Below are positions 1 through 64,000 of a DNA stretch of 64,000 nucleotides, piece by piece. The stretch is from Phanerochaete sordida. Lineage: Eukaryota; Basidiomycota; Agaricomycetes; Polyporales; Phanerochaetaceae. How positions within the stretch are numbered: position 1 is the stretch's first letter; each line of letters begins with the position of its first letter. The DNA lies in assembly GCA_019973155.2 (NCBI GenBank), contig BPQB01000030.1:186001-250000 (forward strand), given 5' to 3'. The notes under the pieces were generated by a model. The model searched no databases and was not told the origin of the DNA. It worked only from the letters and a program-made list of their open reading frames with translations. The position numbers and the translations under genes are program-made.

Positions 1-378
1 CTGCTCGAGGCGGGGGACCTCAGGCGTCTCCTCGTAGGCCGCGAGAGGCTGCGCGACCTTGCGCACAACGCCATGGAGGCGCTTCGCGAGCACGCGCGGT
101 TCAGCACGGAGCGCTCCCCGTGCAAAAACTGTCAAGAGCAGCCAGAAGCCTCCCTGAAGATGTTCATGTCCACCGAGAGCTATCGAGACCTCGCGTTTGA
201 CCCACTGGGCGGGCTTCTCGAGCTGAGACGTGCAGTCGAGCAGTCTGCTTGCGACTCCTGCAAGTATTCCGTACGCACGGTCATCATGGATACCTGCAAG
301 GAAATCTGGGACACTCTCGTGGAAGCTTTCGAGCTGCAGAAGCTTGGAATCGAAGTACCGGACGACAGCGTATTTTAA
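1..378 (+). CDS. 3' end of an unidentified gene (partial)
   Basis: An open frame runs from the window edge to TAA at 376-378 and gives the last 125 residues of a protein whose start lies outside. It is hydrophilic and helix-rich. It carries two cysteine pairs (CKNC near residue 38, CDSC near residue 84) and an acidic C-terminus ending PDDSVF. Paired cysteines in a C-terminal tail are common in the large polypore BTB/POZ families, so a BTB-type protein is possible, but no BTB core is visible here. The family assignment is a guess; that this is a real exon is likely from its codon bias and its continuation to the edge. Confidence 0.5.
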   Translation: MLEAGDLRRLLVGRERLRDLAHNAMEALREHARFSTERSPCKNCQEQPEASLKMFMSTESYRDLAFDPLGGLLELRRAVEQSACDSCKYSVRTVIMDTCKEIWDTLVEAFELQKLGIEVPDDSVF

Positions 379-927
379 CCACCCACGCCACAGTGCATTG
401 TCGACTGGGACCGTCTACATAGAAAATTCAGGCGCCTATTCGTACAGAGTCATCTCCAACGGCGGCGTAGCTCGCGACCTGACTGCCATCGCAGCGTTCA
501 CGTATATCTGCCAGCTCATGTTTCCAACTCACGTTCCTCACATGACTCAGGAGGTGTAAATGTGTATGTGCTAGACCCAAAGTTCTACTAAGGGCCCGAC
601 ACGCCTAAAAGATGCAAGTCTGTTTGCGTCACTGGGATCCAACATATTCGATTTCCGTCGTGGCTAGTCCACTCGATAGGGTAGGAGTACATACCGAGGA
701 GACTTGGAGGGTCAGTACGTTGGTGGTAAGCGAGCTCCAGAACGCGCCTGTCACAACCTCCCAAAAACTTGAGAGCCAGTATGCAAACATTCAAATCGCT
801 GCAGGTTCGCATACGAAGCCGCGGATCCCAACACAGCCGATAGAGCGGCAGTATATACCATGGTACTAGTACAGATCCGAATTTAGAAAAGCAAAGTTAC
901 TGCGCAAGAAGGCCGGTGCACCTCACA
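379..927. other. Intergenic, convergent 3' flanks
   Basis: This stretch lies between two convergent genes. Short open frames on both strands lack recognisable motifs or codon bias. I see nothing functional beyond 3' UTR and terminator sequence. Confidence 0.5.
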
Positions 928-2708
928 TCAGTTTGTCTCTGCATACGTGAACGCCGTTTTTGCGATGCCGAACGACGGCGCCTTTGAGGTGTAGACCGTG
1001 TAGAAGCGCTGCATGAACACGTAGCCGTTGATGAAGTCAAGACCCTCGCCGGACGGCGTTCCGATGTCGCCGACGATGAGGTACACGGAGTCGGCGTCGC
1101 CGCCGATATTGCTGTTCAGCTGCAAAAGCTGCGTCAGAAGCGCACGCCGCGGGACGAAAGAGGGGCTGCTCACGCTGCGCGGCCAGATCTGCGCGTTTTT
1201 TGTGAACTCCCAGGATTTCTACGTGGCAAGGGTCAGATGGTAGAGGTTTATAGGGGCGCAAAGGAGGCGTACCCCGCCGATTTTGAAGAACAGGCTCTGA
1301 ATGCTGTCGTACTTGACCGCCGGTAACTTCAAGAGCCCCGTCGCTGGATCCATAGTCGCACCCGTTGCCGTCGTGTAGTGGTCGAAGGCATCTGGAGTAT
1401 ATCCTCAGCCTGGGTGGTCGCCACGAACATCGCGCATGAATTACCTGTCGCCAGAAGGATAAGCGTCGTGCCGGTGTCGGCGATCCCAGCAGTATTGCTG
1501 AGGATCGTGGACCCCGAGGCGCCGTACGTGACAGACTGGTTGAAGCCTACGAACTCGCTCGCGGGGAAGGTCGACGTGATCGGCCTGCAGGTGCGCGCCC
1601 ACGGTGAGATGAGGAACATGTCTAAGACGGCGTGGTGCACGCACACAGTTGTGATGGGGCTGGTCACTCCAGTGCGCCGCACGCCGCCCATGGTCAGCTC
1701 GCCGTCCATGGCTCCGCTGTCGGACGTCGTCGGGTGGAAGAAGATACCGATCTCATATTTGTCGAGCAGGCCCTGCGACCAGGCGTTGTCTGTGACCGTC
1801 GGCTCCACAGTGCTGCTGTTCGAGATGCCTGAGGGAACACGTCGATCAGCTCCAGTCTGCGCGAAATAGCGAAGATATCACCTTCGTTGAGGTCTGTCGG
1901 GCCGAGGCTGCATAAAACAACATCAGAAAGTGGAACAAATCGGTTTAGTTTCTTGACTCGAACCCAAGGATGCCGTCGAGACCGTCCGGGGAAGTGCTGC
2001 TGCCGTTCGATACCCCGATGAACTGGTCATTGACTACAAGGTTGCCAATGGTGAGAGTGTCGAAGTATCCTTCTCCTACATGCGGAGTCAGAATTGGCAG
2101 GGCTTGCCTTCTCGAGTCACGCACCATTGAAGGACCCGCTTCCATATTCCACTTCCTGGATCGCAAGCGTGAGTATCGGCGTAAAATTGTCAGCACAGCA
2201 CACTTGCCAGCTGTTGTCCGCTGTCTACAGAAGAGGAGGTACGATTATAGCTCGAATTGGCCCCGATCCAGGTCAGAGAACTCCCAGTGTCAAGGAGCAA
2301 GTTGTCTGCCGAAAAAGGGTCGATGAGCCAGTCTAATCCTTCACAGATGGGATGTTTGGCTTACGGATAGCCGGGGGCGTGCCAACGCCCACCTGCTCAA
2401 AACATCGTCAACTCAGTCTTTCACAGCCTGACGAAGATTGTACACACAGCAACGGAGTACGCGACTACGCCATTGGTGAGGGCGACAGGAAACGTGGACC
2501 CACGCTTCTGCGCGTGACCCAGGCCTTTCGACTGGATGACCCTCGCACGGGCCCTGTCGATGTCTGCGAGTCGCCCAAACGACAAATTTGACTTGACGCG
2601 GCGAGCCAATGGGAGCGATATGGGGAGTTTGTCGACGACGATGGTCGGCGGTGCTGCTGATGCGACCGACAGCGCGAGACAGACCACGGTGAGAGTGGAC
2701 GCGAGCAT
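928..2708 (-). CDS. Secreted aspartic protease, polyporopepsin type (copy 1)
   Basis: A pepsin-family (A1) endopeptidase, predicted to be secreted and to cleave extracellular protein. Translation starts at 2706-2708 with a signal peptide (MLASTLTVVCLALSVASAA), followed by a propeptide. Spliced exons then give VGVGTPP, the first catalytic motif LLLDTGSSLTW, the flap YGSGSFNGEGYFDT, LDGILGLGPTDLNE, PTVTDNAWSQGLL, and the second catalytic motif GIADTGTTLIL. The conserved tail GGDADSVYLIVGD...GEGLDFINGYVFMQRFYTVY follows. About nine short introns are needed; donors such as GTGCGT, GTAAGC and GTGAGC and their acceptors all keep frame, so the gene looks intact. It closely resembles polyporopepsin in order of motifs. 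It is paralogous to the gene at 5805-7600 and to the relic at 8279-8425. Confidence 0.85.
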
Positions 2709-3729
2709 AGGGACTGAAGCACGGCGGGCACCGCTGGTCGGCGAGACATGGCGCACGACCCTTTATATGCTCCAGAGTGCGTCGGCAGACGGGCGAGAAG
2801 CGCCGCTCGTCGCATGGAAGATCCTGGCCTGTCAAGCGGGTGAGAAGGGTTGCAGCAGGCGCAGGCTCAATGCAGATGTCGCTATTGTTCGTTTCCAGGG
2901 TGTTCATGAGATGGAGCTACTTGCTGTCATACATCAGACCGTCTCCTGCGCAGGAGATGCACGGAAGAGGCAGTCGCCTCACTACATTCTACGACGCAGG
3001 AAATTCGAGGGCCTCAGATGAACAAGGGTTGGCGGAGTACGTGGATACTCAGCGTGGCGGATAATTCCATCTGAAGGGGGACCGTCGTCCCACATTGCGG
3101 GCTAGCAACGATTCAGCTGTCGAAGTAATGTCGAAGGGGTGGATCCGGCGTTGCCCGGAATACGATGCGAGGCTTCGAGGGGCCCTGTTCGCGTTCTAGC
3201 ACTATAAGAGCTGACATAAACGATAATAAACGAGAGTAATTAGTACTGGTCCGAACGCCGTTTGCGCATGTCTGCGCTCGGTCTCCTCGCTAGCGACTAT
3301 GTCAAAACGATAGAAGTGACGTGTCACCAGCACCGGTACCGTTGTGGAGGTAGAGCGCATCTTCATGATTTTCTGGAAGTTGCAGACTCCACGGCAGCCC
3401 AGAGCCATAAATCTAGCTGCCAGATGGGTCGATTCGAACTGAAACTTGCTTTCGCGCTTGTCAACGAGAGCCCGTTATTTGTCAGTGTTAGGATCAAAAG
3501 CTCTTGAGTTCCGTTTCCAGAACCCTAACCCGGACTCGTTGTTGCTGCACTCGCGATCCGGGGTAACAGGGGTCCCGATTAGCGTTGCCAGGACCTCGGG
3601 CGTCACTCTAGCCTTGTACTACACCACAAGCCGATACGCAAGGTGAATGGATACACTTACTCGTCTTACGTTGCTATCTATGCTATACAGGACTAAAGAG
3701 ACCAGGCACAGAAATCTGCGGCCTTCCAG
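2709..3729. other. Divergent intergenic region, protease 1 / MYND-A
   Basis: About 1 kb separates the start codons of two divergent genes. It includes a TATA-like stretch upstream of protease 1 (TTTATATG near 2761-2768) and the composite MYND promoter element annotated separately at 3558-3600. No convincing coding exon is visible. Confidence 0.5.
3558..3600 (+). promoter_or_regulatory. Shared 43-base promoter element of MYND-A
   Basis: The element opens with CCGGGGTAACAGGGGTCCCG (3558-3577) and, after a 13-base spacer that is not conserved, ends with GGACCTCGGG at 3591-3600. It lies about 130 bases before the ATG of MYND-A. The same layout, in the same orientation relative to the gene, precedes MYND-B (19606-19648) and MYND-C (22642-22687). 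It holds an AGGGG box (stress-response-element core) and a GGTCC/GGACC inverted repeat. Conservation in three promoters with diverged surroundings argues for a binding site. Confidence 0.6.
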
Positions 3730-5580
3730 ATGTCGGACGTATGGACCGTGGAGAGTTTTTCGTCAGAGCCACTTCGCGCGGGAAGCTTCTTCAGGCAGCT
3801 GTATGCCCAAGATAAATGGCCGCAGATATGTTATTTTCTGTGGGACTACCAAACATTTGCATTCTCGAATCCCCCCAACGAGAGCTACGAGGCTCTCTTC
3901 GCTGGAGAGCTACCGCAGGCATTGCTGGCAGTGCCATTAGATCGCCGATTCTACGATCAACCTCGATTCGAGATGGACACCAGGGTAACAGTTCAGAGCT
4001 ACCTTCATGCCAGAGCTACATAGACTGACGCACCTCCGCAGCCACATGTCATCTACAGCATCAGCACTATAGCCAGCCTGCTGCAGTGGGCTGTCAAAAG
4101 ACCTCAGCCTACGCCAGGGAGCTACCATCCGGCCAGCCGTCCCGCATACGCCACGTTCCTGTTGGAGAATCTTTCCGACTTGTGGCATCTTCTGCTGGAG
4201 CTCCCCTACGTGCTGCAGTCCGAACCCCTCTCGTCACAGGCCAACGAAGACGGCAGGGCAGAAAGGCTTACTGTCCGGTGGAGTGCCCTCGATCTTGCCA
4301 TGGCAGAGCTAAAAATGCGAGAGCTCATGAGGTCAGCTATGAATAATCCTGGTGCTCGTATATACTCACTCTGGACGTCGCTCTACGTAGTGGCTCCCTT
4401 CCACCGGATTTCCTCGAATCACTGGCCCCACAGGTAGTCGTGCGCTGCTGGCTGCTCGCAACATCCCCCAAGATGATCTTGGAAACGGAGCACTCGCTCA
4501 GTATCATCTACGACTGCGGCTCGGGCGACATCGAGAAAATCGTCTCTTTCGTTGACAAGGCCATCGCGCTGAAGACCATCAGTCCTCGTCAGTTTGTGAA
4601 GCGCTGCAACTCTCGGCTGCGCCTACAAGACGTGCTCGACCACGAGCTCGTGTATCTTATGAACGATTTAGGATTTTTCTGCTGTCACGAGAAGATGCAG
4701 CTGGCACGTGTCCAGGATAGAGACCACATCGTCCTCCTGCTGCATGCGGCCCAGAGGCAGCTATGCCATGGTCGGCAAGACGACGAAACACACATCCTGG
4801 AGATGACCTTCTCACATATACTGTACGGCGCACTTTTTACACACTCCAGCGACGTGTATGACCGCTTACGCGATTCTTTCAGGCGCATCATGCCCGACGA
4901 TATGGCGAGGTTCCGATATATGCACGACTTCTTCCGCTCGCTCGCCATGCTCCTTGGCCGGGCAACAGTCCTGGCTGCCCTAGAACCGAGCGACTCCCCA
5001 GTCGGGAAACGGGGAATGAGTGAGCCTCTGCTCATACGCTTTCCCACGCTTAAATTCATCTCTTACCCTGCCAGAACACATCCGCGAGATGCTCGCCTTC
5101 TTCGCGGTCAACTGCATCACGCAGGGCCCCGCCAACCCCGCTGACTATGGCCCCGGCTGCTCCGACTTCGTCGGCTCCGTCCAGCACGTATGGCGCACGG
5201 CGTACGACAAGCTGCGCTCGCTCCCAGCAGACGCGGCGCCGCACAAATCGGAAGCGCTCGCGCTCTGGACGGACTTCGGAAGGCACTGCGAGATCGACAC
5301 GAGCGCGCCTGCACCGCCGCTGCCGAGCACCGCTGGGCGCGATGGGTGGTCGAAGGACATGGGCTGCGCCTGGCGCGAGTGCCTCTGCTTCGGGGAGAAG
5401 CCGCAGCACAAGCTCCGCAAGTGCAACGGGTGCGGGAAAATCATGTACTGCTCGAAGAAATGCCAGAGACGGTACGCTTGCTGGTTTCTGCACGCTACGT
5501 CTCACAGAAGCCTTACCGTGGCTCGTAGGGACTGGACTGAAGGCGGGCACAAGAGTGTATGTCGCTCGTCTTCGCAATGA
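3730..5580 (+). CDS. MYND zinc-finger protein A
   Basis: First of seven related genes in this window. Exon 1 starts at ATG 3730 (SDVWTVESFSSEPLRAG). After short introns come a helical central region (LLENLSDLWHLLLELPYVLQ; RCWLLATSPKMILETEHSLS; RQLCHG) and a C-terminal MYND finger. The finger reads ECLCFGEKPQHKLRKC, then MYCSKKCQRR, and is completed after one more intron by DWTEGGHKSVC, with stop at 5578-5580. MYND fingers usually bind proline-rich peptides in chromatin or signalling partners. The large N-terminal region is typical of expanded, uncharacterised agaricomycete families, so no biochemical role is assigned. Frames join without visible lesions. Closest to copies B and C, with which it shares a promoter element. 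Confidence 0.75.
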
Positions 5581-5804
5581 CCCGCATTGGCATCATATAT
5601 TTCGCGGCATGTATTGGAGCCCACATTTCCCGCATACATCCTCTTGAGGATGATCTAATTGTATATAACCTTCCCTACTACATACTCACATGTTACGAAA
5701 CTTCAGACCTACATACGCTCCAGCCAGGGTATACGTGCCCGTCGGCAGCCTCTCAGCGTCTCCGGGAGGAGGCGTGCTCATCCAGGGCATTGCACGCAGA
5801 CACA

Positions 5805-7600
5805 TCAGTTGATCTCCGCGAAGGTGAACGGCGTGTTCGCGATGCCGAACGAGGAGTCCTGCGTGTTGTACACGGTGTAGAAACGCTGCATGAACGCGTA
5901 CCCATTGATGAAGTCGAGGCCCTCGCCCGACGGCGTGCCGAGGTCACCGACGATGAGGTAGACGGAGTCGGCGTCGCCGCCGATATCGGTGTTCAACTGC
6001 GGGTGCGCGTCAGACACATAGTCAGCAAAGAGGGCTGGGCAGTGCGCACGCTGCGGGGAAAGATCTGTGCGTTCTTTGTGAACTCGAACGTTTGCTGGAG
6101 GGGGGCCGAGGTGAGATGACTGGGGCAGAGGGAAAATCAAGGACCGATGTCGTACCCCTCCGATGTTGAAGAACAAGCTCTGCAGGTTATCGTACTGCGA
6201 CGCGGGCAGCTTCAGGAGCCCAGTCTCAACGTCATCCATGGTGGCACCGGTTGCCTTCATGTACTTCCGGAAGGCGTCTGCGCGAAACGATAATGAGCAC
6301 AAATGATATATGGAAGGGAAGTAGCAGCGCACCTGAGGCAAGCAGAATGAGGGCTGTGCCGGTATCTGTGATACCTGCGGTGCTCTCGAGAATAGTGGCG
6401 CCTGAGGTGCCATAGGTGATCGACTGGTCTATGCCGACAAATGAGCTAGAAGGAGTAGTTGAGGTGAGTGGTCTAAATGGGCAATGCAACTGATCAAAAT
6501 CGGATCCCTTGGGAGAGCGAAACGGTCATACACGGTAGTGATTGTGCCGTTCAAGGCACTGCTATTAGTACCGCCGAATGTGAGCATTCCGTCGACAGTC
6601 CCGTTGTCCGACGTCGTCGGGTGGAACTGGATCCCGATCTCGTATGTATCCAGGAGGCCCTGCGCGAACGCGTTGTCGGTGACCGTCGGCGAGGGCGAGG
6701 GGTCGTCGAGCGACAGGTCTGATCGCGTTCGTCTATGAGATCCAGGGGCAGCACTGATACGGAGCGTGCTTACCTGCGTTGAGGTCGGTCGGGCCCATTC
6801 TGCGATGCAGCGGTGAGTGTGAGCGGTATATGACGGAGATGTGTTGATACACACCCGAGGATACCGTCCAGCCCATCAGGCATGATGGTTCCCGGATCCG
6901 CTACGCCGATGAACTGCTTCTGGACGACGAGGTTGCCGAGAGTCACCGTATCCTGAAAGGCTCTACCTGCACCGCAGATGAGATCGGATAGACAGTGCTT
7001 CTGGCTTGGTGACGTACCTGTGAAGGTCCCGGCACCATATTCCGCTTCCTGCAAAAAACGTACGTCGGTTGGCATGCAGGCAGGCGAAAGAAGGATAGCG
7101 TTTACCAAGGGTTCGCCGATATCGACAGAAGACGAGGTCTCGTTGTACGGGGTTATGGCTCCGACCCAAGTGAGGGAGCTGCCCGTATCAAGGAGCAAGT
7201 CGTCTGCACAGCTATCAGTACGCGGGGCGGCTGCTGAGGGACAGCACAAGCTGCTTACGGTACGTCGGAGGGGTACCAACGCCCACCTAATCGAGATCCT
7301 GCGTCAGCATATCAGCACATGCCAAGCTAAGCATCGACGCACCGAGACGGAATACGACACGACCTCGTTGGTCAGGGACACGGGGAAGACACTGCGCTTG
7401 GACGTCTTGCTGGTGCCCTTCCCGAGCGACTGCAGCACCCGCGCGCGAGCTCTGTCTGTGTCGGCGAGCTGCTTCATCGAGCCGCCTGCCTTGAGGCGAC
7501 GCGTCAGCGCGAGCGAGATCGGGAGCTTGTCGACGACGACAGGCGGCGCCGCGGCGGCCGCCAGTGCGAGGGCGAGGAGGGCGAAAGTAGACGTGAGCAT
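5805..7600 (-). CDS. Secreted aspartic protease, polyporopepsin type (copy 2)
   Basis: Paralogue of the gene at 928-2708, with the same exon plan. The start at 7598-7600 opens a signal peptide (MLTSTFALLALALAAAAAP), then a propeptide rich in basic residues. Catalytic motifs are LLLDTGSSLTWVGA and GITDTGTALILLASG. Other conserved blocks are YGAGTFTG, LDGILG, PTVTDNAFAQGLL, VGIDQSITYGTS, and the end GEGLDFINGYAFMQRFYTVY...FAEIN. Both aspartates and the flap tyrosine are present, and splice sites restore frame throughout, so it is probably active. Copies 1 and 2 and the relic all lie on the minus strand, with MYND-A between the two intact copies. This pattern suggests tandem duplication followed by insertion or rearrangement. 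Confidence 0.85.
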
Positions 7601-8278
7601 CAGGACGTTGGGACTGGTGGGCACGATGTGGTGGTGAAGTCGGTACATTGTACGGCGCAGGCTTAAATACGCCAGCGTATGTCGGGTGCGCCAGCACCGG
7701 CGTACGGCTAATGGCATCTGGTCGTTTCTACGACACAGGTCGGGAGACAGCCGCGCAGCCGCAAGTGAGGTATCTTGACATTATGAAGTGAGTCCTATAG
7801 CGGAGGACTACATGTGCATTCGTCAGCGTGGCTGGTTTATAGATCTCCAGGACGCTATCCTATGTAAATCACCTCACGCGCCACTGTTCATCTTTGGTCA
7901 TAGCGACTCGCTAACAAGACAAGTGGCAGCTGGGGAGACTGATTGTTAGGGTCTGCAAAATTCGTAACGAGGCGTTGGCTCGCTCACGAGAGATGCCTTT
8001 CAGGAATTCCGCATAAGCCTGTCAGGCAGTTGAGGTGCACAAAAGTATGTGGTACTTGGACGTTCCAAGCCAAGGTAATATTGCGAGGCAATCGGCAATA
8101 TGCATGCCCAATATCGCGTCTGGAAAGATACTGGAACTGCGATGTCGAACGCCAGCAGACTGCCGGATATTGTACGTAGGGTACAGCACTCGACAGCCTA
8201 ATGGTGTCACATTCAGCGAGGCAGGGTAGCGACATATCCTGGAGGAAGCATATCGACATACTTCTGCGCGGGTACACC
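7601..8278. other. Intergenic, upstream of protease 2
   Basis: Contains the protease 2 promoter, with a TATA-like TTTAAG on its coding strand near 7661-7666. No coding exon or further protease homology is visible between this promoter and the relic exon downstream. Confidence 0.45.
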
Positions 8279-8425
8279 TCAGTTCGAATCCTCCATCGTC
8301 AGCTGCGCTGTCGTCGCGATGCCGAAAGATGGGGTTTGCGAGTTGTAAATGGTGTAAAACGGCTGCATGAGCACATATTCATTGACGAGGTCCAAGCCTT
8401 CGCTGCGATGGGTGAACAGGTGTTG
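8279..8425 (-). pseudogene. Relic last exon of a third aspartic protease
   Basis: Read on the minus strand, this segment encodes EGLDLVNEYVLMQPFYTIYN, then SQTPSFGIATTAQLTMEDSN and a stop at 8279-8281. It aligns without gaps to the C-terminal exon of proteases 1 and 2 (EGLDFINGYAFMQRFYTVYN...). Immediately upstream of the match is a run of 12 G residues (8428-8439), and no other protease exon, catalytic motif or promoter follows. It is therefore a truncated remnant of the same tandem family. The conserved frame in this single exon suggests the loss is not very old. Confidence 0.8.
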
Positions 8426-8753
8426 TAGGGGGGGGGGGGCATGTCAGTGTGAGAGTAGGAGCTGAGCGCTGCAGGAAAGTGAGCTAACTGTCACTGCAGA
8501 GGGACGTATGAGGATAGAGGCCTTCGACAAATCAGCGATCATATTCCACCACTACGTAGTACATCATTGGTACATCATCTAAGTAGGGCGTAAGGTTGCG
8601 TATGCTCTTGGGTGGACGGGTGCGTACCTTTGACATCCACAGACTATAGTTTGCGTAACAAAAAGAACTCCTACATAACCGGCTATTCCAGTCAGATTCC
8701 AGTAGTACTTCAGTGTCCGATATTTTTTGACGATGAAGAGCCCCCGCTTTGCT
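8426..8753. other. Intergenic with poly-G run
   Basis: Holds the 12-base G run at 8428-8439 bordering the protease relic. The rest is unassigned sequence downstream of the cupin gene. Nothing coding is supported. Confidence 0.4.
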
Positions 8754-9269
8754 CTACCACGGCTCTTTGGCAGCCTCGTTCACAAACCAGTTGCTGCCTC
8801 CCTTCGTCCGGTCAACGACCAGTGTCTTGCCGGATGTCGGGTACATGCAGACGTCCATGTCCATGCGGGTGCCCGAACAGAGGTACACGAGCTCTTGATC
8901 GCCAGCCCGCAGCGCGTGCGAAATGCCACTGTTCGCGGGAAAGGCGAAGAAATCGCCCTTCAGCGCTTTCTCCTCCCGGGGCTCCGCGTCGCCGCCAGTG
9001 TGAACGAGGAGTGTTGCGCCGGCAGCGCCCGCCTCGAGGATGTACACCCACTCCTCGTCGTGACTGTGGCAGTGGACGACAGAACTCTGGGTGTGCGGCT
9101 CGACGCGACAGAAGTGGACGCCCAGCTTGCTCAGTCCGCACGCGTCTCCGAGGGAGAACACTTGGCGAACGCAGCTCGCGTCGACGGGGTGAGCAATTTT
9201 GCGGAACGACTCCGCAGGGAGCTCAGCGGTTGAGATGCGGTGGGGCACGTTCTCGCGGTTCGCAGCCAT
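8754..9269 (-). CDS. Single-domain cupin protein
   Basis: An uninterrupted 171-residue frame starting MAANRENVPHR at 9269. The cupin core is plain: motif 1 is HCHSHDEEWVYILEAG (histidines 66, 68 and 70, acidic residues 71-73), and motif 2 centres on FFAFPANSGISHAL (histidine 118). These are the usual metal ligands of small cupins. Such proteins include dioxygenases, isomerases and sugar-binding proteins, so the reaction cannot be named. No signal peptide is seen, so it is probably cytosolic. It is divergent from the bL28m gene, with only about 210 bases between the two start codons, so promoter sequences are probably shared. The frame stays open upstream across the antisense of bL28m, but that extension is a GC-bias artefact. 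Confidence 0.8.
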   Translation of the reverse strand: MAANRENVPHRISTAELPAESFRKIAHPVDASCVRQVFSLGDACGLSKLGVHFCRVEPHTQSSVVHCHSHDEEWVYILEAGAAGATLLVHTGGDAEPREEKALKGDFFAFPANSGISHALRAGDQELVYLCSGTRMDMDVCMYPTSGKTLVVDRTKGGSNWFVNEAAKEPW

Positions 9270-9479
9270 TTCTCGGCTTTCTCGAAAGTAATCTATGCAC
9301 CTCGGTCGGTCAGACACCCGCTGTAACAATGCTAAAGAATACGCACTTATAGCACGAGAATACCTCGGTATGAGCCTAACGTCTTGCGAACGTAGCATAC
9401 ACGATCCACCGGTGATGGACGCAGCGGACAAGACGCGGTCAAAGTGGAAGCGCCCAGTCCAGGCTTGCTTGCCGCCACC

Positions 9480-9929
9480 ATGTTCCCCACCCTCCGCCTC
9501 TGCGAGGCGATCTCCGCGCCCTTCAAGCGGGCCCAGCTCGGTCTCTTCGGAGGCAAGACACGTCAGTCGGGCAACAACGTCCCGTTCTCGAAGAAGAAGA
9601 CGCGGCGAACGTGGCTCCCGAACGTACACAACCAGCGGCTCTTCTCCGAGACTCTCCAGAACTACATCCGGGTGAAGGTCACCGCGCGGGCACTGAAGAC
9701 AATCAAGAAGGTGCGTCCGCCTGTGCTCTGTGTGACTGAGGGCGTGCTGAACGGTCTGTAGCACGGCGGCATCGACAACTATGTCATGAAGACAAAGCCG
9801 GACCTCCTGGGATGGGAGGGCATGCGGATACGAGTGATGCTCCGCGAAAAGCAGATTGCGCAAGGCGTGGCGGCAGACTCTGCACCAGTGACAATATCAG
9901 CACCAGCAGTGGAGGCACCGGCGTTGTAG
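9480..9929 (+). CDS. Mitochondrial large-subunit ribosomal protein bL28m
   Basis: Two exons, 9480-9710 and 9762-9929, give 132 residues. The start is chosen because GCCGCCACC directly precedes the ATG at 9480; an in-frame ATG at 9444 is weaker. The bL28 core is clear: GGKTRQSGNNVPFSKKKTRR, then TWLPNVHNQRLFSETLQNYI and KVTARALKTIKK, followed by the second-exon stretch HGGIDNYVMKTKPDLLGWEG. This matches yeast Mrpl24 and human MRPL28 in layout. The product is a structural protein of the mitochondrial 54S subunit, and the N-terminal leader is basic and hydroxylated, as expected for import. A decayed copy of this gene lies at 20105-20395. Confidence 0.88.
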
Positions 9930-10559
9930 TCAGAGGTGCGTCCTCTTTCCGCACCCGTTCGCGCCTGATCTGCGCCCAACTGAATCTTTGACTGTGCAGA
10001 GTCGTGCACGCTTTATCATATTTACATCAACGTCCTATAATCCACGGCTTTCTCACTGCAATACGGCGTGTGTTTGGTGTACGCTGAACCTTTCGTTACC
10101 TGTACGCCCCTCCGGAAGCCACAAGCCTACACCTGCCGGCGGACGAACAGAACGGCATCATGCAATTGCTCCCACCACCTCTTGACTTGTCATCAGTCCA
10201 CTCGAGCGTCACTAAACCGCGAGTCCGGGATATTGGGAGGGCAGGCCTGCTATGTCAAGCTTGCAAAGTGTTCTTGCAGAGTAGGGACTGGTCCTACTAC
10301 CGCCTCACACCCTTGGAGAATGGACGTAGTCCAATATTAAGAGGTCCGAGCAATACATCTACATCTTATAAGGTGCTGGTAGGGTGGGGTACGTGAAGAA
10401 TACTGATCCAATAAAAATAGAAACTGCGTGTGCGTGAAAGCGTGTCCAGGACGATGAGCGAGAACCAGAGAGCGGAGGGCATACGTGCGGAGACAACCAA
10501 ACGAAGGCAAGAAAACGAAAACGAACGGCATAAAGCTCGGAGCGCAAAACAAGGCGCGC
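9930..10559. other. Convergent 3' intergenic region
   Basis: Lies between the ends of bL28m and the NT-C2 gene. Short, unbiased frames only; no feature is supported. Confidence 0.5.
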
Positions 10560-12009
10560 TCACGAGGGTATCGTGGCGAATTCGGTGGTCTGTGGGGTAG
10601 AGGGCCGGAACGTCCGCGGCGAGGAGCCGCTCGGCCGACTGCGCATCTTCTGCCACCAGTGCTTCGGCTGCGTGTCCGAGCCGGTGCTCGTCGAGTCGCT
10701 GTTCGTGGTGTAGACCGACGCTGGGTGGCTGCTGCTGCTACCGTCGGTGTAGCCGCTGTCGAAGCTGCTGTGTGTGCTCTGACGCTCCGCCTGCCAGGCG
10801 ACCTTCTCGGCGTCGCGCGCCTTGTCGGGGTCGTAATACGTGAACGGGGACGAGTGTTCGCTCGTCGTGGGTATCGGGTTGAAGATGGCGTCGATGAGGT
10901 TCTCTGTCGTGCGGAGCCCTTGCGAGGACGCAAGGCGGTCGAAGTCTGCGCCGCCTTCTTGAGTGGAAAACGGCTGGTGGTACATGCTCGAGCTGTCGTC
11001 GTCCTCGTGGTGGGTATACATGTCCAGGTCGCGGGCGAATTTGGTCTGGTAGAGGTTGTTGTTGCTGAGCAGGCCGGTGACGGAGGCCATGATTTCGCCC
11101 TTGCGCAGGGGCGGCGGCGTATACTGCTTCTCGCCGCCGATGTGCTCGACCTCGATCGTAAGCTAGTGTAAGGGTCAGGACGGCAGACGCCGAACGGATA
11201 GCGCAAGTACGGACCTTGAGCGTCGCGTTCGTCTTACTCTCGCGGAGGAGATAACGCCGCGCAACGGGACCAGCGTCCGCGTATTCCGCAAGGTTGATAT
11301 ACACGGCGCCGAGGCGCGGCTGGCGTGGCGCGTTCAAGTCGCCGTGTACGACGCGCTGCATGGCGACCAGCTTGAGCTCGCAGGGGAGGAGATCGCCCGT
11401 TTCGCGGTGTACATCCATCTGGACGGCGACAGAGACCCTGTGGTCCCAGCGCACGTTGTAGCTCTGAAGCGGCGCCCAGGGCGTCATGCCCTTGGCTTCG
11501 GCTTTCTCGAGCCGCCCAGGTCTTGGGGTCATGGAAGGGAGGACAGGGGTGCTGGGCGGCGATGTCGATAAGAACTGTCCGTACATGGCGGAGTTGGTCG
11601 ACTGCATGCTGGTGCGGCTGTGGTCCTCGTCCTCGAAGGACGAGCGGGCGTCGTCGTGCGCGGCTGCCTGGAGGCCGAAGCCATCGCGGTCGGGAGTTCC
11701 TGGGGTAATCTGGATCAACGGGTCCAGCCGACCTTTGCCCTTGTCCCCCTTGCCGTTCGCCAGTGAAGGCGTCGAGCGGCCCTTCATCTTGCCCAGGAGG
11801 CCTGATCCGGACTGGACGTTCTTGAACTTCCACCGTACGCCGAACTCGCCGCTTACTAGGGGCACATTCGAAAGCTGATCTATGTGCAAGTGGACCTGGA
11901 AGAGTGCATGCTTTGGAAGAATGTGTCCCAGCTGCGTTCTGAGGCCGTGAGGGGCGGTAGAAGATGAGGAGCTGGACTCGGATGCGATGGAGGTCTTGTT
12001 CATGGTCAT
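10560..12009 (-). CDS. NT-C2 domain protein
   Basis: Exons 12009-11215 and 11162-10560 (intron with GTCCGT donor and TAG acceptor) encode about 465 residues. An alternative in-frame ATG at 12003 shortens it by two residues. The N-terminal half fits the NT-C2 domain of EEIG1/EHBP1-type proteins: LPKHALFQVHLHIDQLSNVP, then GVRWKF, QSYNVRWDHRVSVAVQMDVH, LVAMQRVVHGDLN, LGAVYINLAEYAD, and LLRESKTNATLK. The domain is split by a low-complexity Ser/Gly insert (about residues 75-165). The C-terminal half is Ser/Thr/Asp-rich and probably disordered. NT-C2 domains bind membranes or scaffold endocytic and cytoskeletal proteins; a peripheral-membrane role is inferred. The gene is divergent from the F-box gene at 12810. 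Confidence 0.8.
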
Positions 12010-12809
12010 GGCTTGCCAATGGTAGTGTGAGCGTCGTCTGTTGAGTGTGAGGGCTTTGTGCGCATGCCGTCGACGCGTATAAAGCTGTCCTTCAGAGCAG
12101 GATGTATGCGGTCGTTGCTGGGTGATGTTGATGAGACGTCGCGCTAACACAGCTTGGGCTCATCCGGATATAGTGGCGGAGCTTTGGGCGCGAAGGAAGG
12201 CCTCGAAGAGGGCGAGACGGAGGTGTGGATAGATACGGGACGGAGAGGTCGGTGGTGAGGGTAACGGAGTAACGGAGGGGTGCGGCGGCCGAGGATCCCC
12301 CCCTCCTCAAAGAAGTTATTCTGTCCACTTCGGGAGTTATCTCCCCGTCGCTCTCTCTTCCGCTCCGTTACGTTCCTCTCTCACGGGACCACTACTTTCT
12401 CATCGCAGACGTGTCCAAAAATTATTGGATAGCGAAGGAACGCAGCTCGGTAATTTCCGCAAGACGGTGAACGCGGGGTACGCCATCCGCAGAGGGGTTA
12501 TCCGAAGAAAACAAACTCTGCTGATCCAGGGTAAGCCTCGAATAAGTAGGTAACGGTATGCGCATATTATTTAGACTTTCAGCTTGCCTCTGTCCACCAT
12601 CCCATCTGCGCCTCCATGCAACTTGTCGACCAAGGGACGACGGCAAAAGGAAGTCAATGTCCTTGGACCTTGTCTTGACCTCCTATCTGTCCCTGAAACA
12701 AAGCCAGTGGCCAGTTTGGTGCTCATCGTGGCCGACAGCGTGTGACCTGGTATAAGTCTCTACCGCCCTCGTTCCTCGAGCACAGTATCCACCCAGCTCC
12801 CACTCAAAC
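12010..12809. other. Divergent promoter region, NT-C2 / F-box
   Basis: About 800 bases between two divergent start codons. Pyrimidine-rich tracts near 12342-12375 look like a fungal core promoter or 5' UTR. No coding segment recognised. Confidence 0.45.
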
Positions 12810-13786
12810 ATGGCAGGCCTCGACACCCTCTCTGACAGCGTCCTCGCGCACATATGCAACAAACTGGGCTTCGACCTCGTCGCGCACATATCTTTCTCGC
12901 AGACATCACGACGCATCCGCCGGCTGTACGAAGACGATACCCTTTGGCAGTCAGCTTGTTTCAAGGCTGGCTTCGGGAGGCCGAGGCGACGGCTGGCCAC
13001 CGGGCAAGCCATACAGAACCTCTCGTGGCGTGAAGTCGCGTCCCTTCTCGTGAAGCACGCGTCGAAATGCGAGATCAAGACCTGCAAGGCTGCCAATGCA
13101 TGCTTCGGTGAGTCCCCTCATGCGCGTCTGCACGCGTACATGCTAACATTTCAACAGCTCAACAGTACTGCAGTATGTCTCGCAGCTCCATCTACGAACC
13201 CTTGACGTCTCCGCCAGCCGTCGAGCTGCATCCGCTCTACTTCTACCTGCACTTCTCTGAAACGGCGCCGGATGCGCCCCATATCCCTTCACCGGACACG
13301 CTGGCCATACTCTTAACCCATCTACCCACGTTCCCGGAGTGCAAGACATCACAGTACGGCCCCCTATGCGTCCACCCCAATGCGTCTTGTGCCTTCGCCA
13401 CATTCCCTCCTATGCAAACGATCAGCTTTCAAGACATGCATGGGGCACCATTCCTAAAGGTGCACAATCCGGACGGATGTACCATACTCGACGTGAACCG
13501 TGCGTTGTGCGATCTGTAAGTGTACTTGCTGTCTCATAAACTTTGAGCGACTGACAGCCAGAAGGGTTCCGAGGGATCTTGAGCAAATGGAGGCAGCGCT
13601 CGCTCACTATCGTGAACTCCTGTTCACATCCGGAAAGACACTTACTCAATTCGCGGAGTGTATCAGCCGTGACAAAGGTTTCCTGGATGACCATGAGTAT
13701 GCCATTCTTGCTTGCAGCGAAACGCCTGAGCTAACATTCTCATGTCCAGGTATCCTTTCCTTCAAGAGCTAGTTGCGCAGGCGTAA
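12810..13786 (+). CDS. F-box protein, four exons
   Basis: Exons 12810-13107, 13158-13515, 13562-13696 and 13750-13786 join in frame to 275 residues. Residues 3-45 form an F-box (LDTLSDSVLAHICNKLGFD, then LVAHISFSQTSRRIRRLYED and TLWQSACF). This domain binds Skp1 and makes the protein a candidate substrate receptor of an SCF ubiquitin ligase. The remainder has no recognised repeat; it contains several cysteines and ends FLQELVAQA. Every intron has a GT donor (GTGAGT, GTAAGT, GTATGC) and an AG acceptor, and the phases agree. The substrate is unknown. Confidence 0.78.
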
Positions 13787-14111
13787 CATAATATGCCTCC
13801 ACTTTCTCCTGGGCATAGTGCTTGAGCGCAGACAGTAGCATCGATTAATATCATGTATGTATCATATCCGCACCCTACCACTATACCCAGCAAATTGTAC
13901 CACTCCCTGGTTCCAGGCATGTTCAGCGTATAGTTGGCACGACTGAAACAGGTGCCCGTCACCGCAGGCGCCCATTTCCCTGCGTCCCAAGGCGACGCGA
14001 TCGCTGTCTACGACCCTGGCCGCCGCAGCGCTGGCACAGGTTGTTTCCAACTCTGACCATCGCGGCAGAACGGGACGCTTTTACGCTCCACGTCTCAAGG
14101 CCGCAAGCTTC
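13787..14111. other. Short intergenic region
   Basis: About 325 bases between the F-box stop and the acyltransferase start. It must hold the terminator of the first gene and the promoter of the second; no specific motif stands out. Confidence 0.4.
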
Positions 14112-15363
14112 ATGCCTCCATCTGGACTATTCCAAATGGCAGCTCCTCGACTCGAGGACCGCGTCCCTCTGGACTTGCATTCTTTCCTTGGTCTCCTCCT
14201 TCCCGTGTTCGTATGCCACCAGGCCATGGCTGTGCTCGTTCTGCTTCCTTCCACGCGGCCTTTCAGGTTCGCTCTGCTTCCACTGGCAATGTTATTGGCA
14301 TGGAGAGCCGCAACGCGTCTGGACATCTCCTCAGGAACTCCCAAGTACAACCACAACAACTATGGAAACTGTGTAAGTCTGGAGTCCCATGGGCTGAACA
14401 TAGCACTCATATGAACAACCGCAGATCATGCAGCTCACACTGAGCTTGCGGATGCTTGAGTGGGGATTACGCCGTCACCCACTCAAGCGCCCCCAGCGAG
14501 ACCCGCCACGAAGCACATACCACGATGCAGTCGAGCTTTGCTGCACCATGCGAGGGATAGGCTGGCCATGGTCGCGCGGGCTGTACATACCTCCCGAAAC
14601 CCGGCCTACACATTCCAACGCTGCATTCCTGCGATCCACCGCCCTCCGAGCCCTGCGCGACATGGTCGTCTGCGACGCCTTCCAGACCGCCATCCACCTC
14701 CTCGGCCCAGACTCGTTCGGCTCGCTGCGCGGCGGCACCATCTTCGACGCGCGCCTCCCGCTGGTGCCGCGGTACCTCTTCTCGTCCCTCATCTCGCTCC
14801 TCACGGCCACGGGCATCTACTTCTCCATCACGATGCTCTATCACACCGCGACCGTCGCCGGCTTCGCGCTCGCGCCGGATCCGCGCGCGTGGCCGCCGCT
14901 CAGCGACGCGCCGTGGGCCGCGACGTCCCTCCGCGACTTCTGGGGCCGCCGCTGGCACCAGCTCTTCCGCAGGCTGTTCGTGCAGATCGGCGCGCGCCCC
15001 GCGCAGGCCGTCTTTGGCCGCGCGGGCGGCGTGCTCGGCGGATTCGCGCTCTCGGCCGTCCTCCACGACGTGTGCATTTGGGGCATGGGCCGCGGAACCG
15101 CGTTTCCCCAGATCGGCGGGTTCTTCCTCTTGAACGGCGTCGCGGTCATCGCGGAACAGGCCTTCGAGCGGGCGACCGGCCGAAAGGTGCGGGGGTATGC
15201 GGGGTGGGTGTGGACAATGCTCTTCGTGCTCGCTACGGGCAACCTTCTCGTGGATGCGTGGCTTACCCGGGGTCTGGCGGGAGCTTGTGCAATCCCTGAC
15301 TTCATTCGGCCGACATGGCTTCTCGCGCAGCTGTGGCCTGCACTGAGGCCCGCTTTGCTATAG
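14112..15363 (+). CDS. Wax-synthase-domain (MBOAT-like) acyltransferase
   Basis: Exons 14112-14372 and 14425-15363 give 399 residues. The protein is polytopic, with hydrophobic segments such as LGLLLPVFVCHQAMAVLVLL, FSSLISLLTATGIYFSITML and VWTMLFVLATGNLLV. The wax-synthase signature SLRDFWGRRWHQLFRR is present (about residue 250), and the membrane-embedded histidine of the MBOAT fold lies in FALSAVLHDVCIWGMG. Fungal members transfer acetyl or acyl groups to sterols, terpenoids or alcohols in the ER membrane. No terpene cyclase, P450 or polyketide synthase gene is adjacent, so a biosynthetic cluster is not indicated and the substrate stays open. An in-frame ATG at 14133 is an alternative start. 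Confidence 0.82.
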
Positions 15364-15485
15364 CACGTAAATTCATACGACGAGCAGCCGTGGTATAGCA
15401 GACTCTGCGGTGGTAACCCAACTAGATACACATACATGATAGTACACCTAAGATGCGATCGTACAAAACCGTCCTGGTCTACCGT

Positions 15486-17236
15486 CTAGGCCTGGGACTT
15501 ACGGGCCTTCATCTTCTCCTTGAGCTTGGCCTGTAGGGAGTTGTTAGATCCAGTTGACGAAGGACAAATGCATGTGACGTACGTTTACAGCGTCCATGTA
15601 GACGTCGGTGATGACCCAGTGCTCGCGCTTCATGTTCTTGCCGTGGATAGCGAGGGCAAGATCCTTGGTCATGACGCCGTCTTTGTCGATGACCTCGACA
15701 CACGCAGCCTCGAGGTCCTCGCAGAAGTTCTTGAGCGCGTCGTTGCCGTCGAGCTTCGCGCGGTGGATAAGACCACGGGTCCAGGCGAAGATCGACGCGA
15801 CCGGGTTCGTCGATGTCTCGTTGCCCTTCTGCCACTCGCGGTAGTGGCGCGTGACGGTGCCGTGGGCAGCCTCGCTCTCGACGGTCTTGCCGTCGGGTGT
15901 GATGAGCTCCGAGGTCATCATGCCGAGGGAGCCGAAGCCCTGCGCGAGAATGTCGGACTGGACGTCACCATCGTAGTTCTTGCATGCCCAGACGAAGCCT
16001 CCCGAGGACTTGATGGCTTGCGCGACCATGTCGTCGATTAGTCGGTGCTCGTAGTAGATGCCGGCCGCCTCGAAGTCCTTCTGGTATTGGCTCTCGTAGA
16101 CTTCCTGGAAGATATCCTTGAAGCGACCATCGTACTTCTTCATGATGGTGTTCTTCGTCGACATAAACTGGAAGCAGTTTAGAATAAGTCCGATTGACGC
16201 ATATAGCCAGTACATACCAGAGGCAGCTTCTTGGAGAGTGCCATCTTAAAGGAAGAGTGGGCGAATCCCCTTATTGACTAAGGCGCAGGGTCAACCAACG
16301 TCTCATACGAGGAAATAGTAGACGCACGTCATCAGTGTTGTACATGGCCATCGCAACACCCTTGCCCTTGAAGTCGTATACATTCATCGTTACAGGGTCA
16401 CCGCCGTCTGTGGGGGTGTAGACAAGCTGAAGCTTTCCTGGTCCTGGAGCAATGAAGTCCGTAGAGCGATACTGGTCGCCGAAGGCATGACGGCCAATGA
16501 CGATGGGGTTCTTCCATCCTGGCACCGGCCTGGGGATGCGCTGCAGAATAATGGGCTCGCGGAAGACGGTGCCGCCGAGGATGTTACGGATTGTACCGTT
16601 GGGGCTCTTCCACATCTCCTTGAGCTTGAACTCCTTAACGCGAGCTTCATCGGGCGTGATGGTCGCGCACTTGATGCCGACACCGTACTTGAGAATGGCC
16701 TCCGCAGAGTCGACAGTCACTTGGTCGTCGGTCTAGGCGCTGTGAGCTGCAGGGTTACCTGCTAGGTTCGATTAACTCACAGAGTCACGAGCTTCCATCC
16801 CGAGGTCATAGTATTTGATGTCCAGTTGAAGATAGGGAAGAATGAGCTGATAGAGACAGTGTTAAGACCGCCTAAGCCTCTTTGCATATGCTGTGAAACG
16901 CACCTCTTCCCTGATCTTCTTCCAGATGATCCTGGTCATCTCATCGCCGTCTAGTTCCACTACGGGGTTCTTGACCACAATCTTCTGCTCTATAGCCATT
17001 GTCGCGGGACCAGATGAGTAGGGTGAGGCAAGTCGAAATGTCGAACGTAAGGGGATTTCGGGTGGGATTTAAGCAACATTGGACGGCGTTCCGTCAGCAT
17101 CGCTCGAGGAGACCGATAGCTTTCGGCACTCACGATACCTCGCTCCACTGCTCGCAAATCCACGGGCCATAAGGCTACCGCGGATGGCAGGGGCCCCGGC
17201 CAGCCGACCGCTACGGATGGTGCGCAGACTGAGCAT
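15486..17236 (-). CDS. NADP-dependent isocitrate dehydrogenase, dual-start
   Basis: Catalyses oxidative decarboxylation of isocitrate to 2-oxoglutarate, making NADPH. Seven exons (17236-17134, 16989-16904, 16846-16781, 16732-16328, 16277-16218, 16167-15583, 15530-15486) give 449 residues. Family blocks are clear: [82 protein letters not shown], and [17 protein letters not shown]. The first exon is a classic mitochondrial leader ([20 protein letters not shown]). A second ATG at 16997-16999 sits 10 bases before the intron 1 acceptor, in the frame of exon 2. It would give a leaderless 418-residue form starting [13 protein letters not shown]. Mitochondrial and cytosolic forms from one gene are known for fungal NADP-IDH. 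The C-terminus KSQA is not a standard peroxisomal signal. Confidence 0.92.
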
Positions 17237-17618
17237 ATTTTGTCAACGTCGTGGACGACGGTGAAGACGAACTTCGCGTGTGCAAGGAGCGTGCGACCTC
17301 CACATCATCATGCGTCGGACAGAGCGTGCCGATGTCCGAGGTCCTGCCGACGCGCGTCATGACTCGGACGTTGCAGGACCCCGGATCCCCCTGTTCGCCA
17401 ACATCACATTCTACATGTCCTGTTGCAGGACGACTCATGGCTTGTATAGTTTCATAAACATTCGCGCCAAGGAAGAAAAACGGCAGAAAACGCGTCGCTC
17501 GCTGAGGGCTACGACGCGGAAATGCAAACATCGGAACGATCATATACAGATGCAAGTCAGCCGACTAGGCGACTGTACATGTATCCTGTAGCTAAGACGG
17601 AGTAAACGCTATGAGTCG
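17237..17618. other. Intergenic, NADP-IDH upstream / MYND-B 3' end
   Basis: Upstream region of the mitochondrial-form NADP-IDH transcript. Short frames only; no further exon of either gene recognised. Confidence 0.4.
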
Positions 17619-19458
17619 TTAACTTGAAGACGAGCGACAGGAGCCCTTATGTCCTCCTTCAATCCAGTCCCTACGAGCTAGGATAAGTGCTGCATAATTT
17701 GCAGACTGCAAGGGTCTCTCACCTTCTCTGGCATTTCTTCGAGCAGTACATGGCACTTTGGCAGCCGTTGCACTTGCGGAGTTTGTGGTGTGGCTTCTCT
17801 CCAAAGCAGAGGCACTCGCGCCAGGCGCAGCCCATGTCCTTCGACCACACGTCGCGGTCATTGGGGCTCGGGAGCGCCGGCACGGCAGGTGCGTTCGTGT
17901 CGATTTCGCACTGCCGTCCGAAATTCGTCCATAGAGCGAGCGCAGTCGATTTCTGAGGCGCCATGTCCGCTGGGAGAGAGCTCAGCTTGTCGTACGCTTG
18001 GCGCCAGACTTGGCGAACGGACCCGACGAAGTCGGAACATTCAGGCCCCCACATGGAAGCGTCGTTCGAGCCTTGTGCGACACAGTTTGTCGCGAAGAAA
18101 TCAAACATATCGTGAATGTGATCTGCCATAGTGTTAAAAGAGAGACGCGGCCTATATGGGTGACGGCGTACGAATTCCTTTTTGCGCTATCGATGAATCG
18201 CTCTGGCTCAGAGCAACTAGCATCATAGCTCGACCGAGAAGCATGGCTAGCGAATGGAAGAAATTGTTCATAAACTTGAACCTTGGGACGTTATCGGCCA
18301 TGATATGACTGATAGATGACATCAATAATCATCAGTTGTCGTATAAACACAGTGAGCGGAGAGGGCACTGTACAGTATATGGGCGAACGCCATCTCTAAA
18401 ATGAGCAACTCATTGCGCTGCTCGCCGTGACAAAGCTGCCTTTGCGTTGCGTGCAGCAGAGAGAGGACGTGGGTAGTGTCCTCGGCACGGGCGCGCACCA
18501 TTTTTTCGTGGCGACAAAACATCCACAAGTCGCTCATGAGAGACAGGAGCTCGTCATCTACCACATCCTGGTTCCGAAGCCTCGAATTGCAGCGCTGCAC
18601 GAACTGGCGAGGGGCGATGGTCTTGAGGTTGATAGCCTTATCGATAAAGGCGATTATGTCATCGTTGTGCTTGCTACAGCTGTACACTATCTCGAGGTAG
18701 CGTTCCGTTACCGTTATCATCTTCATAGATGTCGCGAAGAGCCAGCAGCGTACGATTACGTGCGGGGCCAGTGTGTCGAGATATTCGGACCCCAGAGTGG
18801 GACTGTGCAGAGCGAGAGTGGTAGGCTAGAGCATGCGCAGAAGCAGCAAAACTGACCTCATCATTTCTCGTAGCTTGTATTCCAACATGGCAAGATGAGC
18901 GGCTTCCCATCGCACGGTAAACTCCTCCGGGTTGGCAATTTTGTCCGCATATAGTGAGATGTGCGCTGACTGGAGCACGTAGGGGAGCTCTAGCAAGAGA
19001 GACCACAGGGTGGGAAGACTTTCCAGTAGGTGAACGGCATATGGAGGATGGTTGGCGGGGTGATGACTTCCTGACGTGGGCTGTGTATCGTCGACGGAAT
19101 GTAGGAGCAGGTCGACAACTGCGCCGAGGCTCCACACTATATGCCGCTGCAGTAGGCCCCAGGTTTAGTTGCATGGAAAGTGATCTTTAAGCGATACTTT
19201 GACCTTTGTGTCCGTCTCGAAGCGGGGCTGGTCGTAATATCGCCGGTCCAGTAGGACAGCCAGGATGGCCTGCAGCAGGTTTCCATCAAAAAGACCATCG
19301 TAATAGTCCCTAGAAGGGTTAGATGCGGCGAATGTCTGAAAATCATAAAGTAATTGGAACATTTCAGGCAGCTTGTCCTGGGCGTGCAGCTGCCTGAAGA
19401 TGCTCCCTGCGCGGGATGGCTCGGACGAGAAAATTTCCGGCGTCCAAATTTTTGCCAT
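17619..19458 (-). CDS. MYND zinc-finger protein B
   Basis: Paralogue of MYND-A on the opposite strand. Exon 1 begins at 19458 (KIWTPEIFSSEPSRAGSIFR), followed by VWSLGAVVDLLLHSV, SLPTLWSLLLELPYVLQSAH, KMITVTERYLEIVYS, the RQLCHG block, FFHSLAMLLGRAM, and DFVGSVRQVWRQAYDKLSSL. The MYND finger runs ECLCFGEKPHHKLRKC and MYCSKKCQRR, and after an intron DWIEGGHKGSC, with stop at 17619. Exon order, intron positions and the cysteine/histidine set match copy A, and the joined frames show no lesion. Function is unknown beyond the protein-binding finger. The promoter carries the composite element shared with A and C. Confidence 0.72.
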
Positions 19459-20104
19459 CTGGTGAGGAAGGGAGCTTCGTTAGCAGACTCGATGCTTCTC
19501 CTTTCCGTGCAATATCAGCGGCAGCATGATGTGAGCAAGTTCTGAATGCGAACCTTTCCTGTCGGCTTATGGAGGCACTGGTCGCGAGCAAGCGGTGCCA
19601 ACGCGCCCGAGGTCCCGGCGAGGTGAGGCGGGACCCCTATGACCCCGGATCGCTTGTCAACGCATCGGCGGGAGCGGCGAACAGCGCTGTGGGCACATCA
19701 ACTGAGCAAACCTGTTGGAGCCCAGCGAGACAATACCGTGGCGCAGCGAGGGAAGCCTTATATAATAGGATACCGACGCACGAGCTAGGGGAATTGAGTC
19801 GTGCATAAATCTGCCCAGTCAAACCTTCGGCTTAGATGCCGGAAGCGACCGACGCGGAAAGTAGACGCACCTCTAACTATTGAGCTGATGTTTTTGCCGC
19901 TAATCACAGTGAGAACTGTTCCCTGTTCCATGGTGCTAGCCTCGGAGAGTCGCTCTTAATTCCGTGTTCCAGCCAGAGAAGCGCTAGTTCGACTCATCCT
20001 TCGTCTTTAGATAGCACCGTGCCACAAATCTTTCAGTACACTCACTGTTATATGTAAAGCAAGGATAAGCACTTTCTCATTGTCTTCGAAGCTCGCGCGC
20101 TGAC
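19459..20104. other. MYND-B promoter region
   Basis: Upstream region of MYND-B, including its composite promoter element (annotated at 19606-19648) and a TATA-like TTATATAA at 19757-19764. No gene recognised. Confidence 0.45.
19606..19648 (-). promoter_or_regulatory. Shared 43-base promoter element of MYND-B
   Basis: Read in the direction of MYND-B it begins CCGGGGTCATAGGGGTCCCG and ends GGACCTCGGG. It has the same length as the element before MYND-A, and the non-spacer bases differ at only two positions. It lies about 150 bases before the MYND-B start codon. It contains an AGGGG box and a GGTCCCG/CGGGACC inverted repeat. Confidence 0.6.
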
Positions 20105-20395
20105 ATGCCTTGGGGCGCAGCGCTGGAGCATCTCGGAGAAGAGGGCGAGCCGCTGATTGTGCACGTTCGGGAGCTATCTTGTCGGCTGCGTCATCTCCTT
20201 GAAGAACGGAGTACTGTTGCCCAGATACCATACCGTCCGTCAGTAGAGGTCGGGGAGGGACCTATGAAAGGAAACGGAAGATGTCTTGCCGGGGAAGGCG
20301 GCGGGGAACGTGATGATGGCGGCGGGCAAGTCGAGACTGCGCGCTTTCGCGAGCTCCGTCTTGTCCGCTGCCTGCGTCATCGACCGGAGGAGGGG
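20105..20395 (-). pseudogene. Decayed copy of the bL28m gene
   Basis: On the minus strand this segment is clearly homologous to the intact ribosomal gene at 9411-9675. The codons for LPNVHNQRL-LFSE-LQ survive (about 20117-20176), but the tryptophan before them is replaced by TAG and a codon is inserted after HNQRL. Further upstream, GCAGCGGACAAGACG is identical to the 5' flank of the intact gene (9421-9435), so the copy includes untranslated sequence. The body between is scrambled by frameshifts, and the region after LQ is lost. It sits between MYND-B and MYND-C. Origin by segmental duplication or by reverse transcription cannot be decided, because the match ends before the intron. Confidence 0.8.
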
Positions 20396-20645
20396 GTTCT
20401 GAACTCTGAGCACCTTCTTTGCAATTTGACAGGCTTCAAATGCCACAGACACGGTCGATATGTTGGTATATCACGGCTATGTCTGATGAGGCCCCAACCC
20501 CGACGACAGGCCCTTAAATGACTCCTAATGGGCGGCGAGAAGTTGCTGTGTCGCAAGATACGCCATCTGTGCACACCCTATCATTTTCACAGGTGAATAG
20601 AAATGCAATATTTTACTGATACACAGTCCGTGGCCGTTCTAGTCG

Positions 20646-22481
20646 TCACGAGGACGCACGACAGATGCTCTTGTGCTCTCCTTCTGTCCAGTCCCTACGA
20701 GCCGTGGTCAGCCCTCTAGGTCCGTGTAAGATGCAGTAGCTGACACTCTTACCGTTTCTGACATTTCGTTGAGCAGTACAGGACTGCTTTACACCGAGTA
20801 CATTGACGGAGCTTGTGCTGCGGCCTCTCCCCGAAGCAGAGGCATTCGCGCCAAGCACACCCCATGTCCTTGGACCACGTGCCGCGATCCGCAAGCTTCA
20901 CTGGCGGTGCCGTAGAGATACTGGCGTCGATTTTGCATTTCTGTGCGAGGTCCGTCCACAGCACGATCGCCCTTGATTTATGAGGTGCCATGTCAGACGA
21001 TAGAGACTGTAATTTGGAATATGCATGGTTCCAAATAGGTCCAATGAGATCTGAGCTGTAAGAGATCCACTTGGTTGGATTCAACGGGCTGATCATGAAA
21101 GAATTGGCCTCAAGGGCTAAATTGTCGGGAAGGAACGAGAGTGTGTTGCGGATGTTGCCTAAGAGAATATCAGTCGAAAAGGCCAACACTGTACAGTGTA
21201 CACATGGGCGTGATAGCTCACTCATTCTTCTCTCCGCCAAGGAGGCATCGTCTTGGTCCAAGGCAGCCAATACCGTAGCTCGACCAAGAAGCATGAATAG
21301 CGCGCGGAAGAAGTCGCTCGTATGTGGCAACCTCACTATACCGTATGGCATTGCAAGACTGGAAGAAACATGTCAGCAATCTATAACCTTGCGAGAGAAC
21401 ATAAAGGGTGAGCGGTACCGTATTTGTATGAATACTCTCTCCAAGACTCTCAATTCGTAGCGCTGTTCGCCATGACAGAGCTGTCTCTGCGCTGCTTGCA
21501 GCAAAAGAAGGATGAGGTCATCAGCCTGAGCCCGCGCATGCGCCATTTTTTCGTGAAGGCAAATGAGATTTAGGTCGATTAAGAGATGGAAAAGTTCGTC
21601 GTCCAGTACGTCTTGCTTTCGCAGTCTAGAGCTGCAGCGTTCGATGAACTGGCTCGGCTCAATGGTCTTGAGTGCGATGGCCTTCCCAACAAGCGAGGTT
21701 ATACGGTCGTAGTCATCGTCTGCGCAGAAATACAGGATGGACAGACAATGTTCCGTTGTCATGATCATCTCCGTGGATGTCGCGAGAAGCCAGCAGCGTA
21801 TCACCACGTGCGGAGCAAGCGAGTCCAGAAACTCGGGAGGATAAGAACCTCTGTGGAGTATGAGAATACAATGACATCGGAATCGAGCACAGCATACCTC
21901 ATCTTCCTTCGCAGCTCCAGTTCGGCCATGACAAGGTGAAGAATGTTCCACCGCACGCTGAGCGTCTCTGTATCGTCGGCATTGAGGTTTGTGGACTGGA
22001 GGACGTAGGGAAGTTCGAGAAGCAGATTCCACAAGCTAGGAAGATTTTCCAGCATGTGGCCCGCATACGCCGGTCTGTTTACTGGATGGTAACTGCCCGG
22101 TGTAGGCTCGGTGTACTCAAGGGCGTAGTGAAGGAGATCGTGGAGAGCTTTGGTACCATAGACTACGTGCGGCTGCAGTGAGGTGTTAACCAATACCTTG
22201 GCGTTAACATGGCTTCACACCTTTGTGTAGCTTTCGAAATGAGGCTGAGCGTAAATTCGCCGATCCAAGCAGAAGGCCAAGAGGGCTTGTGGAAGGCCTC
22301 CATCAAATAGGCGGTTGTATGTTTCCGGGTCCCTGGTGTGCTCTGCGAGCATAGTCTCTTGGTAACGCAAGAGAAATCGCAAAATCCCCTGCCAATCCTC
22401 TTGATCGTATAGCTCTCTGAAGACGCTTCCGGCGCGAGTCGGCTCCGACCGAAAGCTGTCCGCAGTCCATATACTCGCCAT
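20646..22481 (-). CDS. MYND zinc-finger protein C
   Basis: Third member of the A/B/C group. Exon 1 starts at 22481 (ASIWTADSFRSEPTRAGSVF). Later exons give VVYGTKALHDLLHYALE, NLPSLWNLLLELPYVLQST, RCWLLATSTEMIMTTEHCLS, RQLCHGEQRYELRVLE, and DFFRALFMLLGRATVLAALD. The finger is ECLCFGERPQHKLRQCTRC, then VLYCSTKCQKR and, past an intron, DWTEGEHKSIC; stop at 20646-20648. All zinc ligands are kept. Compared with A and B, the segment between the LLGRA block and the finger carries a longer insert. Probably intact; function unknown. Confidence 0.7.
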
Positions 22482-23202
22482 CTCGTCGAAAAGGAAGCTT
22501 CGATGAAGTATGAGCGCTGATATTACCGTGGAGAATCAGCGGTGACGCAAGGCGAAACATTATAGGTATATACCGGCCTAGGATGTCGGCTTGCAAAGAG
22601 GCACTGGTCAAGAGTAAGTTGATTACGCGGCCGTTGGTATGCCAGGGGTCCTGACGACGTGACGCGGCAGGACCCCTGTGACCCCGTAACGCACGAGATC
22701 CTTGACTGCACTCCCCACAGTCCAAGTCTCACTGTCACATGCACTTCTGATAGAGGCATCCTACTCTGTATTTGAGTGCCGGAGAAGTTATAGACCAGGG
22801 GCAAAGCTGAAGTCATCAGAAACACAGGAAATGGCCTAACCTGCCGATCTGGCAGAGTTCGCAAGCGAGAAGCGGAGGAGAACGATTATGTATGGGCCAG
22901 GAAGATACACATGCCATACAGGCGAATGGCCATCTTTATGTGAATATTGAGTTGCAACTGGAGCTCGGACCACCACAAAATCTCCGTATAGGCCGGCGTC
23001 CGCTTTTCGGCCGCAGACCACCCAAGTCACCTCGCCATTTCCCGGAGCTCTGGTAGCGCATGTTTGCTACGCATGGCCGCTTCTGAGTTCACAAGTGAGA
23101 AATAGTCTGCATGGTATAAATTATTGTATATATCTGCCAACCGGGTTGATACGCCGCCGCTGCCAACACAAACGACAGTGCTTAGTGCACTGCATATGAG
23201 CA
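22482..23202. other. MYND-C promoter and MYND-D 3' flank
   Basis: Contains the MYND-C composite element (22642-22687) and unassigned sequence up to the MYND-D stop. No coding exon recognised. Confidence 0.4.
22642..22687 (-). promoter_or_regulatory. Shared promoter element of MYND-C, with perfect inverted repeat
   Basis: In gene direction it begins ACGGGGTCACAGGGGTCCTG and ends CAGGACCCCTGG, about 160 bases before the MYND-C ATG. It is three bases longer than the elements of A and B. Here the dyad is perfect over 11 bases: CAGGGGTCCTG at 22643-22653 and its complement CAGGACCCCTG at 22668-22678. The compensated change relative to A and B (CCG to CTG on one arm, CTC to CCC on the other) supports a dimeric binding site. 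Confidence 0.6.
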
Positions 23203-25108
23203 CTATCGGGCGGGCGGTTTACATATGAGCTTGTGTCCGCCTTCCTTCCAATCTCTGATTCAAGGTGATCAGAGCTGCGGACGAGGTTAACGTCATTGAG
23301 CGAATACTCACTTGGTCTGACATTTTGTCGAGCAATACAGTACATTTTCGCACCTCTTGCAGCGCCTTAGCCGGTGATACGGCCGCTCGCCGAAGCATAG
23401 GCACTCCTTCCAGGCGCAGCCATTATCCTTCGCCCATGTACCCGTCGCGCCAGCGATCTCGGCTGGCGGCTCGTAGGGAGCCTCAACGTCGACGCCGCAC
23501 TTCTTTCCGAAGTCGAGCCACCACTTCGTGACGAGGCTGAGGTGCGGAGCTTCCCCGGGAGAGAGCCCCTTCAGATCGTCGTGCGCGCGGTGCCATACCT
23601 GGTGCACGGATCCCCGGAAGTCCATCCACTCAGGCAGGTCGCGCTCTTCTGGTCCTGCACCTTCGAGCGCGGCGCCGCTGATGGCGAACAGCGAAATCAT
23701 CCCTTCCAAGTCGACTGCAGAGACAATGCGTTAGCGTGGCGAGATGGGGTTGTGCGTTGTCTGCACCTAGCTTCTTTAGGTCGGTCTCCATGGCGCCCAG
23801 GACGACCGCTCGCGCGAGGAGCAAGACGATGCTATGAAGGAACTCGCGTGACCCGGTAGGCTTTCTATCCCTATCATTCATCATCATATCTCTAAATCGA
23901 TATCAGCAGTGTTCCATGTGCAAGAATAACGGGGCACCTTACCCGACCATTGAAAACGCGTGCCTCAAAATGCTCCATTCGCAGAATGTGTCGTTTCCTG
24001 TGCACACTTGCCTCTGAGCAGCGCGGAGAAGGTTGAGAGCATGTTCATCGTCGAGGCTGCGTGAACGCTTCATCTGTGGATGCGTAAAGAACCATCCAAG
24101 GTTGTTCATGAGGCATGCGAGCTCGCCGTCGACCACGTCGTCCACGAGAAGCTTGAAGTTGCAGTAGATCACGAACCGCTCTGCCGTGACCGTCTTGCGC
24201 GTGAGCGCACGACCGACAAAAGTTTGGAAGTCTCCGGTCGTGCACATTTCGTAGTAGGATGCGAAGACCGCGTCAAGCTGCGAAAGCGAAGCTTTGTCGT
24301 ATGCGGCGCACCAGCAGACAAGAGCTATGTGCGCCGCATTGTTATTGTGTATACTAGGAGGGCGCCCGCTGAGAAATACAGATCTTAATCAGCCCTAATG
24401 TCTCCGGAGACATGATAAGAATAACTGACCGCACTGGCCTAGATAGAGCGATCTGGCTCATGAGAACATCGACGACGTGTCCGCAGTAGTCCATATCGTC
24501 CTCGGCATCGTCTTCGTCTGGCTCCCACGGGTCAGCGTAAATGTAGTCTGTGTAGTCCCATATAACTGTCCATAGACGTGGCAAGGTGTCGAGGACCTCT
24601 TCCGCCCATTGGCTACCAGGGCCCGCCTTATGGGACGAATGAGTACAGCCTTCATCCACCGCATGATGTACCATGCTCGTCAGGGCGGTGAACACAGAAA
24701 GTAAGTAGTCCTAAGATTAAAGCGACATCCGAGAGCATTAGGACGTGTTTTGATGGCGCACAGAAGAATGCTAACACTCACGGCCAGGTCAGGATCGTCA
24801 GGATAGTGTTCGTAAAGACGCTTGTCCAGCGCGACCTCCAGGAGAGCTTGCGGCATCCCTCCCGAGAAGAGGCCATCAAACTGAGCCTCTGTAGGGTTTG
24901 AATAGTCGAACTCGACGTATTCTGCCATGAAGTTGTACCGCTCCTCGGGGTCAGAATACGCGTGGACTTGTCGCAGCGCGTCACCAGCCCTCTCCGGCTG
25001 CTCGCGGAAGGTCTCGGTCGTCCACACCTCTAGGACGGTAGACACGAGGGCCCCTTCACTGGGCACCGGATTAGCCTTCGATTTTCTGACCTTCTTCTTG
25101 CGGGCCAT
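23203..25108 (-). CDS. MYND zinc-finger protein D
   Basis: Starts at 25108 with a lysine-rich leader (MARKKKVRKSKANPVPSEGA) that resembles a basic nuclear-localisation signal, then VWTTETFREQPERAGDALRQ, FDGLFSGGMPQALLEVALDK, and LPRLWTVIWDYTDYI. The finger-proximal part is DFRGSVHQVWHRAHDDLKGL, ECLCFGERPYHRLRRCKRC, VLYCSTKCQTK, and after an intron DWKEGGHKLICK. A short tail PPAR ends at 23203-23205. It is closer to copy E than to A, B or C. The basic leader is not seen in A, B or C. Function is not known; a nuclear adaptor is only a possibility. Confidence 0.7.
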
Positions 25109-25298
25109 GGTGGTCGACCAGGAAGTTAAATGAGACGCCTGCCGCGGAGGCAAAGTCGGACTTGGGGCCGTAGGCGCCCACCGCGAGACCGCTTCCAAAG
25201 ACCAGGCTTGTCCATCATGGCATTCTGTACATATCGCTGCAGTCACAACATATTCTGTTATACACGATCGCATCCAATAGCACCCTTGTGACGACCCC

Positions 25299-28077
25299 TC
25301 ATACAACGAGCTCCTGCGCGCGCGCGAGAACAGCCTCGACGTCGACATCCGGCGCCTGAGCGACATACTCCATCGCCTTCTCGACGAGCCCGTCGAGCAA
25401 CTCCTTGTCCTGCATGTGCCTCTTGAGAAACGCGATGGCAAGTAGCGTCGCCCACACTTTCTCGGCGACAGCAAGGGCCTTCGCTGCAGCGAGCGCACCA
25501 TCACCGACGATGGCATCGAGAGATTCGTCGGCGGGGAAAGAGCCGTCGAACGCCTGCAAGCGAACGAGGGCGAAGACCTTGTCTGAGGTGCTCTGCATCA
25601 CGAAGGCAGCAGCGTCGATCTGGGGCACAGCAACAGTGGTGGTAACGGGGACGGAAACGCTTTGGCTCGTTCCAGCAGTGCCAGGGGCGCCCCGCGCCCG
25701 CTTGGACGGCAGGCCTGCCTTCTTGCCCCGTGCCACGGGGACACCTCCAGTGCTCTTGCGCGCGGTCTGTTTCGTACGGACCCTGCCCGTCGGCGCTGCG
25801 GCGGTCTTGCGCGCGGCCGTCGTTGCGAGCTGCTTGCGTGCAGCCTTGCCCGAGCCGCGCGGCCTTGGGGGCGCCGCTGGCGTGCCGCCCGTGAACGTGC
25901 CAAGGGCGGCGTACGCCTCCGCGATCCGCGAGAGGTTGGCGTCTGCGTCCTCGTCAAGGCGACGCTTCGCGCGGGTGCGCGCGGCCGGGCCATCGAGAGC
26001 GAGTGCGCGGATCCCAGTCGTGAGCGCGATCTCGTCGGCGGTGCGCGTATCGACGGCGACAAAGGACGTGTAGCGGCTTGCGACCTGGTACGCAGTGCCA
26101 AGCGCGACGATGCGCGCCTTGTTCGCGGGTGTAGGCGTCTGCTGGTCGACGTCGTCGAGCTCCATGATGAGGCGCCGTGCAGTGAGGGTCGGGATGAGCC
26201 CATGACGAGGTTGGTCTGCAGGCACGTCGACGATGTGGACTGGAACATTGAAGCGCAGGACGTCGCCTGTCCCGTCGCGCTGGCCGCATAGGACCACCTC
26301 CGTTGGGGGAACAAAGTTTTTGTCCTCGACAAGAGCGAATACAATGAAGCGATTCCCAGGATAGATGGTTGGAATCTTCGCGGGGGCCTGCTGCACTGCA
26401 GTAACAGCGTCAGCGTGTACGCCCCAGTCGACGCCAACGTTGTTGAGGATGTAGGTCCGGCTTGCGCGTACGAGCTTCGAGCACTTGCCGATGATGTTCT
26501 CCGCAGCAATCGCCATCTCGCAGATGCCGTTGCCTCGACGGGCGATGCCCTCACACATCTCGCTAGAAGTAGTAGAGCCAATGCCAAGGGTGAACACTCG
26601 CAGCGGCGCGGGGCCTTCGCCCGTCTTGACTGCGTCGCTCACGACGTTGAGGGAGCCTGCGAGGTTCCAAGCCTATGAAATGTTATCAGTAGGAGAAAAG
26701 AGCCATAATTGAAGCTGCGTACTTCTCCATCGGTGAGAACAAAGCATGCCGTAGGTTTGTCAAACCTGCGGGAGGCAAAGACCTTCTCAAGGGCAATCTG
26801 AATTTCTGTCCCCCCGTAGTTGGCCGACATGCTGTCTACATGTTGTGTCTACACACGATGAGTCAGCGACAGTGATAGTGAAAGCACAATGAACTTACAG
26901 CAAACGCTAGACTCTCCGCGTTGTACTCGACGCTCTCCGGCCAAAGGCTGTCGCAGCTATTGCCAAAGCTGAATATGTTCAGGTGCGTTCCCTGTGTGGG
27001 AAGCGCCCTCAGGAGCATGACAAGCGCGCGCTTGGCAGTCTCGATTCGGTTTCCGGTCATGCTGCCGCTGCGGTCGACGAGGAATATATATTCCTGGCTG
27101 GCGATGGGCGGGAGGTTGAACTTGGGCACGAGGTTGAGCTGCATAGCGACAGCACCCGTAGAGGCACTTTCAGCAATGCAGCGCGGAGCATCAAGCCCAT
27201 CGGCGGCAATGCAGAGGACGAAGTCGCTTGTGAGGAAGTCTGGTGAGCGGTAGGTGGTGTTGCGCAGCGTCGGGGCTGATCCGCCTTCGGCGACGGTAAG
27301 CGTCGGATGCGTCAGGCTTGTGACGCCCCTGATAGCGCCTTGCATGTGCACGTCGACCGAGATGCTGACACGGTCAAGGGGGGCCTGCCGTGCGTGCACT
27401 GTGTTCTGCGGCGGCATGCCATAACGTTCCGCCACGTACTTCGGAATCTGTAGCCTAACCTCGTCGACGGTATTGCCATCCATGAGGTCAAGCACATACT
27501 GCACAAGGTAAGACGTCGACGTAGACTGCGGAAAAGGCACCACCTACAGTCACCGTAGTCGTGATGACCTGATTGCCGGGAAGGGCGCCGACAGAGATGG
27601 AGAAGACTAGAGCTAGTGGTGAGCATTGAAGACGTCGCCAACGGCGATGAACAAACTGACCATCGTCGGTGACATGCTCGACCAAACCGGCAGTCTGCCC
27701 GCTGCGGATGGCGTCCTCGTACTCTTTGCGCGCCTCGTCGCGCTCCTTGGCGATGGCCTTGATGACAGCGCCGTCCTCGGTGGTCATCGTGAAGCCGCAT
27801 ACGGCTGATCTGGCGGGTACAGGAAAGATATACTGGGCATGGGCGAGGGCTGTCGGAGACGACTGCCAGAAGCGCTGGGTGATGGTGACGATGGCAGACA
27901 CTGGGCGCACGGCCGTCAGCGACCCGTCACAGAGCGACGACTAGAAGGGACCTGACCGTCAATCACGTTTGCATGGACCTCGGTCTGCTCGAGGGGCAGA
28001 TTGACCGTGCTGAGGTCTTGCTGGACATGGACGATACCGCAGGTCGGCCTCCTGGTGCCAAAAAGCTTGGTGCGCAT
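25299..28077 (-). CDS. VIT-vWA protein with histone H3 tail-like linker
   Basis: Multi-exon gene, roughly 800 residues. Exon 1 starts at 28077 (MRTKLFGTRRPTCGIVHVQQ). The VIT domain follows (SAIVTITQRF, QYIFPVPARSAVCGFTMTTE, AGLVEHVTDDG), then a vWA domain with a complete metal-ion site: FLVDRSGSMTGNRI, NYGGTEI and CFVLTDGE. A beta-rich segment ends VALGTAYQVASRYTSFVAVD. The linker contains KAARKQLATTAARK (25806-25847) and RTKQTARKSTGG (25743-25778), copies of H3 tail sequence. The C-terminal block is ALVRLQAFDGSFPADESLDA...LLDGLVEKAMEYVAQ. VIT-vWA proteins (ITIH, PARP4, VWA5 type) mediate protein-protein contacts. No signal peptide, so probably intracellular. Tandem paralogue at 29156-32215. 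Confidence 0.82.
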
Positions 28078-29155
28078 AGTGTTGGTGGTGGTAAGAGGGA
28101 GAGATGCAATCCCAATCGCCTGACCCTTATATAGCCCAACTATAAATCATTCTCCGACAGACCCGACGAGGTGGCTGAGGGCGAGGCAGAGACCAACGTG
28201 ACCTGACTATTTGTGAAATATTCCTCACAGCCTGCCATGGCCAGTCATCGGAGCTGGTTGGGGTTGTAATCATGGTGGTCAGCGGTACAGAACAACCATA
28301 AATTGGTCAATTAAATGCTTACATACGCGAACGGGATTTATGGGGTCCTTGGAGGTGTATATCAGCGATAGCGACGATGGAGTCAGTACCTCAGACAGCG
28401 CGGCTGGGCAAGATTAGCGCCGACAGGCTTTGGGTCAGGACAGTGAACAGAAGTCGCCTCTTGCACAGCCGATAAGGAAGAAGAGTCGAGGTATATATTT
28501 CAGGACGTAGTACGGAGGCACAGCGCGAACGCGCCGTGGCTTCGTCTTCAGAAAAATTGTCCTGGCGTCGAAAGCGCAGCAAGCGTGGAGCCACGTTCGA
28601 TGACCGCTTCGCGTAAGAGCTATCCTCCGTGGTTCAGTCCACTAATGACGTTGAAGAGCCGCAAATCGTCTGTGAGAGGCGTCGTGTGCCCATGATGAGC
28701 CGGCGATGAGAACGAGAGTCGGGAAACGTCGCTCACTAGAGTTGTCCGCTGGAGCGCAATAGCTTCAGAAGCACAAGCAATATAGGCAGCGTCAGCATAT
28801 CACCAGCAGCGTGCGGTAGCAACGACACGTCGGAAGGGCAGGACTGCTGCAAGATATCAAGCAGAATGTGAGGAGACTCCGAGGAGAGGATGCAAGTTCG
28901 CTCAAATTGGGAATCGGCTGCGGTACACGACGTCACGTGGCGAAGCGCGCCTCGAGCTCTGGCGCTTTGAAGACCTGTACGCCTCGTCCCTTCGTTCCGG
29001 GTGACAGACAAACGACGATTGGATACTCTTCATCGATATCCTATTGGAATCTACCTAGTATACAACATTTACATATATTTCCCGAGCCCAAAAATCCCAA
29101 CCATTCCCATCAATCTGCGTCAGAGTCAAGGCCAAAGCCCTGCTTTTATATCACT
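28078..29155. other. Intergenic between the two VIT-vWA genes
   Basis: About 1.1 kb, with a TATATAG near 28129 as a candidate TATA box for the downstream gene. No exon or repeat recognised. Confidence 0.45.
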
Positions 29156-32100
29156 TCACTGAACGAACGCCTCCGCACGAGCCAGCAACGCGCCAACGTC
29201 GATCCCGGAAACACTTTGAAGATACTCCATGACCTTCTCGACCAAGCCGTCGAGAAGCTCCGGCTGGTCCTTCATGTGCTCCCTGAGGTAGGCGATGGCG
29301 AGCGCGGTCACCCACGCCTTCTGGTCGACCTGCAGGTTCGCCGCCTCGCCGAGGCACGGCTTCCCAATAATCTTCTCGACGGTCGCCACGGGTGGGAAGG
29401 AGCCGTCGAACTCCTGCAGGCGGATGAGTTTGAGTACCTTCGCCTCGGTCGCCAGGTCGCCCTCCTCGGTCGCGTCTACGTCCATCTCGTCGGGGCCAGC
29501 CGCTGCACCGGTAGCGTTCCTATCAACGTGTCTGCCACGCGGCATCATCCCACCGTGAAGGGAGAATAGCTGTGGTGCGGGAGGAGCTGGCGCGGGTAGA
29601 GGTGCCCTGCACGCAAGCGGCGCGGGTGCGGCAGGCGGAGACCTCGCAGCCCCGAATGAGCCAAACGCAGCCGACATCGTGGGAGGGGGCGGCGGTGGCG
29701 GGCTTGCCGACGAGCCAAACAGACCTCCACTGCTCCCGGACGAGAAGGAACCAGGGCTCGATGCGCCGAAGACGGACGTCGTGCGCAAAGCTGGTTGGCC
29801 AAAGGCGGATGACGCGCTCATAGCACGCTGTCCGAAGGCAGATACCGTACCCATAGCCGGCTGGCCGAATGCGGATGTCGCACCCATAGCCGACTGGCCG
29901 AATGCGGATGTCGCACCCATAGCCGGCTGGCCGAAGGCGGACACGTTTAACGCGGTGGCGCGGCTTTGCAGCTGCTGCTGGGCCTGCATCTGCTGCTGAG
30001 CCTGCGCGGCCATGGGCGCACCGAAAAATTGCTGGGTCTGATGATTTTGGGGCGAGGCGGCAAACGACATGCCCATCGCCCTCAGCGCACCGAACGGCTG
30101 CGCCACGGGTGGCTGGCGGGTCAGCTCGGGCTCTGCGGGCAGCTCGGTGTGCGTGCGCTTGTCGACGGCGACGAAGGACGTGTAGCGGCTCGCGAGCTGG
30201 TACTCCGTGCCGAGAGCGACGACCGCGGGCTTAACGTCCTGCGCTGCGCCGTCGCGCGCGCCGTCTTCGAGGTCCATGATGCGGCGGCGCGCGGCGAGCG
30301 TCGGGATGAGGCGCGCGTGCGGGTGGTCTGCGGGGAACTCGACGACCTGGATGGGCACCGAGAACTGCAGGACCTCGCCCTGGCCGTCGCGCTGCGCGCG
30401 AATGACGACTTCGTTTGGAGGCGTGTAGGCCGGGTCGTCGATGAGCGCGAAGACGATGAAGCGGTTCCCGGGGTAGATGGCGGAGACTTGCGCTGGCGCC
30501 TGCTGGACGCCCTTGAGCGTGGTGTTCCCCGTGCGATACGCTTCCGCGAGATCGTTGCGCACGCCCCAGTCGACGGAGACGTTCTTGAGGACGTACGTCC
30601 GGCTCGCGCGCACGAGCTTCGAGCACTTGCCGATGATGCCCTCAGAAGTCGTGGACATGAGGCACACGCCATTGCCTGCACGGGCAATGCCCTCGCACAT
30701 GGCTGAGGAAGTAGTACTGCCGATGCCGAGGGTGAAGACACGGAGCGGAGCAGACGAGGCTGCCTGCTTCACCGCCTTGTCCACCGTCGATATGGTTTGG
30801 TCTATATTGTACGTCTGTAGGGCAACGGTGAGCAAGTGTGGAGGCAATCAATGGTAAGGCAACTGACCTCGCCGTCCGTGAGCACAAAACAGGCTGTGGG
30901 CGTGTCATTCTTACGCGAGCGGAATACCTGCTCCAACGCTCCATTCATCTCGGTACCGCCATAGTTGGCCCACATGGTGTCCACGTGCGCAGTCTGGACA
31001 GACACGGTGTCAGTCGATGCAAAGCAGCTGGACGAAGTGCACTTACAGCGGAATTGAGAGACTCGCCGTCATACGGGATGCTCTGCGGCCAGAGGCTGTC
31101 ACAGTGGCTGCCGAAGCTGAAGATGTTGAAGTGCGTGCCCTGGCTCGGCAGCGCGCGGAGGAGCATCACCAGTGCCTTCTTCGCCATCTCGATGCGGTCG
31201 CCGTTCATGCTCCCGCTGCGGTCGACGAGGAAGACGTACTCCTGCCGCGGCACAGATGGCAGGTTGAACTTCGGGACGACGTTTAACTGAATCGCGGTGG
31301 CGCCGTTCTTCGCCTTCTGCGCGAAGCACCGCGGCGCGTCGAGGCCCTCGGCCTTGATCGACAGCACGAAGTCTTGCGCGAGGAAGTCGGACGAGACGTA
31401 GCGCGCGCTCCGCTGCGCGTGCGGGACATCGCTGTTGAGGACGGTGACGGTAGGGTGCGAAGAGCTCGTGACGCTCTTCACGGCGCCCTGCATGCGCACG
31501 TCCGCAGAGATGCTGATGCGGTGGGGCGGGACCCGCTGCGCGTCTTGCATGCCGTCCGGAAGCCTGCCGTACCGCATGCCGATGGACATAGGGATCTGAA
31601 CTCGCACCGAGTCGGTGACATCCTCCTCCATCAAATCGAGCACGTACTGTGTATCATGAGCATTATGTATCTCAGACGATGAGACTAGAGCCTACTTACA
31701 GTAATCTGGACCTGTATCATCTGGTGGCTCGGCAGCGCGCCAAGTGAGATAGAGAATACTGCGGACAAGGTTCAGCTCCTGCGGAGTATCAGACGAGAGC
31801 CGGACTCACCATCGTCGGTGACGTGCTCAACCAGGCCCGTCATGAAGCCCTGAGCAATGGCTTGCTCATGCTCGCGCTTTGCTTCTTCTTTCTCCTTCGC
31901 CACAGCCGTGATGACAGTACCGTCCTCGGTGGTCATCTCGAACCCGCAGACGGCAGCCCGAGCGGGGACGGGGAAGATGTACTTGGCCTTCTTCAGCCCG
32001 AGGGGCGAGCATTGCCAGTACTGCTGCGTAACCGTCACGATAGCAGACACTAGAGGTACGCGTCAGAAGCAAACGAGGGCGACAAGACCGTACTCACCGT

Positions 32101-32215
32101 CGACGACATCGACGTGGATGTCCGCGCGCTCAAGAGGCAGATAGGCCTCCGTGCGGTCTTGCAGGACCCAAAAGATGCCGCAGGGCCTGTGAGTCGTGGA
32201 TGTGGTGAGTTGCAT
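29156..32215 (-). CDS. VIT-vWA protein with FG-repeat linker
   Basis: Tandem paralogue of the gene at 25299-28077. It starts at 32215 (MQLTTSTTHRPCGIFWVLQD). The VIT domain has SAIVTVTQQYWQCSPLGLKK, YIFPVPARAAVCGFEMTTED, and TGLVEHVTDDG. The vWA domain keeps FLVDRSGSMNGDRI, NYGGTEM and CFVLTDGE. The linker differs wholly from the paralogue: a glutamine-rich part (QQFFGAPMAAQAQQQMQAQQ), five 11-residue repeats of SAFGQPAMGAT type (29777-29941), then a proline/serine-rich part. The C-terminal block (KVLKLIRLQEFDGSFPPV...LLDGLVEKVMEYLQ) is shared. FG repeats are typical of nucleoporins and phase-separating proteins; contact with nuclear transport factors is an inference only. Confidence 0.82.
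29777..29941 (-). repeat. 33-base tandem repeat encoding FG units
   Basis: Five consecutive 33-base units, with a sixth degenerate one below 29776, encode SAFGQPAMGAT, SAFGQSAMGAT, SAFGQPAMGTV, SAFGQRAMSAS and SAFGQPALRTT. Units two and three are almost identical at DNA level, which points to recent slippage or unequal crossing-over. The 33-base period keeps the reading frame. Confidence 0.85.
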
Positions 32216-33054
32216 GGTCTGAGAGGGGCTGAGGAACCAGGGACTGGAGGGCAGCCTTATATACTGCGATCGCAGGGAGGCGCTCGGAGCCGAAGGCGCA
32301 GCATTCCTCGCACGGTCACTGTGGAGGCTGTACACGCAGCCTTGACCAAGTCATGTCGATAGTACACCTGTCGCCTCACGAGCATACTTGGCAGGGCTAT
32401 TATGGCTGCGAAATTCTGGAGCCCGAGTCATTGCCTGCGCCATCAGCCAGCTTCGAGGCGTAGTTAAGAAGGGAAGACTGACCGACGCACGTTGGGCAGC
32501 CCAGGCAAGGCAAACCGGTCTGCGAAGGCGATAGCGTACCGCAACTGGCCCTGGCTTTGTTCACAGGTGACATCGTCGCGAAGCAAAGCGGGCCGCAAGT
32601 AGGGCCTTTATATCTGGGCACGTTTTGATATAGTCCACCAGATTGCGGTACCGCCCCAGCTGCAGGCCGTGTATAGCGGACATGAGTGTGCACCGCCGAT
32701 CCAATCGGCCGGGGGCGTGAGTACTCGCTGATGCCGATTTTCTTGAGCAAGAATCGTACTTTGCAGAATTCAAAGCTGCAGCTTGTGCCGGCGTGGAGAG
32801 AGCGTAGGTCGATGCACCTGGTTTGACTCCGGGAGTAACGTAGAAAGAGACGCGCAGCTGCGGTAAGACATCGAGCTTACTTGATAAGCTTTAGGGTAAG
32901 CTAACTTGCTTATATGTAAGCAAAGGTAAGCACGCAAATAATACCGCTTGGGTTTTGACTTCCACCGGGCGTCTAGATATTGAACCTTTTCCCGGTCGCT
33001 CACGGTAAATCTTCCGTCGCGCCCTCAGATATTCACGCGTAATTACTGACAGTC
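32216..33054. other. Divergent promoter region, VIT-vWA 2 / MYND-E
   Basis: A TATA box for the VIT-vWA gene lies near 32259 (TATATA), about 45 bases before its ATG. Near 32877-32937 the motif TAAGC recurs several times on both strands in an AT-rich patch upstream of MYND-E. The composite element of MYND-A/B/C is absent. Confidence 0.45.
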
Positions 33055-34930
33055 ATGTCTGCAGATACTTCAGCGAGCGGCGATGCTCGCGGCCTTGCTC
33101 TGCTTGCGGAGACCTGGTCCGTGGAGAGCTTTGCGTTCGCGCCGACGAAGGCGGGCGACGTCTTGCGCAGGCTGCATGCGCTCCCGGAGCCAAGCAAATG
33201 CTACAAATTCATCCAGGATTACCAGCGGTTCGATGATAGGCATCCGACTGAGGAACACCTCGATGGCCTGTATCAGGGTGGACTCCCGCAGGCCCTGATG
33301 GACATCGCCCTCGACCGCCGACTATACAAAAACTTCCAGGACTTCCACACCGGGGTGAGCGAGTCAATCAGGCCTACCGCAATACTAGGTCCTTACTGTT
33401 TCGCGCGACAGGAATATCTTCTCTCTATCTACAGCGCACTCACGGGCTTCATTTATCACGCGGTCACCGAGCCTTGCACAAAACCCAGCCACAGAGGCGG
33501 CAGCCACGCCCCGTGGGCAAAATACGTCCTGGAAAAGCTTCCCCAACTTTGGACGGCCCTCATGGAATACCCTCACCTCATTCGCCTCGATGGCCGGGGT
33601 AACTTGCGGTCTGACGGAGAAGAAGACGACCTGCGAGGGCACGTCATCGACTTGCTTGTCAGCCAGATCAACCTCTCAAAGGCTGAAGGGTAAGTCTACG
33701 TCAAGATATTGAGCAACGCAAATGTGTCCTTACCCTTTTCTAGTGTCCCACCGCCGAAGCTGCTGGAGAGCGACGCGTCGTACGTCGTCTACCTCTGCTG
33801 GCTCACGTGCAAAAGCAAGGTGTACCTGGCGAACCTCGACAATGTCGTCTGGGGCTCGTACTGGGACACGAGCATGCCGCCCGACTTCATACTCTGGGTC
33901 ACGCGCGCAATGGCGCGGAAGACGCTGGTGCCCGCGGAGTTCTTCGACCGCGTGAATGCGAAGCTCCTGTCCGACAGCGTCACCGACACCAAGCTGTTCT
34001 GGCTCCTGAACCACCTCTGGCGGCTGTGCATGAACACGCAGCTGAAGGCGCACCGCGGGCGCGACCCGATGCTCGCCCTCAACGTGATGCGCGCGTGCCA
34101 GCGGCAGGTGTGCAGCGGCGAGGACAGCTGGCAGTGGATGATCCTGCGGCAGACGTTCGCGAACGTGCGGTACGTCCCCTAGGACCATGCGTACGGGCTG
34201 CGCTGACTGCGGTGCCCAGAGACATGCTGTCTAAGGACCGCGCCACGCAGATGCAGCTCGGGCGCGCACGCGAGTTCACGCACACCATCATCCTGCTGGT
34301 CGCGCGCGCAGTCACGATCGCAGCGACGAAGACCGACCGGCACGAGCTCGGTGCGCCTCCCTCCTATCTTGGCTTCCGGCACCCAGCTGACCGCAGCGCG
34401 CAGACGTCCTCGAGGGCATGGTCCGCTTCTTCATCGAGGGCGCCGAGACGCTGAACGAGCTCGACGAGGCGGACGCCGCGGCGGGCGGCGTGCGCGGGCC
34501 AAGCGAGCACGCGGACTTCCGGGCGGCGGTGCGCCAGGTCTGGCACAAGACGCACGACGACCTGCGCGCGTTGCCGCCGACGGCGCGCTTCCGCGGCGTC
34601 GTGCTCGAGTGGTGGGTCGAGTGCGGCACGAACTGCGGTGTCGACGTCGCCGCGGAGGCCGCGCGCGGCGCGGAGGGCGAGGGCGCGGCGAAGGAGCGGA
34701 AGCGCTGGCGCAAGAAGCATGGGTGTGCGTGGAGCGAGTGTCTCTGCTTTGGCGAGCGGCCGTACCACAAGCTGCGGCTGTGCACGCGGTGCAAGAAGGT
34801 CATGTACTGCTCGGTCAAATGCCAGACGCGGTGAGCATTTTGAGTTTTACTGTTGTGCTCTTCGTGCTCTGACGCTGTCTTCCACAGAGATTGGAAACAA
34901 GGAGGACATAAGCAGAGCTGCGGAACGTAG
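33055..34930 (+). CDS. MYND zinc-finger protein E
   Basis: Starts at 33055 (MSADTSASGDARGLALLAET), then WSVESFAFAPTKAGDVLRRL, LDGLYQGGLPQALMDIALDR, YVLEKLPQLWTALMEYPHLI, YVVYLCWLTCKSKVYLANLD, and FFDRVNAKLLSDSVTDTKLF. The block before the finger is FRAAVRQVWHKTHDDLRALP. The finger is ECLCFGERPYHKLRLCTRC, VMYCSVKCQTR and, after the conserved intron, DWKQGGHKQSCGT with stop at 34928-34930. It is the closest relative of MYND-D. It ends only about 215 bases from the convergent small-secreted-protein gene. Confidence 0.73.
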
Positions 34931-35144
34931 GATGTTTCTGCGTCCAATGAGGTGCTCGACGCGAAATAGCAAAGTTAGACGAATTGAATGTGGTAATTAT
35001 AGTGTACGGAGGATTATCCTGGCCAAGATGCTACCATGTAATTACTACTGCAAGATGTCCATGAGATTTGTGCGACTGTCCTGCATGGCTTCTGTCTCCG
35101 TATAGTCCGTATATCCAGATAGAAAACAAGTGGAACAGCCTCGC

Positions 35145-35706
35145 CTAGTAGTAGCCCTGGACGACAGTCAGGGGAACAAACTTCGTCTCGAGGTTAGCGA
35201 ACGGCCCCGCCTAGCAAGTACACAGTCAGACACCATCCAATCGTTCAACCTCACGAGTTACTCACTCCAACGAGGTCGACATGCGTCGCGATGAGCGCGA
35301 CCTGGTCGCCGGGGACGAGCGACGCGGGCAGCGGGACGGAGAAGTTCTGGTACGGCGGCCTGCCGCCGCCCGTCTCGGGGTGGTACTGCGGGCTGTACGG
35401 CCCGTTGTAGAGCACCTGGCCGACGGCGGCCGTCGCGGGGTCGAACGTCGCGGCGCAGCCCTCGGACGGGCAGTGCGCGAGCGAGAGCACGAGCGCGACC
35501 TCCGTCGAGCCCGTCAGGGAGTCCTGCGGGAGCGTATGGGTGAGTGAGAGGGGATGGGGGTGGAACGGGCGACGTACGGGCTTGTCGACCTCGACCATGA
35601 GCCACTCGCCGCGGTAGACCGTGGAGTTCGCGGCAGGGCTGGCGATGTTGATGCTCTGCGCGAGCGCGGAGGCAGCGAGGGTGGCGAGGACGGCAAAGTA
35701 CTTCAT
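35145..35706 (-). CDS. Small secreted protein, Kre9/Knh1-like, copy 1
   Basis: Exons 35706-35578, 35523-35266 and 35210-35145 give 150 residues. A signal peptide (MKYFAVLATLAASALAQ) leads into an Ig-like strand SINIASPAANSTVYRGEWLM, then SLTGSTEVALVLSLAHCPSE, GQVLYNGPYSPQYHPETGG, NFSVPLPASLVPGDQVALIA, and the tail FANLETKFVPLTVVQGYY. The N-terminal pattern resembles the Kre9/Knh1 or Ser-Thr-rich cell-wall family, but this is a weak match. Two cysteines could form one disulfide. No GPI signal is seen, so it is probably released to the wall or medium. Promoter has TTATATAGG at 35808-35816. One of three tandem copies. Confidence 0.75.
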
Positions 35707-36777
35707 GATTACAATAGTGATGAAAGGGCGAATTAGATGGCTATAGAGTATCTGCGAAGGGGAGTGGTGCTGTAGGTGTCTGATGCTGGTCTGTCTCGCT
35801 GCCAAGCATTATATAGGCCCCAGGCTCGCATTATGCGGCCAGAAGAACACCGTCGCAATCGAGAGGCGGTGTCCGCGACTGCTGCGCCGTACGGCGCGGG
35901 TAGATACAAATGAGGATATTTGGCGGCGAGCGTGGCCAGCGTGCGGATCGCCTCGGCGGACAGCCATTGAAATATTCAGGGCGACTGAAGACGAAACTGG
36001 CGGCGGACCCAAGGACGACGATTGCGGTTGCAAATTGTGCACTGATCGTGGCATTGCTGGCCGGCACCGCTAGAGGGGGCGAAGGGGCGAAGGAGAGGTT
36101 AGAGAGCGCGGGGCTCCTATGTTGCGGAGGCGAATCACATATCGCATGTCTGATGCGCCATGTCACTCTATTCGGCGAAAGCGACGCTCGTGCCCTGCGC
36201 CGACTTACTTCGTTACGTTGGTTCTGACCGAGAGCTAGGAGTAGAATGAAATCGTTATAACCAGTAGAAATAGATCACTGCATGCGCTCGCTCTAGACGT
36301 CGACCCCCTCTACAACTTGGCCTTTGCAGCGTATTAAGTTTCAAACCTCTCCTGCAAGACGCGCCGCATGGCCTTGCCTGCCAGGTTCTTCAAAATCTGC
36401 ACCACCTCATCAGCTACCGAACCCGCGCGCGCAGTCAATGGTACGACTGTGCATCGACAACCCCGAAGCCGCCCGGGAAGTGCTTGTACCAGCTCATCTG
36501 CGTGTTCATACACACCTCAAGCTCCGTCGCGCGCACCACGTCCCGGTGCGCCCGGCTGGGAAGAGATTTCGTCCCTTCAACAGCTACCCGCGAGCTAGGC
36601 AATTTGTATCGTTAATGAACGACGTCATATGATATGATTGATGAGGGTATAACGTGCAATTGCTTGATTAAGGGTGCGAGGCGACTTTACTAGCTCTACA
36701 AATGTACTGACAATCATGAGCACTACAACTAAATCCGACTGGAGCGCGAGCCTGGCCGAAATAATAATAAAAATCGT
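35707..36777. other. Upstream region of secreted-protein copy 1
   Basis: Contains the TATA box of copy 1. The block at about 36000-36127 is similar at DNA level to blocks upstream of copies 2 and 3 (about 37609-37728 and 38808-38935). Open frames of about 100 codons in this interval have no recognisable domain. Confidence 0.5.
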
Positions 36778-37330
36778 CTAGTCGCTGACGACGTTCAGAG
36801 CAACGTAAGTGTTCTGAAGGTTGGTATATTGCCCAGCCTAACAAAAATCTATCAGGCATCGCTCACGCGGGAGACAAGGGTTTGCTTACCCCGACGAGGG
36901 AAAGGTGCGTAGCGATAAGCGCGACCTGATCCCCGGGCGAGAGCGACGAGGGCATCGTGACGGTGAAATTCTGGTACGGCGCGCCGTATACCTCCGCCTC
37001 GGAGTGGTACTGCGGGCTGTACGCGCCCTGGTACAGGATCTGGCCGACGGCGCCCGCGGAGGGATCGAAGGTGTCCGCGCAGCCCTCCGTCGCGCAATGC
37101 ACGAGCGAGAGCAGGAGCACGATCTCCTGCGAGGACGTCTGCGAGTTCTGTGTAACAAGCAGGTGAGTGACGTGATGGGCGTGTGAGAGGAGTGGACGTA
37201 CCGGCTTGGCGACGTCGACTAGGAGCTGCTCGCCTGCGTGCACTGAGGTGCCGGAGGAGGGGCTGGCGATGGTGATGTTTTGCGCAAACGCAGCGGTGGC
37301 GAGAGCGGCGACGGCAGCGAAGAACTTCAT
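36778..37330 (-). CDS. Small secreted protein, Kre9/Knh1-like, copy 2
   Basis: Same three-exon plan as copy 1, with exon 1 of identical length (37330-37202). The signal peptide is MKFFAAVAALATAAFAQ, followed by NITIASPSSGTSVHAGEQLL, SQEIVLLLSLVHCATEGCAD, GQILYQGAYSPQYHSEAEV, and NFTVTMPSSLSPGDQVALIA. The last exon, AGQYTNLQNTYVALNVVSD, diverges from the ETKFVPLTVV tail of copies 1 and 3. This is the most divergent of the three copies. A TATA box (TTATATACG) lies at 37434-37442. Confidence 0.75.
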
Positions 37331-37964
37331 GATGACGATAGAGATAGATGTGATTTGCGGATTCGTCGGGTGTCAAGTGTTTGGAAACGAAAGGGTTGAA
37401 GATTGTGAGTCCCATCGCTCTCGTTGCCGAGCCTTATATACGCCCAAGGCTCGGGCCAGTCTGCCACACGAACCCCGTCGCTCTGGTGGAATATTGGGAG
37501 GCTGTAGCCGCCACCTCCACCCCGTACCGCGGATAGATGCCATAAGAGGGCATGGCGGTGAGAGTGGATCGCCGCCTCGTACAGCCAGGTGCGGACGAGG
37601 AGAAAAGGGGCGGCGGATGCAAGAACGACGATCCTCGCCGTCGATCATCCGCTGATCATGGCACTGCTGGCCGGCACTGCTGGGAGAGGCGCAGGGAAGG
37701 TTAGGAGTGCGGGGCCCCTATGTTGCGGAGGCGCGTCCGATGCGCGATATTACCCTAGTTGGCTGGAGTGGCGACCGAGCCCTGCTCAAAGTGCTGGTAC
37801 AAAGTATAGTAATAGTGATTAGCGTAAGAAATAGTCATGTACAGCGTGTGAATACGATAATCAATGCGAGATGTCCCTGGTCAGATGCGTGAGTGTCCTG
37901 CATGTTGTACGCATACGACTTCGTGCAGTCCGTAGAGAAAGAATCCAGTGCGGTACAGCCCTGC
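37331..37964. other. Upstream region of secreted-protein copy 2
   Basis: Carries the TATA box of copy 2 and the conserved block (about 37609-37728, ending CTATGTTGCGG like that of copy 1). No gene recognised. Confidence 0.5.
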
Positions 37965-38531
37965 CTAGTAGCCCTTGACGACTGTCAAAGGAACGAACTT
38001 CGTCTCGAGGTTCGTATGCGGGCCAGCCTGGAATGAATGGTGAAGTCAGACAGCGTTCAAGCCTCTAGCGTACAGGTGAGACGCCCACCTCGACGAGGTT
38101 GAGGTGCGTCGCGATCAGCGCCACCTTGTCGCCGGCAGCAAACGACGTCGGCACCGGGACCGAGAAGTTCTGGTGCGGCGGCTTTCCGATGCCTGCCTCG
38201 GCGTGGTACTGGGGGTCGTACGGTCCATTGTACAGGATGTCGCCGAGTGCGCCAGCGGGGTCGTAGCTGGGGTCGGTGCAGCCCGCTGATGGGCAACGAG
38301 CCATAGAGAGCACGAGAGCGACTTCGGCTGAGCCCGTCAAGGAGTTCTACACGGCGAAGATCTGAGCACAAGGCAGAAGATGCGTGGGATGAGGGAGCGT
38401 ACCGGCTTGTCAACCTCGACCGTGATCCACTGGCCGGGGTAGACCGTGGAGTTCGCGGCAGGGGTAGCAATGCTGATGCCCTGCGCGAGAGTGGTTGCAA
38501 TAAGAGCAGCAAGAACAGCGAAGTACTTCAT
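37965..38531 (-). CDS. Small secreted protein, Kre9/Knh1-like, copy 3
   Basis: Three exons from 38531 to stop at 37965-37967. Signal peptide MKYFAVLAALIATTLAQ, mature start GISIATPAANSTVYPGQWIT, then SLTGSAEVALVLSMARCPSA, GDILYNGPYDPQYHAEAGIG, and NFSVPVPTSFAAGDKVALIA. The last exon (AGPHTNLETKFVPLTVVKGY) nearly matches copy 1. The second donor is GTGGGC rather than GTGAGT, but the junction keeps the conserved frame. Promoter TATA at 38630-38638. The PX-SNARE gene is divergent 600 bases away. Confidence 0.75.
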
Positions 38532-39134
38532 GACTGTAGAGGTGTAGATTGGGAGCTAGGTAGCTGTCGGATGTCTTGAAGTCTGAGCACGAGTGCGGAT
38601 GTGTGATGCCAGAGCCTCGCTATCCAAGATTATATATACCATGGAGCCATCGGCCAGAACATGCCCGTCGAAGCGTAAGGCTGGGAGGCTGTAGTCGCCA
38701 TTGCTACTCCGTACCGTGTCTCGGTACAGCAGCGGGTGGGGCGGTGACGACGGGTAGCAGCGCGCCCGCCATTGTGGACAGCCAAGATGGTGATGAAGAC
38801 GAAACTAGCGGCGGATACAGGAACACCGGTCGAGGCTGTCGACCGCGCGCTGGTCGTGGCATTGCTCACCAGCGCGGTGAGATGGAGGAAGACGGAAAGA
38901 TTGGTAGCGCGGGAGCCGCACACGGCGCGCAGGGCGCATCAACAGAAGTCTGATGCGCCCTATTTCCCAGTATAGACGCAGCGGAGGAGCAGGCTGACGC
39001 CGCCTGGATGAGTCACCGCGCGCTCGGTGCCCCAGGAGCACGCGGGGGGCGACGACCTGCTCCTCCCCACGTTCACAATTCTACCCATTTTCTTCTGGAC
39101 ACGCTAGACATCTTCCCCATTATACCCTATACCC
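38532..39134. other. Divergent promoter region, secreted protein 3 / PX-SNARE
   Basis: Holds the TATA box of copy 3, the third instance of the conserved upstream block (about 38808-38935), and the promoter of the SNARE gene with a pyrimidine-rich tract near 39059-39117. Confidence 0.45.
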
Positions 39135-40226
39135 ATGAGCACCGCAATCAAAGCTATCTACATCCGAAGCTATGAAGAACGCACAGAACCGAAACCGCAC
39201 ACTGTCTACCGCATAGAAATCCAGGCTACCGTGCGGTCATGGCAGATGTGGAGACGATACTCTGAGTTCGCAGATCTACACACAGAACTCACAAAGTCCA
39301 CAGGCGCAGCACCGCCAGCCGAGCTCCCGCCGAAGCATTCCCTCAGCATGTTCCGCTCACATAACAACCCCACCATCCTCGAGGAACGCCGCCAGGGCCT
39401 CGAGCAGTACCTGCGCGCGATCGTCAGCGCACGAGACGACCGCTGGAGGGAGTCATTTGCGTTTCGGGACTTCCTGGGCGTGCCGGTGGGGAAGGCCGAC
39501 GCCGCGGCGGGCGGCTTCTCGCAGTTCACGTCCTCGTCGTGGCTCGACGAGCACACGGACCTGCAGGCGCGCGTGCGCGACGTGCGTGCGGACATCAACA
39601 AGCGCGACGCGCTCGCGGACACCGGCGACGTCTCGGGCTCGCACCAGACGAACGTGCAGGCGAAGAAGAAGCTCGCGGCCGCGCTCTCGCGCGTCGGCGC
39701 GCTCGAGGACGGCCTCGAGCACCTCGCGCTCGCGGGCATGAGCGAGGGCGAGCTCCAGCGCCGCCGCGACATGGTCGCGCGCCTCCGTGACGACTGCGAG
39801 AAGCTCGCGAAGATGGTCACCGTCGCGCGCAGCACGACGAGGGGCCTCGGAGCCCCTGCCGAGCGCAACCCCGCGACCGACTCCGACCGCGACGCCTTGC
39901 TCAGCCATCCAGCTCGACCGTCTTCTGCAGGGTTCTCGCGGCCTGTCACGCGCGTGTTTGGAGGAGGAGGGAAGCCGAAGGAGACGGACCAGACGCGGCC
40001 GTTGGACAACCAGGGCCTGGTGCAGCTGCAGAGCACGCAGATGGACCAGCAGGACGCCCAGCTCGCGCAGCTGAGCAGCATCCTGCAACGACAGAAGCAT
40101 CTAGGGCTCGCCATCAACCACGAGATCAGAGAACAGAACGAGATGCTCGACGACCTGACAAACGAGGTGGACCACGTAGGAGGGAAGTTGACGAGTGCCA
40201 AGAAGCAGATGAACAGGCTAGGATAG
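39135..40226 (+). CDS. PX-domain Qc-SNARE, Vam7-like
   Basis: A single exon of 363 residues. Residues about 1-120 form a PX domain that binds phosphatidylinositol 3-phosphate: TVYRIEIQATVRSWQMWRRY, SEFADLH, and the PPKHSL motif, ending FRDFLGVPVG. The middle is coiled coil (LQARVRDVRADINKRDALAD; ALEDGLEHLALAGM). The C-terminal 60 residues form a SNARE helix (QDAQLAQLSSILQRQKHLGL, then AINHEIREQNEMLDDLTNEV). There is no transmembrane anchor. This is the layout of yeast Vam7, which acts in homotypic vacuole fusion with the HOPS complex. Soluble PX-SNAREs are almost always Vam7 orthologues. Confidence 0.88.
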   Translation: MSTAIKAIYIRSYEERTEPKPHTVYRIEIQATVRSWQMWRRYSEFADLHTELTKSTGAAPPAELPPKHSLSMFRSHNNPTILEERRQGLEQYLRAIVSARDDRWRESFAFRDFLGVPVGKADAAAGGFSQFTSSSWLDEHTDLQARVRDVRADINKRDALADTGDVSGSHQTNVQAKKKLAAALSRVGALEDGLEHLALAGMSEGELQRRRDMVARLRDDCEKLAKMVTVARSTTRGLGAPAERNPATDSDRDALLSHPARPSSAGFSRPVTRVFGGGGKPKETDQTRPLDNQGLVQLQSTQMDQQDAQLAQLSSILQRQKHLGLAINHEIREQNEMLDDLTNEVDHVGGKLTSAKKQMNRLG

Positions 40227-40927
40227 CGGGGGTCAGGATGCAGGTATGTGGTTCCCTATCGCATTCTGTGACTTGGCACTGAATTTTCGACTTTCCTCAG
40301 TGGAGGATAGGCGACTCTAGACACACATTTGTAACATTTCACGCCTACGTGCAACTATCATCTTTTCGCGGGCGCCAAAGCCTCTGGTTACCATCTTCGG
40401 CGAGTTCGCGTGAAGAGGCGTGAGCACCTTCGTCCTCTAGTGACCCACGTCATCACTATGCTGCATGAAGCTTCAATGTCCACAAATCCACTCGAGCGCA
40501 CTGTAAGTCCAAGAAAATCTTGCCTCTCATCGCTCGTCTCGGGCTGATACAGTACCAGGATGCGATCTCACAAACCCAAGAATGTAGAGTCCTATGTCGA
40601 ACGCCACACCGCCGGAAGATAAGCAAACAGCATTATCGAACAAGGTTATTCGCTTTGCATTCCCGCGTCAATTTGCCTTGCTCGATGATCCGAAGAGGTG
40701 GCCGGCAAATACACGCTTTGTACGCAGTGGCCGAGCCACACGTCCTTTCCAAGCTCGACGATGACACTCATTCTGACACCTCTCAGCTAAGAAAAAAGTT
40801 TCTTTTATTTGGACAGCATATCGTATAGCAGGTATGTCTCCTCTGTCCCTCACATATAAGATACCGACCCTCAGGCTTTGCAGAGCATTCATCCACACTT
40901 TCGCCCACCTCAGCTCCACGCCACAAG
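40227..40927. other. Intergenic
   Basis: About 700 bases between two genes on the same strand. Near 40785-40812 is an AT-rich stretch that may belong to the next promoter. No gene recognised. Confidence 0.45.
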
Positions 40928-42496
40928 ATGCACGCCCCAATCGCCACGCTCCCTCCTGAGCTCCTCCGCCAAGTATTTCTTGCACGGCACAGGACTTGGA
41001 TAGTCTCCGAAGACGACTCGTCGGACCTACCGGGCCTCACTGCCAGCCACGTCTGCTCGGCCTGGCGCGTCGTTGCCCTCGACATCTCAGAGCTGTGGTC
41101 GCTCATCGAGATCCGAGACTTCGGACGCCACACGCAGCAGTATGTCGCCGAGCTCGTCCGCCGCTCCGGGCCACACCTGCTCGAGGTCGACGTCAGCGGC
41201 GGCGACGGCGCCGAGGCGCTCGTGCGTAGAATCGGGCGCGTCCTGTCGACTGCTGCGCGCCGCATCCGCCGCTTCAGCGCCGAGCAGCTTCCGCCGTCGC
41301 TGCTGGACGCCCTCGTCACGGAGACGTTCGCGCGCGGCGCCGTCGCTGCCGCGCTCGAGGAGCTCACCCTGCACCCGTCGGAGCAGGACGCGGACGAAGG
41401 CCTCTCGGAGGCAGCCTCCGCCGTGCTCTCTGAGCCAGGCAGGTTTCCCGCGCTCGCGCGCCTCGCCGTCGCGTACCTCCCTGTGCAGGTGTGCACTTCG
41501 CTGGCGCGGGACGGCCTGACGGTGCTCAGCTTCACGCACGGCGCGTTCCCCGAGGCGACGCGCGAGGGCCTCCTCGCGCTGCTCGCGAACTCGCCGAGGC
41601 TGGAGCACCTTGCGATCCAGCGCGATGTTGCCCTTGGCACCTTGCCGGGAGAAGACTTCCAGCTGCCTAGTCGCCCCGCGACCGTGCACCTGCCCCACCT
41701 CAAGACGCTGAGCCTCGCGTATCTCTCCCGGTCGTGCACGTGGCTCTTCCTGCAGTCGCTCGTCTATCCCGAGGACGCCAGCGTCGGGCTGCTCTCGCAC
41801 CTGGACTGGCCCGTCCCGCACGACGCCCTCTCGGACTCCTTCCGGGACACCATATCCCGCGTCGCGGATCTCTCGCTGTACATCGTCTACCGCGAGCACG
41901 CCTCGTGCGCCGACACCTTCGACTGCACCGTCCTCCTCGAAGGCCTCGACGCCGCGCGCAGGAACGTCCTCGCCGCGGGCTGGAAGCGCACGCTCTACCT
42001 CCCGCCCGGCGAGGACCCGCCGCTGCAGGCGCACACGGCGGACCTCCCGCCCGGCTCGCTGCACTTCGCGCACGCGCGCTCCTGCACCGTGCGCCTGCGC
42101 CTCGCGGACGGCGTCCCGCCGTTCACGCGCGAGCACTGGGCGGACGTGCTCGGCGGGCTCCCGCAGCTGCGCGCGCTGTGCGCGACGCTCGAGTGCGCGG
42201 GGCGCTACCGCGCGTGGCCCGGCGCGGAGCTCTGCTACGCGCTCGCCGCGCCCGCCGGCAAGGACGCGGACGCGCTCTGCCCGCGCCTCGAGCGCCTCGG
42301 GCTGTGCTTCGGCCCGCGGAGCCACGCTGAGAGCGAGTGGGCTGCGCAGGCGGTCTCGCGCTTCCTTGGCGGGCGCGGACTGCGGGAGGTCGGCGCGGAC
42401 CCGTTGACGCGCCAGTGTCTGCTGCAGTATGGGTGGGGGGCGAGGGCGAGGGTGTGGGATGATGAGACGCGGTTCGCGCATCCCGGCTTGGAGTGA
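40928..42496 (+). CDS. F-box protein, intronless
   Basis: One uninterrupted frame of 522 residues. The N-terminus is a typical agaricomycete F-box (APIATLPPELLRQVFLARHR, then LTASHVCSAWRVVALDISEL and WSLIEI). The rest is leucine-rich with irregular LRR-like spacing (LEELTLH, LARLAVAYLP, LEHLAIQ, LKTLSLAYLS, LRALCATLE, LERLGLCFG). It is probably one of the many variable F-box receptors of polypore genomes and would link Skp1/cullin to an unknown substrate. Very high GC in the 3' half produces a 464-codon antisense frame that should be ignored. Confidence 0.8.
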   Translation: MHAPIATLPPELLRQVFLARHRTWIVSEDDSSDLPGLTASHVCSAWRVVALDISELWSLIEIRDFGRHTQQYVAELVRRSGPHLLEVDVSGGDGAEALVRRIGRVLSTAARRIRRFSAEQLPPSLLDALVTETFARGAVAAALEELTLHPSEQDADEGLSEAASAVLSEPGRFPALARLAVAYLPVQVCTSLARDGLTVLSFTHGAFPEATREGLLALLANSPRLEHLAIQRDVALGTLPGEDFQLPSRPATVHLPHLKTLSLAYLSRSCTWLFLQSLVYPEDASVGLLSHLDWPVPHDALSDSFRDTISRVADLSLYIVYREHASCADTFDCTVLLEGLDAARRNVLAAGWKRTLYLPPGEDPPLQAHTADLPPGSLHFAHARSCTVRLRLADGVPPFTREHWADVLGGLPQLRALCATLECAGRYRAWPGAELCYALAAPAGKDADALCPRLERLGLCFGPRSHAESEWAAQAVSRFLGGRGLREVGADPLTRQCLLQYGWGARARVWDDETRFAHPGLE

Positions 42497-42941
42497 ACGT
42501 GCTTGGACTGTCCTGGGCTACGATTGGGGATCGTGTTGTACATAAAGCAGATACTTATAGTAGCGTTTTGTATATGTTGGCAGCGCGGTATCCGCTTCCG
42601 TACCGCCGCGCTGAAGCCTGACAGGCTCGCTGAACTGGTTCGTCGTCAGTTTTACCTTCGAGTTTTGAGCTCACTACGCGCAGGCTTCTTACAAGCCCGG
42701 GCTGTAAGAAAAGGCTATATAATCACCGACTCACCGACACCGACGTGCGCGTGAAGATGCGAGTCGGGCGTCTGACCACTTCCACCGCCCAGTCAGGCAG
42801 GTGATCCGGTTCGAGCTCAGCCACGACTCGCCACCTCGTGCGTGTGGCCTTGCGTTTGTGTTGGGTGGCCAAGAGACGCTTTCGACTGCGGCGCACGTGA
42901 GGATATAAATAAGGGGCTCTACTCGTTTGTCGTTTCCCCAC
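42497..42941. other. Intergenic with candidate TATA box
   Basis: Upstream of the MITE-like element and the kinase-like gene. GATATAAATAAGG at 42902-42914 is a good TATA box. No coding exon supported. Confidence 0.45.
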
Positions 42942-43203
42942 CGAATCACACAGCGTGGTAACTCCAGTTTTTCTTGCGCTAAAATAGAGGCAAAAGTAAG
43001 TCAAAGAACAATAGTTCAAACAGGGTTTGCCGTGGTGGGAAAACCGAGGGCAAAACAGCCCATCCACCAATCATCGCTGCCACCCGGCCAGTTTTCCTTT
43101 GTTTCCGTTACACGGTAAGCCGAAGGTAAACCATTGTTTTATTCTTCAATTTTCTCACGATTTGCCCTGCAAAAAAACCGGGCTTACCACGCTGTGTCAT
43201 TCG
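42942..43203. mobile_element. MITE-like element with terminal inverted repeats
   Basis: The left end CGAATCACACAGCGTGGTAA (42942-42961) and the complement of the right end (43184-43203) match at 19 of 20 bases, and weaker complementarity continues inward for about 30 bases. The 262-base body has no coding capacity and is AT-richer than its surroundings. This is the build of a non-autonomous DNA transposon. A clean target-site duplication is not obvious. It lies 23 bases before the ATG of the FunK1-like gene and just after a TATA box, so it probably forms its 5' UTR. Confidence 0.6.
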
Positions 43204-43226
43204 AGCCACTTTACGAGTAGTAACCC

Positions 43227-44394
43227 ATGTCTTCGACAGAAAATCCCTCGTCCACCCCTCATGAATATGCTCTACTTGGACGACATCCGGTCTTTTATAA
43301 TCCGACAGCGCACGGTACAATTACGACTTCCGCCCCAGCCACTGCGCTGGTAGTCAGGATCTCGCAGCATGTTGCCACCCAATCGAATGAAGGTGATATG
43401 CTGATTCACGCACGGAATACGGGAGCCACGAATGCGCCAGAGCTGCACTTCGCCGAAGATGTGAGACACCTAGATTACGGGCTACGTGGCCAGACTTTGG
43501 GGCACGAGCAAACGAACTGCGAGAACCGCGTTCTTCGTGCTCTAGTGTACACCGAGTATCTGCCTCTCGATACTCTATTCTCTACTTCCTCGAAGCACCT
43601 AGGAGAAATGGTGTACCAGATGCTCAATTGTACGTGATTGTCCCTCTCCACCATTTTTCGAGTCTCCCCTGACATTGCTGTTTCTAGGTCTTCATGATCT
43701 CCGTTACAAGGCTCATCTCCTGCACCGGAACGTCAGCTTCAGCAACATCATGGTCCAGCAGAATGGGCCGGACGGCAAGCCTCTGTTCATCCTCAATGAT
43801 TTCGACCTCGCCACGTGTGTGACAGATGACGGCAAGTTCGTGGATGGACCGACGGCCAAGCATCGCTCTGGGAGTCTGCCATTCATGGCTTGGGAGAAGC
43901 TCAGCGATCTCTGGGCACTGCACGAACGGACCGACGGCAACGATCTTCTCCCCGTTGGACATCGCCTGCGGTACGATTACGAGTCCTTGCTCTACGTCGC
44001 GTTGTGGTGCGCCTTCAAGTGCGAAAAGGTGCCTGCTCTCAAGAAGAAAGTCGCCGAGCAAGTGGCGGCCTGGGAACTCGGACCCTACGACGACTTAGCT
44101 ACGAAGAAATCCATGCTCCTCGGTCAACCACACAGCAACAGGGCACACACCTTCACACAATTCCGGTTCACGCCTCTCTTCGAGCCCTGGAGGAAGTGGT
44201 TCTGGTCATGGATTAAAGCCGTATCTTCTGCGGTCAGCCTCGTGGACGATTACGGCTCCGAAGCATGTCCGACCGACCTGTACAATGAATCGGACCCTTC
44301 CGTCGTCGACTACGAAACCATGAATGGCGTCTGGACTCGGGACAATATTTTGAAGGTGCTTCGTGCCGCTGAGCCTACGCCTCTTCCTCAGTAA
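43227..44394 (+). CDS. FunK1-like protein kinase, probable pseudokinase
   Basis: Exons 43227-43629 and 43688-44394 (GTACGT donor, CTAG acceptor) give 369 residues. The C-lobe is FunK1-like: LLHRNVSFSNIM at residues 145-156, LFILNDFDLA at 167-176, GSLPFMAWE, and YDYESLLYVALWC. In FunK1 kinases the catalytic loop is HRD; here it is HRN (residue 149). The beta-3 lysine position appears to be arginine (VVRIS, residue 44), and the N-lobe is short with no glycine loop. The DFD magnesium motif remains. I infer that phosphotransfer is weak or lost. FunK1 kinases are a large agaricomycete family of largely unknown substrates. Confidence 0.75.
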
Positions 44395-44653
44395 CTCCCT
44401 CTGTATTGGCACTCCGCCGCTCAGGGAAAGCTGGCACGCGTTGGGCGCGGGCCTTACAGCTTGTGTACGCGATTTTCCTTGTCTGTCTCGCGCGCAGGAG
44501 CTATACATATTTATCTTCCTAGCGACGAATTACATCCAAGTGCTCGGCTCGGCTCAGTAGAAGGAAGCGACGCTCGCGATGCTTTACAGTCGTTCATGTC
44601 TGCGCTCATGACTCAGTGGACGCTAGGCTTTAGGACCAGGAAGACGTACCTTG

Positions 44654-46520
44654 TCAGGCAATTCTACGAACATCGGTGGTCCCAGCAAGCCGCTGAGTGG
44701 AGTAGCAGACTTTCTTATGCCCTCCTTCATGCCAATCCCTAGCCAGCGTGGTCTTTGAGCGCTGACGTCGCGTCTCAACAACGGCTCTACACACCTCGTC
44801 TGACACCTCTGCGAGCAATAAAGCACCCTGAAGCATCCCTTACACGCAGAGAGCTTGTGCTCTGGCTTGGCCCCATGGCATATACACTCTCTCCAGCCGC
44901 ACGCCCTGCGCCACACGCGCAGCGGCGCCGCCGGCACCACAGCGTCATCATTCTCCACCCTCAAGTCGAGCCTGGCGGCCTCGCCAAGCGCGAGCCACGC
45001 CTCGAGCGCCGCTTCGCGCAGTGGGTAGGCGGCACGCGGGAGCGCGATGAGGGCATCGCGTGTGCGGTACCAGGATTTCACGAGGACGCGGCACTGCGCG
45101 GGTGCGAGCGCGAGGCCGGCGAGACCCTTTCGCGCGGACAGCGCGGAGGCGCATTTGTTCATCATAGGACGCAGGGCCTCTTTGACTGGGGCGAGTCAGG
45201 CGCAGCACAATGCGAGGATCCGTGAGCTGGCTCACAATACGTTGGCCCTTCGTCGTCGTCTTCGAACGTGGGGATGAGAACTCGCGAGAGCGCGAGGACC
45301 GCGATGCACACCGATTTGTCGTCTAAAGAGGCGGCGCTGACGGACTTGGGGTACTCGTTGAGGCACGACCTGTCAGAATGCATCAGAGATAGAAGAACAC
45401 GCATGTCGGTACGCTTACAGGGCCTCCTTGAAAGCGCGGTGGAGCGTAATCGGATGCCAGCCCTCTGCTCCGGAGCACACCTGCCGCTGCACAGCAACGA
45501 GCATCGCTCGTACAAAAGCTCCATCCCTCTGTTTGTACGGGCTGACGGCCGGGTCGTGGCAGATGCGCTCTATGATCATCAGCATACCAAAAAGCTGGTC
45601 GTCGACGAGCCAATCTGAGTTCGACTGGAGGGCCTCGACGCAGCGGGAGATGAGCGTCCGCGGGCAGACGAAGCCTTGCGTCAGCGACTCCTGGAGGAAC
45701 TGAGCGTGGTGCCAGGTCGGCGTCGTCGAGGTGAGGCTTGTAAGGACTAGTATGAAATTGAAGGAGGCCGGGAGCTTATCGAACATGGAACCGGTCCAGC
45801 ACATGAGGGCTGCGTGCCCGAGGTCGCTCTCAAGGATACCCAAGGTTTGCATTCTGTGGAATCGAACCTGTTAGCTTGCATATAGGGCAACCTATTGAAG
45901 TACATATACCTGGTGCGCTCATACATTTCGAGGTATAGCGGCATGAGTTCTGCCAGGAAGACTCGGAATGCCCGTGCATATCGTAATCCAGAACCAGCGG
46001 CTCTGGTAGGATCTTCTCCGTATCTGAGAATGTCGCTATATTCTGCCAGTAGCTCCCAAATGCGCGGGAACTGCTTCAGCGCATGCTTCTCCCAGGCATA
46101 AAGGACTTGGTCCCAGTCGTCGTCAGGAGGCGTTGCATACTCCATAACACGGCACAGCGCCGCGTAGACAGATAAGACATAGACCTGTCCCTTGATCAGC
46201 ACGCGAGCGAGCATTATAGATGAGAGCGTGCGCACAGTAACGTCTACATCCTTGAAAAACTCGTCATAAAGCTGCTTCTCAAGCGCTATTTCGAGGAGAA
46301 CGTGCGGCAGCTTGCCCTTCACAAGCTGACGACAGATTTTCTGTGAGGGCTGCTCTGCATAGCAGTTGTAAAAGTCCCGCAGAAAACGCGTACGCAGTCC
46401 AGGGTGTTTACGGTTCAAGTGCAGCTTCCGCAACATCGCCCCTGCCTGGGAGGGGCGGGAGTGGAAGTCGCTTGCGCTCCACGTCGAAATGGGAGAAGAT
46501 TTTGGGCGAAATTTGGACAT
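44654..46520 (-). CDS. MYND zinc-finger protein F
   Basis: Starts at 46520 (MSKFRPKSSPISTWSASDFH), then SRPSQAGAMLRKLHLNRKHP, LVKGKLPHVLLEIALEKQLY, LSVYAALCRVMEYATPPDDD, and QFPRIWELLAEYSDILRYGE. The region before the finger (AAYPLREAALEAWLALGEAA) is shared with copy G. The finger is ECICHGAKPEHKLSACKGC, VLYCSQRCQTR and, after the intron, DWHEGGHKKVC, with a 16-residue tail ending at 44654. Copies F and G use ECICHG where A to E use ECLCFG, and so form a third subgroup. Intact as far as visible; function unknown. Confidence 0.7.
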
Positions 46521-46813
46521 CTAGGCGAAGTTTGTAGATGCCCTGAGGGCGAGATGATGAGAGGACTTTGCATGTGTGGAACAGACGACCCAGTGTATCA
46601 TCATGGTCAGGGAAACATAGGGGCTCTCTACGCTGGAGCCATCCCACGGTGACTGTTCTCTGATGACTCAGCGGGGCGCTTTACAATGTCTACCTCGGGA
46701 ACGAACAGACTAGGAACGCAGCCTGTATATGTCCAGAGATACAGTGACGGACGCTAAGATACGGGGATGGTAGGCACATCGGTACGTGAGATCCCCGGAA
46801 TGCGTACAGTCCT

Positions 46814-48733
46814 TCAGAATCTCTCCGAGCCGGAGCAGAGGGACCTGTGTCCTCCTTCGCTCCAGTCCCTGGTAGACAGCGCATTCAGATCGCTACAGCA
46901 TGAATTCGATGACAGGACTTACCGCGACTGACATTGTGGTGAGCAGTAGGTCACCCTGAAGCACCCCTTGCAGGCGCGTAGCTTGTGCCTCGGCCGGACG
47001 CCGTGACATATACATTCATTCCATGCGCATACCTTCCTCAAGACGGGGGGCAATGACGTCGGCAGTATAAATTCGGGAGGTTGGAAGACCTTACGGACAT
47101 CCAGGCCGGCGCCGCGGCCGAGGTTTAACCACGCCTCAAGTGCGGCGTCGCGGAGGGGATATGATAGGGACGGCAGAGCCCGAAGGCCGTCGCGCGCTTT
47201 GTACCATGCGTCTGCCAGAGCCCTGGCTTGAGCCGGCGGGAGCTTGTAGCCGTCGATGCCGCCGCGAACAGCCAGAGCAGAGGCGCACATGGTGATCATC
47301 GGGCGGAAGGCGTTTGTGACTGCGAGAGGTGAGGAAACGCAGGCGAGGAAGGGTCGGCCGACTCACAGTCTGCCTGCGCGATTTCGTACTCCAGGGCGGG
47401 AACGAGAACCCATGCGAGCGAAAGGAACGCAGGGCATATCATGTCACGGTTGAGGACGGCGTCGCAGAGGGCTGTTTGCTGGGCAGTCAGCCACTCTTTG
47501 TGGAAACCATTGGACTCAGAAAGCGAAGATGAGGCTCATGTGCATGGCCACTCACACTGCGAGCATATAAGTGCTGCAGAGGTTTTCCACAAGGTCTTCC
47601 TCGGTGCCAGAGCATATTTGACGTTGCGAAGCGATGAGCGCCCCGCGACAAATTTCGAAGCTGCCGGCGTCCTTGAATGAGGTGCCGATGTTCCGATCGT
47701 AGATGAGCCATTGTATGATTTGCATGACCTCGTTCAGGTCGTCGTCCACAAGCCAGTCCGAATTCGATGCGAGCACTTCACCACAGCGAGCCAACAGAGT
47801 ATCCGTGATAATGCTGCCGCTGTCCAGTGCGTCGTGTGTGAATTTACGCCGTTCAGCCACGGAGGCGCAGGAAAAGAGCGTCATGATGATGGACGGATAG
47901 CCGTGGGAAGGATGGTCCGCGCCCGTTATGGAACCAACCCAACACACGAACGCCAGATGACCGAGGTCGCTTTCCAAGAGGCGTGGCGTACCTTTCCTAC
48001 GTCGCGATAGGAGGTCAGACTAGGGATTTAACTGCACAAGACGGCTTACTCAGTGCGTGGGCATAGTTCAAGGTAGCGAAGCATGAGGTCTGCGATCAGC
48101 TCCCGGAAGGCCCGAGCAAGTCTGTAGGCGTAGTATACGGCAGGCTCGTGTACCTTGGTGCGAAGTTTGTCGCCACACCGGAAAATGTGGGGGTACCTTG
48201 CTAGCAGCGTCCACAGCTGTGTGAGCTGCTCCGCAGCATGGTTCTCCCAGGCAGCTATAGCGTCATCGTAATGGTCGAGGCCGTCGGGAGGGGCCGCGTA
48301 GACCATAGCGCGATGCATGGCACCATACACGGAGAGAACGTAAAGCTAGCAATCCGTGAGCGTCCTAAGGGTCCATGAGATGGAATCAGAGTATGCTTAC
48401 TCCAACATTTTCGTCTGAGAGGAATTGCTCATAGAGCTGCTCATCCTGCATGACCTGGAGGAGAGCGTGTGGCAGGCGTCCCTCCAAAAGACCTTGACAG
48501 ACATCCTGAGACGGGTGTTCCCTAAAGCACGTCGCGAAGGTCCGGAGAAACTGCTCGCGTTGCCCGGTGTCTGTGACATTCGCATGGAGTTCCAGTAGCG
48601 TCTTTCCAGCCTCGGAAGGACGTGTGTAGAAATCGCCTGCGCTCCACGGGACGTGTGTGGTTGACGCAGAGGAGGGAGAAGTCATCGCGCTGGAGAAGTC
48701 GAGGCTCTCGTAGTGATGCTGGTAAGAGCTCAC
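46814..48733 (-). CDS. MYND zinc-finger protein G
   Basis: Head-to-tail with copy F. Start at 48733 (MSSYQHHYESLDFSSAMTSP) or at the in-frame ATG at 48685. Then come VPWSAGDFYTRPSEAGKTLL, LLEGRLPHALLQVMQDEQLY, YGAMHRAMVYAAPPDGLDHY, and QLTQLWTLLARYPHIFRCGD. The finger is ECICHGVRPRHKLRACKGC, VTYCSPQCQSR and, beyond the intron, DWSEGGHRSLCSGSERF with stop at 46814-46816. The order and spacing match copy F, indicating a recent tandem duplication. Confidence 0.7.
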
Positions 48734-49410
48734 ATAGATCCAACCTGCGTGCTGGCACCGACTCTTGACTCGAGATTCATAGGGGCTACAACTGAGTTAC
48801 GGGTCGGAGACATCGGTCAGTTCGGAAAAGCGCAGGGCGCTTCACGATTTCGACGCCCATGTTATCTAGCGCGCGCCAGCTTTCGTCCACCATCTTCAGC
48901 GGGCCCACATACGCTATACTCACAATATCTCGGCCTTTTTAAATGCAGGAATTCCGTTGGCATTCGTATCCGACTGGTACCGAGTTCATCGTAGCTTTGG
49001 AGCGCGTTTACCTCACGACTCGGCCGTTTTGGCAGATCCATGCGCGACTTGGAGGTCGCGTTACACCCGGAACGTCAGGCCGCGGTCTCTGTGAGTGCAT
49101 CCACAAGCCTCCACAAGCTCGTGACGACGTTCTGAGGATGGTGTTTTCGAGATTGCAGCCATCCTGAGCCGTCTGTTCTCACAGCCGCGCGCCTGGGCCT
49201 TATCGCCCGATCCGCGAATAGCCCACGGCGCGGCTGCTGCGGTTGCATGACTGCTTAGCCGCATGCATTCTCGCGACGAACCGCTTCGCGAAGCGGCCTT
49301 TGGGCAGGACGTCCATGCAGCGCGGGCCCATAAGAGTGCGATCGCGAGATGGCGAGTCGTCGAGTACCTCGCTCCTTGGCATCCCGCGCGGACCTGCAGA
49401 CGAGACCAAG
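48734..49410. other. Divergent promoter region, MYND-G / carboxypeptidase
   Basis: About 680 bases between divergent start codons. No coding segment or repeat recognised. Confidence 0.4.
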
Positions 49411-51605
49411 ATGGCACGCTCCTGCCAGTCCGTGCGACTCGCTCTACTCGGACTCGCCCTCGTGGTCGTCGGGACGCTCGGCGTCGCGATTGACGCAGTC
49501 AACCATGTCCGGTCCGCGAGCACGCCGGCCTTCCAGACGTTTCAGTCGCAGGTGCAACCCGATGTTGGGCTGCGGTTCGTCCGGAACTCGGGCGTCTGCG
49601 AGACTACACCCGGTGTCGAGCAGCTCTCCGGCTATGTCGACTTTGGGACGAACATGTCCATGGTCAGTATGATGTGGCGCATCGTCGTCATATTAGGCTG
49701 ATTGATCCGTGTTACAGTGGTTCTGGTTCTTTGAATCGAGACACGAGCCTGAGACTACGCCTTTCACGCTATGGTCAGTCGCCTTCCTTGTGGGCGCGGT
49801 TATTCATTTGTAACCATCCTTTCCAGGCTCAATGGTGGCCCAGGCTGCTCGTCAATGATAGGACTGTTCCAAGGCATGTGCATTTAACGTTGCCTATGCG
49901 ACGGCGTCGTTCGCTAATATAACGCTCGTGCCAGAACACGGCCCCTGCCGCGTACTTGAAGACGGCGTGACCACCGAGCTCAACCCCTTCAGGTCCGCAC
50001 TTCGTTGCTGATTTGACAGCTTTGAACTCAAAGCATTTGTTGGACAGCTGGAACAACATCAGCAACAGTATGATCTCATCTATGCATGCCTTCGTTTGAA
50101 GGGCTAACAATTGTTCTACAGTCATCTACATCGACCAGCCTATAGGCACCGGCTTTTCACATGGGACCGTTGATATCAATAGCACATTCGCCGCAGCGCC
50201 AGCCTTCTGGACAGCCTTCCAGCTGCTCCTGGAGAGCCAAGAGCTGGCAAAGTACAAGAATCGCGAGTCAGTGTCCCCCAACTTCGCGCTTTGAAGCCGA
50301 GCATCTCATTCTATTCATCAAGATTTGTTTTCGCCACAGAGAGCTATGGCGGACACTACGGTCCCGAATTTGTGACGTTTTTTGACGAGCAGAACGCCAA
50401 GATCGACGCGGGCTCCGTGCAAGGCGAAAAGATCCATGTCAGCCGGCTGATGATCAACAAGTCCGTGTCGCTCTTGCCTCACGCCCGCCGGTGACTGACG
50501 AATTGGCGCTATTCAGCGGCTGGTACGATCCCTTGCTGCAAAACGAGGCATACGTCACGTTTGCAACGGACGCGCCCGGGTACGGCCAGCTGCAGAGCGA
50601 CGCGGTCATCGCGGCGCTGAACGACGCGTTCTTCGGCGCTGGCGGCTGCCAGGAGCAGGAGCTTGCGTGTTATGCCGCCGGCAACGGCACGGACAGCAAC
50701 ACGATCTGCAGGACGGCAGACGACTTCTGCGTGAGCAGCGCCTCAGATCGTGACGTATGATGCGCTTGAGCTGACGACTCTCCGCGGACAACGAATGCCA
50801 GATCGAGAACGTGTTCGTGCCGGCGGTGGGCGACCGCGACTCGGACGACCTGCGGCAGAACTCGTCGGCGCTGTTCCCCTCAGAGTCCTATGTTACGTTC
50901 CTGCGCAACGCGACGGTCATGAAACTCATCGGGGCAGAGGTGCGCGCATCACGCGGCTGGGCGAATACGAGATCTGACCCAAGGAGCTGGCCAGGCGCGA
51001 TACAGCGAGTGCGCGGGTTCGGTGGGCAATCAATTCTCGCGTACGGGCGACGATGCGCGGACGCTCCTGCCGCAGCTGGGCGCGCTCGTAAACTCCGGGC
51101 TGAAGACGCTCATCTGGGTACGTGCTATCCTCGCCCTGCGGAGCGCGCGAAACTGATCTGCGCGCAGGCAGGTGACGCGGACATCAAGTACGTCCTTGTT
51201 CGCTATTTAGGAAATAGAGACGTGCGCTGACCCGCGCGCGTTTCAGCTGCAACTGGCTCGGCGGGCACGCCGCGGTGCTTGCGATGGACTGGTTTGGGAA
51301 CGCGACGTTCCATCGCACGCCGTTCAAGAACATCACCATCCGCGGACAGCCGGTCGCGGCGGTCCAGAATGTGGACAACCTCTCCTTCGCGTAAGCACCG
51401 CTTCCTGTGCATCAGGGACACCGCGTTGAGACCGTTCATTTCGTAGGCGAGTGTATCAAGCAGGTCATGAGATTGTGAGCTTCTCTTCATCTGTAACTCG
51501 CGCTCGTCTGACCACGGTCTTCATAAGCCTGCCTTCCAGCCCGAAGCAGCCTTCGAAATCTTCTCGCAAGTCGTCAAGGGTGAACAGCTGCACTCGGTTA
51601 TGTAG
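49411..51605 (+). CDS. Serine carboxypeptidase, peptidase family S10
   Basis: Removes C-terminal residues from peptides at acidic pH, in the vacuole or outside the cell. The start at 49411 gives a signal segment (MARSCQSVRLALLGLALVVV). Spliced exons yield WFWFFESRHEPETTPFTLWL, NGGPGCSSMIGLFQEHGPCR, WNNISNIIYIDQPIGTGFSH, the catalytic serine in FATESYGGHYGPEF, the aspartate in AGDADINCNWLGG, and the histidine in YQAGHEIPAFQPEAA. All three catalytic residues are present, and about ten introns are needed. One intron appears to have a GC donor (49874-49875). Several NxT/NxS sites (NAT, NGT, NSS) suggest glycosylation. The stop is at 51603-51605. Confidence 0.88.
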
Positions 51606-51827
51606 CGAGTAGCATTTACGACGTCTTGTAGAGTCAGCGTTGTATGCCCATTTTAGAGGTGCAATCCAGGACTTCAGGCAGAGTTATGAGGAGTTACGAG
51701 CACGATATCGCCGAAGTCCGTCCCGCTCTGCCCATGGGCGTCTACGGGCACAGCCGGCGGCAGTGGCCTGATTGGTGCGGCAGCATTCTGGACGCTCCCG
51801 CAACCTTCACCACCACCGCCGACGACG

Positions 51828-53766
51828 ATGAGCTCCGAGGATGTGAGCACCAGCCCACACGCTGCCAAGGGCAAGGGGCGCGCTCGCCCAGAGGACCTCG
51901 ACGAGCGGACACCTCTCCTCGCCTCAGGGTCCGGCACCCACTACGAACCAGAGCCCACGACACCCCGACGGCGCCGCCTCGTCGCGCAGCTCCTCTCTGT
52001 ATTCTTGTATTCTTTCTCATTCTGTGTACTCCTCTTCATCATTGTACTTCTTATTGCCTACTCCTATGGATCTCGGGCGTCCAGCATACCCCCAGACGAG
52101 CTGATACAGCGCGCGCTCATCGCGCGGGGGCCAGACCGGCTGGACGTCCTCAACATCACCAGCGACGGCGGAATCTGGTTGCGTGTGCGGGGCAGGGTGG
52201 GCCTAGATGCAGGGCGCGTGATAGGCGTCGCTACCGAGGAGGATGAGTCCTATCTCCAGTTCTGGTGGAAGTCGATTGGCCGGTGGGGCATCGAGCAGCT
52301 GGACAGTGTCACCGCGAACCTCTCGACCATAGAAGTCTCGTCGCAACATGATCATCTCGCGGCGGTCGTCATACCGCCCCTAGACCTGCCACTCACGGCA
52401 GACCCGCCCCACGACGATAGCTGGCTCACCGAGGTCACGATACCGGTCTATATCCAGCCCACGAAGAACATGACCGCCCTGCTGCGCTTTGTCCGCGAGA
52501 GCTGGCGCGACGGAACTATGCGCGTCGAAGCGCATGTAGGACGTGCGGCCATTCGTGGCGGCCATCTTCACGAAGGTGGCTGGAGAAGCGCACTCAGCGC
52601 CGTTCGCAAAGATGTGGTCAGCCATGTCAGTCTGAGGGGTGAGTCCGTGACCTAAGCAATATGAAACCCTACTGACCTTGTTCTCCTTTAGTGCCCCATT
52701 TGCCAGGGCTTCCGCCTCCCGGCACTGACCAGCCTTTACCCCCTGCTTCCCAGTTAGTGACCTTGACGTCTTTCAAGCTCGAGTCTGACGACTCACGGCT
52801 CGCCATATTCGCCAATGCAACAGCTATTAACCCTGCCCCAGAGAATGTTCGTTACACCGCCGATCCGATCCCGTTCACTATCGCGCTACCAGCAAACGGC
52901 ACGGCGGAGATGCTCCCGGTCGCCACGGTGCACACCGCTCCCTTCACTTTGACACATCCGAACATCTCTATGTCACTGTCAGGCCATGTCTTACCGTTGA
53001 CGAAGAATGCATCTGCCGCTGTGTCCACACTCCTCGCGAACTATGTCTCCGAAAGGGACTCACAGATTTCAATTTCGACACCGCTGCTGCCTAATTTTGC
53101 TGCGACGGCAGTTTTCCCTGCACTGCGGCCGAAGCCCCAGATCCTAAGGGACGTCACCATCAAGAATATGAAGATCAAGTCGGCTGCAAACGGCGGTATG
53201 CTGGCCAGTGGCACTGTCTTTGCACGAATCGTCCTGCCTCCACGCTTCCGCGTCGGCCTTAATGTCACACGCGTGCTACCCGACGTCCTTGTCTTCGACG
53301 GCGAGGTGCCCGACCAGGACATAGCCCCCGCGATGCGGCGCGGAGATGCTCCTCCCGCGCCACCGCTGCCCGACCCGCTACCCGACCGCGCCTTTGGGCA
53401 CATCCGGCCCGAGGACTGGGTTCCGTCGACAAGCTTCCCGAGCGATGGCGAGGCGCACGACGGCACAGCCGTCGACGTCTACGCGGATATCGTGGATGTC
53501 CCCTTGGAGATCCTGCCTGGCCGCGACCGGGAGTTCCGCAACTTCGTGGGGAAGGTGTGTCCGCACACCGCGCCGTTCGTGTGCTGTCATCCTAACGTTT
53601 CACCCAGGTGATTTTTAGCGCGAACGGCGCGGTCGCGGGCGTCCAGGGCGTTGCTGCGGTTGCGGTAGACGTCCAGGGTTTGCCGCTCGTGCACGGGGAG
53701 ATGGAGCTCGAGGGGCTGCCATTCAAGGGGAGAGTGCGTATCGGGAAGGGCGCGCTGCTGATGTGA
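51828..53766 (+). CDS. Vacuolar membrane protein with large lumenal domain (Tag1/DUF3712-like)
   Basis: Exons 51828-52638, 52692-53554 and 53608-53766 give 610 residues. A cytosolic N-terminus (about 50 residues, with a DERTPLLASG dileucine-type sorting motif) precedes one transmembrane segment (LYSFSFCVLLFIIVLLIAYS). A large beta-rich lumenal region follows with repeated motifs such as VTIPVYIQPTK, DVTIKNMKIKSANG-type strands, and VDVYADIVDVPLEILPG. This matches the DUF3712/Tag1 (YLR173W) layout. These proteins are often labelled pre-rRNA processing by database transfer. In yeast, Tag1 is a vacuolar membrane protein that ends autophagy under prolonged starvation. The topology and ERTPLL signal fit a vacuolar location better than a nucleolar one. 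Confidence 0.78.
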
Positions 53767-54206
53767 CATCCGCCGCCTGGAGTGTTGGATGGACGTTCGG
53801 AGTTTGCTGTACGCTGTCATCAGTCTTTCTGGACTTTTGTTGGAATGTAGAACATGTCGCTCGTGCATCGCTCTCGGCGACCGTCGACGTCGCGCTGCGC
53901 ACAGAACGCCGGCTGAGCAAACGTCTGATGCTGCACGTCCATCATCAGCAATGTGCGGTGGCAATGTCCAGTGACCCGTGAACGTCGGCGTAATAGATAC
54001 ATGTAAGGCGGATTATGGGAGAATACAGCAGGTGTCTAGATGTAGAGATACAGGGAGAGGACGGGGACGGTGACGGGGACGGTGCGAAGGATATGGCGTG
54101 AGCGGCGGCGTCGGGCAGAGCCCGCAGTGACATGCGCTGCGCTGCGCACTGCCGCGGTGCGCAGAAGCAGAGAAGGCGGAGGTGCACCTCGGCGACGTGC
54201 CACCGT

Positions 54207-54719
54207 TCAACGGCGGCCGTTCTGGATGCAGGTGGGGCAGAACTCGGGGAGCTGCGGGGCTGCGGCCGACGGTCAGAAGCTGGGCGAAGGCCCCCGAAGC
54301 GGCGCGAACACTCACAGTACTGCTCCGTGGGCTGGCGGCTGGGCGCGGCGCGGGCACTGTTCAGCATGAATAAAAGCGGGGAAGGCGGCGCGCTTACTAT
54401 TGCCAGCAGCTCTTCTTGCAGGACGCCCCCGCGCAGTGCGGCGGGTGCGCCGGGCTGAAGATGCAGTTCGTGCGGTCGCACTCGATCTGGGGCCGGCGGT
54501 CAGCACGGCGGGCGTTGACGATGCCGCTGACTCACGATCTGCTCGGGCTGCGAGGCGGGACGCGTCAGGAATCGGATGCGCGATGTGGACAGCTGCGGAC
54601 ATACCATCGCGTAGGCGTGGCCGCACTTGGTGTAGATATAGCAAACGCTAAGGAACCACGGTGTTCAGAACAGGGAGTAAGTTAGCCGAGCATGCGACTA
54701 ACTGGCGTCTGGTACACAT
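54207..54719 (-). CDS. Six-exon cysteine-rich small protein
   Basis: A gene missed by simple frame searches. Exons 54719-54703, 54647-54605, 54547-54536 (12 bases), 54486-54398, 54356-54316 and 54259-54207 join in frame to 84 residues. Visible pieces are MCTRRHVCYIYTKCGHAYAM, IIECDRTNCIFSPAHPPHC, CKKSCWQY, RQPTEQYSPQ, and LPEFCPTC, then IQNGRR. Cysteines occur in C-X6-C, C-X4-C-X8-C-X5-C-X3-C and C-X2-C spacing, with histidines nearby, so a zinc-binding fold is likely. From memory it resembles a family of 80-90 residue cytosolic proteins recurring in agaricomycetes. There is no signal peptide. A TATA box (GGTATAAATG) lies on its strand at 54826-54835. Confidence 0.6.
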
Positions 54720-54999
54720 ATCAAGATGGTTTAGATGGGTCGTAAAGTCGCGTGAGTAGGTAGAAGTCTTGTTGTTGAGATACTTGTAGATAGCGGGTTG
54801 GGGGAACTGGACCTGTTTTTGCCCCGCCATTTATACCTCGACGCCTCCCATCGAACACGGCGGCTGTACACAACCGAGCGTAGCATCGAGTACCTGCTCC
54901 ATTTCTCTGGCTGATCTGTGCTGTCGCCAGAGTGCGGAGACAGTACGTCTGCCACGCCAGTGATAGCCCCCCGCGCCGCCGAGCGCATCATACGAGCCA
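54720..54999. other. Promoter of the cysteine-rich small protein
   Basis: Contains the TATA box at about 54828-54834 (minus strand), about 110 bases before the ATG. Nothing else is recognised. Confidence 0.4.
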
Positions 55000-55350
55000 C
55001 ACAGGGTGCTGGCGGATCAGACGGAGGCTACGCCCCTTGTAATAGGCACGCCTGCCTCGAGGGGCTGGCGCAGCGCGAAACGGCAAAGCACTCTGTTTGG
55101 GTGACAGTGAGCACGGAATCACGGATGTAAGGAAGACGCGTTCACTCACGACCAGTTGCACGCGGTACTCCGTCGCCGCGCGTAGACGACAGGCACCGTG
55201 GAAGCGTTCTGCGCGGGCGCAACGATTTTGCAGGGCACCCACAAAAGCTTGTACGCGATGCTCATCGAAATGACCGCAGAGCAACGCGTCACACGTCTCG
55301 GATTGGCCGCACGGAGGCACGCCGAGGACAACCTGCCAGCATAGGTACAT
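55000..55350 (-). CDS. Possible small protein, uncertain
   Basis: From ATG 55350 a cysteine-rich frame runs MYLCWQVVLGVPPCGQSETC, then DALLCGHFDEHRVQAFVGAL and QNRCARAERFHGACRLRAAT. At its end, GTGAGT (after CTGGTC) and a downstream ACAG bound a 57-base segment divisible by three, so retained and spliced forms would both stay in frame. No family is recognised. The regular cysteine content and the consensus donor favour a real gene, but the evidence is thin. Confidence 0.3.
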
Positions 55351-56149
55351 CAGAGCGAAGTGCCGCAGATACGGCTATGTGCTACCTACCGAAAAGAATA
55401 CAAGGACACGGGTCTCGCACCGCCAAGGGTCGGACACCCAGCGCGATGCACAGCATACGAGCCACATGGAGGGCTCCTGGGTACGATTATTCGCTCTGAT
55501 CAACGAGATGCGCCAGGGAAGAAGACAAAAGAGCTGACTCGGATTGACTGCCCTTCCAACTATAGTTCCGAGTCGGTGTCAATTCGCGTGTGTTTCATGC
55601 CTATTTTCCACAGAAAAGTCTTCTGCGAAAAGCCCAGCGTCGTCTCCAGCCAGAAACAGAAAAGAGATCTGGCACGTCGTGGAACGTCGGCCTTTCTGGG
55701 TGTGCCAAACAGGGACCTACTCTGGAGGTTACCGCGTGGCACCGACCGGTATGAACGTTGCCCGTTCTGATGTGCGAAGTCCCCGGATTGTGACAGTTTC
55801 AGTTGTCGGGATGTTTTCTCGAAAATTTCGGATTTATTGCGACACCGGCCGCCTGAGATGGCCTGCCTGACGGCGAAGGGGGTCGTTGTTGAGATCGTCG
55901 TTAGAAACAACCAGCGGGGATTTGTTTCGGCCGGACTTATATCGAGCGTTCCCACGGTAAGCAAGGCTGGCGTCTACGGCCAGGGACCCGGCGGAGATCT
56001 GAGATCCACCCGCACAACGTCACTCGCTGCGAGCCACGCCGAGGAGACGAGGCCAGCCATGTCCTCCACTTGCCATCTCCACCACCTCACACGACCACAG
56101 CGACCGCGACATCTCTCCCGAGGACCCCCTTGACGACGTCGGCACGGAA
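55351..56149. other. Intergenic, upstream of the calcium uniporter
   Basis: About 800 bases with no recognisable exon. The last part should hold the uniporter promoter. Confidence 0.4.
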
Positions 56150-57820
56150 ATGTTTCCTCTCGTGTTCCGCGTGGCGGTCCAGACGACCTCGAGGCAGCAT
56201 CGGCCATATGCCTGGAAGATGTGCGCCTCGATACGGTTCAACTCGAATCTTGCCGCCAGAAAAGCCGACAACGAGGCCGAGAACGTTAACGTGGGGCACT
56301 CGCGCTTCCTCGCCGAGAGCTCGCGGCATTCCAAATGGACGGACGACTCAAAAGTACCGACGGGGACTGGCGGGCCAGACGAGGGCTCAGACTTCGACGT
56401 CCTGCAGGACGGCAAAGGTGCGTGTCTCTGCATGTTCCGCGCACCGGAGAAGCAGGCGCGTCGCCAGCAATAGCCTGGCGAGACGTAAGCCCTTCGGGCT
56501 TATGCAGCACGCGGGTCGGTGCATGACCCGCCGACACGAGGTTGCTAGGCCAGGTGGCGTCGCGAGGGTCAGCAGTACGTTCCGTGGCGCTTTGGGCATG
56601 TGTAACCTGATGTGTCGGAGCTAGCAGAGTATGTGCTCTGCATGTCAACGCGCGGCATGTCCAGCCCGCTTGCTAGGTCCGCTATCCTTCGAGAGTGGCG
56701 CCGCTTGCTTAGTCCTCAGCCCGCCTACTCCGCGAGCGCGTCTCTATACTTGACGCTGACGTTGTTTCACTTGCAGGGAAACTCTCGCCAACGTCGTCGC
56801 ATCTCTTCAAGTTGATTCTACCGCTGGACCGCCTACAACTGGACGGCAAGGCCGTAGGAGGACCGCCGACTGTGTTCCTTCTGCATCCGTCTCAACCACT
56901 GTCACACATCAGCCGACTTATCGTCTCTTCCCTGGGCGCATCGAAGTCGCCCTCGATCAGCTTTACGAGTGCTACGCCCAGAGGCCGGCAACTACAATGG
57001 TCGGAGTCTACCGACCTCGGTGACTTCATTCGAGACGCTGCACGGGCAAAACAGTTTGAGCTTCACGTCAAGGAGGCCGATGTCGAGAAGAGTTTGTCCG
57101 TCGAGGTGCCGTCGTTCGCGGATCGCACTCGGTTCCTCCGGCGCAAACTTGAAGCAGTCGAGCAGGAGCTTCAGAGCATGGAGGAGATCAAGCGGCAGTG
57201 CGACATGGAAGCGCATCGCGGTGCCCGACGGATGGCGGTCGGCGGCTTAGCGATGCTTGTTGTCTACTGGGGCACGGTCGCTCGTCTAACGTTCTGGGAT
57301 CTTGGCTGGTACGCGATCCTCATCATCGAAGCTCGCTCGACAGATGCGCTGACTTTCGTGTGCAGGGATGTCATGGAGCCCGTCACCTATCTGTCGGGGC
57401 TGTCCATGGTGATACTCGGATATCTGTGGTACGTTCGCGGAGCGCCCAATCTGTTCTGGGCGCCATGCTGAGCACGTTCCGCCCAGGTTTCTGTATCAGG
57501 GTCGCGAGGTCTCGTACTCCTCCGTTCTCGACCGCTCTGTGTCATCCCGCCGGCAGGCCCTGTACGGGACGCGCGGCTTCGACATCGAGCGCTGGGCGGA
57601 TCTGATCACGGAGGCCAAGTCGCTGCGCAAGGAGATCAGCAAGATTGCCGAGGACTACGATGAAAGCCGCTGGAAGGAGCGCGTCGACGAGCGCGAGCAG
57701 GCCGAGGAGCGTGCACGCAAGGACGTCGAAGAGATCAAGCACGCCGCGCGCGAGAGCGACAAGGGCTCGGGCGGCACACCGTCGCAAACACCACCGTCAG
57801 GTCACAGCTCGGACGCGTAG
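56150..57820 (+). CDS. Mitochondrial calcium uniporter (MCU) pore subunit
   Basis: Exons 56150-56417, 56777-57308, 57366-57428 and 57487-57820 join to 398 residues. The N-terminus is a basic presequence (MFPLVFRVAVQTTSRQHRPY). The N-terminal domain is followed by coiled coil (FLRRKLEAVEQELQSMEEIK), TM1 (GGLAMLVVYWGTVARLTFW), the selectivity-filter signature WDVMEP at residues 267-272, TM2 (VTYLSGLSMVILGYLWF), and a second coiled coil rich in Glu/Lys. WDxxEP is diagnostic of MCU, and the aspartate and glutamate that bind calcium are both present. The filter is formed across an intron: the TG of exon 2 joins the G of exon 3. The long first intron (359 bases) could hide a small extra exon. No EF-hand MICU-type regulator is in the window. 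Confidence 0.9.
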
Positions 57821-59217
57821 ACGCGCCGTCATACCCGTCAGCATTCCCTGCGCCTGGTGCGGGCGTGACCCCTAGCCTGGCCTTTAGAGCTCCACGACCA
57901 CACACATTACCCATACTCACAAGCGTCCACGATTCCGAATATGTAATACCCTGGATGTATCGCTAGCACATCTCAATTAGGCTGTGTGCGCAGTCCTCTG
58001 CGTGCCAACCGTCGTCGAGCACGCCCGTACATCTTTCTGCGGCCCGGACGGTCTGCGGCGGGAGCTCGCGGTGACGAGCCCGCTGATTGTCTGTTGCTCC
58101 GCGCGCCCGACGTGCTTCTCCCGTGAAACCGTAACGTCAGTACTAGGAAAGCTGCCCGCTTGTCGCGATGCTCCAGTCCGGCCGGCGGCGGGTGGCGACG
58201 GACTGGCAGCTGACGTCGACAGACTGCGTTCAGTGATGTGCATGATGAGCAGAACCGGCGATTCTGGGTAAGGCATCACGCCCGTTATTAGCGGGGCAAT
58301 CGACACAGGCCTGCGAGCATGAGCATGACTCGCATGGCACGAGCAAAGAATGCCGGAATCATCATCAATATGGAGGTGGCGGTCGGCAGCTGTGCTCATT
58401 TGTGGCGACGCAGCAGCGCAGCACATGACCGAACAGCGGTGACACGAGGCCCGTGCCCATCTGTCCATGATGAGCTGCGCAGCGAGGGCGGGCCCGGCGA
58501 GTGTGTTTGCGACTCGGGATAGCCTAATCGTTTCACAGACGTTGATGAGCACGTCTCCTTGCTGTGGCCCGCGGTGGCAGTGGCGTGGGTTGTCTTGACT
58601 CTTGACGGCCTTACGCTATCTTCCTTAGGCGGGTGTCTCGGGGCCCGCGGCCCCGCCGCCGCCCTGGCGGTGCTCGTGGCCGAGTGCGACGACAAACAGG
58701 GTTGGAATCATCGATAGGCGGGCATCGCGCTGTCGCTCGTCCGACTCGGATGGCCTCGTCGAGCACGTCTGAACCTTCTACAAACATGGGTAAATAGGCC
58801 TAATTGGTCGAGGACGGCGAAGCCCGACGCCCGAAGGGCGCGCTCTCTGGGCGCTCGCTCGACGTGTTTGCGCCATCGCTCGTGTTCGTGCCAGCGAAAT
58901 TGCTCAGAATTGCTACTGCGGGCCTAGGCACCGCCACGCTTTGCAAAGTAGCCAGGTACGCCCAACGAAGACCCTAAGAATATCGATGGTTTATCCAGGA
59001 TTTTACAGGGGCATTCGGTGACTCGTCCTACGTATCCAGCAGTCGGTTCCCGCGCGATGCAGGCTGGGAATTGCGTGCCGAATCTATTGATGACGTGACC
59101 TTCTCCCTTGGCATATGACGCTACGGGTTCGTCTCGGAATGGGCATCGCGCTCGATATATAGCTCCTGAGGCGCATTGACCGCGCAACCGCCATCCCAGC
59201 CAGACTTGGGCTGTACC
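57821..59217. other. Intergenic, 1.4 kb
   Basis: The longest unassigned stretch. A 191-codon minus-strand frame (57977-58552) has no domain or splice context. A candidate TATA box for the dioxygenase gene, ATATATAG, lies at 59155-59162, about 55 bases before its ATG. Confidence 0.45.
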
Positions 59218-60794
59218 ATGACCGTCACGCAGGACAGCGCGCCAGCGGTGCCACACTACGTGCCTGCACCCGAGACAAAGACAGATCGTGGGTCATGTGC
59301 TCGACAGATGTGCGCGAGACTAATCTCTGTTCTGCAGTCGAGTATGCGGACTTGGCGGTTGTCGACCTGTCAAAGTTCGCGGATCCCGCGAGCCGCGCCG
59401 AGCTCGCGGCCATCGTCAAGGAGGCGATGCGCACGACAGGCTTCTTCTATGTCATAAACCATGGTGTATCTTCCGAGCAGGTGCGCCGGGCTCAGCCGCG
59501 CCCATGACGCTTCTGACATGCGCGGGCACGCAGAAAGATCGCATCTTCGACATCGCGAACGTGCCATTTGAGCAGGTCTCGGACGACGAAAAGCGAAAGT
59601 ACAACGGGAAGATGCTGGAGACGGGATCCTATCAGGGATACAAGCTTCGGCAATACTGGGTTCGTGATCTCTCCCATTTCAGAGTTCTGCGAAACTCACG
59701 CACTTCCAGCACGTCGATGGTGGCGTCCGCGACCAGGTCGAGAATTACAACAGTGAGCCGATTTGTGGCATGCACTTGTGCTGGATTGCTCACCGGGAGC
59801 TAGTAAACCGCATTGTGACCCAAAAGGAGCATCCGGAAGCCCTGCGCCCATTACTCCCTGAACTCGACGCCTTTGCTAGGCACAACCATTTCAACGTGCT
59901 CCATCCGATCCTGCGGTAACGCTATCGTGCATTTGATTACATTGACTCGGTGCTGAATGTCCCGTAGGCTGATGGCTACCGGTCTTGAGCTCCCCGAGGA
60001 GTCCTTTGTGAACATCCACAACTGGGACGCAGTCGGCGAAACGTATAGTGCGCATCTTGATCATACACTGACGTTTGGAGCCTCATCATCCCTTGTCTTC
60101 TAGTGCGCTTCATGAAATAGTAAGTTCCGTAACGCCACAGGCATGGAATGAGAAACTGACAGCCAAGCGCCAGCTACCCGCGCTCGGAGGAAGACGAGGC
60201 GAAGTCGAACAACGTCTGGTTGAAAGGACACACAGGTGCGCCGCTCTTCATTGCACATCCTGCCCGGGAGCACTGAGACCATGTCCGCAGACTTCGGGAG
60301 CATCACGGTGCTGTGGTCGCAGCCCGTCGCGGCGCTGCAAATTCTGTCTCCGGACGGGCAGTGGCGCTGGGTGAAGCACGTCGACAACGCGCTCGTGCGT
60401 CTGCATTGCTCCCGCACCCGCTCCGCCCGCTGACGCATTGCCGGCACAGGTCATCAACGCGGGCGACGCGATGGAGTTCCTCTCGGGCGGGCACTACCGC
60501 GCGACCATCCACCGCGTCGTGCAACCCCCGCCCGACCAGCGCGGCCAGACCCGCCTCGGCGCGTTCTACTTCGCGATCCCCGATGACGCCGTCGTCCTCA
60601 AGCCGCTCGCGGACAGCCCCGTCCTCCAGCGCGAGGGCATCAAGCGCCGCTTCGACGACGCACATGCGCCCACTGCGGAGGTGTGGCGCAAGGGCCGCAC
60701 CGCTGCGTATGGGCAGTCTAATCTCAAGAAGGGCGGGGAGAAGGGCGTCGAGGAGGAGTACATCAACGGCGTCCTGGTCAAGCACTACAACTAG
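59218..60794 (+). CDS. 2-oxoglutarate/Fe(II)-dependent dioxygenase, IPNS-like
   Basis: Multi-exon gene starting at 59218 (MTVTQDSAPAVPHYVPAPET). The DIOX_N domain gives VVDLSKFADPASRAELAAIV and TTGFFYVINHGVSSEQ. The catalytic domain shows GHTDFGSITVLWSQPVAALQ, with the HTD iron ligands built across an intron (GGACACACAG joined to ACTTCGGG). It continues with VINAGDAMEFLSGGHYRATI and HRVVQPPPDQRGQTRLGAFY, supplying the distal histidine and the 2-oxoglutarate-binding arginine. The C-terminus is YINGVLVKHYN. Members hydroxylate or desaturate varied small molecules; the substrate cannot be named, and no biosynthetic partners are adjacent. Two short regions (near 59700 and 60000) need several tiny exons, so exact borders are uncertain. 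Confidence 0.82.
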
Positions 60795-60866
60795 GTGCCC
60801 AAAGACGGGTAGCAGGATGTATTTGGATGTACTACTATGGGACTTGCGTCGCTAGGGAAAATTGGA

Positions 60867-63035
60867 TCATGTCTTCGTCTCCTCCTCGTACGACTCTTCT
60901 GCTATCGTGCGCACAGGTCCGAAGAAGTGGGAGCGTCCCCAGGTTGCCCATGCGATGCAGGCTATGAGTATGACTCCACCGATGGCGACTATGGCATAGT
61001 TCATGTTCAGCTCTGTCACGGGCGTCGCGGTCGGCAGAATGAACAGGACGCAGATGAACACCGTGAACTACAAATTCACGACATCAGCAGGCGCGCGCAC
61101 AGTACATGTCAGAGGATGACTGACCAGAGTGCTTGCGAAGTTGATGGGCCAGGACCACCGGCCGAGGCTGAACGGACCGCGCGCGGGCAGGCTGGAGCGA
61201 CACCGAACGCAATCAGAGCCACGCGTAAGAAGCGTGCAGGGCTGATACGCACGACGTCGCGGGCCAGAGCGTGCGGATCAGGATGGGCTGGAGGTAGCTG
61301 AGCATGACGGCGATAGCGGCGGACGACAGGATCGCGTTGAACTGTGGGCGCAGTTAGCACGTCGCCCCGCGCAGCAGGCGGGCGTCGCCGACGCACCGCA
61401 ATCGCAGAGCCGATGTACGCGCACGAGATCACACAGCCGACGAGCACGGACAGCCACACGCCGACGTAGGGCGCCTGGAAGCGGTTGAGCGCCGTGAACC
61501 ACGCCTTGCCGGGGAGCGCGTCGTCGCGCGCGAGCGCGTACAGCAGGCGCGAGCTCGCCGTGAACGCCGTGACGGCCGCCATGAGCTGCGCGAGCATGAC
61601 GACCGCGAGGCAGAGCAGCGTCAGCCGGCGCCCGACCGCGTCGAAGTACAGCTGCGCGATGGGCAGCGCGTAGCCCGTCGCCTGGACGCTCGCGATGCTC
61701 TGCACGGAGAAGAGCAGCGCGAGCATGTACGCGAGGCCGATGATCCATGAGCCGACGATGCTGCCGACGACCGCGAGCGGCGCGAGCAGCTCCGCGCGCT
61801 TGGCCTCCTCGGCGACCTGTGCGGCGGTCTCACAGCCTTCGAGGGTGTACACGGCCTGTGCGGGCTGTCAGAACCCGCTCTCCTGCCCCGGACTGCGCAC
61901 CTACCTGCAGGAAACCGAGCAACACGACAAACCCGCGGGACTGCCATCCTGTGAAACTAGGCTCGAATCAGCTGTGCTGAGCATATCACCGCGTAGCCTC
62001 CGCGCACTTCTCAAAGTCCGTGAACACGAATTCCGCAGAATTCTGGATGCCTTGTCAGCCGCCTTGCGAACTGCCCCCGCGAGAAGACTGTGCCCGCACC
62101 TTGACAGGCGCCTTGACGAGGAGCGTGATGACCAGGACGAGAGTCCCGCCGAGCGTCCACCACAAGTTGAAGGTGCTCAGAGCGCCAATGGCCTTGGTGC
62201 CGACGGTGTTGATGATACCAGACAGTATATTGACGCCCCAAGCTATGGCCGCAATCTCAACCCGTGTAAGGGTCCTGCCTTGCCCCACTTCGGCCAGAGA
62301 CGCAAGATATAGGGCGACGCTGTAGGACAGTGAGCTAAGGGGAACGCTGCAACTGGAGTAAGATAGGTTATACCTGAGGTTCCCTGAGGTGCCGGTGAAG
62401 ATCATTGCGATGCTATAGATCCAGCCGGTCTGGAAATATGATTTATCGTCCGACAAGCAGTCCTGTAGTATGACCTACGAAAACTGAGAGGATCATTGAG
62501 TTTCAAGTATGCATTAATGGTAGGAAAGCATACAGCCTAATATTGGTAGACCCGGCTTCATTTTACATACCCAGAAGTACAGACCGCCCATGGTCGGGCT
62601 GTTGGTGTGAAGTCATTCATCCCATGAGAGGGGACCAGTCGAGATGGGGCAAATTACGCACAAGACGCTGCAAATCTCTGCCAGGGATAGTGCAATGAAC
62701 AGCATAAACAAGCTGCATATCTGCGATTATTCGGGTCAGCCACGTCACGCTCTGGAAAGATAAACGGCCTAATAAGCCCGTACGTTCCAACCCCAGAAGA
62801 GCCCCAGGGGACCGCCAGAGAAGAGGCCAGTCTGAAATGCGCTGCTCATGCCTGTGAGAATGCCGATGGCACAGAACGAGATACCCAGGACGCCGAAGAG
62901 CGACATGTCTCGACGGAACTCGCTCTTGTAGCCGAGCTCGTTCAGTCGTCGCTCCGAGCTGGACGGCACAGCATGTTCGCTCTGGACGCCGAGCTCGACG
63001 ATGCGCGGGCTCTCAGATGGTGTCTTCTCGTGCAT
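60867..63035 (-). CDS. Amino-acid/GABA-type permease (APC superfamily)
   Basis: Starts at 63035 (MHEKTPSESPRIVELGVQSE). A cytosolic N-terminus ends RRLNELGYKSEFRRDMSLFG, the usual entry to TM1 (VLGISFCAIGILTGMSSAF). Further exons give TKAIGALSTFNLWWTLGGTL, LVLVITLLVKAP, the conserved loop YTLEGCETAAQVAEEAKRAE, VGSIVGSWIIGLAYMLALLF, SRLLYALARDDALPG, VWLSVLVGCVISCAYIGSAI, and a last segment FTVFICVLFILPTATPVTEL. The stop is at 60867-60869. This is the layout of fungal GABA/choline/amino-acid permeases of the plasma membrane, with 11-12 membrane helices expected. Exon borders between 62330 and 62770 were not fully resolved. Confidence 0.8.
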
Positions 63036-63795
63036 GGCGCTGGAAGCTGCGTGAATGATAGGCAGACTAGCGAAGTCGACCCTGCGCACCTCGTCGTCAC
63101 CGCGAGAGGAGCGTGGCCTTGTTATCAGCACCAGATAGCTTGTTCTCCCATCAAATCTGCCGCAGACCCACTATCATAGATGATGGATCTCGTGTGAGTA
63201 GTACGCGTGAGAGACCTGCCAAGGGAGCTGACAATCAACAGGTCGGTCCGTGTCCGCCGCATGGCGGTCATGCGAGTCGGTCTTCGCGAGGAGCGTGGTC
63301 GATAAGCCGGGACCTCGTCCTCGAGGCAGAGCATTTTTGTCGTGTAGCATTGCTACGTCGACGGGTTCACCGCGTTCGCGTGCAGGGCTGGGAGTGACGG
63401 AAGACCCAGCCGCACTTTCGTCGCTCGTTCTCAGGATGCCCTGAATAACCTGCTCGAGAAATAAAATCCAGTCTTAGGTGTCAAATATATCAATGTTGAT
63501 GCTATCGCACCTTCCAAGTACATGTTTCCTGCTAGCTCAGACCGAACAGGCTGGGAAAAGGCGAAGAGCAGGAGAAGCCTCCCGGCGGCACAAACGTTTT
63601 GGCACGTGACGCTTGAGGCGTCTAAATTAGGCCGGCAGCGACACGACGCGTCGCGAGGAATGGGCGACTGCTCTCTCTCAAACCACCATCTTCCCATGTC
63701 ACGCATCCACCCCTCGTCTCTCGTTTGCCCTACCTGAATCATCTGACTTTTGACCCGCAAGATACCCCTCAAGCTTTGGCAACCTACCGACCATC
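63036..63795. other. Divergent promoter region, permease / GWT1
   Basis: About 760 bases between divergent start codons. A pyrimidine-rich tract near 63671-63727 is a likely core promoter of the GWT1 gene. Confidence 0.45.
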
Positions 63796-64000
63796 ATGGA
63801 AGGAAACACGGATTACAAGACCGAGAAGGAAGCTTTCGTCTCTGGCATGACGGGCTCTTCTGTCGGTCATGTCAACATGTTGTCTCTCGCTGCGTTGGTA
63901 TATCTCGACTTCGTCTCTGACCTTCGCAAAGCGCTGATACCTGTCAGGTATCCATAGCTTTGCACTCAGCCCTTCGAACCCGTCTGCCGCCCCAGAAAAC
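63796..64000 (+). CDS. GWT1: GPI-inositol acyltransferase Gwt1, 5' end (partial)
   Basis: Exon 1 (63796-63897) encodes MEGNTDYKTEKEAFVSGMTG and SSVGHVNMLSLAAL. After a 50-base intron, exon 2 starts at 63948 with VSIALHSALRTRLPPQK and runs off the window. KEAFVSGMTGSS is the conserved start of Gwt1/PIG-W, an ER membrane enzyme that acylates the inositol of GPI precursors. The protein should have 12-13 membrane segments, almost all beyond the edge. The short match is distinctive but limited to about 50 residues. Confidence 0.72.

Follow-up and report, generated by a model that had tools for sequence, protein, structure and literature searches.

Tails of histones H3 and H4 and of the ribosomal stalk copied into the linkers of VIT-vWA proteins of Phanerochaete sordida, and their possible display as bait

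The tail of histone H3 has been found, in two rearranged pieces, in the predicted disordered linker of a VIT-vWA protein of the fungus Phanerochaete sordida, and paralogous linkers of the same genome carry at the shared position the tail of histone H4 or that of the ribosomal P-stalk. Judged by its sequence, this gene is a histone mimic, with an H3-tail stretch inside a non-histone protein, and the arrangement suggests that the linker may be a displayed bait or a docking tag. The reading we favour, at a probability of roughly 0.45, is that such linkers may display the copied tails as bait against foreign effectors. The gene lies in the window, the whole stretch of 64 kb analysed here (C30:186001-250000, within the 40.8-Mb genome of 222 contigs), and all its parts given below are read on the minus strand.

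The VIT exon frame or frames (27490..27940, exon borders approximate) match PF08487 at E = 8.9e-25 over frame residues 11-131, and most of the vWA domain is encoded by exon frames at 26720..27543, with a small intron between 27543-26901 and 26848-26720; the first of these is matched by PF13768 (VWA_3) at E = 2.5e-9 in the Pfam scan, and homologues match the vWA frames exon by exon in tblastn. With a VIT domain and a vWA domain downstream of it, the H3-tail gene is, on sequence grounds, a member of the VIT-vWA family. The last exon frame of 457 residues (25302..26672) runs open through the vWA end, a hybrid and helical part, the linker and a conserved C-terminal helical block. The AlphaFold2 model of this frame (43-sequence alignment, mean pLDDT 74, pTM 0.48) is confident for the body and for the helical block (residues 362-456, 25305..25589, block means 85-98) on either side of the linker (residues 216-355, 25608..26027), which is predicted to be disordered, with pLDDT below 50 across most of its length. 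The structure search with the model gave a single match at E <= 0.001, the flagellar protein 9e5c, followed by ITIH1 and other vWA proteins, with no outstanding match to the C-terminal block; for the vWA, Foldseek returned ITIH1 (6fpz) with a probability of 1.00 and E = 8.9e-3. No histone Pfam domain, and hence no sign of a histone fold, was detected in the last-exon frame at E <= 0.1, and the Rfam search of the window gave zero matches.

The original prediction had read KAARKQLATTAARK from codons 25847-25806 and RTKQTARKSTGG from codons 25778-25743, and had placed this H3 tail in the linker that separates the vWA region from the conserved C-terminal block; both readings and the placement hold, the two segments sharing the open frame 26672-25302 with conserved flanks on either side. 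The second segment, RTKQTARKSTGG (25743..25778), is indeed identical to H3 2-13 in 12/12 residues, as found by codon reading, by the match to PDB sequences and by a genome pattern search. For the first segment the likeness to H3 14-27 is real and extends further than was claimed, since KAARKQLATTAARK is part of GKAARKQLATTAARKTAAAPTGRV (25779..25850), which precedes the 2-13 copy in the linker and resembles about H3 12-35; its stretch GKAARKQLATTAARKTAA shares 16/18 residues with the fungus's own H3 encoded on C111. The changes P16A and K23T were correctly noted in it, while TA in the place of SA does not count as a change, the fungus's own H3 having AARKTA in the genes on C111 and C22. The residues of the modification sites are kept in QTARKS (K9, S10), GKAxRKQL (K14, K18) and AARKT (K27). 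Behind the copies follows a basic stretch, VPVARGKKAGLPSKRARG (25689..25742), with a PSKR-like motif that is common, in the alignment, to the P. carnosa homologue P0041 and to the paralogues and is possibly a nuclear import signal.

In comparison with the H3 tail the linker, through segment 1, reaches a score of 81, matched by 0/2000 shuffles, and among the PDB sequences it finds Histone H3.1 first (E = 1.9e-4). A scan of the whole genome with a DNA pattern that encodes QTARKSTGG gave six sites, namely in four H3 genes, in the window gene and in one unrelated protein on C146, while the reversed control pattern has no site there. With the composition of the window linker itself, an exact RTKQTARKSTGG is expected 5.5e-6 times per 27 million residues, or about 2e-5 times in the six frames of 40.8 Mb (~82 million residues). 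The shuffle test was extended to 66 linker rows, of which 60 were tested after the removal of six too short: against the H3 tail the window gene stood at 0/2000, P0029 at 1/2000, P0021 at 3/2000, P0015 at 29/2000 and the others higher, the best with the reversed H3 being P0035 at 1/300. P0029, whose linker reads KQQIRTSGSGKAARKMMA, may represent an older H3-like form, and neither it nor P0021 is counted here as an established copy.

Eight loci of the genome match the C-terminal block, one lying on C22 and the other seven on C30, where the window holds two of them, and the linkers of these paralogues differ radically from each other. The linker of C30:300k, SRGKGGKGLGKGGA, contains RGKGGKGLGKGGA, which is identical to histone H4 3-15 in 13/13 residues, keeps K5, K8 and K12, and finds Histone H4 among the PDB sequences at E = 0.003 (natural chain) or 0.0015 (fusion construct). 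The same H4 stretch occurs in C30:284k, which looks like a broken copy because its vWA part is missing and its VIT part lies in a different frame; the use of this pair as a selection test was dropped because of these defects of C30:284k, the two being moreover identical across 49 codons round the H4 tail, outside of which they show 13 synonymous and 21 other codon differences. The linker of C22:355k bears three near-copies of the P-stalk tail, SDDDMGFGCFD, EESDDEMGFGLFD (the best) and EESDDDMGFGVFD, which match the stalk proteins P0, P1 and P2 among the PDB sequences with a best E of 0.08; DDMGFG/DEMGFG patterns were found in the whole genome only at one P-protein end (C19) and in these three copies, in which DDD and FGLF of the stalk peptide are kept or nearly kept.

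The remaining linkers are of other kinds. The second VIT-vWA gene of the window (29156..31691 from the vWA to the C-terminus, minus strand, by exon frames, tblastn and Pfam) has a linker with nucleoporin-like FG repeats, AFGQ and GLFG (29429..30151, minus), whose GLFG panel match, reached by 2 in 1000 shuffles, is of low complexity and non-specific; C30:305k and C30:281k have RS repeats, and the linker of C30:311k is of no H3, H4, stalk, FG or RS type. Beside the C30:279k match, an RS-linker VIT-vWA gene, lies a minisatellite-like tract with repeated RRQKAEG on the plus strand. At 21373-25150 of the window (minus) two adjacent and mutually similar genes were also seen, one of which encodes a MYND-like finger that falls short of the PF01753 cut-off of 22.7 bits, scoring 21.1. 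In a tree built without the linkers (59 rows, C30:284k omitted, C30:305k incomplete) the window gene and C30:300k are sisters with support 98/98, so that the H3 copy and the H4 copy are borne by sister genes, and C22:355k groups with two RS genes (97/96).

The specificity of these likenesses was assessed with a panel of 60 linkers x 18 peptides, in which 36 forward matches at p <= 0.01 stood against 21 with reversed peptides. Reversed GAR and RS peptides scored 98 and 68, and the best non-repeat reversed score was 53; above the latter were H4 in C30:300k and C30:284k (77), H3 in the window gene (75) and the stalk in C22:355k (72) and P0014 (65), with P0057 (54) and P0029 (50) at the border. 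The FG, RS and GAR linkers were rejected as further mimics owing to their low complexity and to the reversed GAR and RS scores, and the panel matches of acidic or Gly-Lys-rich linkers to Hsp70, SmD and tubulin peptides were attributed to composition. That the copies could be chance similarity or an assembly artefact might be argued from the modest E-values of the PDB matches in such biased linkers (1.9e-4 for H3, 0.003 for natural H4, 0.08 for the stalk); this explanation is hardly credible, since the exact matches expected in all 10,265 linker residues, at own-linker composition, number 2e-9 for the H3 12-mer and 8e-11 for the H4 13-mer, while an artefact is contradicted by frames open into either flank and by codons unlike those of the own histone genes. 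That a single family of paralogues holds copies of the H3, H4 and stalk tails rules out simple coincidence, and by these sequence statistics chance is excluded for the H3 copy.

The search with the last-exon frame gave 59 homologous proteins at E <= 0.001 among candidates of 251-800 residues, the full length being estimated at 850-900. The linker of P0014, from another genome, has a stalk copy, DSDDDEMGFGLFD, its sister P0003 a decayed version, ESDGDMGCMLVD, and that of P0057 from Serendipita vermifera reads DEDMGFSLND. Retention of the H3 segments by orthologues, which had been proposed as a check, is found only in part: P0041 of P. carnosa has GSEKAARKQL at the matching place, with the P16A change in common with the window gene, but lacks RTKQTARKSTGG in a gene model that is short, and 0/59 homologues matched a list of H3 motifs that did not include the RKQLS of P0041. 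From the shared motif we infer that P0041 is the orthologue of the window gene, the linker-free tree placing it only to within a group of 26 rows. Residues 262-330 alone gave no match at E <= 10 among 535 candidates of 251-800 residues in the protein collection, a weak negative, because a match of 12 residues cannot reach this threshold among 5.8 billion sequences. Other linkers of the family include an RGG/GAR-type repeat of low complexity, GSGRGRGGFGSGRGRGGF, in P0024 of Hermanssonia centrifuga, and KRKRGRPPKP in P0031, which we take to be an AT-hook-like motif.

The history of the copies was approached through 13 codon tests against the own histone genes, with codon usage taken from four family members (their last exons, together with the linkers). 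A codon comparison with the own H3 genes had been suggested in the original prediction: segment 1 and the C111 H3 gene have 13/16 codons in common, against 7.9 expected (P = 0.0037, about 0.05 when corrected for the 13 tests), and segment 1 is the only one to exceed the expectation from codon usage, whereas segment 2 differs from the nearest own H3 genes in 6/12 codons with zero residue changes, and the H4 copy from the nearest own H4 gene in 6/13 codons, likewise with zero residue changes. That segment 2 or the H4 copy had been captured as DNA in recent times was rejected in the absence of an excess of identical codons in these tests; codon differences without change of residue fit an old copy under selection, or convergence, or a source gene that was not sampled. 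Gly13, at which segment 1 starts and segment 2 ends, coincides by eye with the exon 1/2 junction in 3/4 H3 genes, C22 being the exception, and this common boundary hints at an origin from exons.

From these data it might be supposed that the linkers hold relics, that is, captured pieces of histone and ribosomal coding sequence that merely persist, or that they act just as a nuclear import signal or a spacer of charged residues, the likeness to tails having no role of its own. Such an account draws on the codons which segment 1, with its amino-acid changes, shares with C111, on the Gly13 bounds, on the H3 island with 16 K/R and zero D/E in 56 residues, and on the drift of P0041, but we regard it as rather improbable: segment 2 and the H4 copy have remained identical in protein in spite of their codon changes, which is unlike neutral decay unless the source gene escaped sampling, the acidic stalk copies cannot act as import signals, and the H4 stretch crosses, by eye, the position of the intron in 4/4 H4 genes.

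A second H3-tail protein of the same genome is PsYK624_166210 on C146 (L009:3487-4086, minus strand), with RTKQTARKSTGGRLPRKVLADMAARG near its N-terminus, 20/26 residues of which are identical to H3 2-27, and with a coiled-coil-like end; among 1033 candidates its only match at E <= 10 was its own P. sordida record. The same H3 12-mer is thus borne, as far as sequence tells, by two unrelated non-histone proteins of this genome. A charged frame that resembles the C146 gene lies directly upstream of it, and at C1:702579-703045 (minus) a diverged H3 variant was noticed that lacks the canonical tail and may be a centromeric H3.

The existence of the C146 protein could also speak for the other functional explanation, by which the copied tails dock the fungus's own enzymes or readers, such as the H3K9 methyltransferase and HP1, an H4 acetyltransferase and bromodomain, or translational GTPases, and so regulate or localise each VIT-vWA protein. 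The classical modification sites retained in the H3 copy (K9, S10, K14, K18, K27) and in the H4 copy (K5, K8, K12) agree with it, and short ARK mimics provide a precedent in the excerpted account of ATF7IP, methylated by G9a/GLP (PMC6172828). A regulatory site should, however, persist in relatives, yet sisters bear different tails and P0041 is without the 2-13 copy, which leaves own-enzyme docking, in our estimate, somewhat unlikely. The earlier suggestion of a substrate or decoy for H3 writers and readers was a reasonable guess but too narrow, because H4 and stalk tails in the paralogous linkers leave the family unexplained by H3 partners alone.

Display as bait, the reading preferred here, would work as follows. 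The disordered linker between the vWA body and the helical C-terminal block would expose copies of conserved cellular tail peptides; proteins that recognise the tails of H3, H4 or the stalk, foremost foreign effectors or toxins directed at chromatin or ribosomes, would bind or modify the copy and would thereby be titrated, or sensed through the vWA body, and lineages would swap one copied peptide for another. The shared linker position of the H3, H4 and stalk peptides, the predicted disorder of the window gene's linker, and a divergence of linkers that is faster than that of their flanks (linker identity below both flanks in 12/12 pairs, hand-picked and mostly tree neighbours) are consistent with this. 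Against it stand the missing free ends, which disfavour some interactions, the loss of the 2-13 copy in P0041, and the approach to H3, besides the window gene, of only P0029 and P0021 among 60 linkers. Arg2 of the H3 copy is preceded by Val, without the free Ala1 of real H3, and the stalk copies are without the terminal carboxylate of the real stalk tail. Readers that need the free H3 N-terminus should bind poorly to a copy with Val instead of Ala1.

Two comparisons tip the balance towards bait or decoy display. In PARP4, the stretch that joins the VIT-vWA region to a C-terminal helical domain is disordered and highly variable and is reported to have evolved under recurrent positive selection in primates and bats, the other vertebrate pairs analysed giving a similar signal (PMC4038475, PMC10450202), and ribosome-inactivating proteins dock on the stalk peptide SD[D/E]DMGFGLFD by way of DDD and FGLF (PMC3280276); from these we infer the step from copy to bait. 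By description, PARP4 resembles the window gene in having a VIT-vWA region that is followed by disorder and then by a helical C-terminal part, which in the window gene is a predicted helical block, and differs in its PARP catalytic part and vault binding, tail copies being unmentioned in the excerpted descriptions. Clade B2 unites the fungal VIT-vWFA proteins with Dictyostelium Vwa1 and human VWA5A, which are cytoplasmic, possess a C-terminal domain and have paralogues specific to their lineages, and the excerpted report mentions no copied histone or ribosomal tails in them (PMC10539598). The mimics methylated by G9a/GLP share with our case a histone-like sequence in a non-histone protein (PMC6172828); they are of ARK size, whereas here 12-13 exact residues, rearranged H3 halves and other tails in the paralogues are seen from sequence alone. 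Integrated decoys of plant NLR pairs, in the excerpted account, fuse a copy of the targeted protein part elsewhere as bait (PMC4246468), and such a cellular part inside another protein is found here as H3, H4 and stalk peptides in linkers. Unlike those NLR-based decoys, the copies are peptides in the disordered linker of a non-NLR protein and are likewise known from sequence: the Pfam scans detected no NLR-type domain, either in 61 family members, where they found 13 families, or in the scanned exons of the window. The SNAG domain, a peptide at the N-terminus, acts towards LSD1 as an imitation of the H3 tail and is only distantly H3-like in letters. Among the titles and abstract starts listed by full-text searches of open-licence PMC papers, none described VIT-vWA proteins with copies of the H3, H4 or stalk tails.

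A broader proposal, which is possible but more tentative than bait display itself, is that these proteins may form a fungal intracellular family of sensing or defence, in which the hypervariable disordered linker would be an interchangeable slot for the best-conserved and most-attacked tails of the cell, H3, H4 and the P-stalk, with sisters specialised for one or another, and of which the positively selected PARP4 linker would be the animal counterpart. If the copies serve as own-enzyme docking sites instead, they would be ready-made peptides for the discovery of partners, and no longer natural copy of a histone tail in a non-histone protein is known to us. If they are baits, the linkers would be a fungal peptide-display counterpart of plant integrated decoys, each copied tail would reveal an attacked target, chromatin or the ribosome stalk, and a testable idea would be at hand for the positive selection on the matching PARP4 linker; the display slot, if proven, would be categorically new.
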